Positions 1 through 64,000 of a stretch of DNA of 64,000 nt are shown here, in pieces. Under the pieces are notes generated by a model. That model did not search any database, had not been told where the DNA came from, and saw only the letters and a list, made by a program, of their open reading frames with translations. The translations under genes were made by a program, and so were the position numbers. The stretch comes from an uncultured Tateyamaria sp. (lineage in GTDB: Bacteria > Pseudomonadota > Alphaproteobacteria > Rhodobacterales > Rhodobacteraceae), in the NCBI GenBank assembly GCA_947501275.1, contig CANMVD010000004.1, positions 186,001 to 250,000 of the forward strand, written 5' to 3'. Position 1 is the first letter of the stretch, and each line of letters opens with the position of its first letter.

Positions 1-414
1 TTGCGATTTGAAGGCACGGTGCGCGCATTTGGTACAGCGGATTGGGTCCTCAAGGCCAGCTTGGGGGCAACCATCACTCAACCCTGCAGTGTGACCCTTG
101 AACCGGTCACCACTCGCATTGATGTAGGCGTACGCCGCCTTTTCGTACGCGACTTTGTCGAAATCGATGCGCCAGAGGCTGAAATGCCCGAGGACGACAC
201 CATCGAGCCCCTGACGCCGTGGATTGATCCTCATGCAGTTATGATTGAAGCTCTGAGCCTTGAGATCCCCGAATTCCCACGCTCTGAGGGTGCCTCGCTG
301 GGCGAGACGGTTTTGACCGAACCGGGGGCCGAACCTCTGCGCGACGCCGATCTCAAGTCCTTTGCCGGGCTGTCCGGCTTGCGCGATCAGCTTAAGAACG
401 ACGACGATAGCTGA
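1..414 (+). CDS. YceD/DUF177 family protein, 5' end cut by the window
   Basis: This is the C-terminal 137 residues of a YceD-type protein. The frame is already open at base 1, and the family is normally somewhat longer, so the true start lies upstream of the window. The visible part has the acidic middle (EIDAPEAEMPEDD) and the short hydrophobic ALSLEIPEFPR stretch typical of the family. YceD proteins are classically encoded just before rpmF and have been linked to 23S rRNA synthesis in E. coli and plants. Here rpmF follows after about 260 bases, and then plsX and fabH, which is the standard bacterial order. The family call rests on context and general resemblance; the molecular role is not visible. 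Confidence 0.75.
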   Translation: MRFEGTVRAFGTADWVLKASLGATITQPCSVTLEPVTTRIDVGVRRLFVRDFVEIDAPEAEMPEDDTIEPLTPWIDPHAVMIEALSLEIPEFPRSEGASLGETVLTEPGAEPLRDADLKSFAGLSGLRDQLKNDDDS

Positions 415-675
415 GCCCGGATCGTGCCTGGGCGCAGGTTCTTGGCGCCAATTCACCCTTGCGCCGCAGAGAAAGATGGGTATTTTGCCGCGCTCACGAT
501 ATTTTGGGTTGGACATGGGCGCAGGCTTTGCCTAAACGCACGTCACGCCCACGACAGGACGATTCAAGTCACGCCCCACTAGACGGGATGGCGAAAATCA
601 AACCCGATCACGGGAAGATATGAAACATGCATCCGCGCACATCGCGGCGCTGCCCGAACCAAAGGCCCTTTTCCA

Positions 676-882
676 ATGGCTGTGCAACAGAACAAAGTGT
701 CGAAATCGCGCCGCAACAATCGTCGCGCACATGACAGCTTGACCCCTGCGAACCCAAATGAATGCCCCAACTGTGGTGAGCTGAAACGCCCCCATCACGT
801 GTGTGCAGCATGTGGGCACTACAACGACGCTGAAATCGTCGCTATGACTGAAGAAGTAGATTTGGAAGACGACGCGGCCTAA
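676..882 (+). CDS. rpmF: 50S ribosomal protein L32
   Basis: This 68-residue protein is a small basic component of the large ribosomal subunit. The N-terminus [19 protein letters not shown] is the L32 signature. It keeps two zinc-binding cysteine pairs, CPNC near residue 33 and CAAC near residue 45, so this is the zinc-containing form. The C-terminus is acidic. The ribosome-binding site is weak (AAAGG about nine bases before the ATG). It lies between the YceD gene and plsX, the usual position, so ribosome assembly and phospholipid synthesis genes are probably co-transcribed. The assignment is secure. Confidence 0.97.
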
Positions 883-916
883 GGGCCGCGCGGCACAAAA
901 AGGCAGGCAGCACCAC

Positions 917-2008
917 ATGACGGCCCAGACAACCGATTTGGCCGATCAGGACGCAGCGCAAACCTTTCCTATTACTATTTCTGTTGACGCAATGGGCGGG
1001 GACTCGGGCCCCGCCGTTGTTGTGTCCGGCTGTGCGAAATCCGCCAGCGTCAATCCTGACCTGGGTTTTATTCTGCACGGTCCTCACGCCGAACTGGAAG
1101 CTCTTGTTGCGCGGCGCAAGCAATTGCGTGGCCGCGTGACCATCCGTGATGCGGCTGACGTGGTCACGATGGATGACAAGCCAAGTCAGGTTGTCCGGTC
1201 CGGCAAGGGCACGTCGATGTGGTCGGCCATCGAATCTGTGCGCTCAGGCGAAGCGACGGTGGCTGTCAGCTGCGGCAACACGGGTGCGCTTATGGCCTTG
1301 TCCATGATCCGGCTGCGCAAGTTGCCCGGAGTGAACCGCCCCGCCATCGCTGTCCTGTATCCCAGCAGCAATCCGCAAAGCTTTAACGTCATGCTGGATG
1401 TCGGCGCTGACATTCGTGCGGATGCCGAGGATCTGTTGCGATTTGCCCTAATGGGTGCATCCTATGCCCGCAACGGCCAGAATTTGCCCCGCCCGCGCGT
1501 TGGTCTGCTGAATGTCGGCACCGAAGAACACAAGGGCCGCACCGAGCTAAAGGAAGCCTACGAGCTGATTGCGGCGCAGGCGGACGCTGCCGAATTCGAC
1601 TTTGTCGGATTCGTGGAGGGCGGTGACATCTCGGGCAATGTGACGGATGTGATCGTCACGGACGGATTTACCGGCAATGTCGCCATCAAGACCGGCGAAG
1701 GTACAGCCAGCCTGATTGGTGATCTGCTGCGCGAGGCGTTCCGTTACACGCCGTTGTCGCGCCTTGCCTCCCTGCTGGCCCTCACCTCATTGCGGCGTTT
1801 GAAAAAACGGATTGATCCACGCCGGGTCAACGGCGGCGTCTTTCTGGGCCTGAACGGGACAGTTGTGAAATCACATGGCGGCGCGGACTCGACAGGCGTG
1901 TCTGCCGCGATAAAACTGGCGGCACAACTGGCCGAACTCGGTTTCAACGACAAGCTGGCTGCCCGGGTCGCCCGGGCCACGCAAGCGGCAGAGGAGAGCA
2001 CAGAATGA
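917..2008 (+). CDS. plsX: phosphate acyltransferase PlsX
   Basis: PlsX converts acyl-ACP to acyl-phosphate, the donor for PlsY in the first step of phosphatidic acid synthesis at the inner membrane. The 363-residue length fits. The family motif DAMGGD lies near residue 25, CGNTGALM near 118 and the C-terminal VNGGVFLGLNG near 304. The start is preceded by an AGGCAG ribosome-binding site. The extra N-terminal segment of about 20 polar residues before ITISVDAMGGD is common in alphaproteobacteria. The stop overlaps the fabH start by four bases, so translation is coupled and phospholipid and fatty-acid initiation are expressed together. Confidence 0.97.
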   Translation: MTAQTTDLADQDAAQTFPITISVDAMGGDSGPAVVVSGCAKSASVNPDLGFILHGPHAELEALVARRKQLRGRVTIRDAADVVTMDDKPSQVVRSGKGTSMWSAIESVRSGEATVAVSCGNTGALMALSMIRLRKLPGVNRPAIAVLYPSSNPQSFNVMLDVGADIRADAEDLLRFALMGASYARNGQNLPRPRVGLLNVGTEEHKGRTELKEAYELIAAQADAAEFDFVGFVEGGDISGNVTDVIVTDGFTGNVAIKTGEGTASLIGDLLREAFRYTPLSRLASLLALTSLRRLKKRIDPRRVNGGVFLGLNGTVVKSHGGADSTGVSAAIKLAAQLAELGFNDKLAARVARATQAAEESTE

Positions 2009-2976
2009 CCATCCGGGCCGTGGTGCGTGGTGTGGGGCACTATCTGCCGTCGCGTGTGGTAGAAAATGCCGAGTTCGAAGCGATGCTGGACACCACCGAC
2101 GAATGGATTCGCAGCCGCTCTGGCATTGAACGGCGTCATTTCGCCACCGAGGACGACACCACATCGAGCATGGCAACGGCTGCGGCGCAGGCTGCGCTCG
2201 ACGATGCCGGACTTGTGGCGGATGATATCGACGCCATCGTTCTGGCCACATCCACGGCTGACCTGACCTTTCCTTCGGCGGCCACCATGGTGCAGGCCCG
2301 TCTGGGCATGACCGGTGGTTTTGCCTTTGACGTACAGGCGGTCTGTGCAGGCTTTGTCTACGCGTTGGCCAACGCGAACGCGTTGATTGTATCGGGTCAG
2401 GCCAAACGCGCGCTTGTGATCGGAGCCGAGACATTTTCCAAGATCATGGACTGGAGTGATCGCGGCACGTGTGTGCTGTTTGGCGATGGGGCCGGCGCAT
2501 TGGTGCTTGAGGCGCAAGAAGGCGCAGGCGGTCCCGAAGATCGCGGCATTCTCGCGACAGATCTGAATTCAGACGGGCGCCACCGAGAGTTGCTCTATGT
2601 CGATGGCGGCGTCAGCACAGGCACAACGGGGTATCTGCGCATGCAGGGCAATCAGGTGTTCCGCCACGCGGTGGAAAAACTTGCTGCGACGGCTCATACA
2701 GCGCTGGATCAGGCAGGCGTATCGGCAAGCGACGTGGATTGGGTTGTGCCCCATCAGGCGAATATCCGCATCATCCAAGGCACCGCCAAAAAGATGAACG
2801 TGCCCATGGAGCGTGTGGTTGTCACCGTTCAGGACCACGGCAACACATCGGCCGCATCTATCCCCCTTGCCTTGTCCATTGGCCGCGCACGTGGCCAGAT
2901 CAAGGACGGTGATCTGTTGGTGACCGAAGCCATCGGCGGCGGGCTTGCCTGGGGTGCGGTTGTGCTGCGCTGGTAG
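2005..2976 (+). CDS. fabH: beta-ketoacyl-ACP synthase III
   Basis: FabH condenses acetyl-CoA with malonyl-ACP to start each round of type II fatty-acid synthesis. The 323-residue protein keeps the whole catalytic triad. The nucleophilic Cys is at about residue 114 in QAVCAGF, the His is in VVPHQANIRI and the Asn is in DHGNTSAAS. The GGGLAWGAVVLRW ending is typical. The ATG overlaps the plsX stop (ATGA). The fabI gene for the reduction step of the cycle is in this window at 41.8 kb. Confidence 0.97.
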   Translation: MTIRAVVRGVGHYLPSRVVENAEFEAMLDTTDEWIRSRSGIERRHFATEDDTTSSMATAAAQAALDDAGLVADDIDAIVLATSTADLTFPSAATMVQARLGMTGGFAFDVQAVCAGFVYALANANALIVSGQAKRALVIGAETFSKIMDWSDRGTCVLFGDGAGALVLEAQEGAGGPEDRGILATDLNSDGRHRELLYVDGGVSTGTTGYLRMQGNQVFRHAVEKLAATAHTALDQAGVSASDVDWVVPHQANIRIIQGTAKKMNVPMERVVVTVQDHGNTSAASIPLALSIGRARGQIKDGDLLVTEAIGGGLAWGAVVLRW

Positions 2977-3170
2977 CGCACCGTACGCACCACCAAACAG
3001 CACATTGCACCGTGTATGGCGTGGAGAATCGGCGCTCAATCAGCCGACCTGATCAAGAGATGACCACTATATGCGTGCTCAACATCGCAGCGAGCGCTAC
3101 AAAACCTGATACGAACTTTTCGAAATGGCGAAATTTGCGGTTTGCTGCCCAGTCCTACAACCGCTTGATA

Positions 3171-3200
3171 TTGACTCGTATTTTCCGCTCAACCTATGCT
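3171..3200 (+). promoter_or_regulatory. possible sigma-70 promoter of ihfA
   Basis: TTGACT at 3171-3176 and TATGCT at 3195-3200 are separated by 18 bases and lie just before the ribosome-binding site of ihfA. The surrounding stretch is more AT-rich than the flanking genes. If correct, the transcript would start only about a dozen bases before the ATG at 3220, which is tight, so the site could be fortuitous. It also argues against the in-frame ATG at 3196, which would lie in the -10 hexamer. Confidence 0.4.
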
Positions 3201-3219
3201 TGGCAAAAGGGGAGCTCAT

Positions 3220-3522
3220 ATGACTGATAAGACTTTGACGCGCATGGACCTTAGCGAAGCGGTGTTTCGTGAGGTTGGTTTATCGCGGAACGAAAGCGCG
3301 CAGCTTGTGGAAAGCGTGCTGGATCACATGTCTGATTCACTTGTGAAGGGCGAGCAGGTCAAGATTTCGTCTTTTGGCACGTTCTCGGTCCGCGACAAGT
3401 CGGCCCGTGTGGGCCGCAACCCCAAGACCGGTGAAGAAGTTCCAATCAACCCTCGCCGTGTTCTGACCTTCCGCCCATCGCATCTTATGAAAGATCGCGT
3501 GGCAGACGGCAACAAGTCCTGA
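3220..3522 (+). CDS. ihfA: integration host factor alpha subunit
   Basis: IhfA pairs with IhfB to make a DNA-bending nucleoid protein used in replication, recombination and promoter architecture. The 100-residue product has the IHF-alpha pattern: [13 protein letters not shown] at the N-terminus, KISSFGTF in the core and the DNA-intercalating arm [12 protein letters not shown] with its conserved proline. I chose the ATG at 3220 because GGGGAG lies just before it and family members start at this MTDKTLTR. An in-frame ATG at 3196 adds eight residues with no ribosome-binding site. A MerR-family gene follows after four bases, an arrangement widespread in alphaproteobacteria and enterobacteria. Confidence 0.96.
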
Positions 3523-3526
3523 TCAG

Positions 3527-4591
3527 ATGACCAAATCCGCGGACGCTTTTCGCACCATTTCCGAAGTGGCCGAGTGGTTGGGTGTTCAAACCCACGTGCT
3601 GCGGTTTTGGGAAAGCAAATTCAGTCAGGTCAAACCCGTAAAACGGGCTGGTGGGCGGCGTTACTACCGTCCTAACGACATGTTGTTGTTGGGCGGCATT
3701 CGCAAGCTGCTGCACGAAGACGGGATGACCATCAAGGGCGTGCAAAAGATTCTGCGCGAGGAAGGGATGGCCCATGTCGCTGACCTGTCCCGCCCCTTGG
3801 ATGAGGTGACCGCCGGTCAGGTTGATGGTGATCTGGTCTCCGGGGACGGCAACGTCGAAGCAGATATCGCCCCGAGCATAGAAGCTGTTCAGGAAGCCGC
3901 AGAAGTTACGCCAATACATGCGCCCACCCAGCCTTCTCAGGCCGCTGAACCATCCCCTGCCCCGTCATTCCTGTCAGACCTGCCCGCACCGGGCGCAACG
4001 CCACAGGAAGACACGCCCCAAGCGGTTGCCGCCGACGAACCGGAGCAGGCGCCCGAGGTGCCACCACTTGCGCCAGCACCAGAGCCTGAATCAGAGTCAG
4101 ACCCGATGACGACGCTGAATGCTGAACCCGAGGCCTCACCCGCGCCAGTGCCCAGCTTTATGCGCCGGGATGTTGAAGAAAACGCATCGCCAGAATCCGC
4201 AAAACCTGCGCCAGAAGAACCAGCTGCGGCGGATGAACCGATTGCGACAGACGCTGCACCGGCAGATGATCCCGCACCGAAGGACGACATCGCTAACGAG
4301 ACTCCAGCCGCCGCGCCCCTGCCCTCGTTCATGACAGAACGCAGCGAGCCGCAAGAAGCCGAAATGGCCGCCGCCGAGCCGTTGCAGGAAGACACTGCAC
4401 CGCGTCCGGCAAATGTCGATGTGCCCGCTGATCCAGACTATGCCAGCTTTGACGCCGCGCCGTCGGCTTTGACCCATGCTGCGCGTTTGTCTCATATCAA
4501 CGACGGACAGCGCGAAATGCTGCGCCCGCTGTTGGCCCAACTGACAGCCCTGCGGGATCAGATGGCCAGCGCACGGCGTGACAGCCGCTAA
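3527..4591 (+). CDS. MerR-family transcriptional regulator with long acidic tail
   Basis: Residues 10-80 form a MerR-type winged helix: a [11 protein letters not shown] recognition helix, then [20 protein letters not shown] and [12 protein letters not shown]. The remaining 270 or so residues are low-complexity, rich in Pro, Glu, Ala and Asp, and probably disordered. The last 30 residues ([21 protein letters not shown]) look helical and could dimerise or bind a partner. There is no cysteine cluster, so it does not look like a metal or redox sensor. It sits four bases after ihfA, as in many proteobacteria where an uncharacterised MerR gene follows ihfA. Its target genes cannot be read from the sequence. 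Confidence 0.88.
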
Positions 4592-4659
4592 AGGTTCGGA
4601 CGCTTCGTGCCAATTCCCTCTTGCCCTGCCCCAGAATTCGGGTATGACACCCCTCACGT

Positions 4660-4736
4660 CGGGCTATGGCGCAGCCTGGTAGCGCGTCCGTCTGGGGGAC
4701 GGAAGGTCGCAGGTTCGAGTCCTGCTAGCCCGACCA
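4660..4736 (+). tRNA. tRNA-Pro (anticodon GGG)
   Basis: A complete cloverleaf can be folded. The acceptor arm CGGGCTA (4660-4666) pairs with TAGCCCG (4726-4732), followed by A and an encoded CCA. The anticodon arm is TCCGT-CTGGGGG-ACGGA, giving anticodon GGG, which reads CCC and CCU proline codons. The T-loop has the GTTCGAGTC motif. It lies between the MerR gene and dcd with no sign of an integrated element. Confidence 0.96.
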
Positions 4737-4807
4737 AACTATCTTTGCCCCTGCGCTACGGGGTTTATGCCAGCACAGCGCTCCAGCCATCTGAGTGAGG
4801 GAACCGC

Positions 4808-5887
4808 ATGACTGGCGTCCTGCCTGACACACATCTGCAAGCCATGATCGAGCGCGGCGAGATCTCTGCCACACCAGAGGTCACGGAGGCCCAAATCCAA
4901 CCTGCAAGCCTTGATCTGCGCCTTGGGACAGTTGCGTACCGTGTGCGCGCCTCGTTTCTGGCGGGCCATGGCCAAAGCGTCGAATCACGGCTTGAAGATT
5001 TTGAGATGCACCGCGTGGATCTGTCCGGTGGTGCCGTTCTGGAAAAGGGCTGCGTTTACGTCGTCCCGCTGATGGAGCGCCTCGCTCTGCCAGACGATGT
5101 GCAGGCGGTGGCCAATGCCAAAAGCTCGACCGGGCGGCTGGATCTTCTGACCCGAACGATCACCGATGGTGGCACCGAATTCGATCGCATTGCGCCGGGC
5201 TATTCCGGACCACTTTACGCGGAGATTTGCCCCCGCTCGTTTTCGGTTCTCGTACGCCCGGGCATGCGCCTGAACCAGATCCGGTTCCGTGCGGGCCAAG
5301 CGGTGCTAAGTGACGCGGCGCTGAGTGCTTTGCACAGCGAGATGCCGCTGGTGAACGGTGCGGCGGTCATCGACGAAGGCTTGGGCTTTTCTGTTGATCT
5401 GCGCCTGCCCGGGTCGACTCTTGTGGGGTACCGCGCCAAACCGCACACAGGCGTGATTGATCTGGACCGCATCGGGCATTACGACCCCGCAGAGTTCTGG
5501 GAAGAGGTCCATACCAGCGACGGTCACATCATTCTGGACCCCGGCGCATTCTACATTCTGGTGAGCCGCGAGGCGGTTCACATTCCGCCTGACTACGCGG
5601 CCGAGATGGCACCCTATCTGGCCATGGTAGGCGAATTCCGCGTGCATTACGCAGGGTTTTTCGACCCCGGATTTGGCCATGATGCGGCGGGCGGCACCGG
5701 GTCGCGTGGCGTGCTGGAAGTGCGCTGTCACGAGGCCCCATTTGTACTTGAGCACGGCCAGATCGTTGGCCGCTTGATCTATGAACGCATGGCCGCCCAA
5801 CCCAAACAGCTATACGGCGCGGGCATTGCGTCAAACTATCAGGGACAGGGATTGAAACTGTCCAAACACTTTGCCTCCCCGGCCTGA
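4808..5887 (+). CDS. dcd: dCTP deaminase, long alphaproteobacterial form
   Basis: This enzyme converts dCTP to dUTP and ammonia, feeding thymidylate synthesis. It is 359 residues, about twice the length of the E. coli enzyme, and contains two dUTPase-like halves. The first half has IQPASLDLRLG near residue 36 and NAKSSTGRLDLLTR near 102. The second starts near residue 190 and has a PGAFYILVSREAV core. The two-domain form is normal in Rhodobacteraceae. An ATG preceded by GAGGGAACCGC supports the start. With dgt and nrdJ elsewhere in the window it belongs to deoxynucleotide pool control. Confidence 0.92.
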   Translation: MTGVLPDTHLQAMIERGEISATPEVTEAQIQPASLDLRLGTVAYRVRASFLAGHGQSVESRLEDFEMHRVDLSGGAVLEKGCVYVVPLMERLALPDDVQAVANAKSSTGRLDLLTRTITDGGTEFDRIAPGYSGPLYAEICPRSFSVLVRPGMRLNQIRFRAGQAVLSDAALSALHSEMPLVNGAAVIDEGLGFSVDLRLPGSTLVGYRAKPHTGVIDLDRIGHYDPAEFWEEVHTSDGHIILDPGAFYILVSREAVHIPPDYAAEMAPYLAMVGEFRVHYAGFFDPGFGHDAAGGTGSRGVLEVRCHEAPFVLEHGQIVGRLIYERMAAQPKQLYGAGIASNYQGQGLKLSKHFASPA

Positions 5888-5889
5888 CC

Positions 5890-7203
5890 TTACGTCGGCT
5901 TGGGAGGTTCGACCGGATCAGGCGCATTTGGATCGGGCTGAAGCTCGATCTCTGCGATCTCTTCCACAGGATCTGGAGCGGCATCGTCAGGAGCAGTCGT
6001 GTCAGCCGCCTTGGCCTTGTCTTCATTCTTGTCCGCACCCTTGTCTTCGGTGTTGAAGATCCTTTTGCCCGCGGCTTGGATGGCGGCAAAGGCGTCTTCG
6101 GCCATGAAGCCAGACAAAAATGCCACAAAAGCAACCGTATAGGGGCTGAGCTCAACATCGCTGGCAGAGCCGCCTCCTTGGGTCAAAGCCAGCATACCTG
6201 CGCCGGAAAACAGAAAGATGGCTATAGCCGCCGCGATACCTTCGCCCACATTCACAAACAGCCGCGACATGGTCAGCCCGGTATCCGTGCCGGAATAGTA
6301 GCGGCGTGAAAAGGCAACGACAGTGCCCAAGGCGCCGGCTGCGATAGTGACAATCAGCGTCAGGAAAATGGTGGGAAAACTCACGAGGCGCAACAGAATG
6401 TCATCGGGCAAGATCCACGTCTGGATCGACAAAGATGACAGGCGTGCGCGCACCACTGACGCAAGGGGCAGTGCCGTGCGCAGCACCCCGATGTTTTCAT
6501 CGTGGCGTTTGATCTTTTCCTCACGTTCCCGAATTTCGCCCAGCACCACCTCGCCGGCCTGCTGGATCTTGTGAGACGCGGCACCGGCGCTCTCGATCTC
6601 GGCCAAACGCTCGGCCAGAGTCACGCGGGCCGCCGCACTCAGGTCGACAAAACGCGCCTGTGTTTCAGCATCCGCATCCGCGTCCGGCATCCCTTGTTCG
6701 GTGAGATCGAGCAGCGCAACCAGCTTGCCATGTGGCTTGAGGTCAACATCATCCAAGATGACATCGTAGCGCGCCCGGAACGTCCCAGTGAGCAGGTACT
6801 GGAACTCGGTCAGGTCCGCGATGACCACATTGACATGCACACGCATCGCCTCGTTTGCGCGGGCTATGGGACCATAGGACACTTTGACTTGCGCGGCATT
6901 GTCCGCAAGTTGCACGCGTCGGTCCCGAATTTCAGCGGCAAGCAGCAGTTTGTCAGCCTCAAGCGCCTGTTCGCGCCGCAACAGAAAAATGTTGTTGTCG
7001 ATGTCCGTGTCTGCTGCGACCTCTCCGTCCACGTCCGTGATCATCATCACCGGAGGATCGTTTTGCCATGCGGTACGGTAAATGTAACTTCCAAAGCCGA
7101 AGGTGACCGCCGACACAAACAAGATATAAAGAGCGACAACTGTGGTCCCAAGCCACAAGGAAGAGGCCCGCGTCAAAGCCGTGGTGTCAGCCATAATTGC
7201 CAT
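5890..7203 (-). CDS. conserved membrane protein of unknown function
   Basis: I do not recognise a named family for this 437-residue protein. It has one N-terminal membrane segment (near residues 18-40). A long periplasmic or cytoplasmic region follows with a helical, charged, probably coiled-coil part (about 190-250, rich in Glu, Arg and Lys). Three further membrane segments lie near 275-298, 322-344 and 355-373. The tail of about 55 residues is acidic and proline-rich (DPNAPDPVEPPKPT). An ATG three codons inside (7194) is an alternative start. It ends three bases from the end of dcd, facing it. A role in the envelope is likely but unproven. Confidence 0.7.
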   Translation of the reverse strand: MAIMADTTALTRASSLWLGTTVVALYILFVSAVTFGFGSYIYRTAWQNDPPVMMITDVDGEVAADTDIDNNIFLLRREQALEADKLLLAAEIRDRRVQLADNAAQVKVSYGPIARANEAMRVHVNVVIADLTEFQYLLTGTFRARYDVILDDVDLKPHGKLVALLDLTEQGMPDADADAETQARFVDLSAAARVTLAERLAEIESAGAASHKIQQAGEVVLGEIREREEKIKRHDENIGVLRTALPLASVVRARLSSLSIQTWILPDDILLRLVSFPTIFLTLIVTIAAGALGTVVAFSRRYYSGTDTGLTMSRLFVNVGEGIAAAIAIFLFSGAGMLALTQGGGSASDVELSPYTVAFVAFLSGFMAEDAFAAIQAAGKRIFNTEDKGADKNEDKAKAADTTAPDDAAPDPVEEIAEIELQPDPNAPDPVEPPKPT

Positions 7204-7272
7204 CCCATTCTTAAATCAATGGGACGACGTTAACCTTTGACGTAAATTCGCGCAACGGTAGTGGCGATTGGG

Positions 7273-7527
7273 TTACATCCGGCGCGCAGCCTTGTCGGCT
7301 TGACGGGCCTGACGGGCTGCTTTCTTGGCCTGACGGCGCTGACGCTCCTGCGCTTGGGTCAGGCCCTGCGAACCGTCTTCGATGCCGTGTTCATCCATCT
7401 GCGGCTGGATCTGACGCCGCTTGCCCCGCCCGCGCGTGGCCCGGTTGATCCCGGCATCAATGCCCTTGTTGATGGCCTTACGCATGATCAGACGTGTGAT
7501 CATGTTGATAATCTGATTTGCATTCAT
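7273..7527 (-). CDS. small basic conserved hypothetical protein
   Basis: The 84-residue product begins MNANQIINMITRLIMRKAI, an amphipathic helix. It ends in a strongly basic, Gln- and Ala-rich helix (QERQRRQAKKAARQARQADKAARR). No enzyme motif or signal peptide is visible. Such a composition would suit nucleic-acid or membrane-surface binding, but that is only inference. It is preceded by GGGCGGAG-type purine sequence before the ATG. It lies downstream of scpB on the same strand, 84 bases away, and could be the last gene of the dgt-argS-nagZ-scpAB run. Confidence 0.65.
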   Translation of the reverse strand: MNANQIINMITRLIMRKAINKGIDAGINRATRGRGKRRQIQPQMDEHGIEDGSQGLTQAQERQRRQAKKAARQARQADKAARRM

Positions 7528-7611
7528 AAGACTGCTCCGCCCTGTTGGGTTGATGCATATATAATCCGAAATGCGGCGGTTTTCAGGTCATTTCTATGAT
7601 GGCTGACAGGA

Positions 7612-8274
7612 TCAATCCTCAAACAGCTCCGATTGACCCTCGGTGCTTTCGTCTTCTTCCTCTGTCTCCGGGCCCGGGATCGACCCAAGCGGCGGACGAT
7701 TCTCGAGCAGACCAGCGGCCCGCAATTCCTTGAGACCCGGCAGATCGCGGGCATTTTCCAGCCCGAAGTGATCTAGGAAGGACTGCGTGACCACAAAGGT
7801 GACAGGGCGCCCCGGTGTCATCTTGCGCCGACCAAACCGGATCCATTCCAGTTCGATCAGTTGGTCCACCGTGCCGCGGCTGACGCTGACGCCTCGAATT
7901 TCTTCGATCTCGGCGCGAGTGACCGGCTGGTGATAGGCAACAATGGCAAGCGTTTCGATGGCGGCCCGAGACAGCTTGCGGGTTTCAACAGTTTCCTTTT
8001 GCATCAAAAACCCAAGATCAGGAGCGGTACGCATGGCCCATGCATCGCCGACTTTCATAACGGTTACACCGCGCCCTTCGTAGCGTTTGCGCAGGTAAAC
8101 AAGGGCTTCTGCCGGATCGCTGCCATGTGGCATCCGCGCTTCCAGTTCATTGACGGTGACCGGGTCAGCCGTGGCAAAGAGGATGGCTTCGATCATACGT
8201 TCCTGTTCTGCCATCGGAGGCGCGTCAAACAGGCTTTCTTCTTTTTCTTCAGTTGCTTCTGTCACGAGGCTCAT
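7612..8274 (-). CDS. scpB: segregation and condensation protein ScpB
   Basis: ScpB is the winged-helix kite subunit of the SMC-ScpAB condensin. The 220-residue protein has the family core: MIEAILFATADPVTVNELEARMP near residue 28, LSRAAIETLAIVAYHQPVTRAEIEEIRGV in the first winged helix and GRPVTFVVTQSFLDHFGL in the second. I placed the start at the ATG at 8274, which overlaps the end of scpA by 26 bases. The longer open frame to 8451 lies inside scpA and does not resemble ScpB. The C-terminal 35 residues are acidic. Overlap with scpA indicates coupled translation of the two partners. Confidence 0.93.
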   Translation of the reverse strand: MSLVTEATEEKEESLFDAPPMAEQERMIEAILFATADPVTVNELEARMPHGSDPAEALVYLRKRYEGRGVTVMKVGDAWAMRTAPDLGFLMQKETVETRKLSRAAIETLAIVAYHQPVTRAEIEEIRGVSVSRGTVDQLIELEWIRFGRRKMTPGRPVTFVVTQSFLDHFGLENARDLPGLKELRAAGLLENRPPLGSIPGPETEEEDESTEGQSELFED

Positions 8275-9052
8275 CTTTCTTGCGCAATTGGATCGGCGCG
8301 AATGTGTCAGTCTGGCGGATCTCGAGGTGCCCTTCCTTAACCAGTTCCAGACTGGCCGCAAAGGTCGCCGCCGTTGCAGACCGACGCTTGGCGGGATCCA
8401 ACTCCCACCCTTCGGGCAGATAAGACAGGATATCGGTCCACTCGCCCGCATACCCGATCAATCCGCGCATACGCTCCAGCGCCTGTTCCATAGTGAAAAC
8501 GGAATCGCGGTCCATCACGAACGGGCGGAATTCATCCCGCGTTCGGATGCGGGCATACCCCTGCATCAGATCCAGCAACGTGGCGGTGTAAGTGACCTTG
8601 CGCACGCGCGTCACCATTTCAGACTGCCCCCGCGCAAAGAAATCGCGCCCCAATTGATCGCGGGCCATCAGGCGGGCAGCGGCATCGCGCATCGCCTGAA
8701 GGCGTTCCAACTGAAAAGCGAGATGGGCGGCAAGCTCTTCACCGGATGGGCCTTCCTCCGTGGGATCAGGTGGCAGCAACAGGCGAGACTTGAGAAAGGC
8801 CAGCCAGGCGGCCATCACCAGATAGTCCGCCGCCAGTTCCAAACGCAGTGCCTTGGCTTTTTCAACGAATGCAAGGTATTGCCGCGCCAATTGCAATACC
8901 GACACTTTGCGCAAATCGACCTTTTGAGTGCGGCTGAGTGTCAGCAGCAAATCCAATGGACCTTCATAGCCATCCACATCGACGATCAGCGCTTCTGCGG
9001 CCAAGCGATCGCTGACCGACAACGTGTCTTCTTCGAATGTATCGTTAGCCAT
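8249..9052 (-). CDS. scpA: segregation and condensation protein ScpA
   Basis: ScpA is the kleisin that bridges the SMC heads and binds ScpB. The 267-residue protein has the N-terminal kleisin signature (VDGYEGPLDLLLTLSRTQKVDLRKVSV, residues 26-52) and YLVMAAWLAFLKSRLLLP near residue 80. A C-terminal winged helix follows (RSATAATFAASLELVKEGHLEIRQ). It overlaps the end of nagZ by eight bases and the start of scpB by 26, so nagZ, scpA and scpB are translationally chained. The smc gene itself is not in this window. Confidence 0.95.
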   Translation of the reverse strand: MANDTFEEDTLSVSDRLAAEALIVDVDGYEGPLDLLLTLSRTQKVDLRKVSVLQLARQYLAFVEKAKALRLELAADYLVMAAWLAFLKSRLLLPPDPTEEGPSGEELAAHLAFQLERLQAMRDAAARLMARDQLGRDFFARGQSEMVTRVRKVTYTATLLDLMQGYARIRTRDEFRPFVMDRDSVFTMEQALERMRGLIGYAGEWTDILSYLPEGWELDPAKRRSATAATFAASLELVKEGHLEIRQTDTFAPIQLRKKDEPRDRSN

Positions 9053-10052
9053 TCAATTGCCCGCCCAGAAGCGCCTCAAGTTCGGCGTTCAGGCTGGGAA
9101 TGTCAATGTCATCAGGGGTGCGACGCGCGGCCAATGCGGCCTCCGCACGGGCCTGAGCGGCGTCGGTCATTTGTCCGGCGGCATTGGCACAGGCAATGCG
9201 GTCGGCCAGTGGCGCGTTGCAATGCAGGATCACATCGCATCCGGCTGCCAATGCGCCTTGCGCGTTCTGTGCCGGTGACCCACTGAGTGCCTTCATTCCA
9301 ATGTCATCTGTCATGATCAGCCCGTCAAACCCAATGTCGTCGCGGATCAGGCGCATTGTGTCGGGTGACAAGGTGGCAGGCACTTCGTCGATGGCGTCGT
9401 AAACAACATGCGCTGTCATGCCCATCGGCAAGTCGTTCAGCGCACGAAACGGCGCAAAATCTGTCTCCCGCAGGGTATCAAGGCTGACATCCACGTGAGG
9501 CAAATCGTGGTGACTGTCGAGGTCGGTGCGCCCATGTCCCGGGATGTGCTTCAAGACGGGCAATATGCCACCATCAAGATGCCCATCGGCTACGGCGCGA
9601 CCAATCTCGGCAATCTCTGACGCGGACGTGCCATAGCACCGGTTGCGCAGAAAATCATGCGTCTCCTTGACCCCCAGATCGACCATCGGCGCGCAGTTGC
9701 TGTCAATTGTGAGTTGTTTAAGTTCGTCGGCCAGCAGCCTGTAACGAATGTACATTGCGCGCGGTGCATCATCCCCTGCAGCTCGGACAAAATCCAAAGG
9801 CGGGCTCCACTCGCGCCAGGTCGGGCCACGCAAGCGCTGCACGCGCCCGCCCTCCTGATCAATGGTAATCGGAGCATCGCGCCCAACCGCTTCGCGAAAA
9901 TCAGAACACAGGGCATAGACCTGATCCGGTGTGTCAATGTTGCGGGCAAACAGGATGAAGCCAAACGGATCCGCCTCACGGAAAAAGGCGATTTCATCCT
10001 TGGTCAGACGCAACGTGTCGGCGTCCAGTATCGTTGCGCCAAAGTTGCTCAT
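9045..10052 (-). CDS. nagZ: beta-N-acetylhexosaminidase NagZ
   Basis: NagZ is a family 3 glycosidase that removes N-acetylglucosamine from anhydromuropeptides in the cytoplasm during peptidoglycan recycling. The 335-residue protein has DAPITIDQEGGRVQRLRG near residue 80 and the catalytic KHIPGHGRTDLDSH loop near 165, with the family's His-Asp pair. The nucleophile Asp is in GLIMTDDIGM. The start at 10052 overlaps the stop of the SPOR-domain gene (ATGA). The longer frame to 10073 lies inside that gene and adds only MHPCRHQ. Confidence 0.95.
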   Translation of the reverse strand: MSNFGATILDADTLRLTKDEIAFFREADPFGFILFARNIDTPDQVYALCSDFREAVGRDAPITIDQEGGRVQRLRGPTWREWSPPLDFVRAAGDDAPRAMYIRYRLLADELKQLTIDSNCAPMVDLGVKETHDFLRNRCYGTSASEIAEIGRAVADGHLDGGILPVLKHIPGHGRTDLDSHHDLPHVDVSLDTLRETDFAPFRALNDLPMGMTAHVVYDAIDEVPATLSPDTMRLIRDDIGFDGLIMTDDIGMKALSGSPAQNAQGALAAGCDVILHCNAPLADRIACANAAGQMTDAAQARAEAALAARRTPDDIDIPSLNAELEALLGGQLNG

Positions 10053-11038
10053 CTGGTGACGACAGGGATGCAATCGGCCCCTTCGGCCACAAGGGCAGAA
10101 CAGAACCGGCGCGCATCGCTCAGATCTTCGAACCCGTGCGCGCGCAGGCGGTAGAACGTGCGCCCACCGCTTTGCGCCTTTTGGATCACGCGGTCTTTGC
10201 CCGTCAGGTAATCACCAAAGCGCCCTTGCATCTTTTGCCACTGATCGCGGGCGATTTCGGGACTGTCAAAAGCGCCAAGTTGCACAAGGCGGGTTCCGGC
10301 AGGCAGCGCGTTTGCGTCAATTTCCTGAGGGCCCGCCGGGGCGGTGGCCGCTACGGGGATCACAACGGCTGGTGCATTGCGCGGACGCAGGTGCGGGCGT
10401 TTGGACAATTTTGGCCCGGGTCCCTGAACTACGGTGTTTGTGCGCGGTGCGGGCACGTCCGCTGCACTGACGGAGGCCAGAACCGGCGTAACTTCGGCCT
10501 GTTCGGCATCAATTGTCGCGACACCGGATGTGAGTTGGTTGACCAGATCGTCAACGTCCCCGGTTTCAAGTGCTGCTGCGACATCAAACTCGGGCAGTGC
10601 TTCGTTCAGGGCAGCAGCAACATCCAGAGGCGCGGGTTGTTGCACAGGGGCCACCGTTTCTTCGCTCATTGGTGCATCTTCGGACGCCAATTCAACCGGA
10701 CGCGGGGCCAAAACCAACCTGTCAGCAGGCGCTGCCGCTTCGCCAGCGGCGGCGACTTCGTTGACCGCGAGGCCAGTATTGATGGCCAATTGCCCACCTG
10801 GATTTTCAGGCCGCACCCGCATATCGCCTTCGGCGGCGCGCACAACTGGAATGCCGGTTACATCGCGCACAATCAACTTGTACCCCCACACCCCGACACC
10901 CGCAATCAGCGCCAGAGAGACTGCGGCGCCCGCAAGGTTTGTCATATTCTTCAGCGTATTGGCCGGCTGTGTTAAAGTAGGTTGCGGGCCGGAATGCCCC
11001 ACGTGCCCCACATTATGGGTGTACTGGATATCTGCCAT
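10049..11038 (-). CDS. SPOR-domain cell envelope protein
   Basis: The 329-residue protein has a short cytoplasmic head, one membrane segment near residues 36-54 and a long Ala/Pro/Glu-rich linker. The C-terminal SPOR domain runs from about 245 to 325 and includes GTRLVQLGAFDSPEIARDQW and RTFYRLRAHGFEDLSDARRFC. SPOR domains bind denuded septal peptidoglycan, so the protein probably localises to the division site. Two cysteines in the SPOR domain could pair in the periplasm. It lies between argS and nagZ, and nagZ acts on peptidoglycan fragments. The architecture matches the FtsN/DedD type but the exact homologue cannot be named. Confidence 0.88.
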   Translation of the reverse strand: MADIQYTHNVGHVGHSGPQPTLTQPANTLKNMTNLAGAAVSLALIAGVGVWGYKLIVRDVTGIPVVRAAEGDMRVRPENPGGQLAINTGLAVNEVAAAGEAAAPADRLVLAPRPVELASEDAPMSEETVAPVQQPAPLDVAAALNEALPEFDVAAALETGDVDDLVNQLTSGVATIDAEQAEVTPVLASVSAADVPAPRTNTVVQGPGPKLSKRPHLRPRNAPAVVIPVAATAPAGPQEIDANALPAGTRLVQLGAFDSPEIARDQWQKMQGRFGDYLTGKDRVIQKAQSGGRTFYRLRAHGFEDLSDARRFCSALVAEGADCIPVVTR

Positions 11039-11119
11039 TTTTGCCTCGTTGTCCGCACAGATACATGCCCGTGCAGATCGTCTTGGGTTTGTTTCGCCTG
11101 TGATGCCCTATTGGTGGAC

Positions 11120-12862
11120 TTAACGCAGCTCTTCGGCTGGTTCGACGCCAAGAATACCAAGGCCTGCCGCAATTACAATCATTGTGGCACGGGCAAGGGC
11201 GATTTTTGCCTGAGTGGTCGCTGCGTCCTCCTGCACAAATCGCAATTCGGGCAGATCATTGCCCCGGTTCCACAATCCATGGAACACTCCGGCAAGGTCA
11301 TAGAGGTAAAACGCAACCCGATGGGGCTCGTTGCTGCGCGCGGCCGTTTCGACCATCCGCGGCCACTCGGCCAGTTTCGCCGCAAGCGCCAATTCGGCCT
11401 CGTGCGACAACAGGTTGAGGTCAGCGGCCTGCAACGCAGCATCATCCACAGAGATGTTGGCCTCACCCGCCTTGCGCAACACAGACGCGCCACGCGCGTG
11501 CGCATACTGAACGTAGAACACAGGGTTTTCCCGGCTCTGCTCCAGCACCTTGTCAAAGTCGAAATCGAGCGGAGCGTCGTTTTTCCGCGTCAGCATGTGG
11601 AACCGCGTCACACCTGGCCCGACTTGATCAACCACGTCGCGCAAGGTCACAAAAGTGCCCGCCCGCTTGGACATCTTGAACGGCTCACCGTTCTTGTAGA
11701 GCTTCACCAGCTGCGTCAGCTTGATATCAAGCGGCACGGCCCCATCCGACAACGCAGACACGGCCGCCTTCATCCGTTTGACATAGCCGCCATGGTCCGC
11801 GCCAAATACATCAATAAGCGCGTCGAAGCCCCTGGAAACCTTGTCATAATGATAGGCGATGTCTGGCGCAAAATAGGTCCAGCTCCCGTCCGACTTCATC
11901 ACGGGACGGTCCACATCATCTCCGTGGTCGGTGGATTTGAAAAGGGTCTGTTCGCGGGGCTCCCAATCCTCGGGCTTTTTGCCCTTGGGCGGTTCAAGTA
12001 CGCCCTCGTAGATCAACCCCTTGTCCCGCAGATCCTGCAGCGCATCTTCGATGCGCCCGGTGCCGTAAAGAGATTTCTCCGAATAGAACACGTCCATTTC
12101 GACGCCCAGAGCCGCAAGGTCCGAGCGGATCAGGTCCATCATCGCTTCGGTGGCGAAATCACGCACTTCTTCCAGCCAAAACTGCTCGCCCTTGTCGACA
12201 AAGCTGTCGCCAACCTTGGCCTTCAATGCCTCGCCCACGGCAATCAGATAGTCGCCGGGATATGTGCCATCCTCGAACGCGACCTCTTGGCCGTGCGCTT
12301 CGAGGTAACGCAGATAGACGGACCGCGCGAGCACATCGACCTGCGCGCCGCCGTCGTTGATGTAGTATTCGCGGGTTACATCGTGCCCGGTATAGGCCAG
12401 AAGCGAGGCCAGCGCGTCACCAAAGACCGCACCGCGCGTATGGCCCACATGCAAGGGCCCCGTGGGGTTGGCCGAAACGTATTCCACGTTGACACGCTTG
12501 CCCTGCCCCATCTGCGATTGGCCATAGCTGGTGCCCTGCTGCAAAACAGCTCCGACGACCCCCTGCCAAACCAAGGGCGCAAGGCGTATGTTCAAAAAAC
12601 CGGGACCAGCAACATCGGCTGCCGTGATGCGATCATCCGCCACCAAGCGTTGTGCCAAAGCGTCGGCAATGTCGCGCGGCTTCATGCCTGCAGGCTTGGC
12701 AAGGACCATTGCCGCATTGGTCGCCATATCACCGTGGGCAGCGTCGCGCGGGGGCTCGACCGTGACATTGTTGGTCGCCAACCCTTCGGGCAGCGCCCCT
12801 TTTGCGGTCATCGCGGAAAGTTCGGACAGCACAAGGGTGCGGATATCGGCAAAGAGGTTCAT
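11120..12862 (-). CDS. argS: arginyl-tRNA synthetase
   Basis: ArgRS charges tRNA-Arg. The 580-residue class I synthetase has the HIGH-type motif [18 protein letters not shown] near residue 125 and a KMSKR loop ([13 protein letters not shown]) near 373. The anticodon-binding domain is C-terminal ([15 protein letters not shown]). I chose the ATG at 12862 ([11 protein letters not shown]). The open frame runs back to 12931, but those 23 residues are unlike the family. The dgt gene ends 55 bases upstream and the SPOR gene starts about 80 bases downstream. Confidence 0.96.
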
Positions 12863-12917
12863 TTGAGCGTCAGCCTCGCATTGGATTTGGGCGGGTGTAT
12901 CATGCAAAGCACGCGCG

Positions 12918-14066
12918 TCAATCGCAGCCACCCGTCAAACGCGCGTGTTCTTGCAACGCAAAGCGGTCTGTCATGCCTGCGATGTAGTCCGCCACCACGC
13001 GCGCCAGCAGCGTTTTGTCTCCGGCCGCCCGGACCACATCATCGTGCCAACGGTTCGGCAACAGCGACGGATCTGCCAAAAACATGGGAAAAAGATCCTC
13101 GATCACCACGGTGACTTCGGCCCTTTTTTCCATTACTGACGGAGCGCGATACATATTATGAAACAAGAAGTTACGGATCACAGTTAAATCAGACCACATC
13201 GCGTCCGAAAAGCGGATGACAGGACGGCCGAAGTGGCGAATATCTTCCACCGAACGTGCACCGGAGTCGCGCAGCAATGCGGCAGAGGTGTCAATTACAT
13301 CGCTGACCATCGCGCCAAACACGCGCCGCAACGCTTCGTGGCGTCGCCGCATCGGGTCGAGCAAGGGATATTTCGTGTCCACTTGCCCATAAGCATCACA
13401 AATGATGGGAAGATCGCGCATCATCTCTTCATCGATGAGCCCTGCACGCAGACCGTCATGCAGATCGTGGTTGTTATAGGCGATGTCATCAGACAAAGCG
13501 GCCACCTGCGCTTCCGCGCTGGCATGTGTGGCCAATTCAAGATCGTGCTCGACATCATAGTCAGCCAGCGCAAAGGGCAGTTCTCCCAAAACGGGCCCGT
13601 TGTGCTTGGCAATCCCTTCCAGACATTCCCATGTCAGGTTGAGGCCATCGAAATCCGCGTAGTGGCATTCCAGACGCGTGACGATCTTGATCGCCTGTGC
13701 ATTGTGATCAAATCCACCAAAAGGCGTCATGAGCGCCTGCAGCGCGTCCTCGCCCGTGTGTCCAAAGGGTGGATGACCCAGATCGTGCGCCAATGCGACG
13801 GCCTCGGTCAGTTCCTCGTTCAGCCCCAACGCTCCCGCAATCGTGCGCGCCACCTGGGCCACTTCGATCGAATGGGTCAGACGGGTGCGATAATAATCGC
13901 CCTCGTGCTCCACAAACACTTGAGTCTTGTGCTTGAGACGACGAAAGGCCGAGGCATGGATGATGCGGTCGCGATCACGCTGAAAGCATGAGCGAAATAC
14001 GCTTTCTTCCTCGGGCCAGCGCCGTCCCCGGGCCCGGGTTGGATCGGATGCATATGGCGTGGACAT
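12918..14066 (-). CDS. dgt: deoxyguanosinetriphosphate triphosphohydrolase-like protein
   Basis: This is a 382-residue HD-domain dNTP triphosphohydrolase, which removes tripolyphosphate from dNTPs and so limits the dNTP pool. The metal-binding HD residues are in LTHSIEVAQ near residue 58 and [13 protein letters not shown] near 92, with the later Asp in [13 protein letters not shown]. The start at 14066 ([21 protein letters not shown]) matches the family; the open frame extends to 14264 but those residues run into and oppose erpA. It is divergent from erpA with only about 80 bases between the starts, so the two promoters are probably back to back. Confidence 0.92.
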
Positions 14067-14144
14067 CTGCCTTATCCTTGTCGCCTGTTCTTTGCTTGCA
14101 TATATTGCACGCGCAGCACGATGAAAACCGCCCGGAGCCCAACG

Positions 14145-14468
14145 ATGCAATTGCCACCCACAGTTACCCCCCGCGCCTTTGAACGCCTCGCCGAGATTGG
14201 TGCAGCAGGTCAGGGTCAGGCCCTGCGCGTGGCAGTCGAGGGCGGCGGGTGTTCCGGTTTTCAATATGAAATCGAACTTGATTCACCGAAGGACGATGAT
14301 CTTGTCCTTGAAGGATCAGGGGAAAAGGTTGTTGTCGACGCGATCAGCCTGCCCTTCCTGGGCGGTGCCGTGATCGACTTTTCCGAAGAACTGATTGGCG
14401 CGCGGTTTGTGATCAACAATCCGAACGCAACAAGTTCCTGCGGGTGCGGAACGTCCTTTTCGATGTAA
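14145..14468 (+). CDS. erpA: iron-sulfur cluster insertion protein, ErpA/IscA (A-type carrier)
   Basis: A-type carriers hold an Fe-S cluster and deliver it to apoproteins. The 107-residue product has the three conserved cysteines, one in GGGCSGFQY near residue 36 and two in SSCGCGTSF at the C-terminus. The ATG at 14145 follows a GGAG site with good spacing; an ATG eight codons earlier (14121) is less likely. It is divergent from dgt and its stop lies one base from the end of the convergent 356-residue protein gene. ErpA and IscA cannot be separated with confidence by eye. Confidence 0.88.
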   Translation: MQLPPTVTPRAFERLAEIGAAGQGQALRVAVEGGGCSGFQYEIELDSPKDDDLVLEGSGEKVVVDAISLPFLGGAVIDFSEELIGARFVINNPNATSSCGCGTSFSM

Positions 14469-14469
14469 G

Positions 14470-15540
14470 TCAGCCGCGCCCGAGAGGGACGCGGGCGAAA
14501 GCCTCGAAGAACGAGGCAAAATGCTGCGTGGATGTTTTGGCGGCGCACAGAACAGCCACGGCTTCGGGATGCAGGGCATCCATGACTCCGTCGCGCATGT
14601 CCTCCCAATCTCCGTTGCGCTGATCTGCGCAGGACAGCAACGCGGCTGACATGGGTCGCAACGCCCCTTCCGGTCTGGTGCGCGGGCGGAACACACAGCG
14701 CGACGCAGGCACTGCGGCCCCGCTGTCATCGTGCCCCGTCATCAGTACGGACCATGTTGCAACAAGATAGGCGTGATAGTCGTCGCTCAGGCTTACATCA
14801 TCTGACGTCTCAACCGTGAATTCCGACAGATGGTCGCGCACAGTGCGTTCCCAAATTTCACTGGGGGACTGACCCGCCTGACGCAGAGCAACACAGATTT
14901 CTGCCAGCAGGTCGATGTTTTGGTCAAGGAACGCCAGAATGCCCGCATATTCCAGACTGAGCAGCGCCTCTGGATCCAGACAGGGATCACAACGCCCGTA
15001 TTTTGACAGGTAAAATACGATATGGGTCAGCTCGTAGGCCGCCTTTTTGTTGGGCAAAGCAAAGGTTGCTGATCGGTTGATAAAGGCGCGCAGCCGGTCA
15101 TCAAGCCCGACATCCGCAGCCGCAGTCTTGATCCCACGGCGCGCAAGCAGTCGACGGGCCTCGGCACGTTGCAGATCGCTCAATTCGGCCTCTGGCAGGC
15201 CCGAACGGGCCACCCAATCGCACAAGCGCTCCATCTGTGCGCCACCAAGTCCCAAATCCTCAAGATCAAGACCGATGGACAGCAGGAACCTGTAATATTG
15301 CGGGAAAAACCCGATCCGGTCGGACAGCGTTTCATAGAATTTGGCGTGCGGGGCCAGGTCTTCGGGCCCCACGCTTTGATTTGTACATTCCAGAATGTTC
15401 AGCAGTTCGGCATTTTCCTTGAGCCAGAACACGTCCTCTTGCACGCGGCGCTGTGTGGCAAACACATCAATCAGCGCCCCCTGCCGTTGCGACAGGCGCA
15501 ATCGGCGCGGCGGGACATTCAACGAGATGATATTGGACAT
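14470..15540 (-). CDS. hypothetical protein paired with the FSSGS-repeat gene
   Basis: I do not recognise a characterised family. The 356-residue product is predicted to be soluble and mostly helical, without signal peptide or membrane segments. Notable features are a basic start (PPRRLRLSQRQGAL), WLKENAELLNILECTNQSV near residue 40, a short Cys pair in YGRCDPCLDPEALLSLEYAG near residue 185 and RSATFALPNKKAAYELTHIVFYLSKYG before it. From memory it may correspond to a Rhodobacteraceae DUF (possibly DUF6902). I prefer the ATG at 15540, which has GGAG eight bases upstream, over the one at 15558. It lies 47 bases downstream of the repeat gene in the same direction, so the two are probably one operon. 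It has no radical-SAM, kinase or ligase motif. Confidence 0.72.
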   Translation of the reverse strand: MSNIISLNVPPRRLRLSQRQGALIDVFATQRRVQEDVFWLKENAELLNILECTNQSVGPEDLAPHAKFYETLSDRIGFFPQYYRFLLSIGLDLEDLGLGGAQMERLCDWVARSGLPEAELSDLQRAEARRLLARRGIKTAAADVGLDDRLRAFINRSATFALPNKKAAYELTHIVFYLSKYGRCDPCLDPEALLSLEYAGILAFLDQNIDLLAEICVALRQAGQSPSEIWERTVRDHLSEFTVETSDDVSLSDDYHAYLVATWSVLMTGHDDSGAAVPASRCVFRPRTRPEGALRPMSAALLSCADQRNGDWEDMRDGVMDALHPEAVAVLCAAKTSTQHFASFFEAFARVPLGRG

Positions 15541-15587
15541 GGGGGTATCTCCATTCATTTTTCGCGAGAACGTCCCGCCCGCTGCGC

Positions 15588-16049
15588 TCAGGACCCTGAC
15601 GAAAAGAGGCCGGTCACGTCGCCTGCTTCGGTTTTTGTGGCTGTTGGGGCTGACCCGGACGAAAACATTTCAGTTGCATCACCTGCGGTTGCATCGGTGG
15701 CCGTGGGCGCAGAACCAGAGGAAAACATTTCGATGGCATCACCCGCCGCGGTGTCGGACGCGGTTGGGGCCGAGCCGGATGAGAACATGTGCACAGCGTC
15801 ACCGGATGTGGCATCTGATGCCGTGGGCGCGGAGCCGGACGAAAACATCTCGATCGCATCACCTGCGGCAGTGTCGGACATCAATGTCGGCGCGGAACCG
15901 GAAGAGAACATGTGCACAGCATCACCCAAGATCGCTTCCCCGGACATGGGGGCAGAACCTGACGAAAACATCTCAACACAGTCACCTGTGTGCAGGGCGC
16001 TGGTGTCATCGAATTGGATTGCAGTGGCTGTTTTACGAAGGGCAGACAT
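15588..16049 (-). CDS. small protein with seven tandem FSSGS repeats
   Basis: The 153-residue product has a 25-residue lead (MSALRKTATAIQFDDTSALH then TGDCV) followed by seven copies of (E/H/G)(M/L)FSSGS. The first six continue AP plus an acidic, Ala/Thr-rich spacer ending in G-D. Units start at residues 26, 46, 67, 87, 107, 127 and 147, a period of 20 with one 21. There is one Cys (residue 24), no Lys in the repeats and no signal peptide or membrane segment. AGGAG nine bases before the ATG supports expression. It may correspond to a clade-specific DUF (possibly DUF6749). The leader-plus-repeated-core layout resembles a multicore peptide precursor, but a structural repeat or a ligand-binding scaffold is equally open. 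Confidence 0.78.
   Translation of the reverse strand: MSALRKTATAIQFDDTSALHTGDCVEMFSSGSAPMSGEAILGDAVHMFSSGSAPTLMSDTAAGDAIEMFSSGSAPTASDATSGDAVHMFSSGSAPTASDTAAGDAIEMFSSGSAPTATDATAGDATEMFSSGSAPTATKTEAGDVTGLFSSGS
15591..15974 (-). repeat. coding tandem repeat, about 60 bp period, seven units
   Basis: The DNA encoding the FSSGS units repeats every 60 bases (one unit of 63). The stretch for MFSSGSAP is the most conserved part and the spacer the least. Some codon variation separates the units, so the repeat is not a very recent duplication. It is entirely in frame within the 153-residue gene. Confidence 0.9.
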
Positions 16050-16143
16050 TTCGGTTCTCCTGGGTCGTTTTGAGTTAGTCGCCTTTAGGTTGCGACGCTC
16101 TTTTTCGATGCCCGTTAAAGATGCGTTCGCATAGCCAAAACTT

Positions 16144-16155
16144 TGCGGTACCGCA
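16144..16155. promoter_or_regulatory. perfect palindrome, possible operator
   Basis: TGCGGTACCGCA is a perfect 12-base inverted repeat, about 95 bases upstream of the repeat-protein gene. A dimeric regulator could bind it. No family consensus that I know matches, and a 12-base palindrome can occur by chance. Confidence 0.3.
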
Positions 16156-16321
16156 GCAGAGAGGAGATTTATTCACATAAGGAAAGCCACAGAAACCACT
16201 GATCACATTCAGCTTCATGTGGAATTGACGGTGCCTAAAAAAAAATTTCCACAGCCCTGTTTTGACTGTGTTTTTTAGCATTCCGTCGGCCGGTATGTAC
16301 CTTTTACCCCGAATCGGTTGG

Positions 16322-16347
16322 TTAAGAAATAGTTAATTCATGGTTAA
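16322..16347. promoter_or_regulatory. triple TTAA array with CtrA-box spacing
   Basis: TTAA at 16322-16325, 16333-16336 and 16344-16347 are each separated by exactly seven bases, giving two overlapping TTAA-N7-TTAA sites. That is the binding pattern of the alphaproteobacterial cell-cycle and motility regulator CtrA. The array is 70 bases before the xth start codon and about 270 bases before the divergent repeat-protein gene, so either or both could be controlled. The spacing is seen directly; CtrA binding is inferred. Confidence 0.55.
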
Positions 16348-16416
16348 TGAAGCGTACGCACCTCTTGCCCCCGCCGCCGCCTTGGGTCAATTCTGGGGGC
16401 AACAAGGATCAGGCAC

Positions 16417-17199
16417 ATGAAAATTGCGACATTCAATATCAACGGAATCAAGGCACGCGCCGAGGCTTTGCCGCGCTGGTTGGACGCTGCCAACCCGGAT
16501 GTCGTGCTGTTGCAAGAGATCAAATCGGTCGACGAAAACTTCCCGCGCGACCTGTTTGAAGATCGTGGCTACAACGTCGAAACGCATGGCCAAAAGTCAT
16601 TCAACGGAGTCGCGATCCTGTCCAAGCTGCCGCTTGAGGATGTGACACGCGGATTGCCCGGGGACGACACGGACGAGCAGGCACGTTACATCGAGGCAAC
16701 GGTGATGGGTGAGACGCAAGCCCTGCGCATCTGTGGTCTCTATTTGCCAAATGGAAATCCCACACCCGGTCCCAAATATGATTACAAACTGGCATGGATG
16801 GAGCGGTTGCGGGCCCGTGCCGCCACCCTGCTGGCGGAAGAGACACCTTTCCTGATGGCGGGCGACTATAACATCATTCCCCAGGCCGAGGACGCAACGC
16901 GCCCCGATGCATGGCGCGAAGACGCATTGTTCCGCTTGGAAAGCCGTACCGCCTACCGCCGCCTGATCAACCTTGGCCTGACCGAAGCCTTCCGCGCCCG
17001 CACGCTGGGTCCCGGGCATTATTCGTTCTGGGATTATCAGGCCGGCGCCTGGAACCGTGATGACGGTATCCGCATCGATCATTTCCTTATGTCGCCGACT
17101 TGCGCGGATATGATGACAGATTGCCAAATCGACAAACAGGTGCGGGGCGAGGAAAAACCATCGGATCACGTTCCGGTCTGGGTCGAACTGGCCGCCTAG
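16417..17199 (+). CDS. xth: exodeoxyribonuclease III
   Basis: ExoIII is an AP endonuclease and 3'-5' exonuclease of base excision repair. The 260-residue protein has the family landmarks: MKIATFNINGIKAR at the N-terminus and the metal-binding Glu in LLQEIKS near residue 36. It also has GDYNIIPQAEDATRP in the middle and the catalytic Asp-His pair in the ending KPSDHVPVWVEL. The YSFWDYQAGAWNRDDGIRIDHFL stretch is typical of bacterial XthA. It stands alone, followed by a separate secreted-protein gene. Its upstream region carries the triple TTAA array. Confidence 0.95.
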   Translation: MKIATFNINGIKARAEALPRWLDAANPDVVLLQEIKSVDENFPRDLFEDRGYNVETHGQKSFNGVAILSKLPLEDVTRGLPGDDTDEQARYIEATVMGETQALRICGLYLPNGNPTPGPKYDYKLAWMERLRARAATLLAEETPFLMAGDYNIIPQAEDATRPDAWREDALFRLESRTAYRRLINLGLTEAFRARTLGPGHYSFWDYQAGAWNRDDGIRIDHFLMSPTCADMMTDCQIDKQVRGEEKPSDHVPVWVELAA

Positions 17200-17340
17200 G
17201 AATTGGCTGGGCACAGGCCCTTTGGTGCTGCCGCGACCAAGCAACGGCAGAAAATAGTGCAGAACTCTTTGGAACCGAATGGCGATGTCGGTGGTTAAGA
17301 CACCGTGAACGTCGAAGAACGCTTCTAAAGGAGATATAAA

Positions 17341-17820
17341 ATGACACGCTTTCTGATGAGTACCACCGCCGCCCTGACTCTGGCCGCTACAACTGCGATT
17401 GCAGCGACCAACGTCAAGGAAATCGACGTTGAGGTTGATTTGGATGCGATCGAGAACATTCAAGCGGCGCAAGTGTGGACCGAAGTGGGTTCGGATCTGG
17501 AAACCGCCATTGCGGAACGCCTGGTCGGACAGCTTGACGACAGTGGTGCCCGCATCCTGATCGACATTGACGAGGTACAGCTTGCCAACAGCTTTCAACA
17601 AGCAATCGGCGTGGCCGACTCGGTATTGGTGGGTGATGTGAACATCAAGGAACCCGGTATCGCCAACAACGAGCGCTACACACTGACCGTACAGGCCGAA
17701 CAGCTTGTCGCCTATTTCCCTGATGGAACCGTTCAGGGCGATCTGACGATGGGCAGCGAAGTGTATTACACCGCGATGGTGAACGCATTTGCCGACAACG
17801 TGGTCGAAAAACTGAAGTAA
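17341..17820 (+). CDS. secreted hypothetical protein
   Basis: The 159-residue product begins with a Sec signal peptide (about residues 1-22, cleaved after AIA in TTAIAATNVKE). The mature part is acidic and beta/alpha mixed, without cysteines or a recognised catalytic motif. Its repeated reference to VGDVNIKEPGIANNERYTLTV and YFPDGTVQGDLTMGSEVYYTAMVNAF suggests a small compact periplasmic fold. AGGAG about eight bases before the ATG supports the start. A strong terminator follows, so it is the last gene of its unit. No function is assigned. Confidence 0.8.
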   Translation: MTRFLMSTTAALTLAATTAIAATNVKEIDVEVDLDAIENIQAAQVWTEVGSDLETAIAERLVGQLDDSGARILIDIDEVQLANSFQQAIGVADSVLVGDVNIKEPGIANNERYTLTVQAEQLVAYFPDGTVQGDLTMGSEVYYTAMVNAFADNVVEKLK

Positions 17821-17843
17821 CGCGGCACATCAAGTGCAAGCGC

Positions 17844-17874
17844 GGGCGGGATGGAAACATCCCGCCCTTTTTTT
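17844..17874 (+). terminator. rho-independent terminator
   Basis: A ten-base perfect stem (GGGCGGGATG pairing with CATCCCGCCC) closes a GAAA tetraloop and is followed by seven T. It lies 23 bases after the secreted-protein stop and directly at the end of the convergent HNH gene. Confidence 0.95.
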
Positions 17875-17876
17875 CG

Positions 17877-18464
17877 TTAGGCTTCCAGTTCCGCATCCCA
17901 ATACAGGAAATCCATCCAGCTTTCGTGTAGATGGTTGGGCGGGAACTTGCGGCCCATGTTGCGCAACTCCTCCGCGCCCGGTTGGCGGGGGGGCTTGCGC
18001 AAGGACAAGCCGGTGCGATGCAAAGCCTTTGATCCCTTTTTCAGATTACATGGGCTGCATGCGGCCACCACGTTCTGCCAGCTCGTTACGCCGCCGCTGG
18101 CGCGTGGCACCACGTGGTCAAAGGTCAAATCACCTTTGGCTCCGCAATACTGACAGCGAAATTCGTCCCTAAGAAATAAATTAAAGCGCGTGAAGGCCAC
18201 GCGCTTTTGAGGTTTTACATAGTCTTTCAGCACCACGACAGACGGTATTCGGATCACGGTGCTGGGGCTGCGTACCACTTCGTCATACTCGGCCACGATA
18301 TCAACCCTGTCGAGCCAGGCCGCCTTGACGGCCTCCTGCCAAGGCCAAAGCGATAGCGGATAGTAGCTGAGCGGCCTGTAGTCCGCATTCAGCACCAGGG
18401 CTGGGTGCTGTTTCAACGCAGTTGGACTGCGTACAAAATCTGATCTGAAATCACTGTCTTGCAA
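17877..18464 (-). CDS. HNH endonuclease family protein
   Basis: The 195-residue protein carries an HNH nuclease domain at about residues 95-140. It has a zinc-binding CQYCG, the LTFDHVVPRASGG core with the catalytic His, and NVVAACSPCNLKKGSK. The N-terminal half (PALVLNADYRPLSYYPLSLW) is conserved in bacterial HNH proteins of unknown substrate. I placed the start at a TTG (18464), because GGAG lies seven bases upstream and homologues begin near DFRSDFVRSP. The open frame to 18725 adds 87 residues with atypical composition. It has no obvious partner methylase, so it is not clearly a restriction enzyme. Confidence 0.85.
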   Translation of the reverse strand: MQDSDFRSDFVRSPTALKQHPALVLNADYRPLSYYPLSLWPWQEAVKAAWLDRVDIVAEYDEVVRSPSTVIRIPSVVVLKDYVKPQKRVAFTRFNLFLRDEFRCQYCGAKGDLTFDHVVPRASGGVTSWQNVVAACSPCNLKKGSKALHRTGLSLRKPPRQPGAEELRNMGRKFPPNHLHESWMDFLYWDAELEA

Positions 18465-18808
18465 AACTCGACTCCATCCTCGCCCGGTCTGCCATTGCGG
18501 CACCAGAGCGGGGATCCCGCCCCAGCCTTTGGCACGACTATATCTTGTGGAAACCGTTCTGCAAGCGCCGAAACACCACGATATGTCGCACACTGATTTC
18601 GCAGTTTTTCGTGACGGTGATATGACGCCCGATCCGTGAAAATATGAATTAACTGCACCCACCCACAACCCACGCGGGAAAGGTAAGGAAAGCCCCACTC
18701 GACCGCACCCGATCCATTGGGTCATGGTATGCCCAGTTCGTTACTCTTTCTTATCAACTCTTTCCTGACGTGCATTTAGTCTGCCCGATTTTTGCAAGGA
18801 CGTACCCG
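18465..18808. other. divergent intergenic region with two NrdR-like palindromes
   Basis: This 344-base region separates the HNH gene from a plus-strand hypothetical gene. A 16-mer at 18535-18550 (CGACTATATCTTGTGG) and a weaker one at 18576-18591 (CCACGATATGTCGCAC) resemble NrdR boxes. Their centres are 41 bases apart. No tRNA, terminator or credible small gene is seen here. Confidence 0.4.
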
Positions 18809-19468
18809 ATGGCCCTGTTGCCCTTTTTCCAGAAGCCAAACCTGTCTGATTTGCTGCGTGACCTTGCCGCGACGCATATCGACACCACTCTGACACCTGC
18901 CAACCTGCCCCCCCGGCCCCTCTCTCAGGACTCGGAGCGTTTCGAATTTGATGTCACGCACCGTGTCCAGATCTGGTATGATCGCACCCACGCGGTGCAT
19001 TCGAAATTCGGCACTTTGACGGCCTACCGGGCCATTACGCTCAGAGGTGATCTGCTGTGGTTTGTTCGCCAAGAGCAAAGTGGTTTGCGCTTTCATGCCT
19101 GTGTGGAAGACCCGCATGTGGCCATGGATCTGGCCATGAACACTTGGGATGCCGCGCGCCAGTTGCGCGACAACCCGGCCGTCTTAAAGGACATCATGGG
19201 TGAATTGCGCCGTGGCCGTGCCCGTTTACAGGTCTGTCTTGCAGATGCTGAGGCAACACCGCTGTCGCAGCTTGGATTTCGCGCACTTCTGGATTCGGTT
19301 GGCCTGTTCGGGCTCACTCGCATTTCCGGGCAAACCATCACCGTCCTGATGAAGAAAGAACCGCTTCTTGCCCACGTGCTGCATGTTGCATGGCGACGTC
19401 ATCAAACGGAAGCAGCCTATGCTTTGCCCGCGTCAGATGTTCCGGTCGGCTTCGAAGCGATTTGCTGA
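18809..19468 (+). CDS. hypothetical protein
   Basis: The 219-residue product has no signal peptide or membrane segment and no motif that I recognise. The N-terminus (MALLPFFQKPNLSDLLRDLAA) is amphipathic. The middle (FEFDVTHRVQIWYDRTHAVHSKFGTLTAYR) looks like a small beta-rich domain. The start at 18809 follows AAGGA eight bases upstream and is preferred to the ATG at 18770. It ends ten bases before the end of the convergent esterase gene. No role can be assigned. Confidence 0.72.
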   Translation: MALLPFFQKPNLSDLLRDLAATHIDTTLTPANLPPRPLSQDSERFEFDVTHRVQIWYDRTHAVHSKFGTLTAYRAITLRGDLLWFVRQEQSGLRFHACVEDPHVAMDLAMNTWDAARQLRDNPAVLKDIMGELRRGRARLQVCLADAEATPLSQLGFRALLDSVGLFGLTRISGQTITVLMKKEPLLAHVLHVAWRRHQTEAAYALPASDVPVGFEAIC

Positions 19469-19478
19469 TCTGCGCTGC

Positions 19479-20144
19479 CTAGAGGCCCAGCTTGTCCCGC
19501 ATAAAGGCCAAGGCAACACTCAACCCATCTGGCGCGATGCCGTGTCCGGTGCCTTTCATGACATGGGCGTAGACGTCTTTCCATCCAGCTTCCTGCAGTG
19601 CCTCAGCCGCCTGCGGCAATGATTGTGGTGGCACAACATCGTCCTGATCTCCGTGGATCAACAAGACTGAAGGGCGGCTGATCACCTCATCCACCAACAA
19701 TTCGGGACGCAGCAAACGGCCCGAAATGGCGACGATGCCCGCAACCTCATCTTCGCGTCGCGGCGCGACATGCAGCGACATCATAGTACCTTGGGAAAAG
19801 CCAAACAGAACGACCTGTTCGGGCAACACATCCTCGTCCACCATCAGGGCGTCCAGAAACGCGTTGAAATCATCCGCTGCGGCCAGCAGGCCGCGTTCGG
19901 CCTCTTCCTCGCTTGACCCATCAATCCACGGGATCGGAAACCACTGGAAACCGCCGGGCATGCCGGGGATACCCTCAGGCGCATCCGGCGCGACAAAAAG
20001 CGTGTCAGGCAAGTGCTCGCCCAACGGGCCCGCCAGTCCGAGCAAATCCGCACCATTCGCGCCATAGCCATGCACGAACACCACAATCGAACGTGTTTCT
20101 CCTGATTGCGGCTCTACCCGCCCTGACTGCAACACCCGTGTCAT
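19479..20144 (-). CDS. phospholipase/carboxylesterase family hydrolase
   Basis: This is a 221-residue alpha/beta hydrolase. The nucleophile Ser is in VVLFGFSQGTMMSLH, the acid is in LLIHGDQDDVVPP and the His is in MKGTGHGIAPDGLS. The oxyanion region is VVFVHGYGANGADLL. This is the pattern of the YpfH/EstB carboxylesterase and lysophospholipase group; substrate range is broad in the family. The ATG overlaps the stop of the glycosylase gene upstream (ATGA), forming a three-gene chain with it and the cobK-type gene. Confidence 0.9.
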   Translation of the reverse strand: MTRVLQSGRVEPQSGETRSIVVFVHGYGANGADLLGLAGPLGEHLPDTLFVAPDAPEGIPGMPGGFQWFPIPWIDGSSEEEAERGLLAAADDFNAFLDALMVDEDVLPEQVVLFGFSQGTMMSLHVAPRREDEVAGIVAISGRLLRPELLVDEVISRPSVLLIHGDQDDVVPPQSLPQAAEALQEAGWKDVYAHVMKGTGHGIAPDGLSVALAFMRDKLGL

Positions 20145-20770
20145 GTGACCCCCTCGCGACCCTTGGCCACGCGGTAGTAGGTGAAGAACAAGCGCGCGGC
20201 AACCGCCCGCCACGGGCTCCAGTCCTCGGCCATGGCGCGCAAGGCACGTTCCTTGGGACGCTCGGGCAGTTCATAAATCAGGCGCACGGCCTCCTGAAGG
20301 GCCAGATCTCCCGGCGCAAAGACATCCGCACGCCCAAGGCTGAACATCGCATAAATCTCGGCTGTCCAGACACCGATCCCCTTGACCGCAGTCAGCGTCG
20401 CAATGACCACATCATCTGGCTGCGCGCGCAATGTCTCATAGTCGATCCGCGCCTCGGCCAACGCTGTGGCATAGGCGATCTTTTGTCGGCTCAGCCCAAC
20501 GGCACGCAAACCCGCCTCGCCTGCGGCCAAAACCGGTTCGGGTTGGGTCAGGCCGGCAGATTCGATCCGGGTCCAGATGGCAGCAGCGGACGCCGTTGAC
20601 ACCTGTTGCCCGACAATAGCGTTGAACAGTGCGGCAAATCCATCAGGGCGCCTCCGCAAAGGCAAAGGGCCCGCGATATCCATGGCCCGCGCCAAGGCCG
20701 GATCCCGCCCGCGCAGCCAAGCGGCCCCTTCAGCCACATCTGCATCCGTTTCGATCAACCGCCCGTTCAC
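20141..20770 (-). CDS. DNA-3-methyladenine glycosylase, AlkA/HhH-GPD family
   Basis: The 209-residue protein is a helix-hairpin-helix DNA glycosylase that removes alkylated bases. The hairpin is LTAVKGIGVWTAEIYAMFSLGRADVFAPGDLALQEA, with the invariant catalytic Asp in PGDLALQ. FNAIVGQQVSTASAAAIW precedes it. It lacks the N-terminal beta domain of E. coli AlkA, as many short bacterial homologues do. The start is a GTG at 20770 that overlaps the cobK-type stop (GTGA); the longer frame to 21004 lies inside that gene. Confidence 0.88.
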   Translation of the reverse strand: MNGRLIETDADVAEGAAWLRGRDPALARAMDIAGPLPLRRRPDGFAALFNAIVGQQVSTASAAAIWTRIESAGLTQPEPVLAAGEAGLRAVGLSRQKIAYATALAEARIDYETLRAQPDDVVIATLTAVKGIGVWTAEIYAMFSLGRADVFAPGDLALQEAVRLIYELPERPKERALRAMAEDWSPWRAVAARLFFTYYRVAKGREGVT

Positions 20771-21444
20771 AGCGTTGCCACCCAGTCCAGAACCTCGGCC
20801 ACCCGTGTCACATGCATCTGATCGGTGCGGCCTTGCGGCGCAATCAGAATGACCGGCAAATCGAGCGCGCGCGCGGCCGCAACTTTGGGAAAGCCAGGCG
20901 CACCGCCGGTGTTGCGTGCCATGACAACTTCGATGTTTAGGTCGTTGAAAAGGCTTACTTCTTCCTCTACATCGAACGGGCCAGATCCAAACACAAAGGT
21001 GCAATTGGGCGGCGCTGTGCGGGTGTGGTGCTGCAATTGGCGCACGTATACCGGCCCGTCGTGGTGGGCCAACATCTCGACACTGTCACGGCCCGTCGCC
21101 GCAAACACGCAAGCAGCAGGTGGCAAGGTGGCGATCCCTTCAGCAAGATCGCTCACCATATGCCACTTGTCTCCCGGTTCCGGGTGCCACAGCGGACGGG
21201 CGAGACGCAAACTCGGCAGGTCCGGGCGCATCCGATGCGCCATTTGCCCCAGAGCGACGTCAAAGGCATGGGTGACATCCACCACCCCCTCTGCCCACGC
21301 CAATTCCGCACGCAAGCTGTCGGATCGCGCGGCCCCAACGGGCAAGCGCGAGGCATATGTCCTGACACTGTGCCCGGCTGTTTCAAGCCCCGCCATCGTG
21401 GCTTCGGTTTCATGCGCACCGCCCAGAACAAGGATCCGTTTCAT
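20767..21444 (-). CDS. cobK: precorrin-6A/cobalt-precorrin-6A reductase family protein
   Basis: CobK/CbiJ reduces the corrin ring of precorrin-6A during B12 synthesis. The 225-residue product has the NAD(P)-binding start MKRILVLGGAHETEATMAG. It also has the middle ARPLWHPEPGDKWHMVSDLAEG and NTGGAPGFPKVAAARALDLPVILI, all typical of the family. No other cobalamin gene is nearby; instead it is chained with a DNA glycosylase and an esterase. The window also encodes a B12-dependent ribonucleotide reductase, so a functional B12 link is plausible. Orphan cobK genes occur in Rhodobacteraceae. Confidence 0.85.
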   Translation of the reverse strand: MKRILVLGGAHETEATMAGLETAGHSVRTYASRLPVGAARSDSLRAELAWAEGVVDVTHAFDVALGQMAHRMRPDLPSLRLARPLWHPEPGDKWHMVSDLAEGIATLPPAACVFAATGRDSVEMLAHHDGPVYVRQLQHHTRTAPPNCTFVFGSGPFDVEEEVSLFNDLNIEVVMARNTGGAPGFPKVAAARALDLPVILIAPQGRTDQMHVTRVAEVLDWVATL

Positions 21445-21544
21445 AGTGCCACCCTAGCCCCCACAGCCGTGCGCGCAAGCGGCTGTGCATTCGTGTTGTA
21501 TTGCGTCTCTTGCTGCGCCCGCATGCGCAGGCTAGGCAGACCAC

Positions 21545-22768
21545 ATGACAGTTACAGATGACTCCCGCGCAATGCGCAATGTGGCCGTTCTGGTCGCAGC
21601 ACAAGCCTTTCTGGGCAGCCAGATCACCATGATCTTTGTAATCGGAGGGCTGGCAGGCACGCTTCTCAGCCCATTTGCATGCCTCGTGACATTGCCGATT
21701 TCACTGATCGTTTTCGGCTCCATGACAACGGCACCTTGGTTGAGCACTCTGATGCAACGCATGGGACGGCGTGCGGGTTTCCTTGTGGGCGCAGCGGGCG
21801 GGCTGATCGGCTCGGCCATTTGCGCCTACGCGCTCACGATCGAGAATTTCTGGATCTTCCTCGTTGGCTCGTATTTCACAGGTATCTACATGTCCTCGCA
21901 GGGTTTTTTCCGCTTTGCGGCAACGGACACCGCCTCGGATGCATTCAAGCCAAAGGCCATCTCATATGTGATGGCGGGGGGATTGATCTCGGCATTCATC
22001 GGGCCGCAGATCGTCGGCTTTATGACCGCCAACAACCCTGACGCCACAGCGATGCGGTACTTCAATATCTACCTTGTTGCCATGGGTTTGAACATTTTGG
22101 GCATGGCGCTGTTTTTCTTGCTCGACATCCCGAAACCACCCGCCCCAAGTGCCGCCAGCATTCCAGCGCGCAGTCGCGGCGCGTTGCTGAGCGAACCGCG
22201 TATTCTGGTCGCCGTGATTTGCGGGGCTGTCGCTTATGCGCTTATGAACCTTGTGATGACCTCGACACCGCTGGCCGTGGTGGGCTGCGGCTATTCGGAA
22301 CCTGATGCGGCCAACGTTGTGACGGCGCATGTCTTTGCGATGTTTGCACCGTCCTTTTTCACGGGTCACCTGATTGCACGCTTTGGCGTTGAGCGGATCA
22401 CGGGGCTGGGCATGCTCATTCTGGCCTGTGCGGGTGGCGTTGCCCTGTCAGGTGTGGAGCTGACACACTTCTTTGGCGCCTTGATCCTGTTGGGACTGGG
22501 GTGGAACTTTGGCTTTATTGGCGCCACGACGATGCTCACAACCGCACATGGCGCCCATGAACGCGGCCGCGTGCAGGGCCTGAACGACCTGATTGTGTTT
22601 GGCTCGGTGACCTTCGCATCGCTGGCCTCTGGTGGCCTGATGAACTGCGCAGGTGGCGATGCTGTGCAGGGCTGGGCTGCAGTCAACATGGCGATGGTGC
22701 CGTTTCTGGTTTTGGCCGGTGGGTCACTGATCTGGTTGGTCCTGCGCCCCAAGTCGAGCACGGCATGA
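21545..22768 (+). CDS. MFS transporter
   Basis: The 407-residue protein has about twelve hydrophobic segments in two halves separated by a charged loop near residue 200 (PKPPAPSAASIPARSRGALL). Loop 2-3 carries a degenerate MFS motif A (LMQRMGRRAGF). It is close to a group of bacterial major-facilitator carriers of unknown substrate. It is divergent from the cobK-type gene with about 100 bases between the starts. Substrate cannot be read from the sequence. Confidence 0.85.
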   Translation: MTVTDDSRAMRNVAVLVAAQAFLGSQITMIFVIGGLAGTLLSPFACLVTLPISLIVFGSMTTAPWLSTLMQRMGRRAGFLVGAAGGLIGSAICAYALTIENFWIFLVGSYFTGIYMSSQGFFRFAATDTASDAFKPKAISYVMAGGLISAFIGPQIVGFMTANNPDATAMRYFNIYLVAMGLNILGMALFFLLDIPKPPAPSAASIPARSRGALLSEPRILVAVICGAVAYALMNLVMTSTPLAVVGCGYSEPDAANVVTAHVFAMFAPSFFTGHLIARFGVERITGLGMLILACAGGVALSGVELTHFFGALILLGLGWNFGFIGATTMLTTAHGAHERGRVQGLNDLIVFGSVTFASLASGGLMNCAGGDAVQGWAAVNMAMVPFLVLAGGSLIWLVLRPKSSTA

Positions 22769-22816
22769 CGTGCACGTGCGACCATGGCCCCCTGCACCCC
22801 GGGGCGATGGCTCATA

Positions 22817-23584
22817 TTACAGCCATAGCCACCCGGTCAACGCCGTTGCACTCAACCGTCCCGGTGTAACCCCGGGATCAAGCCTGCTATCAGCCACAGC
22901 CGCGGGATCACGCATGACCTGTTTCAGCGTCGCCCCAGCCCCAAGCGCAGGCCACAAGGCCGGGCGCGCCTTCCTACCGACGCTTGGCCGGGTCAGGCGC
23001 TGTTGGGCACGCTGTGCCAGCGCCACTACGCCTGCATGGGTGCCATCCAGCAATGGAATACGCCCCGCATCAGCCAAAGCCGGGGCCGCCCGCAAAAATG
23101 CCGCGCACCCAGCCGCGAACGCCAGTTCACGTACTGATTGCTCTGCCCGCGCAGGTGCGCCCAGTGCCGCGCAAGCCGTCCACATCAATGTGCCCGCAGT
23201 TGCATCGATGTAACTGTCAAAATGACCTTCGTCCTCAAAGGCATCGCGGTACACATCCCACCGCCGCGCCGCCACCAAACCGTCCAGTTGTCTGGCCTGC
23301 TCCGGTGACAGGGTTGCGCCAAGGGGTGTGGTCACTTCATGTGCCCGCACCTGCTGTGCCTCAGCGATTTCCTCCAGTGCGTCGCGCCACCATTGCAGAC
23401 GCATCTCCGCAATCATCGGTTCCTGCGTGACCCATGGGGCGCGCGCGACTTCGATGTTGAACGCATAAAGCGGAAACAGCACTGCGCGGGCCTGCACAGG
23501 AGCGGCCATGACAGTGCGAAAACGCAACGGATCGGCACGCTCCACGATGCGCGCGCTGGCCAGCGTGCTGTCGGGCAAGCTCAT
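22817..23584 (-). CDS. squalene/phytoene synthase-like protein (possible NDUFAF6-type)
   Basis: The 255-residue protein has the trans-isoprenyl synthase fold: RFRTVMAAPVQARAVLFPLYAFNIEVARAP near residue 20 and EMRLQWWRDALEEI near residue 60. The aspartate-rich metal sites of true squalene or phytoene synthases (DxxxD) are poorly kept. This divergence, and the size, fit the alphaproteobacterial homologues of the mitochondrial complex I assembly factor NDUFAF6. It is the last member of a four-gene overlapping chain behind cysS. Enzymatic prenyl synthesis is therefore doubtful and a structural or assembly role is inferred. Confidence 0.75.
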   Translation of the reverse strand: MSLPDSTLASARIVERADPLRFRTVMAAPVQARAVLFPLYAFNIEVARAPWVTQEPMIAEMRLQWWRDALEEIAEAQQVRAHEVTTPLGATLSPEQARQLDGLVAARRWDVYRDAFEDEGHFDSYIDATAGTLMWTACAALGAPARAEQSVRELAFAAGCAAFLRAAPALADAGRIPLLDGTHAGVVALAQRAQQRLTRPSVGRKARPALWPALGAGATLKQVMRDPAAVADSRLDPGVTPGRLSATALTGWLWL

Positions 23585-24309
23585 GTGGGGGACACAATCA
23601 GCAAGGCATAGGCAATGTCATCTTTTGCAGCCATCCAGTGATCAATTTCCTGCTGGTTTTCATCCAAAGCCGCGATCAGGGCTGCATCCGGGTTTTCATC
23701 CCGCAACATGTCGATACGTGATTGCATGGGTTCGTAATACGCCTGCCAAGGCGCACCAACAATCATGCGATGCGCGCGCTTGGTAAATCCTGCTTGATCC
23801 ACGCGTGCCTTGATCCCATCAAGATCAGTGATTTGTGGGTATTCATGCCAAAATCTGCGCGCGCCATCCGTCGCTGGCGTACTCAGCAGAACCGGTTCGG
23901 AGAACACAACCGCCCCACCGCTTTGCAAAGCCTTTCTCCAGATTTGCAAACCCTCTGTCACGCCGAGGAAGTACAATGCCCCGGCGCACCAGATAAGATC
24001 GTAAGGCCCTGTTACCGCGGACATATCGCCTTGACTGACAGAAACGCGCGGCCCAAACCGGGCCACACGCTCCTTTGCAGAATTAACAAAATGCTCCACT
24101 CCATCAAGGCCATGGAGCCGAGCCTCGGGCAATGCATCGGCAAGCGTTTCAAGATCGGCCCCCGGGCCGCACCCGGCATCCAGAACGCGCACATCACCCG
24201 ACAGTCTCAACTGAGCAAGCGCCCAGTGCACATCGTCCGGCGTGCCCGGACCTTCGCGTGGCAAATCGCGGTGCAAGGTGAAAAACGCCTCGCGCGCATC
24301 GGGGGTCAT
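23581..24309 (-). CDS. class I SAM-dependent methyltransferase
   Basis: The 242-residue protein has the SAM-binding Rossmann motif I (VRVLDAGCGPGADLETLA, near residue 38), then HGLDGVEHFV and SQGDMSAVTGPYDLIWCAGALYFLG, which are motifs II and IV. The substrate is unknown. It overlaps both neighbours by four bases, with citramalate synthase upstream and the squalene-synthase-like gene downstream. Small-molecule methylation is more likely than DNA methylation because there is no NPPY or target-recognition region. Confidence 0.87.
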   Translation of the reverse strand: MTPDAREAFFTLHRDLPREGPGTPDDVHWALAQLRLSGDVRVLDAGCGPGADLETLADALPEARLHGLDGVEHFVNSAKERVARFGPRVSVSQGDMSAVTGPYDLIWCAGALYFLGVTEGLQIWRKALQSGGAVVFSEPVLLSTPATDGARRFWHEYPQITDLDGIKARVDQAGFTKRAHRMIVGAPWQAYYEPMQSRIDMLRDENPDAALIAALDENQQEIDHWMAAKDDIAYALLIVSPT

Positions 24310-25922
24310 TGGACACCATCCCGCACCAGTTTCCAGCGCACCGCGTCCAGAAGCGCCTCAAACGAGGCATCCACGATGTTTGCAGACACCCCGACCGTGG
24401 ACCAACGCCTGCCCTGCCCGTCTTCGCTGTCGATGATGACACGTGTGACCGCTTCGGTGCCGCCTTGCGTGATACGAACCTTGAAATCGACCAGCCGTAT
24501 GTCCTCGACATGGGATTGGTACGGGCCCAGATCCTTGGCCAAAGCCTTGGCCAGCGCATTCACCGGGCCGCGATCCGTGCCGTGTTCATCCATGCTTTCG
24601 CTGACCGAAAACATCTTTTTCCCATGCACTTTGACGACAACCACCGCTTCGGACAGCGACACCATCTGGTCCCGCTTGTTCTTGCGCCGTTCAATCGTGA
24701 CACGATAGCGTTTCACTTCGAAAAACTCGGGCAGCTGGCCGATCTCGTCACGCGCAAGCAACTCGAACGATGCCTGCGCCGTGTCATAGCTGTACCCTTG
24801 CGCCTCGCGGTCCTTGATGCGCTCAAGGATGCGCGCCAGCGCAGGGTCCTTGGCAGGCACCTCCAATCCCATGTCAGCCAAACGCTTGCGCAGGTTCGAC
24901 TGCCCGGCCTGGTTTGACATCGGGATGATGCGCGCATTTCCGACCGAAGCAGGGTCAATATGCTCATATGTCGTGGGATCCTTGAGGATCGCAGAGGCAT
25001 GCAGCCCGGCCTTGTGCGCAAAAGCAGACGCCCCGACAAAGGCGGCCTGTTTCTGCGGTACACGGTTCAAGATGTCGTCCAGCATACGCGACGTACGCGT
25101 CAGTCCGGCCAGTGCGTCCGGGGTAACACCCGTTTCGAACTGGCTGGCGTAGGGCTCCTTGAGCATCAGGATCGGGATCAGCGCCGTCAGATTGGCGTTG
25201 CCACAGCGTTCACCCAGACCATTCAGCGTGCCCTGGATCTGGCGTGCGCCCGCATCCACAGCCGCAAGCGCGCCTGCGACCGCCTGCTCGGTGTCGTTGT
25301 GGGTGTGGATGGCGACGTGTGTGCCGGGAATACCGCTGGCAATAACCGCCTTGGTGATGGTGTGGATCTCATACGGCAGCGTGCCACCGTTTGTATCGCA
25401 TAGCGCAATCCAGCGTGCCCCTGCGTCATAGGCCGCGTGGACCGCTTCCAGCGCATAATCAGGGTTGGATCTGAAGCCGTCAAAGAAATGCTCGGCATCA
25501 AAGATAGCTTCGCGCCCATTGTATTTGAGATGTGCAAAGGTTTGCGCAATATTGGCCGTATTTTCGGCCAAAGTGATGCCAAGCGCCTTGTCCACATGGA
25601 AATCATGCGTTTTTCCGACAAGGCAAACGGCCTTGGTGTTGGCGTTTAGAACCGCGGCAAGGACGTCGTCATTTTCCACACTGATCCCGGCCCGTTTGGT
25701 CATGCCAAAGGCGGTGAACGTGGCGCGTGTTTTGGGCTGATCCTCAAAAAAAGCGCTGTCGGTGGGATTGGCACCAGGCCAGCCGCCTTCGATATAATCG
25801 ACGCCAAGGGTGTCGAGGGCGGCGGCAATCTGGTGTTTTTCATCCGCCGAGAACTGGACACCCTGTGTTTGCTGCCCGTCGCGCAGAGTGGTGTCAAAAA
25901 GAGAGAGACGCTCGCGGGTCAT
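24306..25922 (-). CDS. cimA: (R)-citramalate synthase
   Basis: The 538-residue protein belongs to the isopropylmalate/citramalate synthase group. It condenses pyruvate with acetyl-CoA to citramalate, the first step of a threonine-independent route to isoleucine. The catalytic [17 protein letters not shown] start, [29 protein letters not shown] and [12 protein letters not shown] are all present. The C-terminal LeuA dimer or allosteric domain (about residues 390-530) binds the feedback amino acid. The ATG at 25922 overlaps the cysS stop, so the frame extension to 26132 is not used. The distinction from LeuA is based on the [13 protein letters not shown] signature and length, and should be confirmed by alignment. 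Confidence 0.88.
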
Positions 25923-27307
25923 AGGAGTGCCTCCAATTTGCTCACATCCAATTCGGAGGTCGGTAAAAGCTCGACACCTTCCTTTGACATGCGCACTTCG
26001 ACACCGGCATTGGCCAGGTTGGTTTTCATTGCATCCACAGCGCCAAAATCCTTGGATACCATGGCCGCCTGCCGGATGTTCATGAACGCCTCTGTCAGCG
26101 GCCTGAGATCGTAGGCCGGTGCGTTTGCCCAACTTGGCGTCGTCGCGCCCATCAGTCCGAGGAATTGTATGCTCGCCCGCAAAGCAGACACATCATCTGC
26201 ATGGGACAGCTGGTGCAGTTCCTGAATTGCCTTGTGTGTGTTCAAGTCATCAGACAAGGCCGCAATCATAGGCGCATAAGGCGTGCCGCCATTCTCTGCC
26301 TGATCTGCTTGTTGATACCATTTGCGCAGTGTCGTCTCAGCCTCCGCCCGCTTCTTCTCGGTCCAGTCCATGGGCTTGCGGTAATGCGTGCTCAGCATCA
26401 CAAAGCGGATCACTTCGCCCCGTACACCCTGATCCAGCAAATCCCGCACGGTAAAGAAGTTGCCCAAGGACTTGGACATCTTCTTGCCTTCGACCTGCAA
26501 CATCTCGTTGTGCATCCACACATTGGCAAAGTCATGCCCGGCGCATCGCGACTGCGCGATCTCGTTTTCATGGTGCGGAAAGGTCAGATCATTGCCGCCG
26601 CCATGGATGTCAAAGCGCGCGCCAAGCAACTCATAGGCCATGGCCGAGCATTCGATATGCCAACCGGGCCGGCCACGTCCCCACGGACTTTCCCAGCCGG
26701 GCAGATCGTCGCTTGAAGGTTTCCACAACACGAAATCCATCGGATCTTCTTTGTAAGGAGCCACTTCGACGCGCGCGCCCGCGATCATGTCATCCACCGA
26801 GCGCCCCGACAGTTTGCCGTAGTCCTCGTATTTGCGCACACGAAACAGAACGTGCCCCTCCTTGGCATAGGCAAAGCCGCCACCAATCAGCCCATCGATC
26901 ATCGCGATCATCTCGGCGATGTACTCCGTGGCGCGGGGTTCCATATCCGGGCGCAACGCCCCAAGCGCGTCCATGTCCGCGTGATACCAGTTGATCGTCT
27001 CGTCCGAGCGTTCGCGGATCAGATCTTCGAGCGTTCCACGTGCACCGGCCTCTTTGCGCTTCAGTGCCGTTTCGTTGATGCGGTCATCCACATCCGTGAA
27101 ATTGCGCACATAGGTGACATGCGTGTCGCCATAGACATGGCGCAGCAAACGGCTGAGCACATCAAATATCAGCACGGGGCGTGCATTGCCGATATGGGCG
27201 CGGTCATAGACCGTGGGGCCACAGAGATACATGCGCACGTTGTCGGGGTCGATCGGCACGAAATCCTCTTTCGTGCGGGTGGCTGTGTTATAAAGGCGAA
27301 TGGTCAT
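25919..27307 (-). CDS. cysS: cysteinyl-tRNA synthetase
   Basis: CysRS is a class I synthetase. The 462-residue product has the HIGH-type motif [16 protein letters not shown] near residue 30 and the KMSKS loop in [13 protein letters not shown] near 268. The zinc ligands include the Cys of [10 protein letters not shown] and the His of [20 protein letters not shown]. It heads a chain of four minus-strand genes overlapping by four bases each: cysS, cimA, a methyltransferase and a squalene-synthase-like gene. Co-expression of tRNA charging with isoleucine precursor synthesis is unusual but may reflect compaction only. Confidence 0.96.
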
Positions 27308-27506
27308 GGCACGTCTCGCGCATAGGGTTGGCGCGGGCCTAGCAATTCTGAACTGTCATGGAAACAAAGAACCGGCCCGCTGAGAAAATCAGCAGATGAT
27401 GCAGCAAATGATGCAAATGGTCCGGGTCATGCAAACAGGCCTAGCCGAGAGCGCAGCACCGGGTCAACCCTTGTTTGTGGCATCGAACGGCCACACAATG
27501 GAGCTC

Positions 27507-27863
27507 ATGAGCCGAGAGATCACAGATAAAATCTGCGCCGCCTTGCCGGGCGCACACTGGGCCAGCCATCATGAGGGTGGACTTGATGCGTGGAAGGTCG
27601 GTGACAAGATGTTTGCGTGCATCGGCATGGCCAATGACGGGGTGTCGGTAAAGTGTGCAGATGTTGAAACAGCACAGTTTCTCATCGAAATCGGTGCCGC
27701 CACCAAGGCCAGGTATTTTCACCGCTCTTGGGTCCGTATCCCCTTTGACGGCAAGACCAGGGACGAACTGAGCGACCGGATCCACACATCCTATGGCATC
27801 ATCCGCAACAGCCTGCCCAAGAAACTGCAAAACACCTTGGGGGCCTGGCCCGTGTCCTCCTGA
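27507..27863 (+). CDS. MmcQ/YjbR family protein
   Basis: The 118-residue product has the YjbR fold pattern: MSREITDKICAALPGAHW, the WKVGDKMFACIGMAND core, WVRIPFDGKTRDELSDRIHTSY and the C-terminal helix RNSLPKKLQNTLGAW. The family has a DNA-binding-like fold but its function is mostly unknown. The frame is open back to 27396 with a methionine-rich stretch that does not resemble the family. An ATG at 27498 is an alternative. A GC-rich hairpin element and an AruH-like aminotransferase gene follow. Confidence 0.72.
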   Translation: MSREITDKICAALPGAHWASHHEGGLDAWKVGDKMFACIGMANDGVSVKCADVETAQFLIEIGAATKARYFHRSWVRIPFDGKTRDELSDRIHTSYGIIRNSLPKKLQNTLGAWPVSS

Positions 27864-27871
27864 GAGTTTCT

Positions 27872-27927
27872 TCTGACCCGAAATACCACGGGGGAGGCCG
27901 ACAGGCCGGGGGCAGAACCCCCCTGCC
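27872..27927. repeat. possible GC-rich intergenic palindromic element
   Basis: Between the YjbR gene and the aminotransferase the sequence TTCTGACCCGAAATACC runs into a GC-rich part. That part has GGCC-gaca-GGCC (27896-27907) and GGGGG-cagaa-CCCCC (27908-27922). The arrangement, an AT-biased lead followed by G- and C-runs, resembles the element at 52.9 kb. It may be one copy of a small dispersed palindromic family; two weakly similar copies do not prove it. Confidence 0.4.
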
Positions 27928-28034
27928 CAACGCCTCCAGAGACGATGACACCCGGCTGCACCACAGTCACATACCGTTGACAATCCCCACCCCCTCTGAC
28001 CCCTTGTCGCCAAGACCTCAGGCGGAGACGGACC

Positions 28035-29210
28035 ATGGCGCTTTCACAACGTATCAGCACCCTGACAGGCGGCGGTTCGGACGGATGGGATGTGTTTATC
28101 AAAGCGCGCAAAATGATTGCGAGCGGCACCCCGGTGACCGAACTCACGATCGGTGAACATGACATCCGCACAGCCGCCCCAATCCTGCAGGACATGCACA
28201 AAAGCGCGCTTGGCGGGCACACGGGCTACGCCATGGTGCCCGGCACGGATGCCTTGCGTGACACCGTCGCCGCCCGCACGTCACAGCGCACCGGTGTGCC
28301 AACCACACGTGACAACGTGCTGATCACACCGGGCGGTCAGTCCGCACTGTTTGCCGCACATGCAGCGGCATGTGATCCCGGCGACACCGCCCTTTATCTC
28401 GACCCCTACTATGCCACCTATCCCGGAACCATCCGCGGTGTCTCGGCCGTGCCAAAGGCCATACAAACCCGCGCCGAAGATGCGTTTCAACCACGTGCCA
28501 GCGACATCGCCGCACATGCGCAAGACGCCAAAAGCCTGTTGATCAATTCACCCAACAACCCCACGGGCACAGTTTATTCCCAAGAAACACTGCAAGGCAT
28601 CGCGGATCTGTGTCAGGCCCATGATCTGTGGCTGATCTCGGACGAAGTTTATGACACCCAAATTTGGGAAGGCAGCCACCTGTCCCCGCGCGCCCTGCCC
28701 GGCATGAGCGAGCGCACGTTGGTCATCGGGTCGATGTCCAAAAGCCATGCCATGACCGGATCGCGCTGTGGTTGGGTCATTGGCCCACCGGAAGTGATCA
28801 ACCATCTGATCACCTTTGCCACGCACACAACCTATGGCGTGCCCGGTTTCATTCAGGACGCGTCAGTCTTTGCCCTGAACCAGGGCTCCGCATTCGAGGA
28901 AGAGGTCGGCGCGCCGTTCCGCCGCCGACGCGACATTGCCAGACGGGTTTTGGCGGGTCAGAACATCGTTGGCCTGATCCCGGCTCAGGGCGCGATGTAC
29001 CTGATGCTCGACATTCGGGCCACGGGCATGAGCGGCGAAGACTTTGCCAACGCATTGCTCGACGCGCACCACGTCGCGGTCATGCCGGGCGAGAGCTTTG
29101 GCACCGCCGCCGCAGGTCATCTGCGGGTCGCCATGACAGTGGCCGATGAAGTGTTCGAAAATGCCCTTCTCACGCTTGTGCACTTCGCAGAAAGCATTGC
29201 GGCTGGATGA
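28035..29210 (+). CDS. PLP-dependent aminotransferase, AruH-like (arginine:pyruvate type)
   Basis: The 391-residue fold-type I aminotransferase carries the PLP-binding Lys in GSMSKSHAMTGSRCGWVIGP. NSPNNPTG and DLWLISDEVYDTQIW precede it. The stretch around the active site strongly resembles Pseudomonas AruH, which transaminates arginine with pyruvate; SLPGMADRT, SKSHAMTG and GWVVGP are matched closely. Substrate assignment from resemblance alone is uncertain. It stands as a single gene between a palindromic element and the TPM gene. Confidence 0.82.
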   Translation: MALSQRISTLTGGGSDGWDVFIKARKMIASGTPVTELTIGEHDIRTAAPILQDMHKSALGGHTGYAMVPGTDALRDTVAARTSQRTGVPTTRDNVLITPGGQSALFAAHAAACDPGDTALYLDPYYATYPGTIRGVSAVPKAIQTRAEDAFQPRASDIAAHAQDAKSLLINSPNNPTGTVYSQETLQGIADLCQAHDLWLISDEVYDTQIWEGSHLSPRALPGMSERTLVIGSMSKSHAMTGSRCGWVIGPPEVINHLITFATHTTYGVPGFIQDASVFALNQGSAFEEEVGAPFRRRRDIARRVLAGQNIVGLIPAQGAMYLMLDIRATGMSGEDFANALLDAHHVAVMPGESFGTAAAGHLRVAMTVADEVFENALLTLVHFAESIAAG

Positions 29211-29266
29211 CAAGTCCCTGCAGCCTCGTCTATGCTCGCTGGATATCAGTGTGATCAGGTGTTTGT

Positions 29267-30112
29267 ATGTTCCGTTTTTTCCTTGTTTTCTGGGCCTTGT
29301 TGATACCGTTCACAAGTCTTGCACAAACCTTTCCGGAAAACACGTCTACGCGGCTCAATGACTTTGCAGCGCTGTTGGCGCCTGCCGATGCGAAGAGTGT
29401 CGATACCATGTTGCAAAAGGTGCGCAGCGACACTGGCATCGAGATGACGGTTGTCACGCTCGACAGTCAAAGCGCTTATGCGCCGGACATGACGCTGGAG
29501 CAATTCGCCACAGCGCTGTTCAATGCGTGGGGTGTCGGCGATGCGCAGCGCAATGACGGCATCATGGTCCTTGTTCTGCGCAACGACCGCGCCATGCGCA
29601 TCGAGTTGGGCGCAGCTTTTGGTCAGGCGTGGAATTCCCACGCCGAACGCGTGATCGACAAGGAATTCCTGCCCGCATTTCGCAACGGGCGATACAGCGA
29701 CGGGATTCGCGTCGGCACACAGGCCGTGATCGAAGACATCGCCCGCCCCTTCGCCGCTGGCGTCGACGCGCCGGGCAACCGGGGCGACAATGAAGGTTTG
29801 ATTATGCTTGCTCTAGCTGGTTTCTTTGGAGCAATTATTTTTGGCGCGCAAAGAATCGGCGATATGTTTGCGCGTCTGCGTCGCTGCCCCGAATGCGGTC
29901 AGCGCGGCACATTGCGCAGAACACGCCACACAATACTGCACGCGTCACAAACCTCCACCGGGCAAGGTGAAAAAACGACGTCCTGCACGGCATGCAACTT
30001 TCGGAAGGTATCTTTTTACACGATCCCCATGCGCCAGACGGGGCGGCATGCAGGCGGCGGCGGGTTCGGCGGCGGCCGATCTGGCGGCGGCGGCGCGTCC
30101 GGGCGCTGGTAG
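29267..30112 (+). CDS. TPM-domain membrane protein
   Basis: The 281-residue product has a signal peptide (about residues 1-19, ending SLAQ). A TPM domain follows from about 25 to 160 (DFAALLAPADAKSVDTMLQKV and NDGIMVLVLRNDRAMRIELG), then one membrane helix near 180-200. The cytoplasmic tail has two Cys pairs (CPEC and CTAC) and ends with a Gly/Ser-rich segment (GGGGFGGGRSGGGGASGRW). This is the YgcG layout. The TPM fold has been linked to photosystem repair and phosphatase activity in plants; a bacterial role is unclear. It converges on the outer-membrane gene that follows after 14 bases. Confidence 0.85.
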   Translation: MFRFFLVFWALLIPFTSLAQTFPENTSTRLNDFAALLAPADAKSVDTMLQKVRSDTGIEMTVVTLDSQSAYAPDMTLEQFATALFNAWGVGDAQRNDGIMVLVLRNDRAMRIELGAAFGQAWNSHAERVIDKEFLPAFRNGRYSDGIRVGTQAVIEDIARPFAAGVDAPGNRGDNEGLIMLALAGFFGAIIFGAQRIGDMFARLRRCPECGQRGTLRRTRHTILHASQTSTGQGEKTTSCTACNFRKVSFYTIPMRQTGRHAGGGGFGGGRSGGGGASGRW

Positions 30113-30126
30113 CGACAAGGCCTGCC

Positions 30127-30690
30127 TTAGAAACGGATCGATCCGCGCAGGGTGATGGTGCTCACATCCGAGTCGGCGCCCAACCCTCCGACACTGTCAA
30201 AGTCGTGCTGCAGATACTCGCCGCCGATGGTGAAGTCAGGGCTGACCTGATAAGCGAAACCAATTCCATATGTTGCGCCCGTATCGTTGTCGATGGACGT
30301 GTCCGCCTGCGCGATGCCGGCGGTCACATATCCCAGCACCAATCCGAAATCATAGCCAGCCCGCAACTTGAGCCGGGCGATGCTGTCAATCGAACCACCG
30401 GACGACGTGTCGATGTCGGTCAGATCGTAATCCAGTTCCGCCCCCAGAACGACATCTCCGAAGTCATGGTTGTACCCGAGGTGTACACCACCCAAGGCCG
30501 CATCTTCATCCGGGTTACCGGTGCTGTCGAGCAATCCATATCCAAGTTGGACACCCGCATATCCACCGGTCCAGCTTGTGCCTGTTTCGCGCAATTGCGG
30601 CGCAGTTCCGGGCGCGTCCTGCGCCATCAGCGGTGCAGCCGCAACAATCGCGGTTGCTGTGAGGGCAATGGCAAATGCAAATCGGGTCAT
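30127..30690 (-). CDS. outer-membrane beta-barrel protein (small, OmpA/porin-like)
   Basis: The 187-residue product starts with a signal peptide (about 22 residues, ending PLMA). The rest alternates hydrophobic and polar residues in eight or so strands (WTGGYAGVQLGYG, GGVHLGYNHDFGDVVLGAELDYDL and so on). It closes with an aromatic terminus (STITLRGSIRF), the outer-membrane insertion signal. The start has AGGAAAG upstream and is preferred to the ATG at 30750. A close paralogue lies 154 bases upstream on the same strand. Confidence 0.85.
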   Translation of the reverse strand: MTRFAFAIALTATAIVAAAPLMAQDAPGTAPQLRETGTSWTGGYAGVQLGYGLLDSTGNPDEDAALGGVHLGYNHDFGDVVLGAELDYDLTDIDTSSGGSIDSIARLKLRAGYDFGLVLGYVTAGIAQADTSIDNDTGATYGIGFAYQVSPDFTIGGEYLQHDFDSVGGLGADSDVSTITLRGSIRF

Positions 30691-30844
30691 GGCGGCTTTC
30701 CTATGTTCGCACGCAACTACCCAACCGACATGAGATTGCCCGCGCTCCATTTCAACGCGCGCGCCGTCACACTGACGTGACGGCGTCGAAATGAGAGCCA
30801 GAGCGCGAAAGGATCCATGCCCTCCGCGCCCTGTCCTGCTCGGA

Positions 30845-31444
30845 TCAGAAGCTAATGGACCCGCGGATCGTCAGTGTGGTTGCGTCCGCATCCACACCAG
30901 ACCCGTTGATGTTGTCAAACTCGTGTTCCAGCACTTCTGCACCAACCCGGTAGCGATCCGAAATCTGATAGGCGACACCAAGACCGTAGAATTCGCCCGA
31001 TTCAGAACCCAAGGACGTGTCCACATCGGCCACACCCGCCGTGGCATATCCAAGGAAACGGCCAAAGTCGTAGCCCGCCCGCAGTTTCAGGCGCGCAACG
31101 GAATCGACACTCGCCCCGCCGGTCAGATCAATGTCTGCTGAGTCGTAGTCCACTTCTCCACCCAAAACGAACGTGCCGAAATCATAGTCGTAGCCTGCGT
31201 GCACACCGCCAAGGATATCATCACCATCCGCGCCGCCTGTGCCACTGATGTCGCCATAGCCGAGTTGCACACCGGCATATCCTCCGGTCCAGTCACCACC
31301 CAGCTGGACCGGTGCAGGAGGTGCAACGGGCGCCGTCGGCGGTGGTGGCGATGCGATGGGCTGATCAAGGCTGCCCGCAAAGGCAGCGCCTGTGCCAAAC
31401 GACAAAAGCCCCGCGAGGCCGGCAGAAATAATCACTGTTTTCAT
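30845..31444 (-). CDS. outer-membrane beta-barrel protein, tandem paralogue
   Basis: The 199-residue product has a signal peptide ending AFAG, then a short Pro-rich linker (ASPPPPTAPVAPPAPV) that its neighbour lacks. The barrel is the same (WTGGYAGVQLGYG, LKLRAGYDFGRFLGYATAGVADVDTS and the ending TTLTIRGSISF). The two are clearly duplicates, since WTGGYAGVQLGYG, VARLKLRAGYDFG and the C-terminal strand are shared almost word for word. The start at 31444 (MKTVIISAGLAG) is preferred to the frame extension. Confidence 0.85.
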   Translation of the reverse strand: MKTVIISAGLAGLLSFGTGAAFAGSLDQPIASPPPPTAPVAPPAPVQLGGDWTGGYAGVQLGYGDISGTGGADGDDILGGVHAGYDYDFGTFVLGGEVDYDSADIDLTGGASVDSVARLKLRAGYDFGRFLGYATAGVADVDTSLGSESGEFYGLGVAYQISDRYRVGAEVLEHEFDNINGSGVDADATTLTIRGSISF

Positions 31445-31835
31445 TGGTCTGCTCCATGTCTGGTATCGCGGCGCACCTGTTTGAACGCCGCAAGCCCGAG
31501 GTGGATGCGCGGCCCCCAAAGATCCAGTCATGGCAGCACAGGCGCGCCTGACCCGGCGCGCGCCCGCTCAAATCACCACAATACGCGGGCGGTCCCTCGC
31601 CTTCATCGGCGTCGCAAACAGGACAGACAGGCGCGTTTTTGCGCACCACGCTGCAAAAACCGGCAACGCAAGGACAAAAGGACGCTGCACGCATGACGCA
31701 GGAACGTCGCTGCAAGATTGCGATCGTGATCCGCACCATTGGCGCGGAGCGCGGTCGTGCTGCGCGCGGACGTCCCTGACCGATGTGATCCCGTACACCA
31801 TCTGATCCACACTCTTGCCTACCGGAATTTACCAA
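31445..31835. other. intergenic region without recognisable gene
   Basis: This 391-base region between the outer-membrane gene and the MttB gene is GC-rich and has no clear promoter, terminator or RNA that I can see. Several overlapping open frames exist on both strands, including a minus-strand one with CPVCDADEGEGPPAYC. None has a credible start and ribosome-binding site together. Confidence 0.6.
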
Positions 31836-33380
31836 ATGAACACTCAAGCTCCCTCTCGCTCAGGCGGTCGCGCAGCGCGACGGGCTGCGCGCGCGGCCCC
31901 TTTGGCACAACATCTCCGCCCGGTCCGCCCGGGCCTTGAGGGCGGGCGCTACAACGCGCTCACCCAACCCCAGATCGAACAGATCCATCGCGCAGCCCTA
32001 GAGGCGCTGGAAACCATTGGTCTGGCGGATGCGCCGCCTTCCGGCGTGGAATATCTGACCAAAGCTGGCGCTGTGCAGGGTGACGATGGGCGCATCCGCT
32101 TTCCCCGCGCGCTGGTCGAGGACACAATTGCCCGCGCCAACCGCTCGATCACCTTGCACAGCCGGGACGGCAACACCGACCTCGATCTGTCTGGCGCCAA
32201 AGTGCACTACGGTACTGCCGGCGCAGCCGTGCACCTTGTGGATGTAGACGGTAAAAACTACCGCGAAAGCACGGTGCAGGACTTGCACGATGCGGCGCGT
32301 ATCTGTGAAGTTTTGGAAAATATTCATTTCGTCCAACGCCCCATGATCTGTCGCGACATCCCCGACACGGTCGAGATGGAGTACAATTCAGTCTATGCCT
32401 GCGCCACCGGCACAACCAAACATGTAGGCACGTCCTTTAGCGAACCCCACTGCGTGGCCCCGGCCATCGAGATCCTGCACATGATCGCAGGCGGTGAGGA
32501 CAAATGGCGCGAACGCCCCTTCGTGTCGAATTCGAATTGCTTTGTTGTTCCGCCGATGAAATTCGCTTCTGAAAGCTGTCAGGTGATGGAGGAATGCATC
32601 AAGGCAGGCATGCCGGTGTTGCTGCTGTCTGCGGGAATGTCCGGCGCCACGGCCCCCTCCACCATTGCAGGTGCCATTGTGCAAGCCACCGCCGAATGCC
32701 TTGCGGGCCTTGTCTATGTAAATGCGGTCAAACCGGGACACCCTGCGATATTCGGAACATGGCCCTTTGGGTTGGATCTGCGCACCGGGGCCATGTCGAT
32801 CGGATCTGGAGAGCAGGCGTTGCTGACATCCGGTTGCGCGCAAATGCACCGGTTCTATGACATTCCCGGCGGCGCGGCGGCAGGTGCATCAGACAGTAAA
32901 TTGCCGGACATGCAGGCCGGGTGGGAGCAAATGTGCTCAAACGTGATGGCCGGGTTGTCAGGGCTGAACATGGTCTACGAGGCCGCTGGGATGCATGCTT
33001 CTCTGCTGGGTTTCTGTCATGAGTCCCTGATCCTCGGGGATGATATCATTGGACAGGCCTTGCGCTGCGTGCGCGGGATCGAAGTCAGCGATGAGACACT
33101 GGCACTGGATCAAATGGCCGCCGTGTGCATGGGAGGGCCCGGGCACTATCTTGGAACCGATCAAACACTTGCGCGGATGCAAAGCGACTGCGTCTATCCC
33201 ACCTTGGGCAGCCGCACGTCCCCAAAAGAATGGGCAGAACTGGACAAACCTGAACTGGTCCCAAGCGCCACAGCACGAAAACTCGAAATCCTGAGCGCGC
33301 CCCCCAAAGCCGCCCTGCCGCCGGATCTGGACCAAGCCATTCGGGACAAGTTCAATATTCACCTGCTGCCCTTTGCGTAA
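31836..33380 (+). CDS. MttB-family methyltransferase (non-pyrrolysine)
   Basis: The 514-residue product belongs to the trimethylamine methyltransferase superfamily (LTQPQIEQIHRAALEALETIGLADAP near the N-terminus, CFVVPPMKFASESCQVMEECIKAGMPVLLLSAGMSGATAPS in the core). The frame has no in-frame amber codon, so it lacks pyrrolysine. It resembles the non-Pyl MttB group, whose members demethylate glycine betaine, proline betaine or related quaternary amines with a corrinoid partner. The ATG at 31836 is preferred to a TTG at 31815. No corrinoid protein or methylcobalamin:THF methyltransferase is adjacent, which leaves the acceptor open. Confidence 0.85.
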   Translation: MNTQAPSRSGGRAARRAARAAPLAQHLRPVRPGLEGGRYNALTQPQIEQIHRAALEALETIGLADAPPSGVEYLTKAGAVQGDDGRIRFPRALVEDTIARANRSITLHSRDGNTDLDLSGAKVHYGTAGAAVHLVDVDGKNYRESTVQDLHDAARICEVLENIHFVQRPMICRDIPDTVEMEYNSVYACATGTTKHVGTSFSEPHCVAPAIEILHMIAGGEDKWRERPFVSNSNCFVVPPMKFASESCQVMEECIKAGMPVLLLSAGMSGATAPSTIAGAIVQATAECLAGLVYVNAVKPGHPAIFGTWPFGLDLRTGAMSIGSGEQALLTSGCAQMHRFYDIPGGAAAGASDSKLPDMQAGWEQMCSNVMAGLSGLNMVYEAAGMHASLLGFCHESLILGDDIIGQALRCVRGIEVSDETLALDQMAAVCMGGPGHYLGTDQTLARMQSDCVYPTLGSRTSPKEWAELDKPELVPSATARKLEILSAPPKAALPPDLDQAIRDKFNIHLLPFA

Positions 33381-33483
33381 AGCCTCCACTGGGGCAACAA
33401 AGACAAACGCCAGGAGCAGGGCATTGTTCAAGTTCCGCAGTTTCAACTGAGCAGAAACCGGTAACTGTCAGGCTCCAAACACA

Positions 33484-33519
33484 GTGAGGCCCGGTCCCTG
33501 GGGGGAAACCGGGCCTCAC
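33484..33519. terminator. large perfect hairpin after the MttB gene
   Basis: GTGAGGCCCGGT (33484-33495) and ACCGGGCCTCAC (33508-33519) form a perfect 12-base stem with a 12-base loop. It lies 104 bases after the MttB stop and 178 bases before the end of the convergent EF-hand gene. No T-run follows on either side, so it could act as a bidirectional RNA 3' structure rather than a classical intrinsic terminator. The rest of 33381-33697 shows no gene. Confidence 0.5.
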
Positions 33520-33697
33520 ACCCCCACCCATTTGCAGACGCTTGTGCCGATCTCTCGAACGCGACCGCAAAAACAGCGGGTGACGGTCAGGGCGAGCTTG
33601 CAGGCACTCTCGTCACATCTTCTGCATCATGCATGGGATACATCCGCGTTCAGCAGCAATGTGACATTGTCCAACAACCGCCCATTCCAAAACGGGC

Positions 33698-33946
33698 TTA
33701 CCCGTCTGTTGGCGGCATCAGGCCCGCTTCTTGGGCTGCGGCAATCTCATCCGCATCAAGCGCACCATCTGCATTGAGATCCATGGCCGTAAACGCATCC
33801 GACGTCACATCGGGAAAGCTGGCCTGCACCTCGTCAATGGTCAGCACACCATCGCCGTTGGTATCGAGCTCTGCCGCACCTTGGGCAAACGCCAGCGCTG
33901 GAATGCTCAAAGCGGCCGTCAGTGTCAGAATGGAAAACTTGGTCAT
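33698..33946 (-). CDS. secreted EF-hand protein
   Basis: The 82-residue product has a signal peptide (about residues 1-22, ending AFAQ) and two EF-hand loops, DTNGDGVLTIDE and DLNADGALDADE. Each keeps Asp at positions 1, 3 and 5 (or Asn) and Glu at 12, so it should bind two calcium ions. It is a small periplasmic or secreted calcium-binding protein. AGGGAG before the ATG supports the start. It is divergent from an ECF sigma factor gene, with about 220 bases between the starts. Confidence 0.9.
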   Translation of the reverse strand: MTKFSILTLTAALSIPALAFAQGAAELDTNGDGVLTIDEVQASFPDVTSDAFTAMDLNADGALDADEIAAAQEAGLMPPTDG

Positions 33947-34170
33947 AGGGAACTCCCTTAGAGGTTACATGTCGAAGGACCGTAAGCGGCGCCTTCCCCC
34001 AATATGAGCGCGAAAGGCGGACCTGCATCCCAGACCCCGCCGGATCGCGCAGGGGCCTGCCGATCGGGTCAACACGGTTGAGCGGTGCTCTGCCTAAAAA
34101 GGGGGCCAAACGGCAATAGGCGAAAACCCCCGGGGTGGTCACCGCCCCCCTGCACTCCCATTCTCAACGC

Positions 34171-34677
34171 ATGATGGCACAAAAAACGCATTTCGCCCCG
34201 CAGTCCACCCACGGCACCAGTCGATTGGTGACGCTGATCCCCATGTTGACACGGCGGGCGCGCAAGCTGGCCCGCTCACGTTCGGAGGCCGAAGATCTGG
34301 TACAAGATACCCTGCTCAGCCTGTGTCAAAGGCTGCGGGAAGGCGCACAGATAGATGACCTGCACGCATACGCCATGCGCAGTCTCAGCAATCGCGCAAG
34401 ACGTGGCTGGCGGCAAAGCCCCACCGAAGAGTTGGGCGAGAATGACGCCCAGATCTTGCCCGACGCCATGCTCAGGCTCGACTGCGCAGACACGCTGGCA
34501 GCCATCGAGCGCCTCGCTCCGCCGCAAAGGCAACTGATGGATCTGGTTGTTGCCGGTGAAACATCGCCACGGGCACTGGCCAATGCCACAGGACTGCCCC
34601 TTGGCACCGTGATGTCACGTCTTGCGCGGGCACGGGCGCGCTTGCGGATCAGCCTTTCTGGTGACGGCACGGCTTGA
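34171..34677 (+). CDS. ECF-type RNA polymerase sigma factor
   Basis: The 168-residue product has sigma region 2 (ARSRSEAEDLVQDTLLSLCQRL, near residue 35-56). Sigma region 4 follows (LAPPQRQLMDLVVAGETSPRALANATGLPLGTVMSRLARARARLR, near 115-160), with the helix-turn-helix GTVMSRL. It lacks region 3, as ECF factors do. No anti-sigma gene is adjacent; the neighbour is a divergent secreted EF-hand gene, which might be a target. The ATG at 34171 is preferred to the frame start at 34135; its ribosome-binding site is weak. Confidence 0.87.
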   Translation: MMAQKTHFAPQSTHGTSRLVTLIPMLTRRARKLARSRSEAEDLVQDTLLSLCQRLREGAQIDDLHAYAMRSLSNRARRGWRQSPTEELGENDAQILPDAMLRLDCADTLAAIERLAPPQRQLMDLVVAGETSPRALANATGLPLGTVMSRLARARARLRISLSGDGTA

Positions 34678-34691
34678 AGGCCACACTTTGG

Positions 34692-34743
34692 GTCGGTGGG
34701 CGGGCGCATTTTGTGCCTGCACAAAACAGATCGCCCAACCGGC
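34692..34743. other. long hairpin just after the ECF sigma gene
   Basis: An outer stem of eleven pairs with one bulge and one G-T pair (34692-34702 with 34732-34743) encloses a perfect eight-base inner stem, TTTTGTGC-ct-GCACAAAA. It begins 15 bases after the ECF stop codon. It lacks a following T-run, so it may be a 3' stabilising or termination structure for that transcript. Confidence 0.45.
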
Positions 34744-34896
34744 ACAACACACATAAGATGGTCCAAGAAAGGGATGCGCGAACACTCCCCTTTGATTTCG
34801 CCGTCCTGCGACTGCTTACTCAGCAAACACACGCTTTTTTTGGCGACATGCATCACGCTGTCGCGCACGAAGTTCGCCATCATTCTGATTTCAAAC
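34744..34896. other. intergenic stretch, nothing recognised
   Basis: Between the hairpin after the ECF gene and the nrdJ-side terminator I see no gene, promoter or repeat that I can support. The sequence is moderately AT-rich with a T-run near 34831. Confidence 0.5.
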
Positions 34897-34925
34897 AAAA
34901 AAACGGAGAGCCGAAGCCCTCCGTT
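34897..34925 (-). terminator. rho-independent terminator with UUCG loop
   Basis: Read on the minus strand, AACGGAGGGC and GCTCTCCGTT pair over ten positions with one G-U wobble around a TTCG tetraloop. A run of seven T follows, the first two being shared with the stem. It lies about 200 bases after the nrdJ stop, so it ends nrdJ or a separate RNA lying between. Confidence 0.93.
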
Positions 34926-35048
34926 GAGTTTCGCCGTTCAGGCTCAATATGTTAACCGCCCGGTACTTTTCTGCCTGCGGCCTGAACGTCGTCAGGAGCG
35001 AACGCATCCGCTCCGTGTAAAGGTGGGGGGACAAAGTACCGCCCCACC
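34897..35048 (-). ncRNA. candidate structured RNA or nrdJ 3' UTR
   Basis: On the minus strand, between the nrdJ stop and the UUCG terminator, at least six pairings are possible within 150 bases. They are GGTGGGG/CCCCACC (35022-35028 with 35042-35048), GGTACTTT/AAAGTACC (34962-34969 with 35033-35040) and GGAGCG/CGCTCC (34995-35000 with 35009-35014). The others are CCTGA/TCAGG (34981-34985 with 34992-34996), GTTCAGG/CCTGAAC (34936-34942 with 34981-34987) and TTGAG/CTCAA (34924-34928 with 34943-34947). Some are mutually exclusive, which suggests switching or a pseudoknot. It could be a small RNA or the 3' end of the nrdJ mRNA. I recognise no Rfam family. Confidence 0.35.
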
Positions 35049-35123
35049 CTATCTTCGTCGGGAGGCAAACCAGCCAGGCCAGCCCGCCCCCCTCGCGTCC
35101 CTTCCCCGGGGCGCGTATCTTCG

Positions 35124-38100
35124 TCAGCTACACCCAGACGTTCCGCCGCAGGTGTTGCATTTCATGCAGGTGCCGTTGCGCACCAGTGTGTAGTTGCCAC
35201 ACTCGCCGCAGGCTTCGCCCTCATAGCCCTGCATCTTCGCCTTGGTGCGCGCATCTATGCCACCGCTCGCGGACACTACGGCACCGGTGGACACGGATGA
35301 CGCAACCACTCCGGCGGCGCCTCCACCTACGGCCACTTCCGGCACCAGAGTTTCAAGCGCCATGACCGGATCGGCCGCCGCTTGTGCGACTTCGGACATA
35401 CCGCCATTCAGAACAACCAGATCTTGCGGCAAGCGCTTGCGCAGATAGCCTGTCGAGCTGATTTGCTTGAGCACTTCCAAAGACTTGGACGCGGCTGTTT
35501 CGCTCAGCTCGGAGACGTTGGACACGCCCTCTTCCTCGCCGCGACCGATGTCGTCGAATGTGGCGCCCTCGGGCTTCACATGGGCCAGATCGGTCCGATC
35601 GAGGTAGGACACAGCCAATTCGCGGAACACATAATCAAGGATCGAGGTCGCGTTCTTGATGCTGTCATTGCCCTGCACCATGCCCGCAGGCTCGAACTTG
35701 GTGAACGTGAAGGCATCCACAAACTCTTCCAGCGGAACCCCGTATTGCAAACCGACAGACACTGCGATGGCGAAGTTGTTCATCATGGCGCGGAAACCCG
35801 CACCTTCCTTGTGCATGTCGATGAAGATCTCGCCCAGATTGCCGTCCTGATACTCACCTGTACGCAGGTACACTTTGTGACCACCAACGATGGCTTTCTG
35901 TGTGTAGCCCTTGCGGCGCTGAGGCATCTTTTCGCGGTGAGATTTCACAATCTCCTTCACGATGATCTTCTCAACGATCTTTTCGGCCAGCACGGTGGCT
36001 TTTTCGGCCGGTGCACCGCTTTCCAGAATCTCTTGGGCCTCCTCATCATCCTCAACAAGGGATGCGGCCAAAGGCTGGGACAATTTGGAGCCGTCGCGAT
36101 AGAGCGCGTTGGCCTTCACACCCAAGGACCAGCTCAGCTCATAAGCTTTCTGACAGTCTTCGATGGTTGCATCGTTGGGCATGTTGATTGTCTTGGAGAT
36201 CGCGCCCGAGATAAAGGACTGCGCTGCGGCCATCATCGTGATGTGGCTGTCAACATTCAGGAAACGCTTGCCTTTTTTGCCACATGGGTTGGCACAGTCA
36301 AAGATGTGGTAGTGCTCTTCCTTGAGGTGTGGCGCGTTTTCCAGCGTCATTGTTCCACAGACGTGATCATTTGCAGCGTCGATGTCCGCCTTCGAAAAGC
36401 CAAGCGATTTCAACAAGTCAAACGTCGGATCGTTCAGCTTGTCCGCCGGGATGCCCAACACCCCTGTGCAGAACTCCTCGCCCAGCGTCCACTGGTTGAA
36501 CACAAAGCGGATGTCGAACGCGCTTTCCAGCGCAGCATCCACTTTGGCCAATTCGTTGGCGCCAAAACCGTGACCCGTCAGCGAAGTGTGGTTAATCGCA
36601 GGTGCATTGCCAATCGAGCCATGGCCAACCGCGTAGCTGACGATCTCTTCGATCTGCGCCGACCCGTAACCAAGGTTTTCCAAAGCGGCAGGCACGGACC
36701 GGTTGATGATCTTGAAGTATCCGCCACCGGCCAGTTTCTTGAACTTCACCAAGGCAAAGTCCGGCTCGATCCCTGTTGTGTCACAATCCATGACCAGACC
36801 AATTGTACCTGTCGGTGCGATCACTGTGGCCTGCGCATTGCGGTAGCCGTGGGCTTCACCCAATTTCAGAGCCTCGTCCCAAGTCGACATCGCGATATCG
36901 ACAAGACGTGCATCCGGGCAATTGGCGTGATCCAGCGGCACTGGTTTGACTGCCAGTTTTTCATACCCTTCGGTTGCGCCGTAGGCCGCTGTGCGGTGGT
37001 TGCGCATGACCCGCAACATGTGATCCGCGTTCTTCGCATAGCCCGGGAATGGGCCCAGCTCGCCCGCCATTTCAGCGGAGGTGGCGTAAGACACACCGGT
37101 CATGATCGCCGTGAGGGCACCACAGAGCGCGCGGCCCTCGTCGCTGTCATAACCATGGCCCATGTTCATCAGAAGACCGCCAATGTTGGCATAGCCCAGG
37201 CCCAAGGTGCGGAAGTCATAAGACCGCTGCGCGATTTCCTTGGAGGGGAACTGCGCCATCATCACCGAGATTTCCAGCGTGACAGTCCACAGACGGGCTG
37301 CGTGCATGTACTCTTCGACCTGGAACACACCATCCTTGAGGAAGGTCAGCAGGTTCATGGACGCCAGATTGCAGGCGGTGTCGTCGAGGAACATGTATTC
37401 GGAACAAGGGTTTGAACCGCGGATCGCGCCGTCTTCAGGGCACGTGTGCCAGTCGTTGACAGTGTCGTGGTACTGGATACCGGGATCGGCACAGGCCCAT
37501 GCAGCGTGGCCAACCTGTTCCCAAAGATCGCGTGCTTTTACAACCTTGGACACAGATCCGTCCACACGGTCGATCAGTTCCCAGTCTGCGTCTTTCTCGA
37601 CAGCCGTGAGGAAGGCGTTGGTGACGCGGATCGAGTTGTTGGAGTTCTGTCCGGAAACGGAGTTGTAAGCTTCGGAATCCCAGTCTGTGTCATAGGTCGG
37701 GAATTCGATCGACGTGTGACCTTGCCGAGCGTAATCCAGCACGCGCTTGATGTATGTCTCTGGCACCGCAACCTTCTTGGCCGCTTTTACCGCGTCACGC
37801 AAAGCGTTGTTTTTCTTGGGATCGTAAGCGTCCGCCTCCGCGCCATCCCATGTACCGATGGCTTCAAACAGGCCATTCAGCTTTTGCTCGTGCATCTTGG
37901 AGCCTGCGACGATGGACGCCACTTTCTGCTCTTCGATCACCTTCCAGTTGATAAAATCTTCGATATCGGGGTGGTCGGCATCGACGATGACCATCTTGGC
38001 CGCGCGGCGCGTTGTGCCGCCAGACTTGATGGCGCCAGCAGCGCGGTCCCCGATTTTGAGAAAACCCATCAGACCAGAAGACTTGCCGCCCCCGGAGAGC

Positions 38101-38807
38101 TTTTCGCCTTCGCCGCGCAACGAGGAGAAGTTGGTGCCGGTGCCGGATCCGTACTTGAACAGACGCGCCTCGCGCACCCACAAATCCATGATGCCGCCGT
38201 CATTTACGAGATCGTCAGAAACGGACTGGATAAAGCAAGCGTGTGGCTGGGGGTGTTCGTAGGACGAGGCCGACTTGGTCAGCTTGCCGGTTTTGTAGTC
38301 CACGTAGTGGTGGCCCTGCGCGGGTCCGTCGATACCGTAGGCCCAGTGCAGGCCGGTGTTGAACCACTGTGGCGAGTTGGGTGCAGTGCGCTGCGTCGCG
38401 AGCATGTGGCGCATTTCATCATAGTATGCGCGCGCATCTTCCTCGGTCGAGAAATAGCCGCCCTTCCAGCCCCAATAGGCCCATGCGCCTGCAAGCCGAT
38501 CGAACACTTGCTTGGAAGACGTCTCTCCGCCCATGGTTGCGCCCTTGGCTGGGACGGACCGCCACAGGAATTCGGGCACATCGGCTTCTTCGACTTTGAC
38601 CATCTCGGATGGCACACCGGCTTTGCGGAAATACTTCTGCGCGATTACATCGCTCGCCACCTGGCTCCACGTGCTGGGTACTTCGACTTCGTCCAGACGG
38701 AAGACGATCGTACCGTCAGGGTTCCGGATCTCCGACACGGTCGTGACGAAGTCCAGATCTGCATAAGCATCCTGACTGGCCTTGGTGAACTGTCTTTCAA
38801 TTTTCAT
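35124..38807 (-). CDS. nrdJ: B12-dependent class II ribonucleotide reductase
   Basis: NrdJ reduces ribonucleotides to deoxyribonucleotides using adenosylcobalamin to make the thiyl radical. The 1227-residue length suits alphaproteobacterial NrdJ. Recognisable parts are the substrate-site loop [22 protein letters not shown] near residue 470 and [24 protein letters not shown] near 670. The cysteine-rich tail [13 protein letters not shown] with CMKCNTC and CSTOP-proximal CGGTSGCS would provide redox or zinc ligands. No nrdAB genes are in the window, so this may be the main RNR. The intergenic region upstream is long (533 bases) with a DnaA box and an NrdR-like palindrome. The ORF starts at ATG with GAGGCAGCG just before. 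Confidence 0.95.
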
Positions 38808-38987
38808 CGCGCTGCCTCGTTTCCAGCATTTACCCTGCGGACTGACCCGACGTTGCGGGGGCCCATTTCCGTTGCCAGCCCGAAAGACAAAAAACCGTCG
38901 TGTGACCCGCTACGCTTCTCGCGTTTGCGGGCCCAGTCGCGCCGTTTATTTGGCGATGTGAGTGTCCCTCGTGCTTGGCGCAGCCCA

Positions 38988-39013
38988 TTAGTGTTAGCCA
39001 CTAAATGTTGTGG
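38988..39013 (-). promoter_or_regulatory. possible NrdR-type palindrome upstream of nrdJ
   Basis: CCACTAAATGTTGTGG at 38998-39013 matches the remembered NrdR consensus (acaCwAtATaTwGtgt) at about 12 of 16 places. It shares 13 of 16 bases with the 16-mer in front of the HNH gene (18535-18550). It partly overlaps the palindrome TTAGTG-ttagc-CACTAA. It lies about 190 bases before the nrdJ ATG. NrdR boxes normally come in pairs; I find no clear second copy at the usual spacing. Confidence 0.35.
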
Positions 39014-39248
39014 TGAAGCGCCCGGCCTGCACAACCTGACGTATCTGACCCATCTGCGTCAACGACAAAGTTAGCTTTTTTGTGACGAAATTTCCTTGAC
39101 CTCACCCCTTGAATCATAGCGGCACACCCTTGGGCGATTCACCGTCTATAATGGCGGGAAATGCATACAGTTTCTGTCCCCCGCCGGTGAGCGATATTTC
39201 CAAGGTTTCGGGCTGACTTAGGTCAATCTGTGGAAGTTTCGCGTTAAG

Positions 39249-39257
39249 TTATCCACA
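39249..39257. promoter_or_regulatory. DnaA box upstream of nrdJ
   Basis: TTATCCACA is a perfect match to the classical DnaA 9-mer. A mirror-image TCTGTGGA lies at 39227-39234, opposite TCCACAGA at 39252-39259. The box is about 440 bases upstream of nrdJ and 85 bases before the lipoprotein gene. DnaA is known to control ribonucleotide reductase genes in some bacteria. Confidence 0.4.
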
Positions 39258-39340
39258 GAACTTGCGCGTAAAAGTAGAAAGCTTTTGCCGCGCTGCGGAA
39301 AATATGTTGATCTTGGCACAGTCACTCTGAAAGGCATCAC

Positions 39341-39799
39341 ATGCGACCAATTTTGCCCATTTTGCTGGTCGCTCTGACCGCATGCGCACCACAATATGTA
39401 GCGACTGTGGCGACGTCGGAACAAGATCTACCTGTGCGCCGGGCCGCATTCGCGACGCAGCCCGAACAATTGGACTCGGCTTTCCGCTCATCTTGCGACT
39501 CACCCGGAGATGAAGTGCGCCAAGTGTCTGGTGGCATCGTTCAATGCCGTATTCTGCCGCCACCGGATTTGGCCGCCTACCTGCTGCTTCAATTTGATGG
39601 CGCGCTCGAGACTCCAATTCTGGTGATCCAAAAACAGACCGACCGGGAAGATGGGGGATTCGTTGTCGAACTCAGCTATTTCGCGGAAGTGGTTCAAAAG
39701 TCTGGAAAACCGCGCCGCATTTATTTCAAGCAGCGCGCGCTCGACGGCCTGATGGATGAGTTGCTGACTGCAACAGGTGGCGTCGCGCGCAATGCGTGA
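39341..39799 (+). CDS. hypothetical lipoprotein
   Basis: The 152-residue product has a type II signal peptide: MRPILPILLVALTAC, with the lipobox LTAC placing the lipid-bearing Cys at residue 15. The mature part is soluble and acidic to neutral, with one more Cys pair (SSCDSPGDE and VQCRILPPP) that may pair in the periplasm. No known domain is recognised. It follows the long nrdJ upstream region and precedes tRNA-Pro on the other strand. There is a weak GAAAGG ribosome-binding site. Confidence 0.78.
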   Translation: MRPILPILLVALTACAPQYVATVATSEQDLPVRRAAFATQPEQLDSAFRSSCDSPGDEVRQVSGGIVQCRILPPPDLAAYLLLQFDGALETPILVIQKQTDREDGGFVVELSYFAEVVQKSGKPRRIYFKQRALDGLMDELLTATGGVARNA

Positions 39800-39833
39800 G
39801 CAGCTGGCGTTGAATATCATGTTTTTTGAAAAC

Positions 39834-39910
39834 TGGTCGGAGCGAGAGGATTCGAACCTCCGACCCCCTGTACCCAAAACAGGTGCGCTACCAGGCTGCG
39901 CCACGCTCCG
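39834..39910 (-). tRNA. tRNA-Pro (anticodon TGG)
   Basis: Read on the minus strand the gene begins CGGAGCG (39910-39904) and ends CGCTCCG-A-CCA. The anticodon arm CCTGT-TTTGGGT-ACAGG gives anticodon TGG, which reads CCA and CCG proline codons. The T-loop is GGTTCGAATCC. It is the second proline tRNA in the window; no integrated element adjoins it. Confidence 0.96.
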
Positions 39911-39953
39911 ACCGTGCGCCCCTCTTAGAGCGGCAAAACAGAATTGAAAAGAC

Positions 39954-40433
39954 CTAACACGCCCATACGGCGTCACCTTTTTCAAAACTTGGGTGACGCA
40001 ACTGTGCACCCACGCCGATCCCCAGTTGATCAGACAGCCCACCATTGATTTCCAACACGTGGGTCAAACCTGTGCCACCACGAATGGGCGTTTCATCCAG
40101 CGGCTGCGCCCGGCGATGAATGTGACGCACCGTGCCGCCGGCATCAACAAATAGCATATCGAGTTCAATCAGCGTGTTGCGCATCCAGAATGATAGCGAT
40201 TGCGGAAACGGGTAAACAAACAGCATGCCAGATGACGTTGGCATTGACGGGCGGTTCATCAACCCGGTGGCGCGTTCTTCCGGGTCATCCGCAATTTCCA
40301 CGGCAAAGCGTGCCTGACCAAAATCGCCACGAATCCATACGGTGTCAGTCCTGCATTCGGCCAAGGCCGATGCGGCGCACGAACCCCAGATCACTGCTGC
40401 GCCAACAAATGTCGTCATTCTGGTAAGGGACAT
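39954..40433 (-). CDS. DUF192 family secreted protein
   Basis: The 159-residue product has a signal peptide (about residues 1-25, ending ALAE) and a DUF192 domain. The domain has FAVEIADDPEERATGLMNRPSMPTSSGMLFVYP in the first half, SFWMRNTLIELDMLFVDAGGTV in the middle and THVLEINGGLSDQLGIGVGAQLR at the end. DUF192 proteins are widespread and of unknown function. The start at 40433 comes one base after the stop of the two-domain cold-shock gene, so the two are probably one transcript. Confidence 0.9.
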   Translation of the reverse strand: MSLTRMTTFVGAAVIWGSCAASALAECRTDTVWIRGDFGQARFAVEIADDPEERATGLMNRPSMPTSSGMLFVYPFPQSLSFWMRNTLIELDMLFVDAGGTVRHIHRRAQPLDETPIRGGTGLTHVLEINGGLSDQLGIGVGAQLRHPSFEKGDAVWAC

Positions 40434-40434
40434 A

Positions 40435-40971
40435 TCAGTCCTCGTCGCTGGAAAGAGCCGCCTCCCACGCAAGCACTTCCGACGCCATCTGTCCACGCTT
40501 TCCGTCAATCACGCGCAAGGCCAATGCCTCGCCGGGTTGCAGATCTGACAGACCAGAGCGGCGCAACACTTCAACATGCAGAAAAACGTCGTCAGACCGG
40601 CCAAACACATTGGCAAATCCAAAGCCCTTGCCCTTGTCGAACCATTTGACACGGCCCGGCTCAAGCGGAACATCCGCAACGGCATCAGGATCAAGCTCGG
40701 CAATGTCTGTCAGCGTGCTGATACCGTCCTGCTCTGGTGGAACGATTTGCAGTACTTCTACGGCTTGCACGCCACGATCCGTCTTTTGCACTCGGACGTT
40801 CAAACGCGCGCTGTCAGCAATAGAGGACTGGCCAAAATTCCGAAGCACGTTCACATGCAACAGGATGTCGGGGCCGCCTGTATCGGCCACAACAAATCCA
40901 AACCCTTTCACGGGGTCGAACCATTTGACGGTACCCGCGATCTGGTCTGTTTCGTCAGAGTGTTCCAGCAC
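40435..40971 (-). CDS. two-domain cold-shock protein
   Basis: The 178-residue product has two cold-shock domains, at about residues 10-72 and 104-167. Each has the RNP1-type GTVKWFDPVKGFGFVVA and GRVKWFDKGKGFGFANV, and each has a later DILLHVNVLR or DVFLHVEVLR (the RNP2 region). An acidic linker of about 30 residues joins them. It probably acts as an RNA chaperone. I chose a GTG start at 40971 because the reading frame upstream of it is not domain-like; the alternative ATG (41079) would add 36 residues. It is transcribed with the DUF192 gene. Confidence 0.87.
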   Translation of the reverse strand: MLEHSDETDQIAGTVKWFDPVKGFGFVVADTGGPDILLHVNVLRNFGQSSIADSARLNVRVQKTDRGVQAVEVLQIVPPEQDGISTLTDIAELDPDAVADVPLEPGRVKWFDKGKGFGFANVFGRSDDVFLHVEVLRRSGLSDLQPGEALALRVIDGKRGQMASEVLAWEAALSSDED

Positions 40972-41091
40972 GACTGATCTTTCGTTTACGTGTATTAGTG
41001 TCGCTCCCCACACTTGCGCTATTTTGCACCCCGTTTTCAAGTGGTAAAATTCTTTAAAAAACAACGGATTGCATTTCAAGTCACGTGAAAT

Positions 41092-41697
41092 TCACGGGTT
41101 TAGGCGGGTCACGTCCCATGGCTCACCCGGATTTTCCCGTTGCCAGCGAAACCGATCATGCAGCCGGAACGGTCCGTCAGCCCAAAATTCAATTTCGACG
41201 GGACGGATGCGATAGCCCCCCCAAAATGGCGGCCGCTTTGGATTTACACCCTGCTCTGCCGTCACGCGCGCGACTTCCGCCATCAGGTGCGCACGCCCGT
41301 CCAGGGGACGGCTTTGCTGAGACGCCCATGCCCCCAGTCGCGACTTCAACGACCGTGAGGCATAGTAGGCGTCGGCCTTGGCGCCGTCCTCTTTCTCGAC
41401 ATGGCCGCGAACCCGCACTTGCTGGTGCAGTGACTTCCAATGCAACACAAATGCCGCTTTCCCGGCAAAGTCCAACTCGCCCGCCTTTGCGCTTTCGTAG
41501 TTGGTATAGAAGACAAAGGCGTCGTCTTCTATCTCCTTGAGCAGCACCATACGGACATTTGGCAAGCCGCTGGCATCCACCGTACTCAGTGCAATCGCAT
41601 TGGGATCGTTGGGTTCGCTAGCCTCTGCCGCACGCAACCAGGCCCGCGCGATCTCAAACGGATTGTCTCCGGCAAATTTTCCAGTGCGATCTTTCAT
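41092..41697 (-). CDS. pdxH: pyridoxamine 5'-phosphate oxidase
   Basis: PdxH oxidises pyridoxine or pyridoxamine phosphate to pyridoxal 5'-phosphate with FMN. The 201-residue protein has [21 protein letters not shown] near residue 40 and [20 protein letters not shown] near 85. It also has [16 protein letters not shown] and the C-terminal [20 protein letters not shown], the conserved end that binds PLP. GGGGAG eight bases before the ATG at 41697 makes it the better start than the TTG at 41703. It is divergent from fabI. Two aminotransferases in the window would use its product. Confidence 0.95.
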
Positions 41698-41828
41698 TTC
41701 CAATTCTCCCCTGCCAAGCCACTGCTAACGCCGCTGATCCCTGTGGGCAACTCTGTTGCACTCCCTTGATGCGACAAGGGTCTTGGCCTAAAGCTGAGCG
41801 CTGAAACGTGGAACGGGATGGGCAAGAA

Positions 41829-42635
41829 ATGACAGCAGGTCTGATGGCAGGCAAGCGGGGCCTGATTATGGGGCTCGCCAACGACAAATCCATCGCCTGG
41901 GGGATCGCACGCACACTGCACAACGCAGGTGCAGAACTGGCGTTCTCTTATCAGGGCGATGCGTTGAAAAAGCGAGTGGATCCACTGGCCGCGCAGTTGG
42001 ACAGCGATATCGTATTGCCCTGCGACGTCGGAGACGAAGCGTCCATTGATGCCCTGTTCAAAAGCCTGCAAGAACGCTGGGGTACTCTGGATTTTATCGT
42101 CCACGCCATTGGCTTTTCCGACAAGAACGAATTGCGTGGGCGCTATGTCGATACCAGCCGCGACAACTTTACGATGACGATGGACATCTCGGTCTACTCG
42201 TTCACCGCTGTCATGGCACGTGCCGAAAAGATGATGAAAAACGGCGGCAGCGCACTGACGCTGACCTATTACGGCGCCGAACAGGTCATGCCGCATTATA
42301 ATGTGATGGGCGTGGCCAAAGCTGCGCTTGAGGCATCCGTCAAATACCTTGCCGAAGATCTGGGCAAGGACGGCATCCGCGTCAATGCGATCTCCGCAGG
42401 CCCGATCAAGACCTTGGCGGCGTCGGGCATTGGCGATTTCCGCTACATTATGAAGTGGAACGAATACAACTCTCCCCTGCGCCGCAATGTCACCATAGAT
42501 GACGTCGGCAAATCCGCATTGTACCTGCTCAGCGATTTGGGGTCTGGCACCACAGGTGAGAACCTGCACGTGGATGCAGGCTATCACGTGGTCGGAATGA
42601 AAGCTGTCGACGCCCCAGATATGGCCAAGGGATAG
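41829..42635 (+). CDS. fabI: enoyl-ACP reductase (NADH)
   Basis: FabI completes each fatty-acid elongation cycle by reducing enoyl-ACP. The 268-residue protein has the nucleotide-binding GKRGLIMGLANDKSIAWGIAR start and SYQGDALKKRV. The active site is YYGAEQVMPHYNVMGVAKAAL, with the Tyr and Lys spaced as in FabI (Tyr-x6-Lys). A weak purine-rich site precedes the ATG at 41829. The ORF is open to 41808. It is followed by a LysE gene after three bases. Confidence 0.95.
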   Translation: MTAGLMAGKRGLIMGLANDKSIAWGIARTLHNAGAELAFSYQGDALKKRVDPLAAQLDSDIVLPCDVGDEASIDALFKSLQERWGTLDFIVHAIGFSDKNELRGRYVDTSRDNFTMTMDISVYSFTAVMARAEKMMKNGGSALTLTYYGAEQVMPHYNVMGVAKAALEASVKYLAEDLGKDGIRVNAISAGPIKTLAASGIGDFRYIMKWNEYNSPLRRNVTIDDVGKSALYLLSDLGSGTTGENLHVDAGYHVVGMKAVDAPDMAKG

Positions 42636-42638
42636 GGG

Positions 42639-43247
42639 ATGACGCTGAGCCCCTCTGACCTGATCGCCTTTAATGCTGTACTGTTTGTGGCCCTCATTTC
42701 ACCCGGTGCAGCGATGTTGTTCATCACGCGCATCACCCTCAGTGCCGGGCGTGCAAGTGGGATCGCAACCGGCATCGGTCTTGGTACGGCGGCGGCCCTG
42801 TGGACGCTGGCGGCCCTGTTCGGGTTGGAAGCCGTCTTCAAGTTGTTCCCATGGACCTACACAGTTCTTAAAATCGGTGGTGCGGCCTACCTGATCTGGA
42901 TCGCCATCCAGACATGGCGCCATGCACGATCTGCGGTCAAGGAAGCTCCCAAACCACGTGGGCGTGCAATTTTGGCAGGGCTTTTGCTGAACCTCGGCAA
43001 TCCCAAGTCGATGCTCTTTGCCGCGGCTGTGATCGTTGTGATCTTTCCCAAAGGCATGACCGGCAATGACATTGCACTTATCGTAGTGAATCACTGGGTG
43101 CTTGAACTTGCATTTTACACTGTTTTTGCCACACTTCTGAGCGCACCGAGCGTGCGGCGCGGCTATCTGAAACTCAAACCTGTATTGGATCGCATCGCCG
43201 CAACCGTTCTGGGTGCACTGGGCCTGCGCTTGATTCTGGAGAAATAA
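42639..43247 (+). CDS. LysE/RhtB family amino-acid exporter
   Basis: The 202-residue protein has about six membrane segments with the RhtB family start ([21 protein letters not shown]). It also has [23 protein letters not shown] in the core and [19 protein letters not shown] in the second half. The family exports amino acids and their derivatives; the substrate is not known. It lies three bases behind fabI and two before gpt, so all three are probably co-transcribed, though no common function is evident. Confidence 0.88.
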
Positions 43248-43249
43248 CC

Positions 43250-43768
43250 ATGGCAGATCGGCTTCCCCATGAAAAAGGGTTCCACGTCAGTTGGGACCAG
43301 ATGCACCGTGACAGCCGTGCCCTGGCCTGGCGGTTGGATGGCAAGGGTCCCGATGCAGGATCATGGCGGGCCGTGGTGGCCATCACCCGCGGCGGCATGG
43401 CCCCGGCCATGATCGTTGCCCGAGAACTGGATATCCGCACTGTCGATACGATTTCAGTCAAGTCCTACCACTCTGGCGGCGGCAAGGCGGATCAGCGTCG
43501 CGACGCCGAAGTTCTGAAATCCCCGGACGCAGAGATGATGGGCGACGGCACCGGCATTCTGGTTGTTGATGACCTTGTTGACAGCGGCAAGACGCTGGAA
43601 CTGGTGCGCAAACTTTATCCGAATGCGCATTTCGCCACCGTGTATGCCAAGCCATCCGGTGAACCTCAGGTGGACACGTTCATCACCGGTGTCAGTCAGG
43701 ACACATGGATATTCTTCCCTTGGGACATGGCGCTGCAATATGTCGAACCTTACCGTGGTACGGACTAG
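43250..43768 (+). CDS. gpt: xanthine-guanine phosphoribosyltransferase
   Basis: Gpt salvages xanthine and guanine (and hypoxanthine) by transferring them to PRPP. The 172-residue product has the PRPP-binding motif [18 protein letters not shown] near residue 100. [23 protein letters not shown] precedes it and [16 protein letters not shown] is at the C-terminus, all typical of the Gpt family. It starts two bases after the LysE stop. It adds purine salvage to the nucleotide-metabolism genes in this window. Confidence 0.92.
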
Positions 43769-43870
43769 CGCTTTCGGAGACCCTTTCGGATCGGCACCAA
43801 ATGGCCAGGTCCATGGCGTCTCTCTTTCCAATCTCACAAGCGCGGTGTGCCGCGCAACAGGGTCTGACAC

Positions 43871-45046
43871 ATGAGCATTTCACGCACCGCCGCGACGTTT
43901 CCGCCCCCTGTCATGGAGGCCCGCCGCTGGATTGCGGGCGTAGAGTTTCCAAAAGATCGCCCGCTGATGAACGTCAGTCAGGCCGCTCCTGTGGACCCGC
44001 CCCCGCAAGCCTTGCGTCAGGCCATGGCGGACGCGGCCCTGACACAGGACGATGCGCATCTCTACGGCCCGGTTCTGGGGATGCCCGGCTTGCGCGCCGG
44101 ACTGAGCAGCCAGATCAATGCACACTATGATGCAGCCACTGAGCCTGATCAGATCGCCATCACCTCCGGGTGCAATCAGGCCTTTGCAGCAGCCATTGCC
44201 AGCCTGTGCACCGAAGGGGATGAAGTTATCCTGCCAACCCCATGGTATTTCAACCATAAAATGTGGCTGGACATGGCTGGCGTTGCCTCCATTCCACTGC
44301 CCGTTGGCGATGGAATGTTGCCCAGCGTCGAGGCCGCCAGGGCGCTCATCACCGAGCGCACCCGCGCCATTGCGCTGGTGACGCCCAACAACCCCGCAGG
44401 CGTGGAGTACCCCCAAGAGCTGCTGGATGCGTTCTATGATCTGGCCCACACCGCTGGCATTGCCCTGATCGTGGACGAAACCTATCGAGATTTCGACAGC
44501 CGCTCCGGTCCACCCCATGGCTTGTTTCAAAAGGATGGGTGGGAAGACACGTTCATCCACCTCTATTCGTTCTCCAAGGCTTACCGCCTGACGGGTCACC
44601 GTGTCGGCGCGCTGGTCACATCCCCTGCCCGGCTGGCCGAGGTTGAAAAGTTCCTCGATACGGTTGCAATCTGTCCCGGTCAGATCGGGCAATATGCGGC
44701 TCTTTGGGGGCTGGAGCATCTGGGCCAGTGGGTTGCAGGTGAACGCGACGAGATTCTGGCGCGCCGTCGGGCGATTGCTGACGGGTTTCATGTGCTGGCC
44801 GCCCAAGGCTGGGAACTGCTCGGATTGGGTGCGTATTTTGCCTATGTCGGGCACCCGTTTGCAATGTCGTCCGGTGATCTGGCGCCGAAACTGGTCTCCG
44901 AAGCGGGGTTGCTGTGCCTTCCCGGCACAATGTTCTGGCCGGACGGGTCAGCCGAAGGGGCCGCGCAATTGCGCATTGCTTTTGCCAATTTGGACGCAGA
45001 TGGCATCGCAGAGATGTACAAAAGGCTGTCAGCACTGTCGTTCTGA
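43871..45046 (+). CDS. PLP-dependent aminotransferase (class I/II)
   Basis: The 391-residue aminotransferase keeps TPNNPAGVEYPQELL, LIVDETYRDFDS and the PLP-binding Lys in LYSFSKAYRLTGHRVGALV. Its substrate cannot be named from the sequence. The neighbouring gene gpt has no evident link. It is distinct from the AruH-like enzyme at 28 kb, with different active-site surroundings (SFSKAYRL against SMSKSHAM). The start at 43871 has no strong ribosome-binding site. Confidence 0.85.
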   Translation: MSISRTAATFPPPVMEARRWIAGVEFPKDRPLMNVSQAAPVDPPPQALRQAMADAALTQDDAHLYGPVLGMPGLRAGLSSQINAHYDAATEPDQIAITSGCNQAFAAAIASLCTEGDEVILPTPWYFNHKMWLDMAGVASIPLPVGDGMLPSVEAARALITERTRAIALVTPNNPAGVEYPQELLDAFYDLAHTAGIALIVDETYRDFDSRSGPPHGLFQKDGWEDTFIHLYSFSKAYRLTGHRVGALVTSPARLAEVEKFLDTVAICPGQIGQYAALWGLEHLGQWVAGERDEILARRRAIADGFHVLAAQGWELLGLGAYFAYVGHPFAMSSGDLAPKLVSEAGLLCLPGTMFWPDGSAEGAAQLRIAFANLDADGIAEMYKRLSALSF

Positions 45047-45121
45047 CGTTCAAGCGCCCTTGCCCGTCCCCGGCCTGCCCGGTAGACACCTGAAAACCCT
45101 ATAACCTGCATGAGGCACCAC

Positions 45122-46966
45122 ATGGCCAAGGGCACGAACTCATTGTCGAAAACCGCCGTCTGGATCCTGCTGGGTCTGCTGATCCTTGGCTTGGGCGGTT
45201 TTGGCGCCACGAACCTCAGCGGCACAATCCGCACGGTTGGTCAGGTCGGTGACAAATACATCGATGTGCAAGATTACGCCCGCAATCTCCAACAGGAAAT
45301 CTCTGCAGTCGGGGCTGAAACAGGATCACCGCTGACCTTTGCGCGTGCACAGGCCATTGGCCTTGATCGCGCAGTGTTGGCCCGTCTGGTTCGTGCAAGC
45401 GCGCTTGACCATGAAACAGACCAGCTGGGGCTGAGCGTGGGGGATGAGGTCTTGCGGGACGAAATCCTGAACATACCAGCGTTTCGCGGGCTGGATGGCA
45501 ACTTTGACCGTGATGCCTACCGTTTTGCCCTTGAGCAATCCGGCAGTTCAGAAGGTCAATTCGAAGCGCAACTGCGCGACGAAGTGGCCCGTACACTGTT
45601 GCAGGGCGCGATGATGTCAGGAGTGCGTATGCCCGACACATATGCCCAGACCATCGTGTCTTTCCTTGGCGAAACGCGTGACTTCACGTGGGTGCGTCTG
45701 GGGGTCAGCGATCTGGCAGAGCCTCTGGCCGAGCCCAGCGATGAGGAATTGCGCGCGCATTACGATGCAAATATCGACGCCTTCCAACTGCCGGAATCCA
45801 AACGCATCACCTATGCGGTCCTGCTGCCGAACATGTTGCTCGGCGCGATCGACATAGACGAAGACGTTTTGCGCGCCGAATATGACTCGCGCATTGATCA
45901 GTACAATATCCCCGAAAAGCGGCTGGTTGAGCGTCTGGTCTATCTGGACGAAGCATCCGCCGAACGCGCCGCAGCGCAGCTTGAGGTCGACGGCACCACC
46001 TTCGAAGCGCTCGTTCAGGAGCGCGGCCTGGCGCTGAGCGATGTCGATCTGGGCGATGTCAGCCGACTGGAACTGGACGCCGCGGGCGAGGCCGTCTTTG
46101 GCGCGGACGTGGGTGACGTTGTTGGCCCATTGCCGTCCTCGCTTGGGCCCGCCCTGTTCCGCGTAAACGCCGTGTTGCCTGCGCAGACGACGTCTTTTGA
46201 AGATGCGCGTGATTTTATCCACGAAGAATTGTCGCGGGATGCGGCCCGTCGTCAGGTCGCCGTTCTGGCCGAAGACTACGACAACGAACTGGCTGCCGGC
46301 GCAACACTCGAAGATCTTGCCGCAGAGACGGATATGGAATTGGGCTCCATTGACTGGTTTGCGGCGTCGGGCGAAGGCCTCGGTGCCTATGATGCCTTCC
46401 GCGATGCGGCACAGGCCCTCACCGAGGACGACTTTCCCGAGATTGTCACGCTTGAGGATGGCGGTGTTGTTGCGATGCGCCTCGAAGAAACCCTGCCCCG
46501 CCGCCCCCTTCCGTTTGAAGAGGCCAAGCTGAGTGTCCAGGGCAGCCTCGAGGCGGAACGGACAGAAGCACTGCTGACCGAGCAGGCCGAGGCCGTACTG
46601 CCCGCGCTTGAAGCCGGAGAGAGCTTTGCCAGCCAACAGCTCGACAGCATTGTGGAAACGGATCTGGATCGCAGCGCCTTTGTTCAGGGCACACCACCTG
46701 CGTTCATGACCGAAGTGTTTGAAATGGCCCCCGGCGACGTGCGCCTCATTTCCGGCTTTGGCGCTATTTTTGTGGTGCGCCTTGATGACATCACCCCCAT
46801 CGCTGACAATGCCGAAGCACAGGCAGAGGCCGAAGGTCTCAGCGCCGAAATCGGTCAGATCCTTGCCGCCGAGTTGTTCAATATCTACGGCGAGGATGTT
46901 GTGCTGCGCGCAAATCCACAGATCAACCAGCAAGCGCTGGACGCGGTCCACGTGAATTTTCCCTGA
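45122..46966 (+). CDS. ppiD: periplasmic peptidyl-prolyl isomerase PpiD-like
   Basis: The 614-residue protein has a short basic N-terminus and one membrane anchor (VWILLGLLILGLGGFGATNL, about residues 13-32). A long soluble periplasmic part follows. The SurA/PpiD N-terminal chaperone region spans about 35-200. A parvulin-type isomerase domain of weak conservation lies near 255-370 (LVERLVYLDEASAERAAAQLE and GDVVGPLPSSLGPALFRV). PpiD assists folding of outer-membrane and secreted proteins at the Sec translocon. The start at 45122 has GAGG upstream. It precedes trpE by ten bases. Confidence 0.88.
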   Translation: MAKGTNSLSKTAVWILLGLLILGLGGFGATNLSGTIRTVGQVGDKYIDVQDYARNLQQEISAVGAETGSPLTFARAQAIGLDRAVLARLVRASALDHETDQLGLSVGDEVLRDEILNIPAFRGLDGNFDRDAYRFALEQSGSSEGQFEAQLRDEVARTLLQGAMMSGVRMPDTYAQTIVSFLGETRDFTWVRLGVSDLAEPLAEPSDEELRAHYDANIDAFQLPESKRITYAVLLPNMLLGAIDIDEDVLRAEYDSRIDQYNIPEKRLVERLVYLDEASAERAAAQLEVDGTTFEALVQERGLALSDVDLGDVSRLELDAAGEAVFGADVGDVVGPLPSSLGPALFRVNAVLPAQTTSFEDARDFIHEELSRDAARRQVAVLAEDYDNELAAGATLEDLAAETDMELGSIDWFAASGEGLGAYDAFRDAAQALTEDDFPEIVTLEDGGVVAMRLEETLPRRPLPFEEAKLSVQGSLEAERTEALLTEQAEAVLPALEAGESFASQQLDSIVETDLDRSAFVQGTPPAFMTEVFEMAPGDVRLISGFGAIFVVRLDDITPIADNAEAQAEAEGLSAEIGQILAAELFNIYGEDVVLRANPQINQQALDAVHVNFP

Positions 46967-46976
46967 TAGGCACAGC

Positions 46977-48485
46977 ATGGCGATGACCCCCGAATACGAC
47001 GCCTTTGCCAAGGCTTACGAGGCGGGCCACAATCAGGTCGTCTATACCCGGCTTGCTGCGGATCTCGACACGCCCGTGTCCCTGATGCTCAAGCTGACGG
47101 GCGCGCAAAAGGATGCGTTTGTGCTGGAATCCGTGACCGGCGGCGAAGTGCGCGGGCGCTATTCCATCGTGGGAATGAAACCGGACCTGATCTGGCGCTG
47201 CCATGGCGAAACATCGGCGGTCAATCGCACGGCCCGGTTTGATGCCGAAGCCTTTACACCGATGCAGGGCAATCCGCTCGACACCCTGCGCGAGATCATC
47301 GCAGAAAGCCGCATCGATCTGCCCGCCGATCTGCCCCAGGCGGCGGCGGGGCTGTTTGGGTATCTTGGCTATGACATGGTGCGGCTGGTCGAGCATTTGC
47401 CAGACGTAAATCCCGACCCGCTGGGTTTACCCGATGCCGTGATGTTGCGCCCCTCTGTGGTGGCCGTACTGGATGGCGTGAAGGGTGAGGTCACGGTTGT
47501 CTCCCCTGCCTGGGTCAGCAACGGGCAATCCGCCCGCGCCGCCTATGCACAGGCCGCAGAGCGGGTCATGGATGCGGTACGTGATCTTGAACGGGCGATG
47601 CCCGCCGAAACGCGCGACCTTGGCGAGGCGTCTGTCTCCGATGAACCGGTGTCGAACTTTTCCAAGCCTGACTATCTGGCCGCTGTCGAAAAGGCGCGTG
47701 ATTACATCAAGGCCGGCGATATCTTTCAGGTCGTCCCGTCGCAGCGCTGGACCCAGGCCTTTCCCGAGCCGCCCTTTGCGCTTTATCGTTCTTTGCGCCG
47801 CACTAACCCGTCCCCGTTCATGTTCTATTTCAACTTCGGTGGGTTTCAGGTGATCGGGGCCAGCCCCGAAATCCTTGTCCGCGTATTCGGCTCGGAAGTG
47901 ACCATTCGCCCCATCGCCGGAACCCGCAAACGCGGAGCCACCCCCGAAGAAGATCGCGCACTCGAGGCTGATCTGCTGGCCGATGAGAAAGAATTGGCAG
48001 AACACCTGATGCTTCTGGATCTGGGGCGCAACGACACCGCGCGTGTCTCCAAGATCGGAACGGTTCGCCCGACCGAGGAGTTCATCGTCGAGCGGTATTC
48101 GCATGTCATGCACATCGTCTCAAACGTGGTGGGTGAGTTGGAAGAGGGCAAAGACGCGCTGGACGCATTCTTTGCCGGGATGCCAGCGGGGACAGTGTCC
48201 GGTGCGCCCAAAGTGCGGGCGATGGAGATCATTGACGAACTCGAACCCGAAAAGCGCGGTGTTTATGGCGGCGGTGTCGGCTATTTCAGTGCGGGCGGTG
48301 ATATGGACATGTGTATCGCGCTGCGTACGGCAGTCGTGCAGGATCAAAAGCTTTATATTCAGGCTGGTGGTGGTGTCGTCTATGACAGTGATCCCGAGGC
48401 TGAGTTCATGGAAACCGTACACAAATCCGGCGCCATCCGACGTGCAGCCGAAGACGCCGCACGCTTTGGCGGAGGCAACCGGTGA
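46977..48485 (+). CDS. trpE: anthranilate synthase component I
   Basis: TrpE converts chorismate to anthranilate using ammonia supplied by TrpG. The 502-residue protein has the chorismate-binding core: SNFSKPDYLAAVEKARDYIKAGDIFQVVPSQRW, GASPEILVRV and PIAGTRKRGATPEED, then LLDLGRNDTARV and AGTVSGAPKVRAMEIIDELE. The N-terminal part has the tryptophan-feedback region with the LLES-type segment (VLESVTGGEVRGRYSIVG). It starts only ten bases after ppiD. The next trp gene, trpG, is 2.8 kb away beyond two unrelated genes. Confidence 0.96.
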   Translation: MAMTPEYDAFAKAYEAGHNQVVYTRLAADLDTPVSLMLKLTGAQKDAFVLESVTGGEVRGRYSIVGMKPDLIWRCHGETSAVNRTARFDAEAFTPMQGNPLDTLREIIAESRIDLPADLPQAAAGLFGYLGYDMVRLVEHLPDVNPDPLGLPDAVMLRPSVVAVLDGVKGEVTVVSPAWVSNGQSARAAYAQAAERVMDAVRDLERAMPAETRDLGEASVSDEPVSNFSKPDYLAAVEKARDYIKAGDIFQVVPSQRWTQAFPEPPFALYRSLRRTNPSPFMFYFNFGGFQVIGASPEILVRVFGSEVTIRPIAGTRKRGATPEEDRALEADLLADEKELAEHLMLLDLGRNDTARVSKIGTVRPTEEFIVERYSHVMHIVSNVVGELEEGKDALDAFFAGMPAGTVSGAPKVRAMEIIDELEPEKRGVYGGGVGYFSAGGDMDMCIALRTAVVQDQKLYIQAGGGVVYDSDPEAEFMETVHKSGAIRRAAEDAARFGGGNR

Positions 48486-48586
48486 AGCTTGACAGCGCTC
48501 ACAGTCTGCCAGGTCCATGGGTTCAGGCCGCATGCTGCACACCGACTGGACCAGCTTCGACAACTCAACAGGTGTTGAGGCCCTAG

Positions 48587-49624
48587 ATGCCGCGTGATGC
48601 ATTCGAGATCGGCGGCGTTCACGTATTGCCCGGCACACGCGCCTCTGTCGCCCTGCCCGTGTCTGCCCTGCCCGATCACACACCTGTCGACCTGCGGGTC
48701 GAAGTCATCCACGGCAAACGCCCCGGCCCCACCTTGTTCGTCAGCGCAGCCGTGCACGGTGACGAGGTGATTGGTGTTGAGATTGTACGCCGATTGCTGC
48801 GCGCGCCACAGCTCGACACGTTGCGCGGCACATTGCTGGTGGTGCCCATCGTCAACGCCTTTGGCTTTCTTGCCCGGTCCCGCTATTTGCCGGATCGCCG
48901 TGATCTGAACCGGTGCTTTCCCGGATCGTCCGCAGGGTCATTAGGATCACGACTGGCCCATATCTTTCTCAACGATGTAGTGTTGCGGTGTGATGCTGGC
49001 ATTGATTTGCACTCGGCGGCCGTGCACCGCACGAACCTGCCGCAGATCCGCGTGACCCCGGGCGACAAGGTGACAGCGGCGATGGCGCGTGCCTTTGGCG
49101 CGCCGGTGATCTTGACATCAAGCTTGCGCGAAGGGTCCTTGCGTGGTGAGGCGGCAGAAAGGGGCACGCCCGTCCTGTTATACGAGGCAGGCGAAGGGCT
49201 GCGCTTCGACGAATTTGCCGTGCGTGCCGGAGTTGCTGGCATTCTGCGCGTGTTACGTGATCAGGGCATGGTCGGTGCCAAAGGCGTCGCCCGCGCCCGC
49301 ACACCGTCTTTGGTGTGCCAAAACTCGGCCTGGCTGCGCGCGCCGCAAGGGGGGCTGTTGCGCACCTTCCGCGCCGAGGGCGACGTGGTGGCCGAAGGGG
49401 ACGTGCTTGCCGCAGTGTCCGACCCGGCAGGTGACACAGAAACAGAGTTGTTGGCCCCCGGCCCCGGTATCCTGATTGGCCGTGCGGTGTTGCCCGTGGT
49501 GAACGAAGGCGATGCCGTGTTTCACCTCGCCACTCTGAGCCCCAAAGCGGACGAAGACACTGTCGAGGCGCTCACCGCTCAGCTCGAGGCAGACCCGATC
49601 TTTGACGAAGACGAGATCATCTGA
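48587..49624 (+). CDS. succinylglutamate desuccinylase/aspartoacylase family protein
   Basis: The 345-residue product has the zinc carboxypeptidase-like signature of the AstE/AspA group. SAAVHGDEVIGVEIVRRLL gives the His and Glu ligands near residue 55, DRRDLNRCFPG is near 105 and DLHSAAVHRTNLP, with the second His, is near 140. A C-terminal barrel-type domain (from about 245, APQGGLLRTFRAEGDVVAEGDVLAAV) is typical of the group. Substrate (N-acyl amino acid) is unknown. It lies between trpE and the antisense polysaccharide-deacetylase gene. Confidence 0.88.
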   Translation: MPRDAFEIGGVHVLPGTRASVALPVSALPDHTPVDLRVEVIHGKRPGPTLFVSAAVHGDEVIGVEIVRRLLRAPQLDTLRGTLLVVPIVNAFGFLARSRYLPDRRDLNRCFPGSSAGSLGSRLAHIFLNDVVLRCDAGIDLHSAAVHRTNLPQIRVTPGDKVTAAMARAFGAPVILTSSLREGSLRGEAAERGTPVLLYEAGEGLRFDEFAVRAGVAGILRVLRDQGMVGAKGVARARTPSLVCQNSAWLRAPQGGLLRTFRAEGDVVAEGDVLAAVSDPAGDTETELLAPGPGILIGRAVLPVVNEGDAVFHLATLSPKADEDTVEALTAQLEADPIFDEDEII

Positions 49625-49649
49625 GCCGACAGCGGCGGGGCGATAAACG

Positions 49650-51137
49650 TTACTGCGCGGTCCCAATCGCCTTGAGAACAGCCGAGACAGGCGCCAACGC
49701 CACCCGCTCTGCACGATCTTGCAACCCCCACAGCAACAGGGCTGAAATCGTATCCGGGCGCAGACGTCCCACCATGATCACCCCGCCTTCCTGTCCGGCC
49801 CGGAAAGCAGCTTGATCAAGGAAACGGCGGATCACCGAAGGAGTCTGGTCGGCACTGTCAAAGTCGCGAAAAACCAGCCCGGTCGGCACGCCGGAACGGG
49901 CAGCAAGTTTTTGGGCCGTGTTCAAGCCCTTGGATTGCAGGACAAGCCCATGACCTGTTTCCAGAACGGCTTGGGCAATCTGGTCCGAAACCTCGCGGTT
50001 TTCCTGCACGCCTGTCCCGAGGCCTTCCATCACCGCAACCGCTTCGGGCACCGCGTCCAGCGCAGCAGACAGGGTCACTTCTGCGTCGCCCGGAGTTGCT
50101 CCTACCGGTAGATCCAGCAGCGCCATCACTTCGAACCCTTCTGCGCGATATTCGGCCATGCGTGCACCGACATCTGCAAGGCTGGCATCAACAGCAAAGG
50201 TCAACGGATAGGGGAATGACTGAAGTGCGGCCAACCCGACAGGCCCGCCGGTCAGGTCAACGCCATTGTCCATCAGGACAATGGACATCAGCGGCTTGGC
50301 GTCCGGGTTGTCGAACGCCACCGCAAAGGCATCAATCGGCGCAAGATCAGAGGCCGGTGCGGATTCTGCCTCTGCGGTTGGGACTTCGGGTGTGCGATCC
50401 ACCAACGATCCCGCCGGAGTTCCGATTGTCGGGCGGGTACTGACCTGCGGCGCCGGATCGGCAGCCGACGGCAGGGCCGCCACATCGCTTTCAGGTGCGA
50501 CCTCAGGCGCATCTTCTTGGGGTGCCGGCGCAGCTGGCGTCTCCGGCGCAGTAGGCGCCTCGGCGGTCTCTGGTATTGCGGGCGCAGATGTCTCGTTTGT
50601 GCTTGGTGCCGGGGCTTCGGCGCTTGGCGTCTCGGGCGCGGCCTCTATGTCAGGCGCAAAGGCGGAGTCCGGTTCAGAAACGTCGGGGGCCGGTGGCTGA
50701 GTCGGATCTGTTGAGATCGACAATACCCCTTCTGTGTCAGGTGCGTCGGGCAAAGCGGCTTGCGGACTTGGCAGAACGGGCGCTTGTGCTACGACGCTGA
50801 CATCACTGCCATCTGCGCCTTCAGCCGGATCACCCAAGTCGTCAGCGGCCCCCGTTTCAGGTACAAGCGGTGTATCTGAGCCTGCCTCTTGCGCGGCACG
50901 CACGTCATCAGCATCTGGGGTCAGAACGAGCGGCGCATCGCCATCGCGTACCAGATCGGCATCTTTTCCTGCAACGGTATCGGCAGATTCACCGGCTTGC
51001 GGTGCTGCGCCCGATGTCGGAGCTTCGATGCCCGCAACCGGTTGTTGCGGCCCCTCACTCAGAACCGAGACCACACCCGCCCCAATGACGCTCACAACGC
51101 CGCCCAACATCATACCGCTAAGAAAACCCCGTGCCAT
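49650..51137 (-). CDS. divergent polysaccharide deacetylase family protein
   Basis: The 495-residue product has one N-terminal membrane helix (about residues 7-25) and a very long Ala/Pro/Glu/Asp-rich stretch (about 30-255) that is probably disordered. A C-terminal domain of about 230 residues follows: PLMSIVLMDNGVDLTGGPVGLAAL, YPLTFAVDASLADVGARMAEYRAEGFEVMALLDLPV and LVFRDFDSADQTPSVIRRFLDQA. This matches the YibQ-type family. Catalytic metal residues of true NodB deacetylases are not obviously kept. It is antisense and divergent from trpG with about 150 bases between starts. Confidence 0.83.
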   Translation of the reverse strand: MARGFLSGMMLGGVVSVIGAGVVSVLSEGPQQPVAGIEAPTSGAAPQAGESADTVAGKDADLVRDGDAPLVLTPDADDVRAAQEAGSDTPLVPETGAADDLGDPAEGADGSDVSVVAQAPVLPSPQAALPDAPDTEGVLSISTDPTQPPAPDVSEPDSAFAPDIEAAPETPSAEAPAPSTNETSAPAIPETAEAPTAPETPAAPAPQEDAPEVAPESDVAALPSAADPAPQVSTRPTIGTPAGSLVDRTPEVPTAEAESAPASDLAPIDAFAVAFDNPDAKPLMSIVLMDNGVDLTGGPVGLAALQSFPYPLTFAVDASLADVGARMAEYRAEGFEVMALLDLPVGATPGDAEVTLSAALDAVPEAVAVMEGLGTGVQENREVSDQIAQAVLETGHGLVLQSKGLNTAQKLAARSGVPTGLVFRDFDSADQTPSVIRRFLDQAAFRAGQEGGVIMVGRLRPDTISALLLWGLQDRAERVALAPVSAVLKAIGTAQ

Positions 51138-51294
51138 ATCTGCCCACTCCGCCTGTTGTCGTGTGGCCCCGCTTTGCGATGTGCCTCACCCGCTCGTCCT
51201 TCCCTTGTCCCACCCTTGACGGGACAGGCCAAGCCTGAACATGTAGGCGCGACTATAAAGGGCTGTGCGCCCCCTTGGAACATCGAATACGACC

Positions 51295-51876
51295 ATGCTG
51301 CTTTTGATCGATAACTACGACAGTTTTACCTACAACCTCGTGCACTATGTCGCGGCCCTCGGAACCGAGGTCGTGGTCAAGCGCAATGATGCGCTGGACG
51401 TGCAGGAGGCGATGGCCATGCGCCCGGACGGAATTTTGCTGTCACCCGGGCCATGTGACCCCGATCAGGCTGGTATTTGCCTCGCCCTGACAGAAGCGGC
51501 AGCGGAAACCCGCACACCGCTGATGGGCGTTTGTCTGGGGCACCAGACCATCGGGCAGGCCTTTGGCGGCAAGGTTGTTCGCGCCAATGACATCGTTCAC
51601 GGCAAATTGGGCGCGATGCATCATGTCGGCACGGGGCTGTTTGCAGGGCTTCCGACGCCGTTCAATGCCACGCGCTACCACTCTCTGACGGTCGAGCGCG
51701 ACAGCCTGCCCGATTGCCTTGAGATCACGGCAGACCTTGAAGACGGCACAATCATGGGGCTGGCCCATCGCACGTTGCCCATCCACGGGGTTCAGTTTCA
51801 CCCCGAAAGCATTCGCTCTGAACACGGGCATGCCATGCTGCAGAACTTTGTCGACATGCTACCGGTGCCAGCATGA
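51295..51876 (+). CDS. trpG: anthranilate synthase component II (glutamine amidotransferase)
   Basis: TrpG hydrolyses glutamine to feed ammonia to TrpE. The 193-residue class I amidotransferase has its nucleophile Cys at about residue 80 ([15 protein letters not shown]) and the His-Glu pair in [14 protein letters not shown]. The N-terminus is [18 protein letters not shown]. The ATG at 51295 is preferred; the frame back to 51265 lacks the family start. It overlaps trpD by four bases (ATGA). Confidence 0.96.
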
Positions 51877-52892
51877 GCGACGCCCTCAAACCCCTGATCG
51901 AAGCCGCTGCCAATGGTCCCTTGACCCGTGATCAGGCCGAGACGGCGTTCCAGATCCTCTTTGACGGCGAAGCCACACCCAGCCAGATCGGCGGGCTGCT
52001 GATGGCTCTGCGCACAAGGGGCGAAACGGTTGACGAATACGCAGCCGCCGCTGCCGTCATGCGGGCCAAATGCAATGCCGTGCAAGCACCTGACGGTGCG
52101 ATGGACATCGTGGGAACAGGTGGTGACGGCAAGGGCACCCTGAACATTTCGACGGCCACGGCCTTTGTTGTGGCCGGTGCGGGCGTCACAGTCGCCAAAC
52201 ATGGCAACCGTAACCTCAGTTCCAAGTCCGGGGCCGCCGATGCCCTGACGCAAATGGGGCTGAATGTGATGGTGGGCCCCGACGTTGTAGAAAAGGCGCT
52301 GACCGAGGCCGGTATCGGCTTTATGATGGCGCCCATGCATCACCCCGCCATTGCGCATGTCATGCCGACACGGGCCGAACTGGGTACACGGACGATCTTC
52401 AACATCCTTGGCCCGCTGACCAATCCGGCCGGTGTCAAACGGCAACTGACAGGCGCGTTCTCGCGCGATCTGATCCGCCCAATGGCCGAAACACTGCAAC
52501 AATTGGGGTCGGAAACCGCATGGCTGGTCCACGGCTCGGATGGGACGGACGAGTTGACGATCACAGGCGTCAGCTGGGTAGCCGCTCTGAATGACGGGCA
52601 GATCACAGAGATCGAGGTCCACCCCGAAGAGGCGGGACTGCCAACCCACCCTTTCGAGGCGATCATCGGCGGCACGCCCGAGGACAACGCGGTCGCCTTC
52701 CAGAACCTGCTTGATGGGGCTGCGACCGCCTACCGCGACGCGGTCTTGCTGAATGCAGCTGCAGCGCTCAAGGTGGCAGGCAAGGCGACCGACCTCAAAG
52801 ACGGTGTGGCACAGGCGGCCACCAGCATTGACAGCGGCGCCGCGCGCGCCAAACTCAAGGCCGTGGCCGACATCACGCAAAACGCCCCCTAG
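51873..52892 (+). CDS. trpD: anthranilate phosphoribosyltransferase
   Basis: TrpD transfers the phosphoribosyl group of PRPP to anthranilate. The 339-residue protein has the glycine-rich PRPP loop [27 protein letters not shown] near residue 78. [20 protein letters not shown] and the later [31 protein letters not shown] follow. It is translationally coupled to trpG. About 80 bases with a GC-rich hairpin separate it from trpC. Confidence 0.96.
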
Positions 52893-52906
52893 CGTTGTCC
52901 ATGTTC

Positions 52907-52944
52907 CAATAATCCCCGGGGGTCCGGGGGGCTGCCCCCCGGTT
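52907..52944. repeat. possible GC-rich intergenic palindromic element, second copy
   Basis: Between trpD and trpC the sequence CCAATAATCCCCGGGG precedes a perfect hairpin, CCGGGGGG-ctg-CCCCCCGG (52924-52942). The lead-in AATAATCCCCGGGGG is similar to AAATACCACGGGGG in the element near 27.9 kb. The element may attenuate readthrough or be a dispersed repeat. Confidence 0.45.
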
Positions 52945-52970
52945 CCGACCGCAACCCAAAGAGTTGATCC

Positions 52971-53786
52971 ATGACCGACACGATCCTCGACAAGATCAAG
53001 GCCTACAAGCTGGAAGAGATCGCCGCCGACAAGGCCGCCAAACCTCTGTCTGACGTCGAGGCTGAAGCACGCAATGCCGACCCCGTGCGCCCGTTTGCCG
53101 ACGCATTGCAGCTGGCCAATCGCGAAGGCTATGGCTTGATCGCGGAAATCAAGAAAGCCAGCCCGTCCAAAGGCTTGATCCGCGAGAACTTTAATCCAGC
53201 CGCATTGGCAGCAGCCTATGCCGAGGGTGGTGCGACATGCCTGTCTGTGTTGACAGACACGCCCAGCTTTCAGGGCGCCAAAGAGTTCCTCACGCAAGCC
53301 CGCGCCGCCTGTGACCTGCCTGCCCTGCGCAAGGATTTCATGTACGACACCTATCAGGTCGCCGAAGCACGCGCACTTGGCGCAGATTGCATTCTGATCA
53401 TCATGGCATCGGTCAGTGACGCACAGGCGCACGAACTCGAAGCGGCCGCTACAGACTGGGGTATGAGCGTCCTGATTGAAGTGCACGACAAAGAGGAACT
53501 GGCCCGCGCCGCTTCGCTGGCCAGCCCCCTGATCGGGATCAACAACCGCAATCTGAAAACCTTCGATGTGACTTTGGACACAACGCGACAACTGTCCAAA
53601 CTGGTGCCTGCGGATCGCACCATCGTTGCCGAAAGCGGGCTGAACACGCCTGCGGATCTGGCCGATCTGGCGATGTACGGCGCGCGCAGCTTCCTGATTG
53701 GCGAAAGCCTCATGCGGCAGGACGATGTGGCAAGCGCCACCCGCACCCTGCTGGCCAACCCCCTTGTGTCCGGCGGAGGTATGTAA
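52971..53786 (+). CDS. trpC: indole-3-glycerol phosphate synthase
   Basis: TrpC closes the indole ring from carboxyphenylamino-deoxyribulose phosphate. The 271-residue TIM barrel has [21 protein letters not shown] near residue 58 and [18 protein letters not shown]. The catalytic Lys is in [15 protein letters not shown], and [12 protein letters not shown] and [27 protein letters not shown] follow. It stops one base before moaC begins, making trp and molybdenum cofactor genes contiguous. Confidence 0.96.
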
Positions 53787-54260
53787 ATGCCCCTGACGCA
53801 TTTCGACGCCAGCGGCGCGGCCCATATGGTTGACGTTTCTGACAAGGCGGTAACGGACCGCATTGCGACGGCAGAGGCCTGGATCAAGATGCGGCCTGAA
53901 ACCTTTGATATTATTACAGAAGGTCGCGCCAAGAAGGGTGACGTAATTGGCGTTGCCCGTCTGGCTGCGATTATGGGTGCGAAACGCACAGCCGACCTTA
54001 TTCCACTGTGCCATCCGCTCCCCATCACAAAAGTCAGCGTAGATCTGGAGCCGGACGCAGATTTGCCCGGGCTGCGTATTTCCGCGACCGTCAAGACAAC
54101 TGGCCAAACCGGTGTCGAGATGGAGGCCCTGACAGCGGCCTCGACTGCCGCATTGACGGTCTATGACATGGCAAAAGCGGTGGACAAGGCCATGGAAATC
54201 GGCGGCCTGCGTGTTGTTTTGAAAGACGGCGGCAAATCGGGACGGTACAGCGCATCATGA
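53787..54260 (+). CDS. moaC: cyclic pyranopterin monophosphate synthase
   Basis: MoaC, with MoaA, makes cyclic pyranopterin monophosphate, the first molybdenum-cofactor intermediate. The 157-residue protein has the family motif [26 protein letters not shown] near residue 52. [30 protein letters not shown] and the Lys-rich end [12 protein letters not shown] complete it. It begins immediately after the trpC stop and overlaps moeA by four bases. Confidence 0.96.
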
Positions 54261-55441
54261 TCCCGGTCAGCACGGCTCTTGAGCACCTGTTTGCGCTTGC
54301 AGATCCGATGCCTGTTGAAACTGTACCGTTGCAGGCCGCCGCCGGGCGCGTTCTGGCGCAGGACGTGCACGCCAAACGGACCCAGCCTCCCTTTGATGCG
54401 TCATCCATGGATGGATATGCCATCAAGTCGGTCGAAGCCGAACAACACGCGCAGTTCAAAGTCGTTGGCGAAGCCGCCGCGGGTCATGGGTGGACAGGGA
54501 CTTTGGGTGCGGGTCAGGCGGTGCGTATTTTTACTGGTGCGCCTGTTCCCGCCGGGGCGGACCATGTGATCATTCAGGAGAACGTGGACCGTGCCGGTGA
54601 TCTGATCACCATCACCGATGCCGGGGACACCAAATCCAACATACGCCCCGCTGGTGTCGACTTTACCCAAGGCAAAGCAGTGACAGCCCCTCGCCGTCTC
54701 ACCCCCGGCGATGTTGCACTGCTGGCCTCGATGAATATTGCGGACGTGCCCGTGCGCCGCCGCCCCGTGGTTGCTCTCATCTCGACGGGCGATGAACTGG
54801 TCATGCCCGGAGAGGAACCGGGCCCGGATCAGATTATCGCCTCAAACACATTCGGGCTGGCCGCCATGCTGGAGGCCATCGGCTGTATCGCGAGGATCCT
54901 GCCCATTGCACGCGACACCGAAGCCTCGTTGCGCACATTACTCGGGCTGACGCGGGGTGCTGATCTGGTGGTGACGATCGGCGGGGCTTCTGTGGGCGAT
55001 CACGATCTGGTTGCGCGTGTTGCCGCGGAACTTGGCATGGACCAGAAGTTCTACAAGGTGGCCATGCGTCCGGGCAAACCTCTGATGGCCGGACGGCTTG
55101 GAGGTGTTGCGATGGTGGGACTGCCCGGCAATCCGGTGTCGGCCATGGTGTGCGGCACGATTTTCCTGACACCGATGCTGCGTGCGATGCTGGGTCTGGG
55201 CGCCGCACCAGCCAAACGCCACCAAGTGCCTCTGTCTTGTGATCTGGGCCAGAACGGGCCGCGCGAACACTACATGCGTGGCTATGTTGAGGCGGGAAAG
55301 GTGCGCGACGCAGGCGCGCAAGACAGCTCTTTGCTGTCCGTGCTCGCCAGCGCAAATGCCCTGATTGTCCGCCCCCCGAATGACCCCCCGCGCGCATCCG
55401 GTACCTTGGTTGATATCATCCCACTCACACAGCAGAGTTGA
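54257..55441 (+). CDS. moeA: molybdopterin molybdenumtransferase
   Basis: MoeA inserts molybdate into molybdopterin. The 394-residue protein has [16 protein letters not shown] near residue 45 and [19 protein letters not shown] in the MogA-like domain. [18 protein letters not shown] and [28 protein letters not shown] are at the C-terminus. The ATG overlaps moaC. The lexA SOS box starts 11 bases after its stop codon, so lexA probably has its own promoter. Confidence 0.95.
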
Positions 55442-55451
55442 CACAAAACAA

Positions 55452-55466
55452 GAACGTCCGTAGAAC
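55452..55466. promoter_or_regulatory. LexA (SOS) box of lexA
   Basis: GAAC-GTCCGTA-GAAC is an exact GAAC-N7-GAAC site, the reverse complement of the alphaproteobacterial LexA box GTTC-N7-GTTC. It lies 50 bases upstream of the lexA start codon, where an autoregulatory operator is expected. The pattern is seen directly; binding is inferred from the family. Confidence 0.88.
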
Positions 55467-55515
55467 AAACCCTAAATACATGGGCTTATTGGCCAACAAT
55501 GTAGGAGGACGGACA

Positions 55516-56214
55516 GTGTTAACCAAAAAGCAGCTCGATCTGCTCGAATTCATTCACAAGCGGGTGCAGCGTGACGGTGTACCCCCCAGCTTCGACGAAA
55601 TGAAAGAAGCGCTGGATCTGCGCTCCAAATCCGGGATTCACCGCCTGATCACGGCGCTTGAGGAACGCGGGTTCATTCGCCGCTTGGCCCACCGTGCCCG
55701 CGCCATCGAAGTTGTCAAACTCCCCGAAAGTCTGGGCGGTGCGCCATCGGGCTTCCAACCCACTGTGATTGACGGCGACAAGCCTGATGTACCGCCCCCG
55801 GTCTCCGCTCGGCGGGTTGAGGCTGCGCATGCCGTGGAATTGCCCGTGATGGGCCGCATCGCAGCCGGTGTACCAATCTCTGCGATTTCCGAGGTGTCGC
55901 ATTCAGTGGCTGTGCCGGGGCAGATGCTGTCCGGCGCCGGCGATCACTATGCCCTTGAAGTCAAGGGCGATTCGATGATCGACGCGGGCATCAACAATGG
56001 CGATGTCGTGGTGATCCGGGAAACATCCGCAGCTGACAACGGCGACATCGTTGTCGCGCTTGTCGAAGACCACGAGGCGACCCTCAAGCGCTATATGCGC
56101 AAGGGAGACACCATTGCGCTTGAAGCGGCCAATCCGGCCTATGAAACCCGCGTGTTCCCCGTTGGGCAGGTGAAAGTACAGGGCAAACTGGTCGGGCTGA
56201 TCCGCACCTACTGA
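55516..56214 (+). CDS. lexA: LexA repressor
   Basis: LexA represses SOS genes and cleaves itself when RecA filaments form. The 232-residue product has the winged-helix N-terminus ([16 protein letters not shown], then [23 protein letters not shown]). The cleavage site Ala117-Gly118 is in [10 protein letters not shown], the catalytic Ser is near 153 in [10 protein letters not shown] and the Lys is near 191 in EATLKRYM. I placed the start at a GTG (55516) because AGGAGG lies eight bases upstream and homologues begin at MLTKKQ. The reading frame is open to 55438. The linker between domains is longer than in E. coli, as usual for alphaproteobacteria. Confidence 0.95.
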
Positions 56215-58319
56215 CCTGACACCGCCGGGCGGACCGACAGGTCCGCCTTTTGGGCCGTACGCACGCCACGTGCGACTTCGAACCCTTCGAGTTTCGGCAT
56301 CGGATAGCGCGCCCAGCCAGACCACATGCGATCTCCTGTGACATCTCGCGCCGTTTTCAGCGCCCATGTATCGTCTGGCTGCGCGATAACAGCCACAGAT
56401 CCTGTGGTGCGCAGCTTTTTGGGATCAAGCACAAGGCAATGCGCATCGCTTGTGTCGACATCACCATCCACCACAATGATCCGCCCTGCCGCGCAGCCCG
56501 AGAATGAAACACGCGCTTTTTTGCCCCGCACATGCGCGACAAAATCGCGGTCGCGCCACCGGGACGCCGCTTGGGACTGATCTCCACCATCACCGTCGTT
56601 TTCCAACCAGTTCCGGGCGACAAACCCGGCACCCTTGTCCCGGCTCAGCGCCCTTCCCTGTTCGGTCATGACCCCGACCAGCGTGCCGGTATCCGCAATC
56701 AGAATCGTGGGGCGCTGGCCGAATTGCCAAAGGCTCAGGGACACCGCAATCGCGAGCACACCGCTATAGCGCGCGCGCCCTTGCCACAGGATGACAAACA
56801 GCGCGCCGACGGCCATCAGGGGTAGCACCCACGCGTTTGGACCCGCCACAAATCGACGCGAGCCATCCAAAGCCGACACATACTGAGCCACCCCTAGGAT
56901 CCATTCCAGGCCAAGCCCCATGAACCATAACCCAAGGCCTTCCGCGCCGAACGGAGCCAACACCAATGCAAACACCGCTGCGGGTATGATCAACGCACCC
57001 ATCAAGGGCACACTGAGCAGATTGGCCAGCAAGCCGTATTGCGCAATTGCGTTGAAATGGGCCGCACCAATCGGTGCCGTGGCCAACCCTGCAACAGCAG
57101 AGGATATGAACAACGCGACAAAGGGTTGCGCCCATTTCGGACCGAACTTCAGGTCGCTGTCGCGGATCCATCCAAAGACCGCAACCAGCGCCGTTGTGGC
57201 GGCAAAGGACATCTGAAAGCCTGGGCCCATGAGCGCTTCGGGCCTTAGCGTGAGCACAATCAATGCAGCCATCGCCACGGCGCGCAAACTGAGGGCACGC
57301 CGGTTTACAAGCACCGCGCACAGCGCAACCGCCACCATGATAAAGGCGCGTTCCGTCGCCACGTTGCCACCCGAAAGCGCAAGGTAAACCGAGGCCGCTG
57401 CCAAAGCTCCGATCGCAGCCAGTTTGCGCGTTGGCCAGTGCAGTGCGACATGCGGGATCAACGCAAGAACGACGCGCAACAATCCGAATACAAATCCGGA
57501 CAACAGCCCCATATGCAGACCCGAAATTGCCAATAGGTGTGCAGTGTTGGACGCGCGCAGGTCTTGCAGGGCCTCTTGGCTGATACCGCTGCGATCCCCC
57601 GTTGTGACCGCCGCGGCAAATCCGCCAACATCACCGGGCAGATGTGCGCGCACGTGCTCAGACATGGCCATGCGCACGGCAAACACCGTCTGGCCCATGT
57701 CAAATGCGGCCTCGGAGACGGCCAGAACCGGCACGCGTGTGTATCCAACCGCACCCAGTTCGGCGAACCAGGCATGGCGTTGGAAATCAAAGCCCCCCGG
57801 CTCGACCGGCCCACCGGGCGGGCTGAGATGCGCGGTTGTCATCACACGCAAACCGGGCACCGGCGTGACACCCAGACCGGCATCCCCGTGCAATGACACG
57901 CGCACACGCGTCGGTGTATCCTCAGGCGATACCCGGTCCAGTTTCACCCGGTCTAACGTCAGGCGCACCGCGTCCGATCCACTGCGATCCATGCCGACAA
58001 TGCGCCCTTCAACGGGGCCGTAATATCGCCAGTCCAGGATTGGCCCGGCCACGGAATGTGCCCGCCATCCGGCCATGACAAAACCAAAGGCAATCAAGGC
58101 AAACAGAACGGCGAAGGGCCCCGCGATCTCGCCCAAACGACGCGACACCATCGCACAGCATAGGCCCCCAATCGCAACGGATGCGATCAGGGTGTAGGAC
58201 GGCTCGAACCGCAGTCCAAAGAACAAGGCAATGCCCGCCGCCATGCCCACGGGCAGCCAGCCAAACATGTGGCCCCGCTGGACCAGCATCATGTGCCGCA
58301 GCGCGGCGCCCAGACCCAT
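56208..58319 (-). CDS. comEC: ComEC/Rec2 family DNA-uptake membrane protein
   Basis: ComEC forms the inner-membrane channel for transforming DNA. The 703-residue protein has an N-terminal soluble region (OB-fold-like, about residues 60-185). A competence domain of ten or so membrane segments follows ([26 protein letters not shown] near 270), then a short C-terminal part that seems to lack a full metallo-beta-lactamase domain. The stop overlaps that of lexA by seven bases, end to end. The start faces gltX across 80 bases. Confidence 0.88.
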
Positions 58320-58400
58320 GCTTGCCCCTTCTTCGCTGGGTGAGTATCAGGAGGCCAAACCGTAGAACCCTCGTGGTTAAGCAAAGGTAAACGCCCCCCC

Positions 58401-59801
58401 ATGTCCCAGCCCGTTGTCACCCGTTTCGCCCCCTCTCCCACCGGGTATTTGCATATTGGTGGCGCACGCACCGCGCTGTTCAACTGGCTCTATGCCCGTG
58501 CAAACGGCGGCACCTTTCTGTTGCGGATCGAAGACACGGATCGCGCGCGCTCAACGCCTGAGGCAACAGCCGCCATTCTGGAGGGGATGTCGTGGCTGGG
58601 TCTGGCGCATGACGGCGACGTCATCAGCCAGTTCGAACGCGCGGATCGGCACGCCGAGGTCGCCAACCAGTTGCTGAGCCAAGGCAAGGCGTACAAGTGT
58701 TTCTCTACCCAGGAAGAAATCGCGGCCTTCCGGGACGCAGCCAAAGCCGAAGGACGCTCCACGCTGTTTCGTTCGCCGTGGCGGGACGCGGCACCTGACA
58801 CACATCCCGATGCGCCGTTTGTGGTGCGGATCAAGGCCCCGCAAGAGGGGCAGACCCTCATTCAGGACGCGGTGCAGGGCGATGTGACCATTGGCAACGC
58901 CCAACTTGACGACATGGTTTTGCTGCGCGGCGATGGCACGCCTGTCTACATGCTGGCCGTGGTGGTGGATGACCACGACATGGGCGTGACCCACGTAATC
59001 CGGGGTGACGATCACCTGAACAATGCAGCGCGCCAGATGATGATCTACGACGCCATGGGTTGGGACGTACCCATCTGGGCGCATATCCCGCTGATCCATG
59101 GACCAGATGGTAAGAAACTGTCCAAGCGTCATGGCGCGTTAGGGGCTGAAGAATATCAGAAAATGGGTTTCCCTGCGGCCGGAATGCGCAACTACCTGGC
59201 CCGTCTGGGGTGGAGCCATGGGGACGATGAATTCTTTAGCGATGCGCAGGCCTTGGAATGGTTCGATCTGGGTGGCATTGGCAAAAGCCCTGCTCGTTTC
59301 GATTTGAAAAAGCTCGAAAACCTGAGCGGACAGCATATCGCACAGAGCGATGACGCCGCACTGCAGCAGGAAATTGCAGCGTTTCGCACAGCGACCGGGG
59401 CACCTGCATTCGACCAAGCCCAAAGCGATGGGTTGCTGGCAGCCTTGCCTTACGTCAAGGAACGGGCCAAAACCTTCCCGGAACTCCTTGATAAAGCGCA
59501 TTTTATTCTGACCGACCGGCCCATTGTTCCAGACGAGAAAGCATCAAAATCGCTTGATCCGGTATCCAAAGGTATACTGAGTGAATTGACGCCGCAGTTG
59601 CAAACCGTTAGTTGGGATCGTGACAGTTTGGAGGCGGTCCTGAACGACTTTGCTGCAGCGCAGGACACCAAATTTGGCAAATTGGCCGGACCGCTGCGTG
59701 CGGCCCTCGCCGGACGTGCCGTAACGCCTTCGGTCTTTGACATGATGCTGGTTCTGGGGCGTGAAGAAACCCTGGCCAGACTGACGGATGCTGCCGCCTG
59801 A
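58401..59801 (+). CDS. gltX: glutamyl-tRNA synthetase
   Basis: GluRS charges tRNA-Glu (and in many alphaproteobacteria tRNA-Gln, followed by amidation). The 466-residue class I enzyme has the HIGH-type motif [16 protein letters not shown] near residue 12 and the [10 protein letters not shown] loop near 243. The remainder is the usual anticodon-binding region. The start has the run AAACGCCCCCCC before the ATG. The gltA gene follows 105 bases later. Confidence 0.96.
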
Positions 59802-59842
59802 CAAGGTTAACCTTTTGGTCAGACAGCGCACCCTAAGGATGT

Positions 59843-59883
59843 GCCATCGCAGACTGCGATGGCTGGAGGCGGGCCTGCCCGCC
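59843..59883. promoter_or_regulatory. two hairpins in the leader between gltX and gltA
   Basis: GCCATCGCAG-a-CTGCGATGGC (59843-59863) is a near-complete inverted repeat of ten base pairs around one base. GGCGGGC-ct-GCCCGCC (59868-59883) follows at once. They lie in the 105-base gap before gltA. With no T-run they could end the gltX message or structure the gltA leader. Confidence 0.5.
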
Positions 59884-59906
59884 GTTAGACGAAAGGAATA
59901 ACGCCC

Positions 59907-61202
59907 ATGGCCGACTCGCAAAAATCCGCAACGCTGACACTGGGTGACCAGTCCTTTGAGTTGCCAATCCACTCGCCGACCGAAGGGCCTGACGTGTTGG
60001 ACATTCGCAAGTTGTATGGTCAGGCGGGCGTGTTCACTTACGACCCCGGCTTCACATCGACGGCAAGCTGTGACAGCACGATCACCTTTATCGACGGCAA
60101 CCAAGGGGTGTTGTTGCACCGCGGGTATCCCATCGATCAACTGGCGGAAAAGTCGCACTATCTCGAAGTATGCTACTTGCTGCTCTATGGGTTTCTGCCC
60201 TCAGCCAGCCAGCTTGAAGAATTTGAAAGCCTTGTGACAAATCACACCATGCTCCACGAGCAGATGGTGTATTTCTATCGCGGCTTCCGTCGCGACGCAC
60301 ATCCCATGGCGATCATGACCGGTGTTGTTGGCGCAATGTCTGCATTCTACCACGACTCCACCGACATCCATGACGCGCATCAACGCGAGGTTGCTTCGAT
60401 CCGACTGATCGCCAAGATGCCGACAATTGCGGCATGGGCCTACAAGTTCTCGATTGGGCAGCCGTTTGTTTATCCACGTAATGATCTCGACTATGCGTCA
60501 AACTTCCTGCGCATGTGCTTTGCCGTTCCGGCAGAGGATTACGAGGTCAACCCGATCCTGTCGCGCGCCATGGACCGCATCTTTACGCTCCATGCCGATC
60601 ACGAGCAGAACGCATCAACCTCGACCGTGCGCCTTGCATCTTCGTCCGGGGCAAACCCGTTTGCCTGCATCGCGGCGGGAATTGCGTGCCTTTGGGGGCC
60701 TGCGCATGGCGGCGCGAACCAAGCCTGTCTTGAAATGCTCAAGGAAATTGGCAGCGTCGATCGCATTCCGGAATTCATTGCACGCGCCAAGGACAAGGAT
60801 GATCCTTTCCGCCTGATGGGCTTTGGTCACCGGGTCTACAAAAATTTCGACCCCCGCGCCAAAGTCATGAAGCAGTCCGCCGACGAAGTGCTTGAGTTGT
60901 TGGGCGTCGAAAACAACCCCGTTCTGGCCGTCGCCAAAGAACTGGAACAACAGGCCCTTGCTGACCCCTATTTTGCTGAAAAGAAACTGTTCCCGAACGT
61001 GGACTTCTATTCCGGTGTTATCCTCGAAGCGATGGGTTTCCCGACATCCATGTTCACACCCATCTTTGCACTCTCGCGGACTGTGGGCTGGATCAGCCAG
61101 TGGAAAGAGATGATCGCAGATCCACAAAACAAGATCGGTCGCCCACGCCAGCTCTATCTTGGCGAAACGCAACGCGACTATGTCGACATCGAAAATCGCT
61201 AA
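59907..61202 (+). CDS. gltA: citrate synthase (type II)
   Basis: Citrate synthase condenses acetyl-CoA and oxaloacetate, the entry to the TCA cycle. The 431-residue protein has the catalytic residues of the hexameric type. A His is in [24 protein letters not shown], another His is in [17 protein letters not shown] and an Asp/His pair is in [21 protein letters not shown]. The start has the strong ribosome-binding site AAAGGA. A canonical terminator follows. The TCA-cycle gene is separate from the gltX message by structured sequence. Confidence 0.97.
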
Positions 61203-61208
61203 CGTTGA

Positions 61209-61234
61209 AGCCCCCGCATCGTCGGGGGCTTTTT
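61209..61234 (+). terminator. rho-independent terminator of gltA
   Basis: AGCCCCCG pairs with CGGGGGCT around a six-base loop (CATCGT) and the stem's 3' side runs into a T-run of five. It begins seven bases after the gltA stop. Confidence 0.95.
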
Positions 61235-61356
61235 CGTTTTAATTCATCGTGTTCCGCCACACTGTTTCTGATCAATACACAATGCGGCATCCAATTTGAC
61301 CCCACCCGTGCAAGCCCGTACCAAAGAACTCAGGTGTTCTGAGGTGGAGTAAAAAT

Positions 61357-62163
61357 ATGCTTGGGTTCGCAATTCTTGGGCTGTTGGGTATCGCGCTTGT
61401 GGTCAACCTTGCGGATGACGACGATGACGCACAAGAAGCCGCTGCCAACAACTCTCCTCAGTTGGAACAGGGCACGGGCGGCGATGACCTCATCGAAGTA
61501 GACGGTGGCAACGACACGGTGTTTGCGGGAGGTGGCGATGATCTTGTCCGGGCGGGCAACGGATCTGACCGTGTTTTTGGCGGCGACGGTGACGACCTGC
61601 TTGTTGGCGAAGATGGCAACGACTTCCTGCGCGGTGGTGCGGGTGAGGATGTGCTTTATGGCAGCGACGGCGAAGACACGATGAACGGCGATCTGGGAGA
61701 CGACCTTCTGGATGGCACGGACATTCTGGATGTTGCCGGGCTTTTGGACGCAGCAGAAGCCGCCGCAGCGGACGGCCGTAGCCTCAGCGACAACGAAGTC
61801 GCTTCTTTCATCGATTTTGAGGGTGATTCAGGCCAATCGGACGAATTGAACGGCGGTGTCGGCAATGACATTCTGATCGCAGGAGGCAACGATGTGGTCA
61901 TCACCGGTCTTGGCAGTGACACTGTCGAATTGGGAGATTGGATCGAAGCCGATACGGTGGTGACGATTCAAGACTTCGACACCGACGAAGACGTCATCAT
62001 CTACAACTATTCAGGCGACACACCACCTGAATTGACCTTCGACAAATCGGACGACGGCGCACCGGCGCTGCTGGCAGATGGTACGCCAGTTGCGATCTTT
62101 GAAAACGCAGATGTATCGGAGCTGCAAGCCAACGCGCAAATCGGCTTTGTCTCGCTTGCCTGA
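61357..62163 (+). CDS. RTX-type calcium-binding repeat protein
   Basis: The 268-residue product begins with a short hydrophobic helix (LGFAILGLLGIALVVNL). Several glycine- and aspartate-rich nonapeptides follow (GGDDLIEVDGGNDTVF, GGGDDLVRAGNGSDRVF, GGDGDDLLVGEDGNDFLR), typical RTX beta-roll calcium sites. The second half has fewer repeats and ends ANAQIGFVSLA, a possible type I secretion signal. No type I exporter genes are nearby. It is probably a surface or secreted structural protein; the N-terminal helix could also anchor it. GGTGGAG before the ATG supports the start. Confidence 0.87.
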   Translation: MLGFAILGLLGIALVVNLADDDDDAQEAAANNSPQLEQGTGGDDLIEVDGGNDTVFAGGGDDLVRAGNGSDRVFGGDGDDLLVGEDGNDFLRGGAGEDVLYGSDGEDTMNGDLGDDLLDGTDILDVAGLLDAAEAAAADGRSLSDNEVASFIDFEGDSGQSDELNGGVGNDILIAGGNDVVITGLGSDTVELGDWIEADTVVTIQDFDTDEDVIIYNYSGDTPPELTFDKSDDGAPALLADGTPVAIFENADVSELQANAQIGFVSLA

Positions 62164-62221
62164 GCCCGTTCGGGTCAAGCAACGCTGGATGAATGGCGCA
62201 CCGGATAGTGCGCCAACCCCA

Positions 62222-62998
62222 TTAGCGCCCCTCGAAACTCGGTTTGCGCTTTTCAACAAAGGCCAACACACCTTCACGGAAATCCCGGCTTTTGCCGCAA
62301 GCGCCTTGTTCTGAGGCCTCGGTTGCAAGCTGAGTTTCCAGATCATTGTCCCACGACGCGCGGATCGCCTGTTTGGCCGCAACGAAAGCCCGTGTTGGAC
62401 CGTTGGCAAGGTGCGCAGCCCGTGCGCGCCACTGCTCTTCGAATTGATCATCATCAACCGCTTCCCAGATCATACCCCAGGCATCGGCGTCCCGTGCGCT
62501 GATCTTGTCGGCAAAGAGCGCAGCACCCATCGCCTTGGCCATCCCCATGGTGCGCGGCAACACGTAAGTGCCGCCAGCATCCGGAATAAGGCCAATGCGG
62601 GTAAAGGCTTGCAGGAAAAACGCCCGTTCGGTCGCAATGACCACATCGCAGGCCAACGCAAGGTTTGCACCTGCCCCCGCCGCGGCCCCGTTGACGGCCG
62701 CAATCGTCGGCACAGGGCATTCCGTGATGGCGCGCAACATCGGCGCATATTCGTCCCGCAATGTCCGTTCCAGATCAAGATCAGCGGCATTCGCACGGTC
62801 ACCCAAATCTTGCCCAGAGCAAAAGGCGCGCCCTGCTCCTGTCAGCACGACAACCCGAGCCTCCTGCGCGCCTTCGCGTACAGCAACCTCAATTTCGGCG
62901 CGCATTTGCGTCGTCAGGGCATTCATGACATCCGGACGGTTCAGCGTGATCAGTGCCACGCCATCCTCCAGCACATACGTTAGGGTCTGGTACTTCAT
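62222..62998 (-). CDS. enoyl-CoA hydratase/isomerase family (PaaG-like)
   Basis: The 258-residue crotonase-fold enzyme has YVLEDGVALITLNRPDVMNALTTQM near residue 8 and GAGRAFCSGQDLGDR near 60, the oxyanion loop. NGAAAGAGANLALACDVVIATERAFFLQAF and GLIPDAGGTYVLPRTMG complete the pattern. The AFCSGQDLGDR and GLIPDAGG elements resemble the PaaG 2-(1,2-epoxyphenyl)acetyl-CoA isomerases, so a phenylacetate-pathway role is possible, but no paa genes are nearby. I chose the ATG at 62998 (MKYQTLTYV); the ORF extends to 63037. Confidence 0.82.
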   Translation of the reverse strand: MKYQTLTYVLEDGVALITLNRPDVMNALTTQMRAEIEVAVREGAQEARVVVLTGAGRAFCSGQDLGDRANAADLDLERTLRDEYAPMLRAITECPVPTIAAVNGAAAGAGANLALACDVVIATERAFFLQAFTRIGLIPDAGGTYVLPRTMGMAKAMGAALFADKISARDADAWGMIWEAVDDDQFEEQWRARAAHLANGPTRAFVAAKQAIRASWDNDLETQLATEASEQGACGKSRDFREGVLAFVEKRKPSFEGR

Positions 62999-63087
62999 GT
63001 CCGGCTCTCCCTTGAGGGTACATGCCCCCAATATCAAACCGATCAGTTCACCAACACCCCCGACGCTCCGTCAGTGTAGAATAATTA

Positions 63088-63543
63088 TCAATCGTCTAGA
63101 ATTTCGCGCAAGCGGCGCTGCTCGTCGTCACTCAGTTCGGTTTCCGAAGCGCCGGATGCCACGCGACGGGTGCGCAAATAAGTGACCCCAACCCCAGCTG
63201 CCAACAGGAACATCAACGGACCAGCGGCCCATAACAGCCAGTTGGACCCGGATGCGCGCGGGTTCATCAGCACAAATTCACCGTAGCGTTCGACAAAAAA
63301 GTCAACGACCTGTGCGTGGGTTTGGCCTGACGCAATCTGTTCCCGGATCACGCGTCGGGTATCTACAGCCCATTGGGCGTTGGAGGACGCAACCGTTTCC
63401 GATTGGCACACCACGCAGCGCAGCGCATGATCAAGTTCGCGCGCCTTTGCTTCGAGAGCCGGGTCGTCCAGCATCTCGCTTGGATCCAGAGCCCATACCC
63501 CCTGTGCGAGGCATAGCCAGAGCAGGAGAGCACGCAGGATCAT
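63088..63543 (-). CDS. ccmH: cytochrome c maturation protein CcmH
   Basis: CcmH is the thiol-disulfide protein that reduces apocytochrome haem-binding cysteines in the periplasm. The 151-residue product has a signal peptide (ending VWA), the conserved LRCVVCQSE Cys pair (LRCxxCQ) and QIASGQTHAQVVDFFVERYGEFVLMNPR. A C-terminal membrane segment (GSNWLLWAAGPLMFLLAAGVGVTYL) follows, then an acidic tail. It overlaps the end of ccmF by four bases, the usual order in a ccm operon. Confidence 0.95.
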   Translation of the reverse strand: MILRALLLWLCLAQGVWALDPSEMLDDPALEAKARELDHALRCVVCQSETVASSNAQWAVDTRRVIREQIASGQTHAQVVDFFVERYGEFVLMNPRASGSNWLLWAAGPLMFLLAAGVGVTYLRTRRVASGASETELSDDEQRRLREILDD

Positions 63544-64000
63544 TCCGCTGGTACCGCCTCGGTCTTGCGCGCGCCCGCAGCCACACGGAAACGTCGATCA
63601 CTCAGAGACAGCAAACCGCCCAAGGACATCAAGGCACAGCCAATCCAGATCCAATTGGTCAGCGGTTTGATGTATGTGCGCACGGCCCAGCCGCCGTCTT
63701 GCTGTGGATCACCAATGACCACGTAAACGTCCCGCGCCAGATTGTAATCAATCCCCGCTTCCGTGGTGGGCATCTGCGCAACAGGGTAGATCCGCTTTTC
63801 GGGGCGCAACTGGGCAATCTCGCGACCATCCTTGGCCAGCGTGATATGCCCCATGCTGGACAGATAGTTGGGCCCTTCGACGTCCTCGACCTTGTCCAGT
63901 GTTATGGTGTAGCCGCCGACCTCATAGGGCACTCCCAGTTGAGCGACGCGGATATCTTCGGACTGCCATGCGGTGATGCCGGCAACGCCCAGCATCGTGA
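63540..64000 (-). CDS. ccmF: haem lyase CcmF, C-terminal part, cut by the window edge
   Basis: About 152 residues of a much longer protein are present; the frame is open to the last base, so the start lies outside. The visible part has YEVGGYTITLDKVEDVEGPNYLSSMG, EIAQLRPEKRIYPVAQMPTTEAGID and ARDVYVVIGDPQQDGGWAVRTYIKPLTNWIWIGC. These are the periplasmic loop and last membrane helix of CcmF, which ligates haem to apocytochrome c. The methionine at 63995 is an internal residue, not the start. The gene continues on the minus strand beyond base 64000. Confidence 0.93.
   Translation of the reverse strand, partial: TMLGVAGITAWQSEDIRVAQLGVPYEVGGYTITLDKVEDVEGPNYLSSMGHITLAKDGREIAQLRPEKRIYPVAQMPTTEAGIDYNLARDVYVVIGDPQQDGGWAVRTYIKPLTNWIWIGCALMSLGGLLSLSDRRFRVAAGARKTEAVPAE

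Follow-up and report, generated by a model that had tools for sequence, protein, structure and literature searches.

In yeast alpha-factor, tandem copies of a short peptide are separated by variable spacers, and multicore RiPP precursors such as microviridin have longer cores than those described below and are served by other enzyme families. Multiple cores in one polypeptide are described for microviridin in the available excerpt of PMC5934393, and tandem copies of one short peptide for fungal precursors processed by Kex2 in that of PMC7329392. Concerning enzymes, MslH, the epimerase of the lasso peptide MS-271, is presented in the excerpt of PMC10406935 as metal-dependent, with two His/Asp pairs and a calcineurin-like fold, and one protein of the DUF6895 family is called a lasso-peptide epimerase in the title of a paper (Shi et al., ACS Catal. 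2026) cited in PMC13352647.

Here we describe a bacterial two-gene unit which, by analogy with multicore RiPP precursors of the microviridin type as the excerpt portrays them, would combine several cores per polypeptide with one enzyme; it differs from microviridin by up to 20 pentapeptide cores, the spelling of which is species-specific. As in alpha-factor and in the Kex2-processed precursors, so far as the excerpt describes the latter, the repeat protein is made of tandem short-peptide copies with variable spacers. Unlike the Kex2-processed precursors, which are eukaryotic and secreted, it is encoded in a bacterium next to a linked gene for a putative DUF6902 enzyme. Searches of the open-access literature with family names, core strings and related topics returned no description of this unit, most subscription journals lying outside that scope.

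A seven-core repeat gene and its partner

The window, which is the whole stretch of 64,000 nucleotides analysed, comes from an uncultured Tateyamaria sp. (contig CANMVD010000004.1, positions 186,001 to 250,000). The open reading frames confirm the arrangement reported in the first-pass annotation, a 153-residue protein with seven copies of FSSGS followed 47 bp further on by a 356-residue partner. The features of the two genes are as follows.

15588 to 16049, minus strand: repeat gene, putative multicore precursor of 153 aa with seven FSSGS cores (assigned from the ORF, its codons and the core constraint)
15987 to 16049, minus strand: putative leader, residues 1-21, starting MSALRK (relatives often have MTALRK or MTAQRK)
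15954 to 15968, minus strand: core 1, FSSGS
15894 to 15908, minus strand: core 2, FSSGS
15831 to 15845, minus strand: core 3, FSSGS
15771 to 15785, minus strand: core 4, FSSGS
15711 to 15725, minus strand: core 5, FSSGS
15651 to 15665, minus strand: core 6, FSSGS
15591 to 15605, minus strand: core 7, FSSGS, the extreme C terminus of the protein
14470 to 15540, minus strand: DUF6902 protein, putative enzyme of 356 aa (Pfam PF21843, E 1e-153; PF21836, E 5.6e-23)
15549 to 15552, minus strand: GGAG ribosome-binding-like site, 8 nt ahead of the ATG at 15540 (read from the sequence)

The FSSGS copies start at residues 28, 48, 69, 89, 109, 129 and 149, i.e. at steps of 20, 21, 20, 20, 20 and 20 residues, and the repeats exceed chance (Tandem Repeats Finder scores of 183-312). 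The alternation of E and H in front of M/L-FSSGS that had been proposed holds for part of the array only, the actual series being E, H, E, H, E, E, G. For the partner, the ATG at 15540 was preferred to an alternative start at 15558, which would give 362 aa, because GGAG precedes the ATG.

The repeat protein has no significant match in Pfam. It could in principle be a stable multivalent ligand or an assembly protein to which DUF6902 binds and from which no peptide is released. AlphaFold2 places strands at the cores, as such a binding scaffold would have them, but with a mean pLDDT of only 50.6, so that a confidently folded scaffold is unsupported; other evidence on this reading is given with the core and enzyme comparisons.

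The two genes occur together

DUF6902 was found above cut-off in 107 of 390 Rhodobacterales genomes sampled, and the repeat gene lies directly upstream in 106 of these 107 (97 by profile, 9 by eye). A 108th match, in genome G234, is below the DUF6902 cut-off and of the DUF6895 type. A profile of the repeat protein, run on 390 genomes drawn in the same way, matched 97 of them. Each of these 97 belongs to the 108 genomes in which DUF6902 gave a match, and the other 282 genomes were without a profile hit. Eleven enzyme-positive genomes escaped the profile: nine in which a repeat ORF is seen by eye (with unusual cores or, in one, a run of N), G234, and G176, which has no repeat ORF. Similarly, an automatic check of the 107 loci recovered at least two in-register units in 102; the five failures are L065, L100, L104 and the broken L122, which have repeat ORFs by eye, and G176, which has none. 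At L122 (genome G208) the enzyme gene is split over several frames and the repeat gene, too, is damaged, so that the two seem to decay together.

In a first sample of 61 genomes (own and relatives), DUF6902 was above cut-off in 22. All 22 have a repeat ORF directly upstream, and in each the unit occupies the gap between xthA and erpA, which measures 1745-3084 bp. The xthA-erpA interval measures 1745-2052 bp in 19 Tateyamaria genomes and 37 bp in G019, the sole genome of the genus without the unit, and tblastn detected no DUF6902 remnants in the 12 unit-less xthA-erpA intervals that were fetched. Judged by these intervals, the unit is gained or lost as a whole at xthA-erpA. The proposal of a two-gene functional unit is thus supported both by the 37-bp interval and by the co-occurrence survey across Rhodobacterales, in which 97 of 97 profile matches fall in enzyme-positive genomes.

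Two small co-occurring genes of patchy distribution might also form a toxin-antitoxin or anti-phage pair. We consider this very improbable: PADLOC gave no match for either protein, a plasmid collection yielded no relative of DUF6902 and viral contigs no close relative, and the site is chromosomal and fixed in 22 of 22 relatives with the unit. A mobile origin of the unit was rejected on the result of the same plasmid and viral searches.

Cores mostly alike within a gene and different between genes

The cores were compared in 174 distinct precursor ends, retained from 211 loci after removal of scores under 200 and of duplicates; subsets of the 174 were used to count synonymous and non-synonymous differences (160 genes), for upstream regions (164) and for the enzyme tree (167). 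Excluded from the core statistics were L065, because of a run of N, the loci L094, L104 and L189, which lack a repeat ORF, have a trimmed start or lie at a contig edge, and the out-of-register modal core TSGST. The unit pattern is G-x5-[core of five], and the Gly six residues upstream of the core was the anchor used for register. Fifty modal cores were read from the 174 ends, and 46 were left after removal of four that were in the wrong frame or out of register; one of the 46, FVSGL, is based on a single in-register unit and the remaining 45 on two or more.

Of 168 precursors, 117 have accepted units that are all identical. The number of copies differs between precursors and is 2 to 20 in 171 of the 174. 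Among the 173 precursors that have a core, 123 end with their last core, and an N-terminal motif M-[STKNQL]-[AT]-x(1,2)-[KHR] is present ahead of the first unit in 125 of 170.

Across the 46 cores P1 is mostly Phe, and P3 is Ser, Thr or Cys in all 46, compared with 36 at P2, 21 at P4 and 24 at P5. When letters were shuffled within cores, 46 at P3 was obtained in none of 20,000 shuffles (maximum 39, or 43 with P1 held). A core-blind anchor (GD or GE) gave 1104 sites, of which 860 are followed by exact modal cores and 974 have Ser/Thr/Cys at P3; many of the remainder are out-of-register GD sites. That all 46 cores obey a single rule, with Ser, Thr or Cys as the middle residue, points to the reaction site.

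Selection on FSSGS, which the first-pass annotation had read from the repeats, is borne out, constraint within the repeat being strongest there. Among the 21 unit pairs of the window gene there are 72 synonymous and 0 non-synonymous differences in the core (pS 0.79), and pN in the spacers is 0.47; the core figure is unflattered, because all seven units were counted. Recent duplication was rejected as the source of core identity in the window: the core synonymous sites are widely diverged, and the repeats are therefore not recent copies. For the 160 genes taken together, pN/pS is 0.87 in the spacer and 0.13 in the core, the latter value being flattered because units with up to two mismatches to the modal core were admitted.

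Between genes, in contrast to this likeness within genes, cores switch. Modal cores agree at P2, P4 and P5 in 42%, 37% and 36% of pairs, respectively, and the core label changes at least 59 times on a FastTree tree of 167 enzymes. The L141 and L142 enzymes are 95% identical, yet they are paired with FSSGS x6 and FTSGS x7; the switch has taken in the first, second and last units alike, which have matching flanks, and different codons are used. Some genes contain two cores mixed in blocks, and these are perhaps arrays caught mid-transition. The coordinated switching of core copies calls for explanation. A fixed scaffold would need neither such switching between species nor 2 to 20 copies, and the binding-scaffold reading is in our opinion unlikely. 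In conclusion, the multicore-precursor layout that had been suggested for the window fits the gene arrangement and its evolution, on the basis of gene layout, core constraint and copy variation.

DUF6902 is related to DUF6895 proteins

The partner of the repeat gene, which had been taken for a protein of unknown family, has a Pfam name. It matches PF21843 (DUF6902) with 511.8 bits for a cut-off of 27, over profile positions 1-351 of 351, and PF21836 (DUF6895) with 82.2 bits for a cut-off of 23.8. The CDPC motif noted in it is not shared by the family: most relatives have RRDP there, and a metal-binding or catalytic role of CDPC was rejected for lack of conservation among them.

The AlphaFold2 model of the DUF6902 protein (pLDDT 92.7) is mostly helical. 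Foldseek with this model gave nothing at E <= 0.001, and the PDB searched by single sequence and by profile gave nothing significant, although absence from the VIA list does not rule out any family; the best structural matches include terpene cyclases, the farnesyltransferase beta subunit and a polysaccharide lyase. The modelled fold is probably an alpha/alpha toroid.

Residues E45, Y169, H173, G182, D210, E214 and H256 are invariant in 16 of 16 DUF6902 and 12 of 12 DUF6895 aligned sequences; on the Pfam match and these shared residues, DUF6902 is homologous to DUF6895. The first-pass annotation had seen no link to a known maturase; one exists, as DUF6902 is homologous to a family of which one member is called a lasso-peptide epimerase, at the level of the cited title. 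DUF6902 resembles that epimerase by homology, by E45, H173, D210, E214 and H256, candidate catalytic residues common to DUF6902 and the DUF6895 proteins aligned, all of them members other than the characterised one, and by adjoining precursor-like genes. It differs by the pentapeptide-core array, and no lasso genes were recognised nearby. The two His and three acidic residues that are invariant in the DUF6895 alignment also recall the two His/Asp pairs reported for MslH in the excerpt; however, MslH is calcineurin-like whereas DUF6902 is modelled as mostly helical, so that the likeness would be at most one of convergent chemistry. The invariance of these His, Asp and Glu residues in DUF6895 as well is a further point against a mere binding partner of a scaffold.

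Thirteen DUF6895 loci, from Pseudomonadota, Streptomyces, Kitasatospora and Pseudalkalibacillus, were read by eye; three DUF6895-type matches were outside this reading of context, L217 and L218 (below cut-off) and one plasmid match (H5). Ten of the 13 (L219, L220, L221, L124, L125, L225-L228 and L231) have a short upstream ORF with a leader-like stretch or helix and an aromatic core, e.g. GPWYAY, GYVLAWERYVLVV or DWTFVSPNYVYKG, which in some is present twice. Two others, L222 and L230, are doubtful, and at L229, where two DUF6895 genes lie in tandem, no such ORF was seen in the stretch that was read. This gene context supports the view that the DUF6895 superfamily acts on linked peptides. The ORFs beside DUF6895 at L219-L221, L225-L228 and L231, from several phyla, are apparently further unexplored precursor families.

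Which reaction would be carried out can be proposed with less assurance. The same layout could serve another chemistry, in which DUF6902 dehydrates, cyclises, acylates, prenylates or glycosylates the Ser, Thr or Cys of the core. The invariable P3 fits a reaction at a side-chain O or S, and terpene cyclases, the farnesyltransferase subunit and the lyase are among the best matches of the model; however, the homology leads to DUF6895, with its titled epimerase, Pfam gives no further enzyme domain in the DUF6902 protein, and the DUF6895-linked cores that were read are not built on Ser/Thr/Cys. We regard such a chemistry as a genuine possibility, although not the one to be expected. Epimerisation is the likeliest single chemistry and our tentative first choice.

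Paired DnaA boxes precede many repeat genes

The region between the repeat gene and xthA contains sites that we take to be DnaA boxes and CtrA motifs.

16169 to 16177, plus strand: degenerate DnaA box TTATTCACA, one mismatch, upstream of the repeat gene at -128 (from the sequence)
16245 to 16253, plus strand: degenerate DnaA box ATTTCCACA, two mismatches, 76 bp from the first (from the sequence; aligned with the box of relatives)
16322 to 16347, plus strand: two overlapping TTAA-N7-TTAA (CtrA-like) motifs, between the unit and xthA

Perfect boxes (TTATCCACA) are present in 106 of 164 upstream regions of 400 bp, with a total of 169 compared with a mean of 0.4 in 20 shuffle sets, and they peak near -200 and -125; the 58 regions that lack a perfect box include that of the window. 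Among 53 loci with two boxes in the same orientation, the spacing is exactly 76 bp in 35 and 77 bp in 6, and paired boxes precede the repeat gene in several genera. Ten whole genomes contain 19-35 such 9-mers each, compared with 16-24 for a reversed-pattern control. The sole perfect TTATCCACA 9-mer of the window is at 39249-39257 (0.16 expected). No DnaA box was found in the 12 fetched unit-less xthA-erpA intervals, and the idea that the boxes are xthA's own is therefore unsupported.

TTAA-N7-TTAA motifs occur in 34 of the 164 upstream regions, compared with 1.1 in shuffles, and in 1 of the 12 unit-less intervals; those at 16322-16347 could also serve the divergent xthA gene. A sigma-70 promoter scan gave none, for 0.8 expected. 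A terminator-like hairpin with a T run is found at 16250-16270 on the minus strand, about 200 bp before the repeat gene in the direction of transcription; four such sites in the region, compared with 2.9 expected, are possibly due to chance.

Neighbouring genes

Directly 3' of DUF6902 and in the same orientation, 59 of 98 non-Tateyamaria genomes of the order sample have an EamA-like transporter gene. It is also present at 50 of 80 named loci, 15 of which are from Tateyamaria and all without it. EamA genes were matched with tblastn from a single representative, that of L179, for which the assignment came from Pfam. Most projected EamA starts fall no more than about 25 bases from the DUF6902 stop, and many precede it; at L179 the EamA start and the DUF6902 stop overlap by four bases. 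The genus of the window has no downstream EamA gene, and the window genome has no close EamA relative (best identity 30%).

Neighbours of the unit in the window encode an arginyl-tRNA synthetase, an HD phosphohydrolase, an Fe-S biosynthesis protein and an exo/endonuclease; a fifth has no match. At the 80 named loci (flanks of up to 4 kb), cluster representatives belong to the same families and to EamA, DksA, FAD-binding protein, HNH and Na/H exchanger families, and two of the representatives scanned match nothing. None of the class-defining lasso, lanthipeptide, YcaO, radical-SAM or ATP-grasp RiPP enzymes was found among the window neighbours and the representatives scanned. No linked protease was seen among them either, a point in favour of the binding scaffold discussed above.

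Discussion

This unit is best read, and probably rightly, as a multicore peptide precursor together with an enzyme dedicated to its modification; from this reading we infer a modification with its type and site, cleavage, export and secreted use. The repeat gene would be translated into a precursor composed of a leader of about 21 residues followed by 2-20 units, seven in the window, of the form G-x5-[five-residue core]-spacer. The all-helical DUF6902 protein would modify every core along the array, and its two histidines with acidic partners would invert the alpha carbon from L to D, perhaps in the third core position, which is invariably occupied by Ser, Thr or Cys. Proteolytic excision of the cores would fall to enzymes encoded elsewhere, and the EamA permease, encoded directly downstream in many other genera, would export the product.

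The unit might be a bacterial counterpart of multi-copy pheromone precursors: a pentapeptide proper to the species and encoded in several near-identical copies, with a D-residue introduced by DUF6902, exported by a DMT (EamA) transporter and expressed, in step with the replication state, from a promoter with paired DnaA boxes, would make a species-specific cell-cycle signal. This extension is speculative and on balance improbable.

Roughly one in four of the Rhodobacterales genomes sampled (107 of 390) has a probable peptide-making unit. A test by mass spectrometry would be unusually direct, because the core spells out a product of five letters, which is alike among the copies of one genome and differs from species to species. 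If the precursor-and-enzyme reading is true, DUF6902 would be a peptide enzyme both tolerant and iterative. A link of peptide production with replication control in this abundant marine group is suggested by the paired DnaA boxes.
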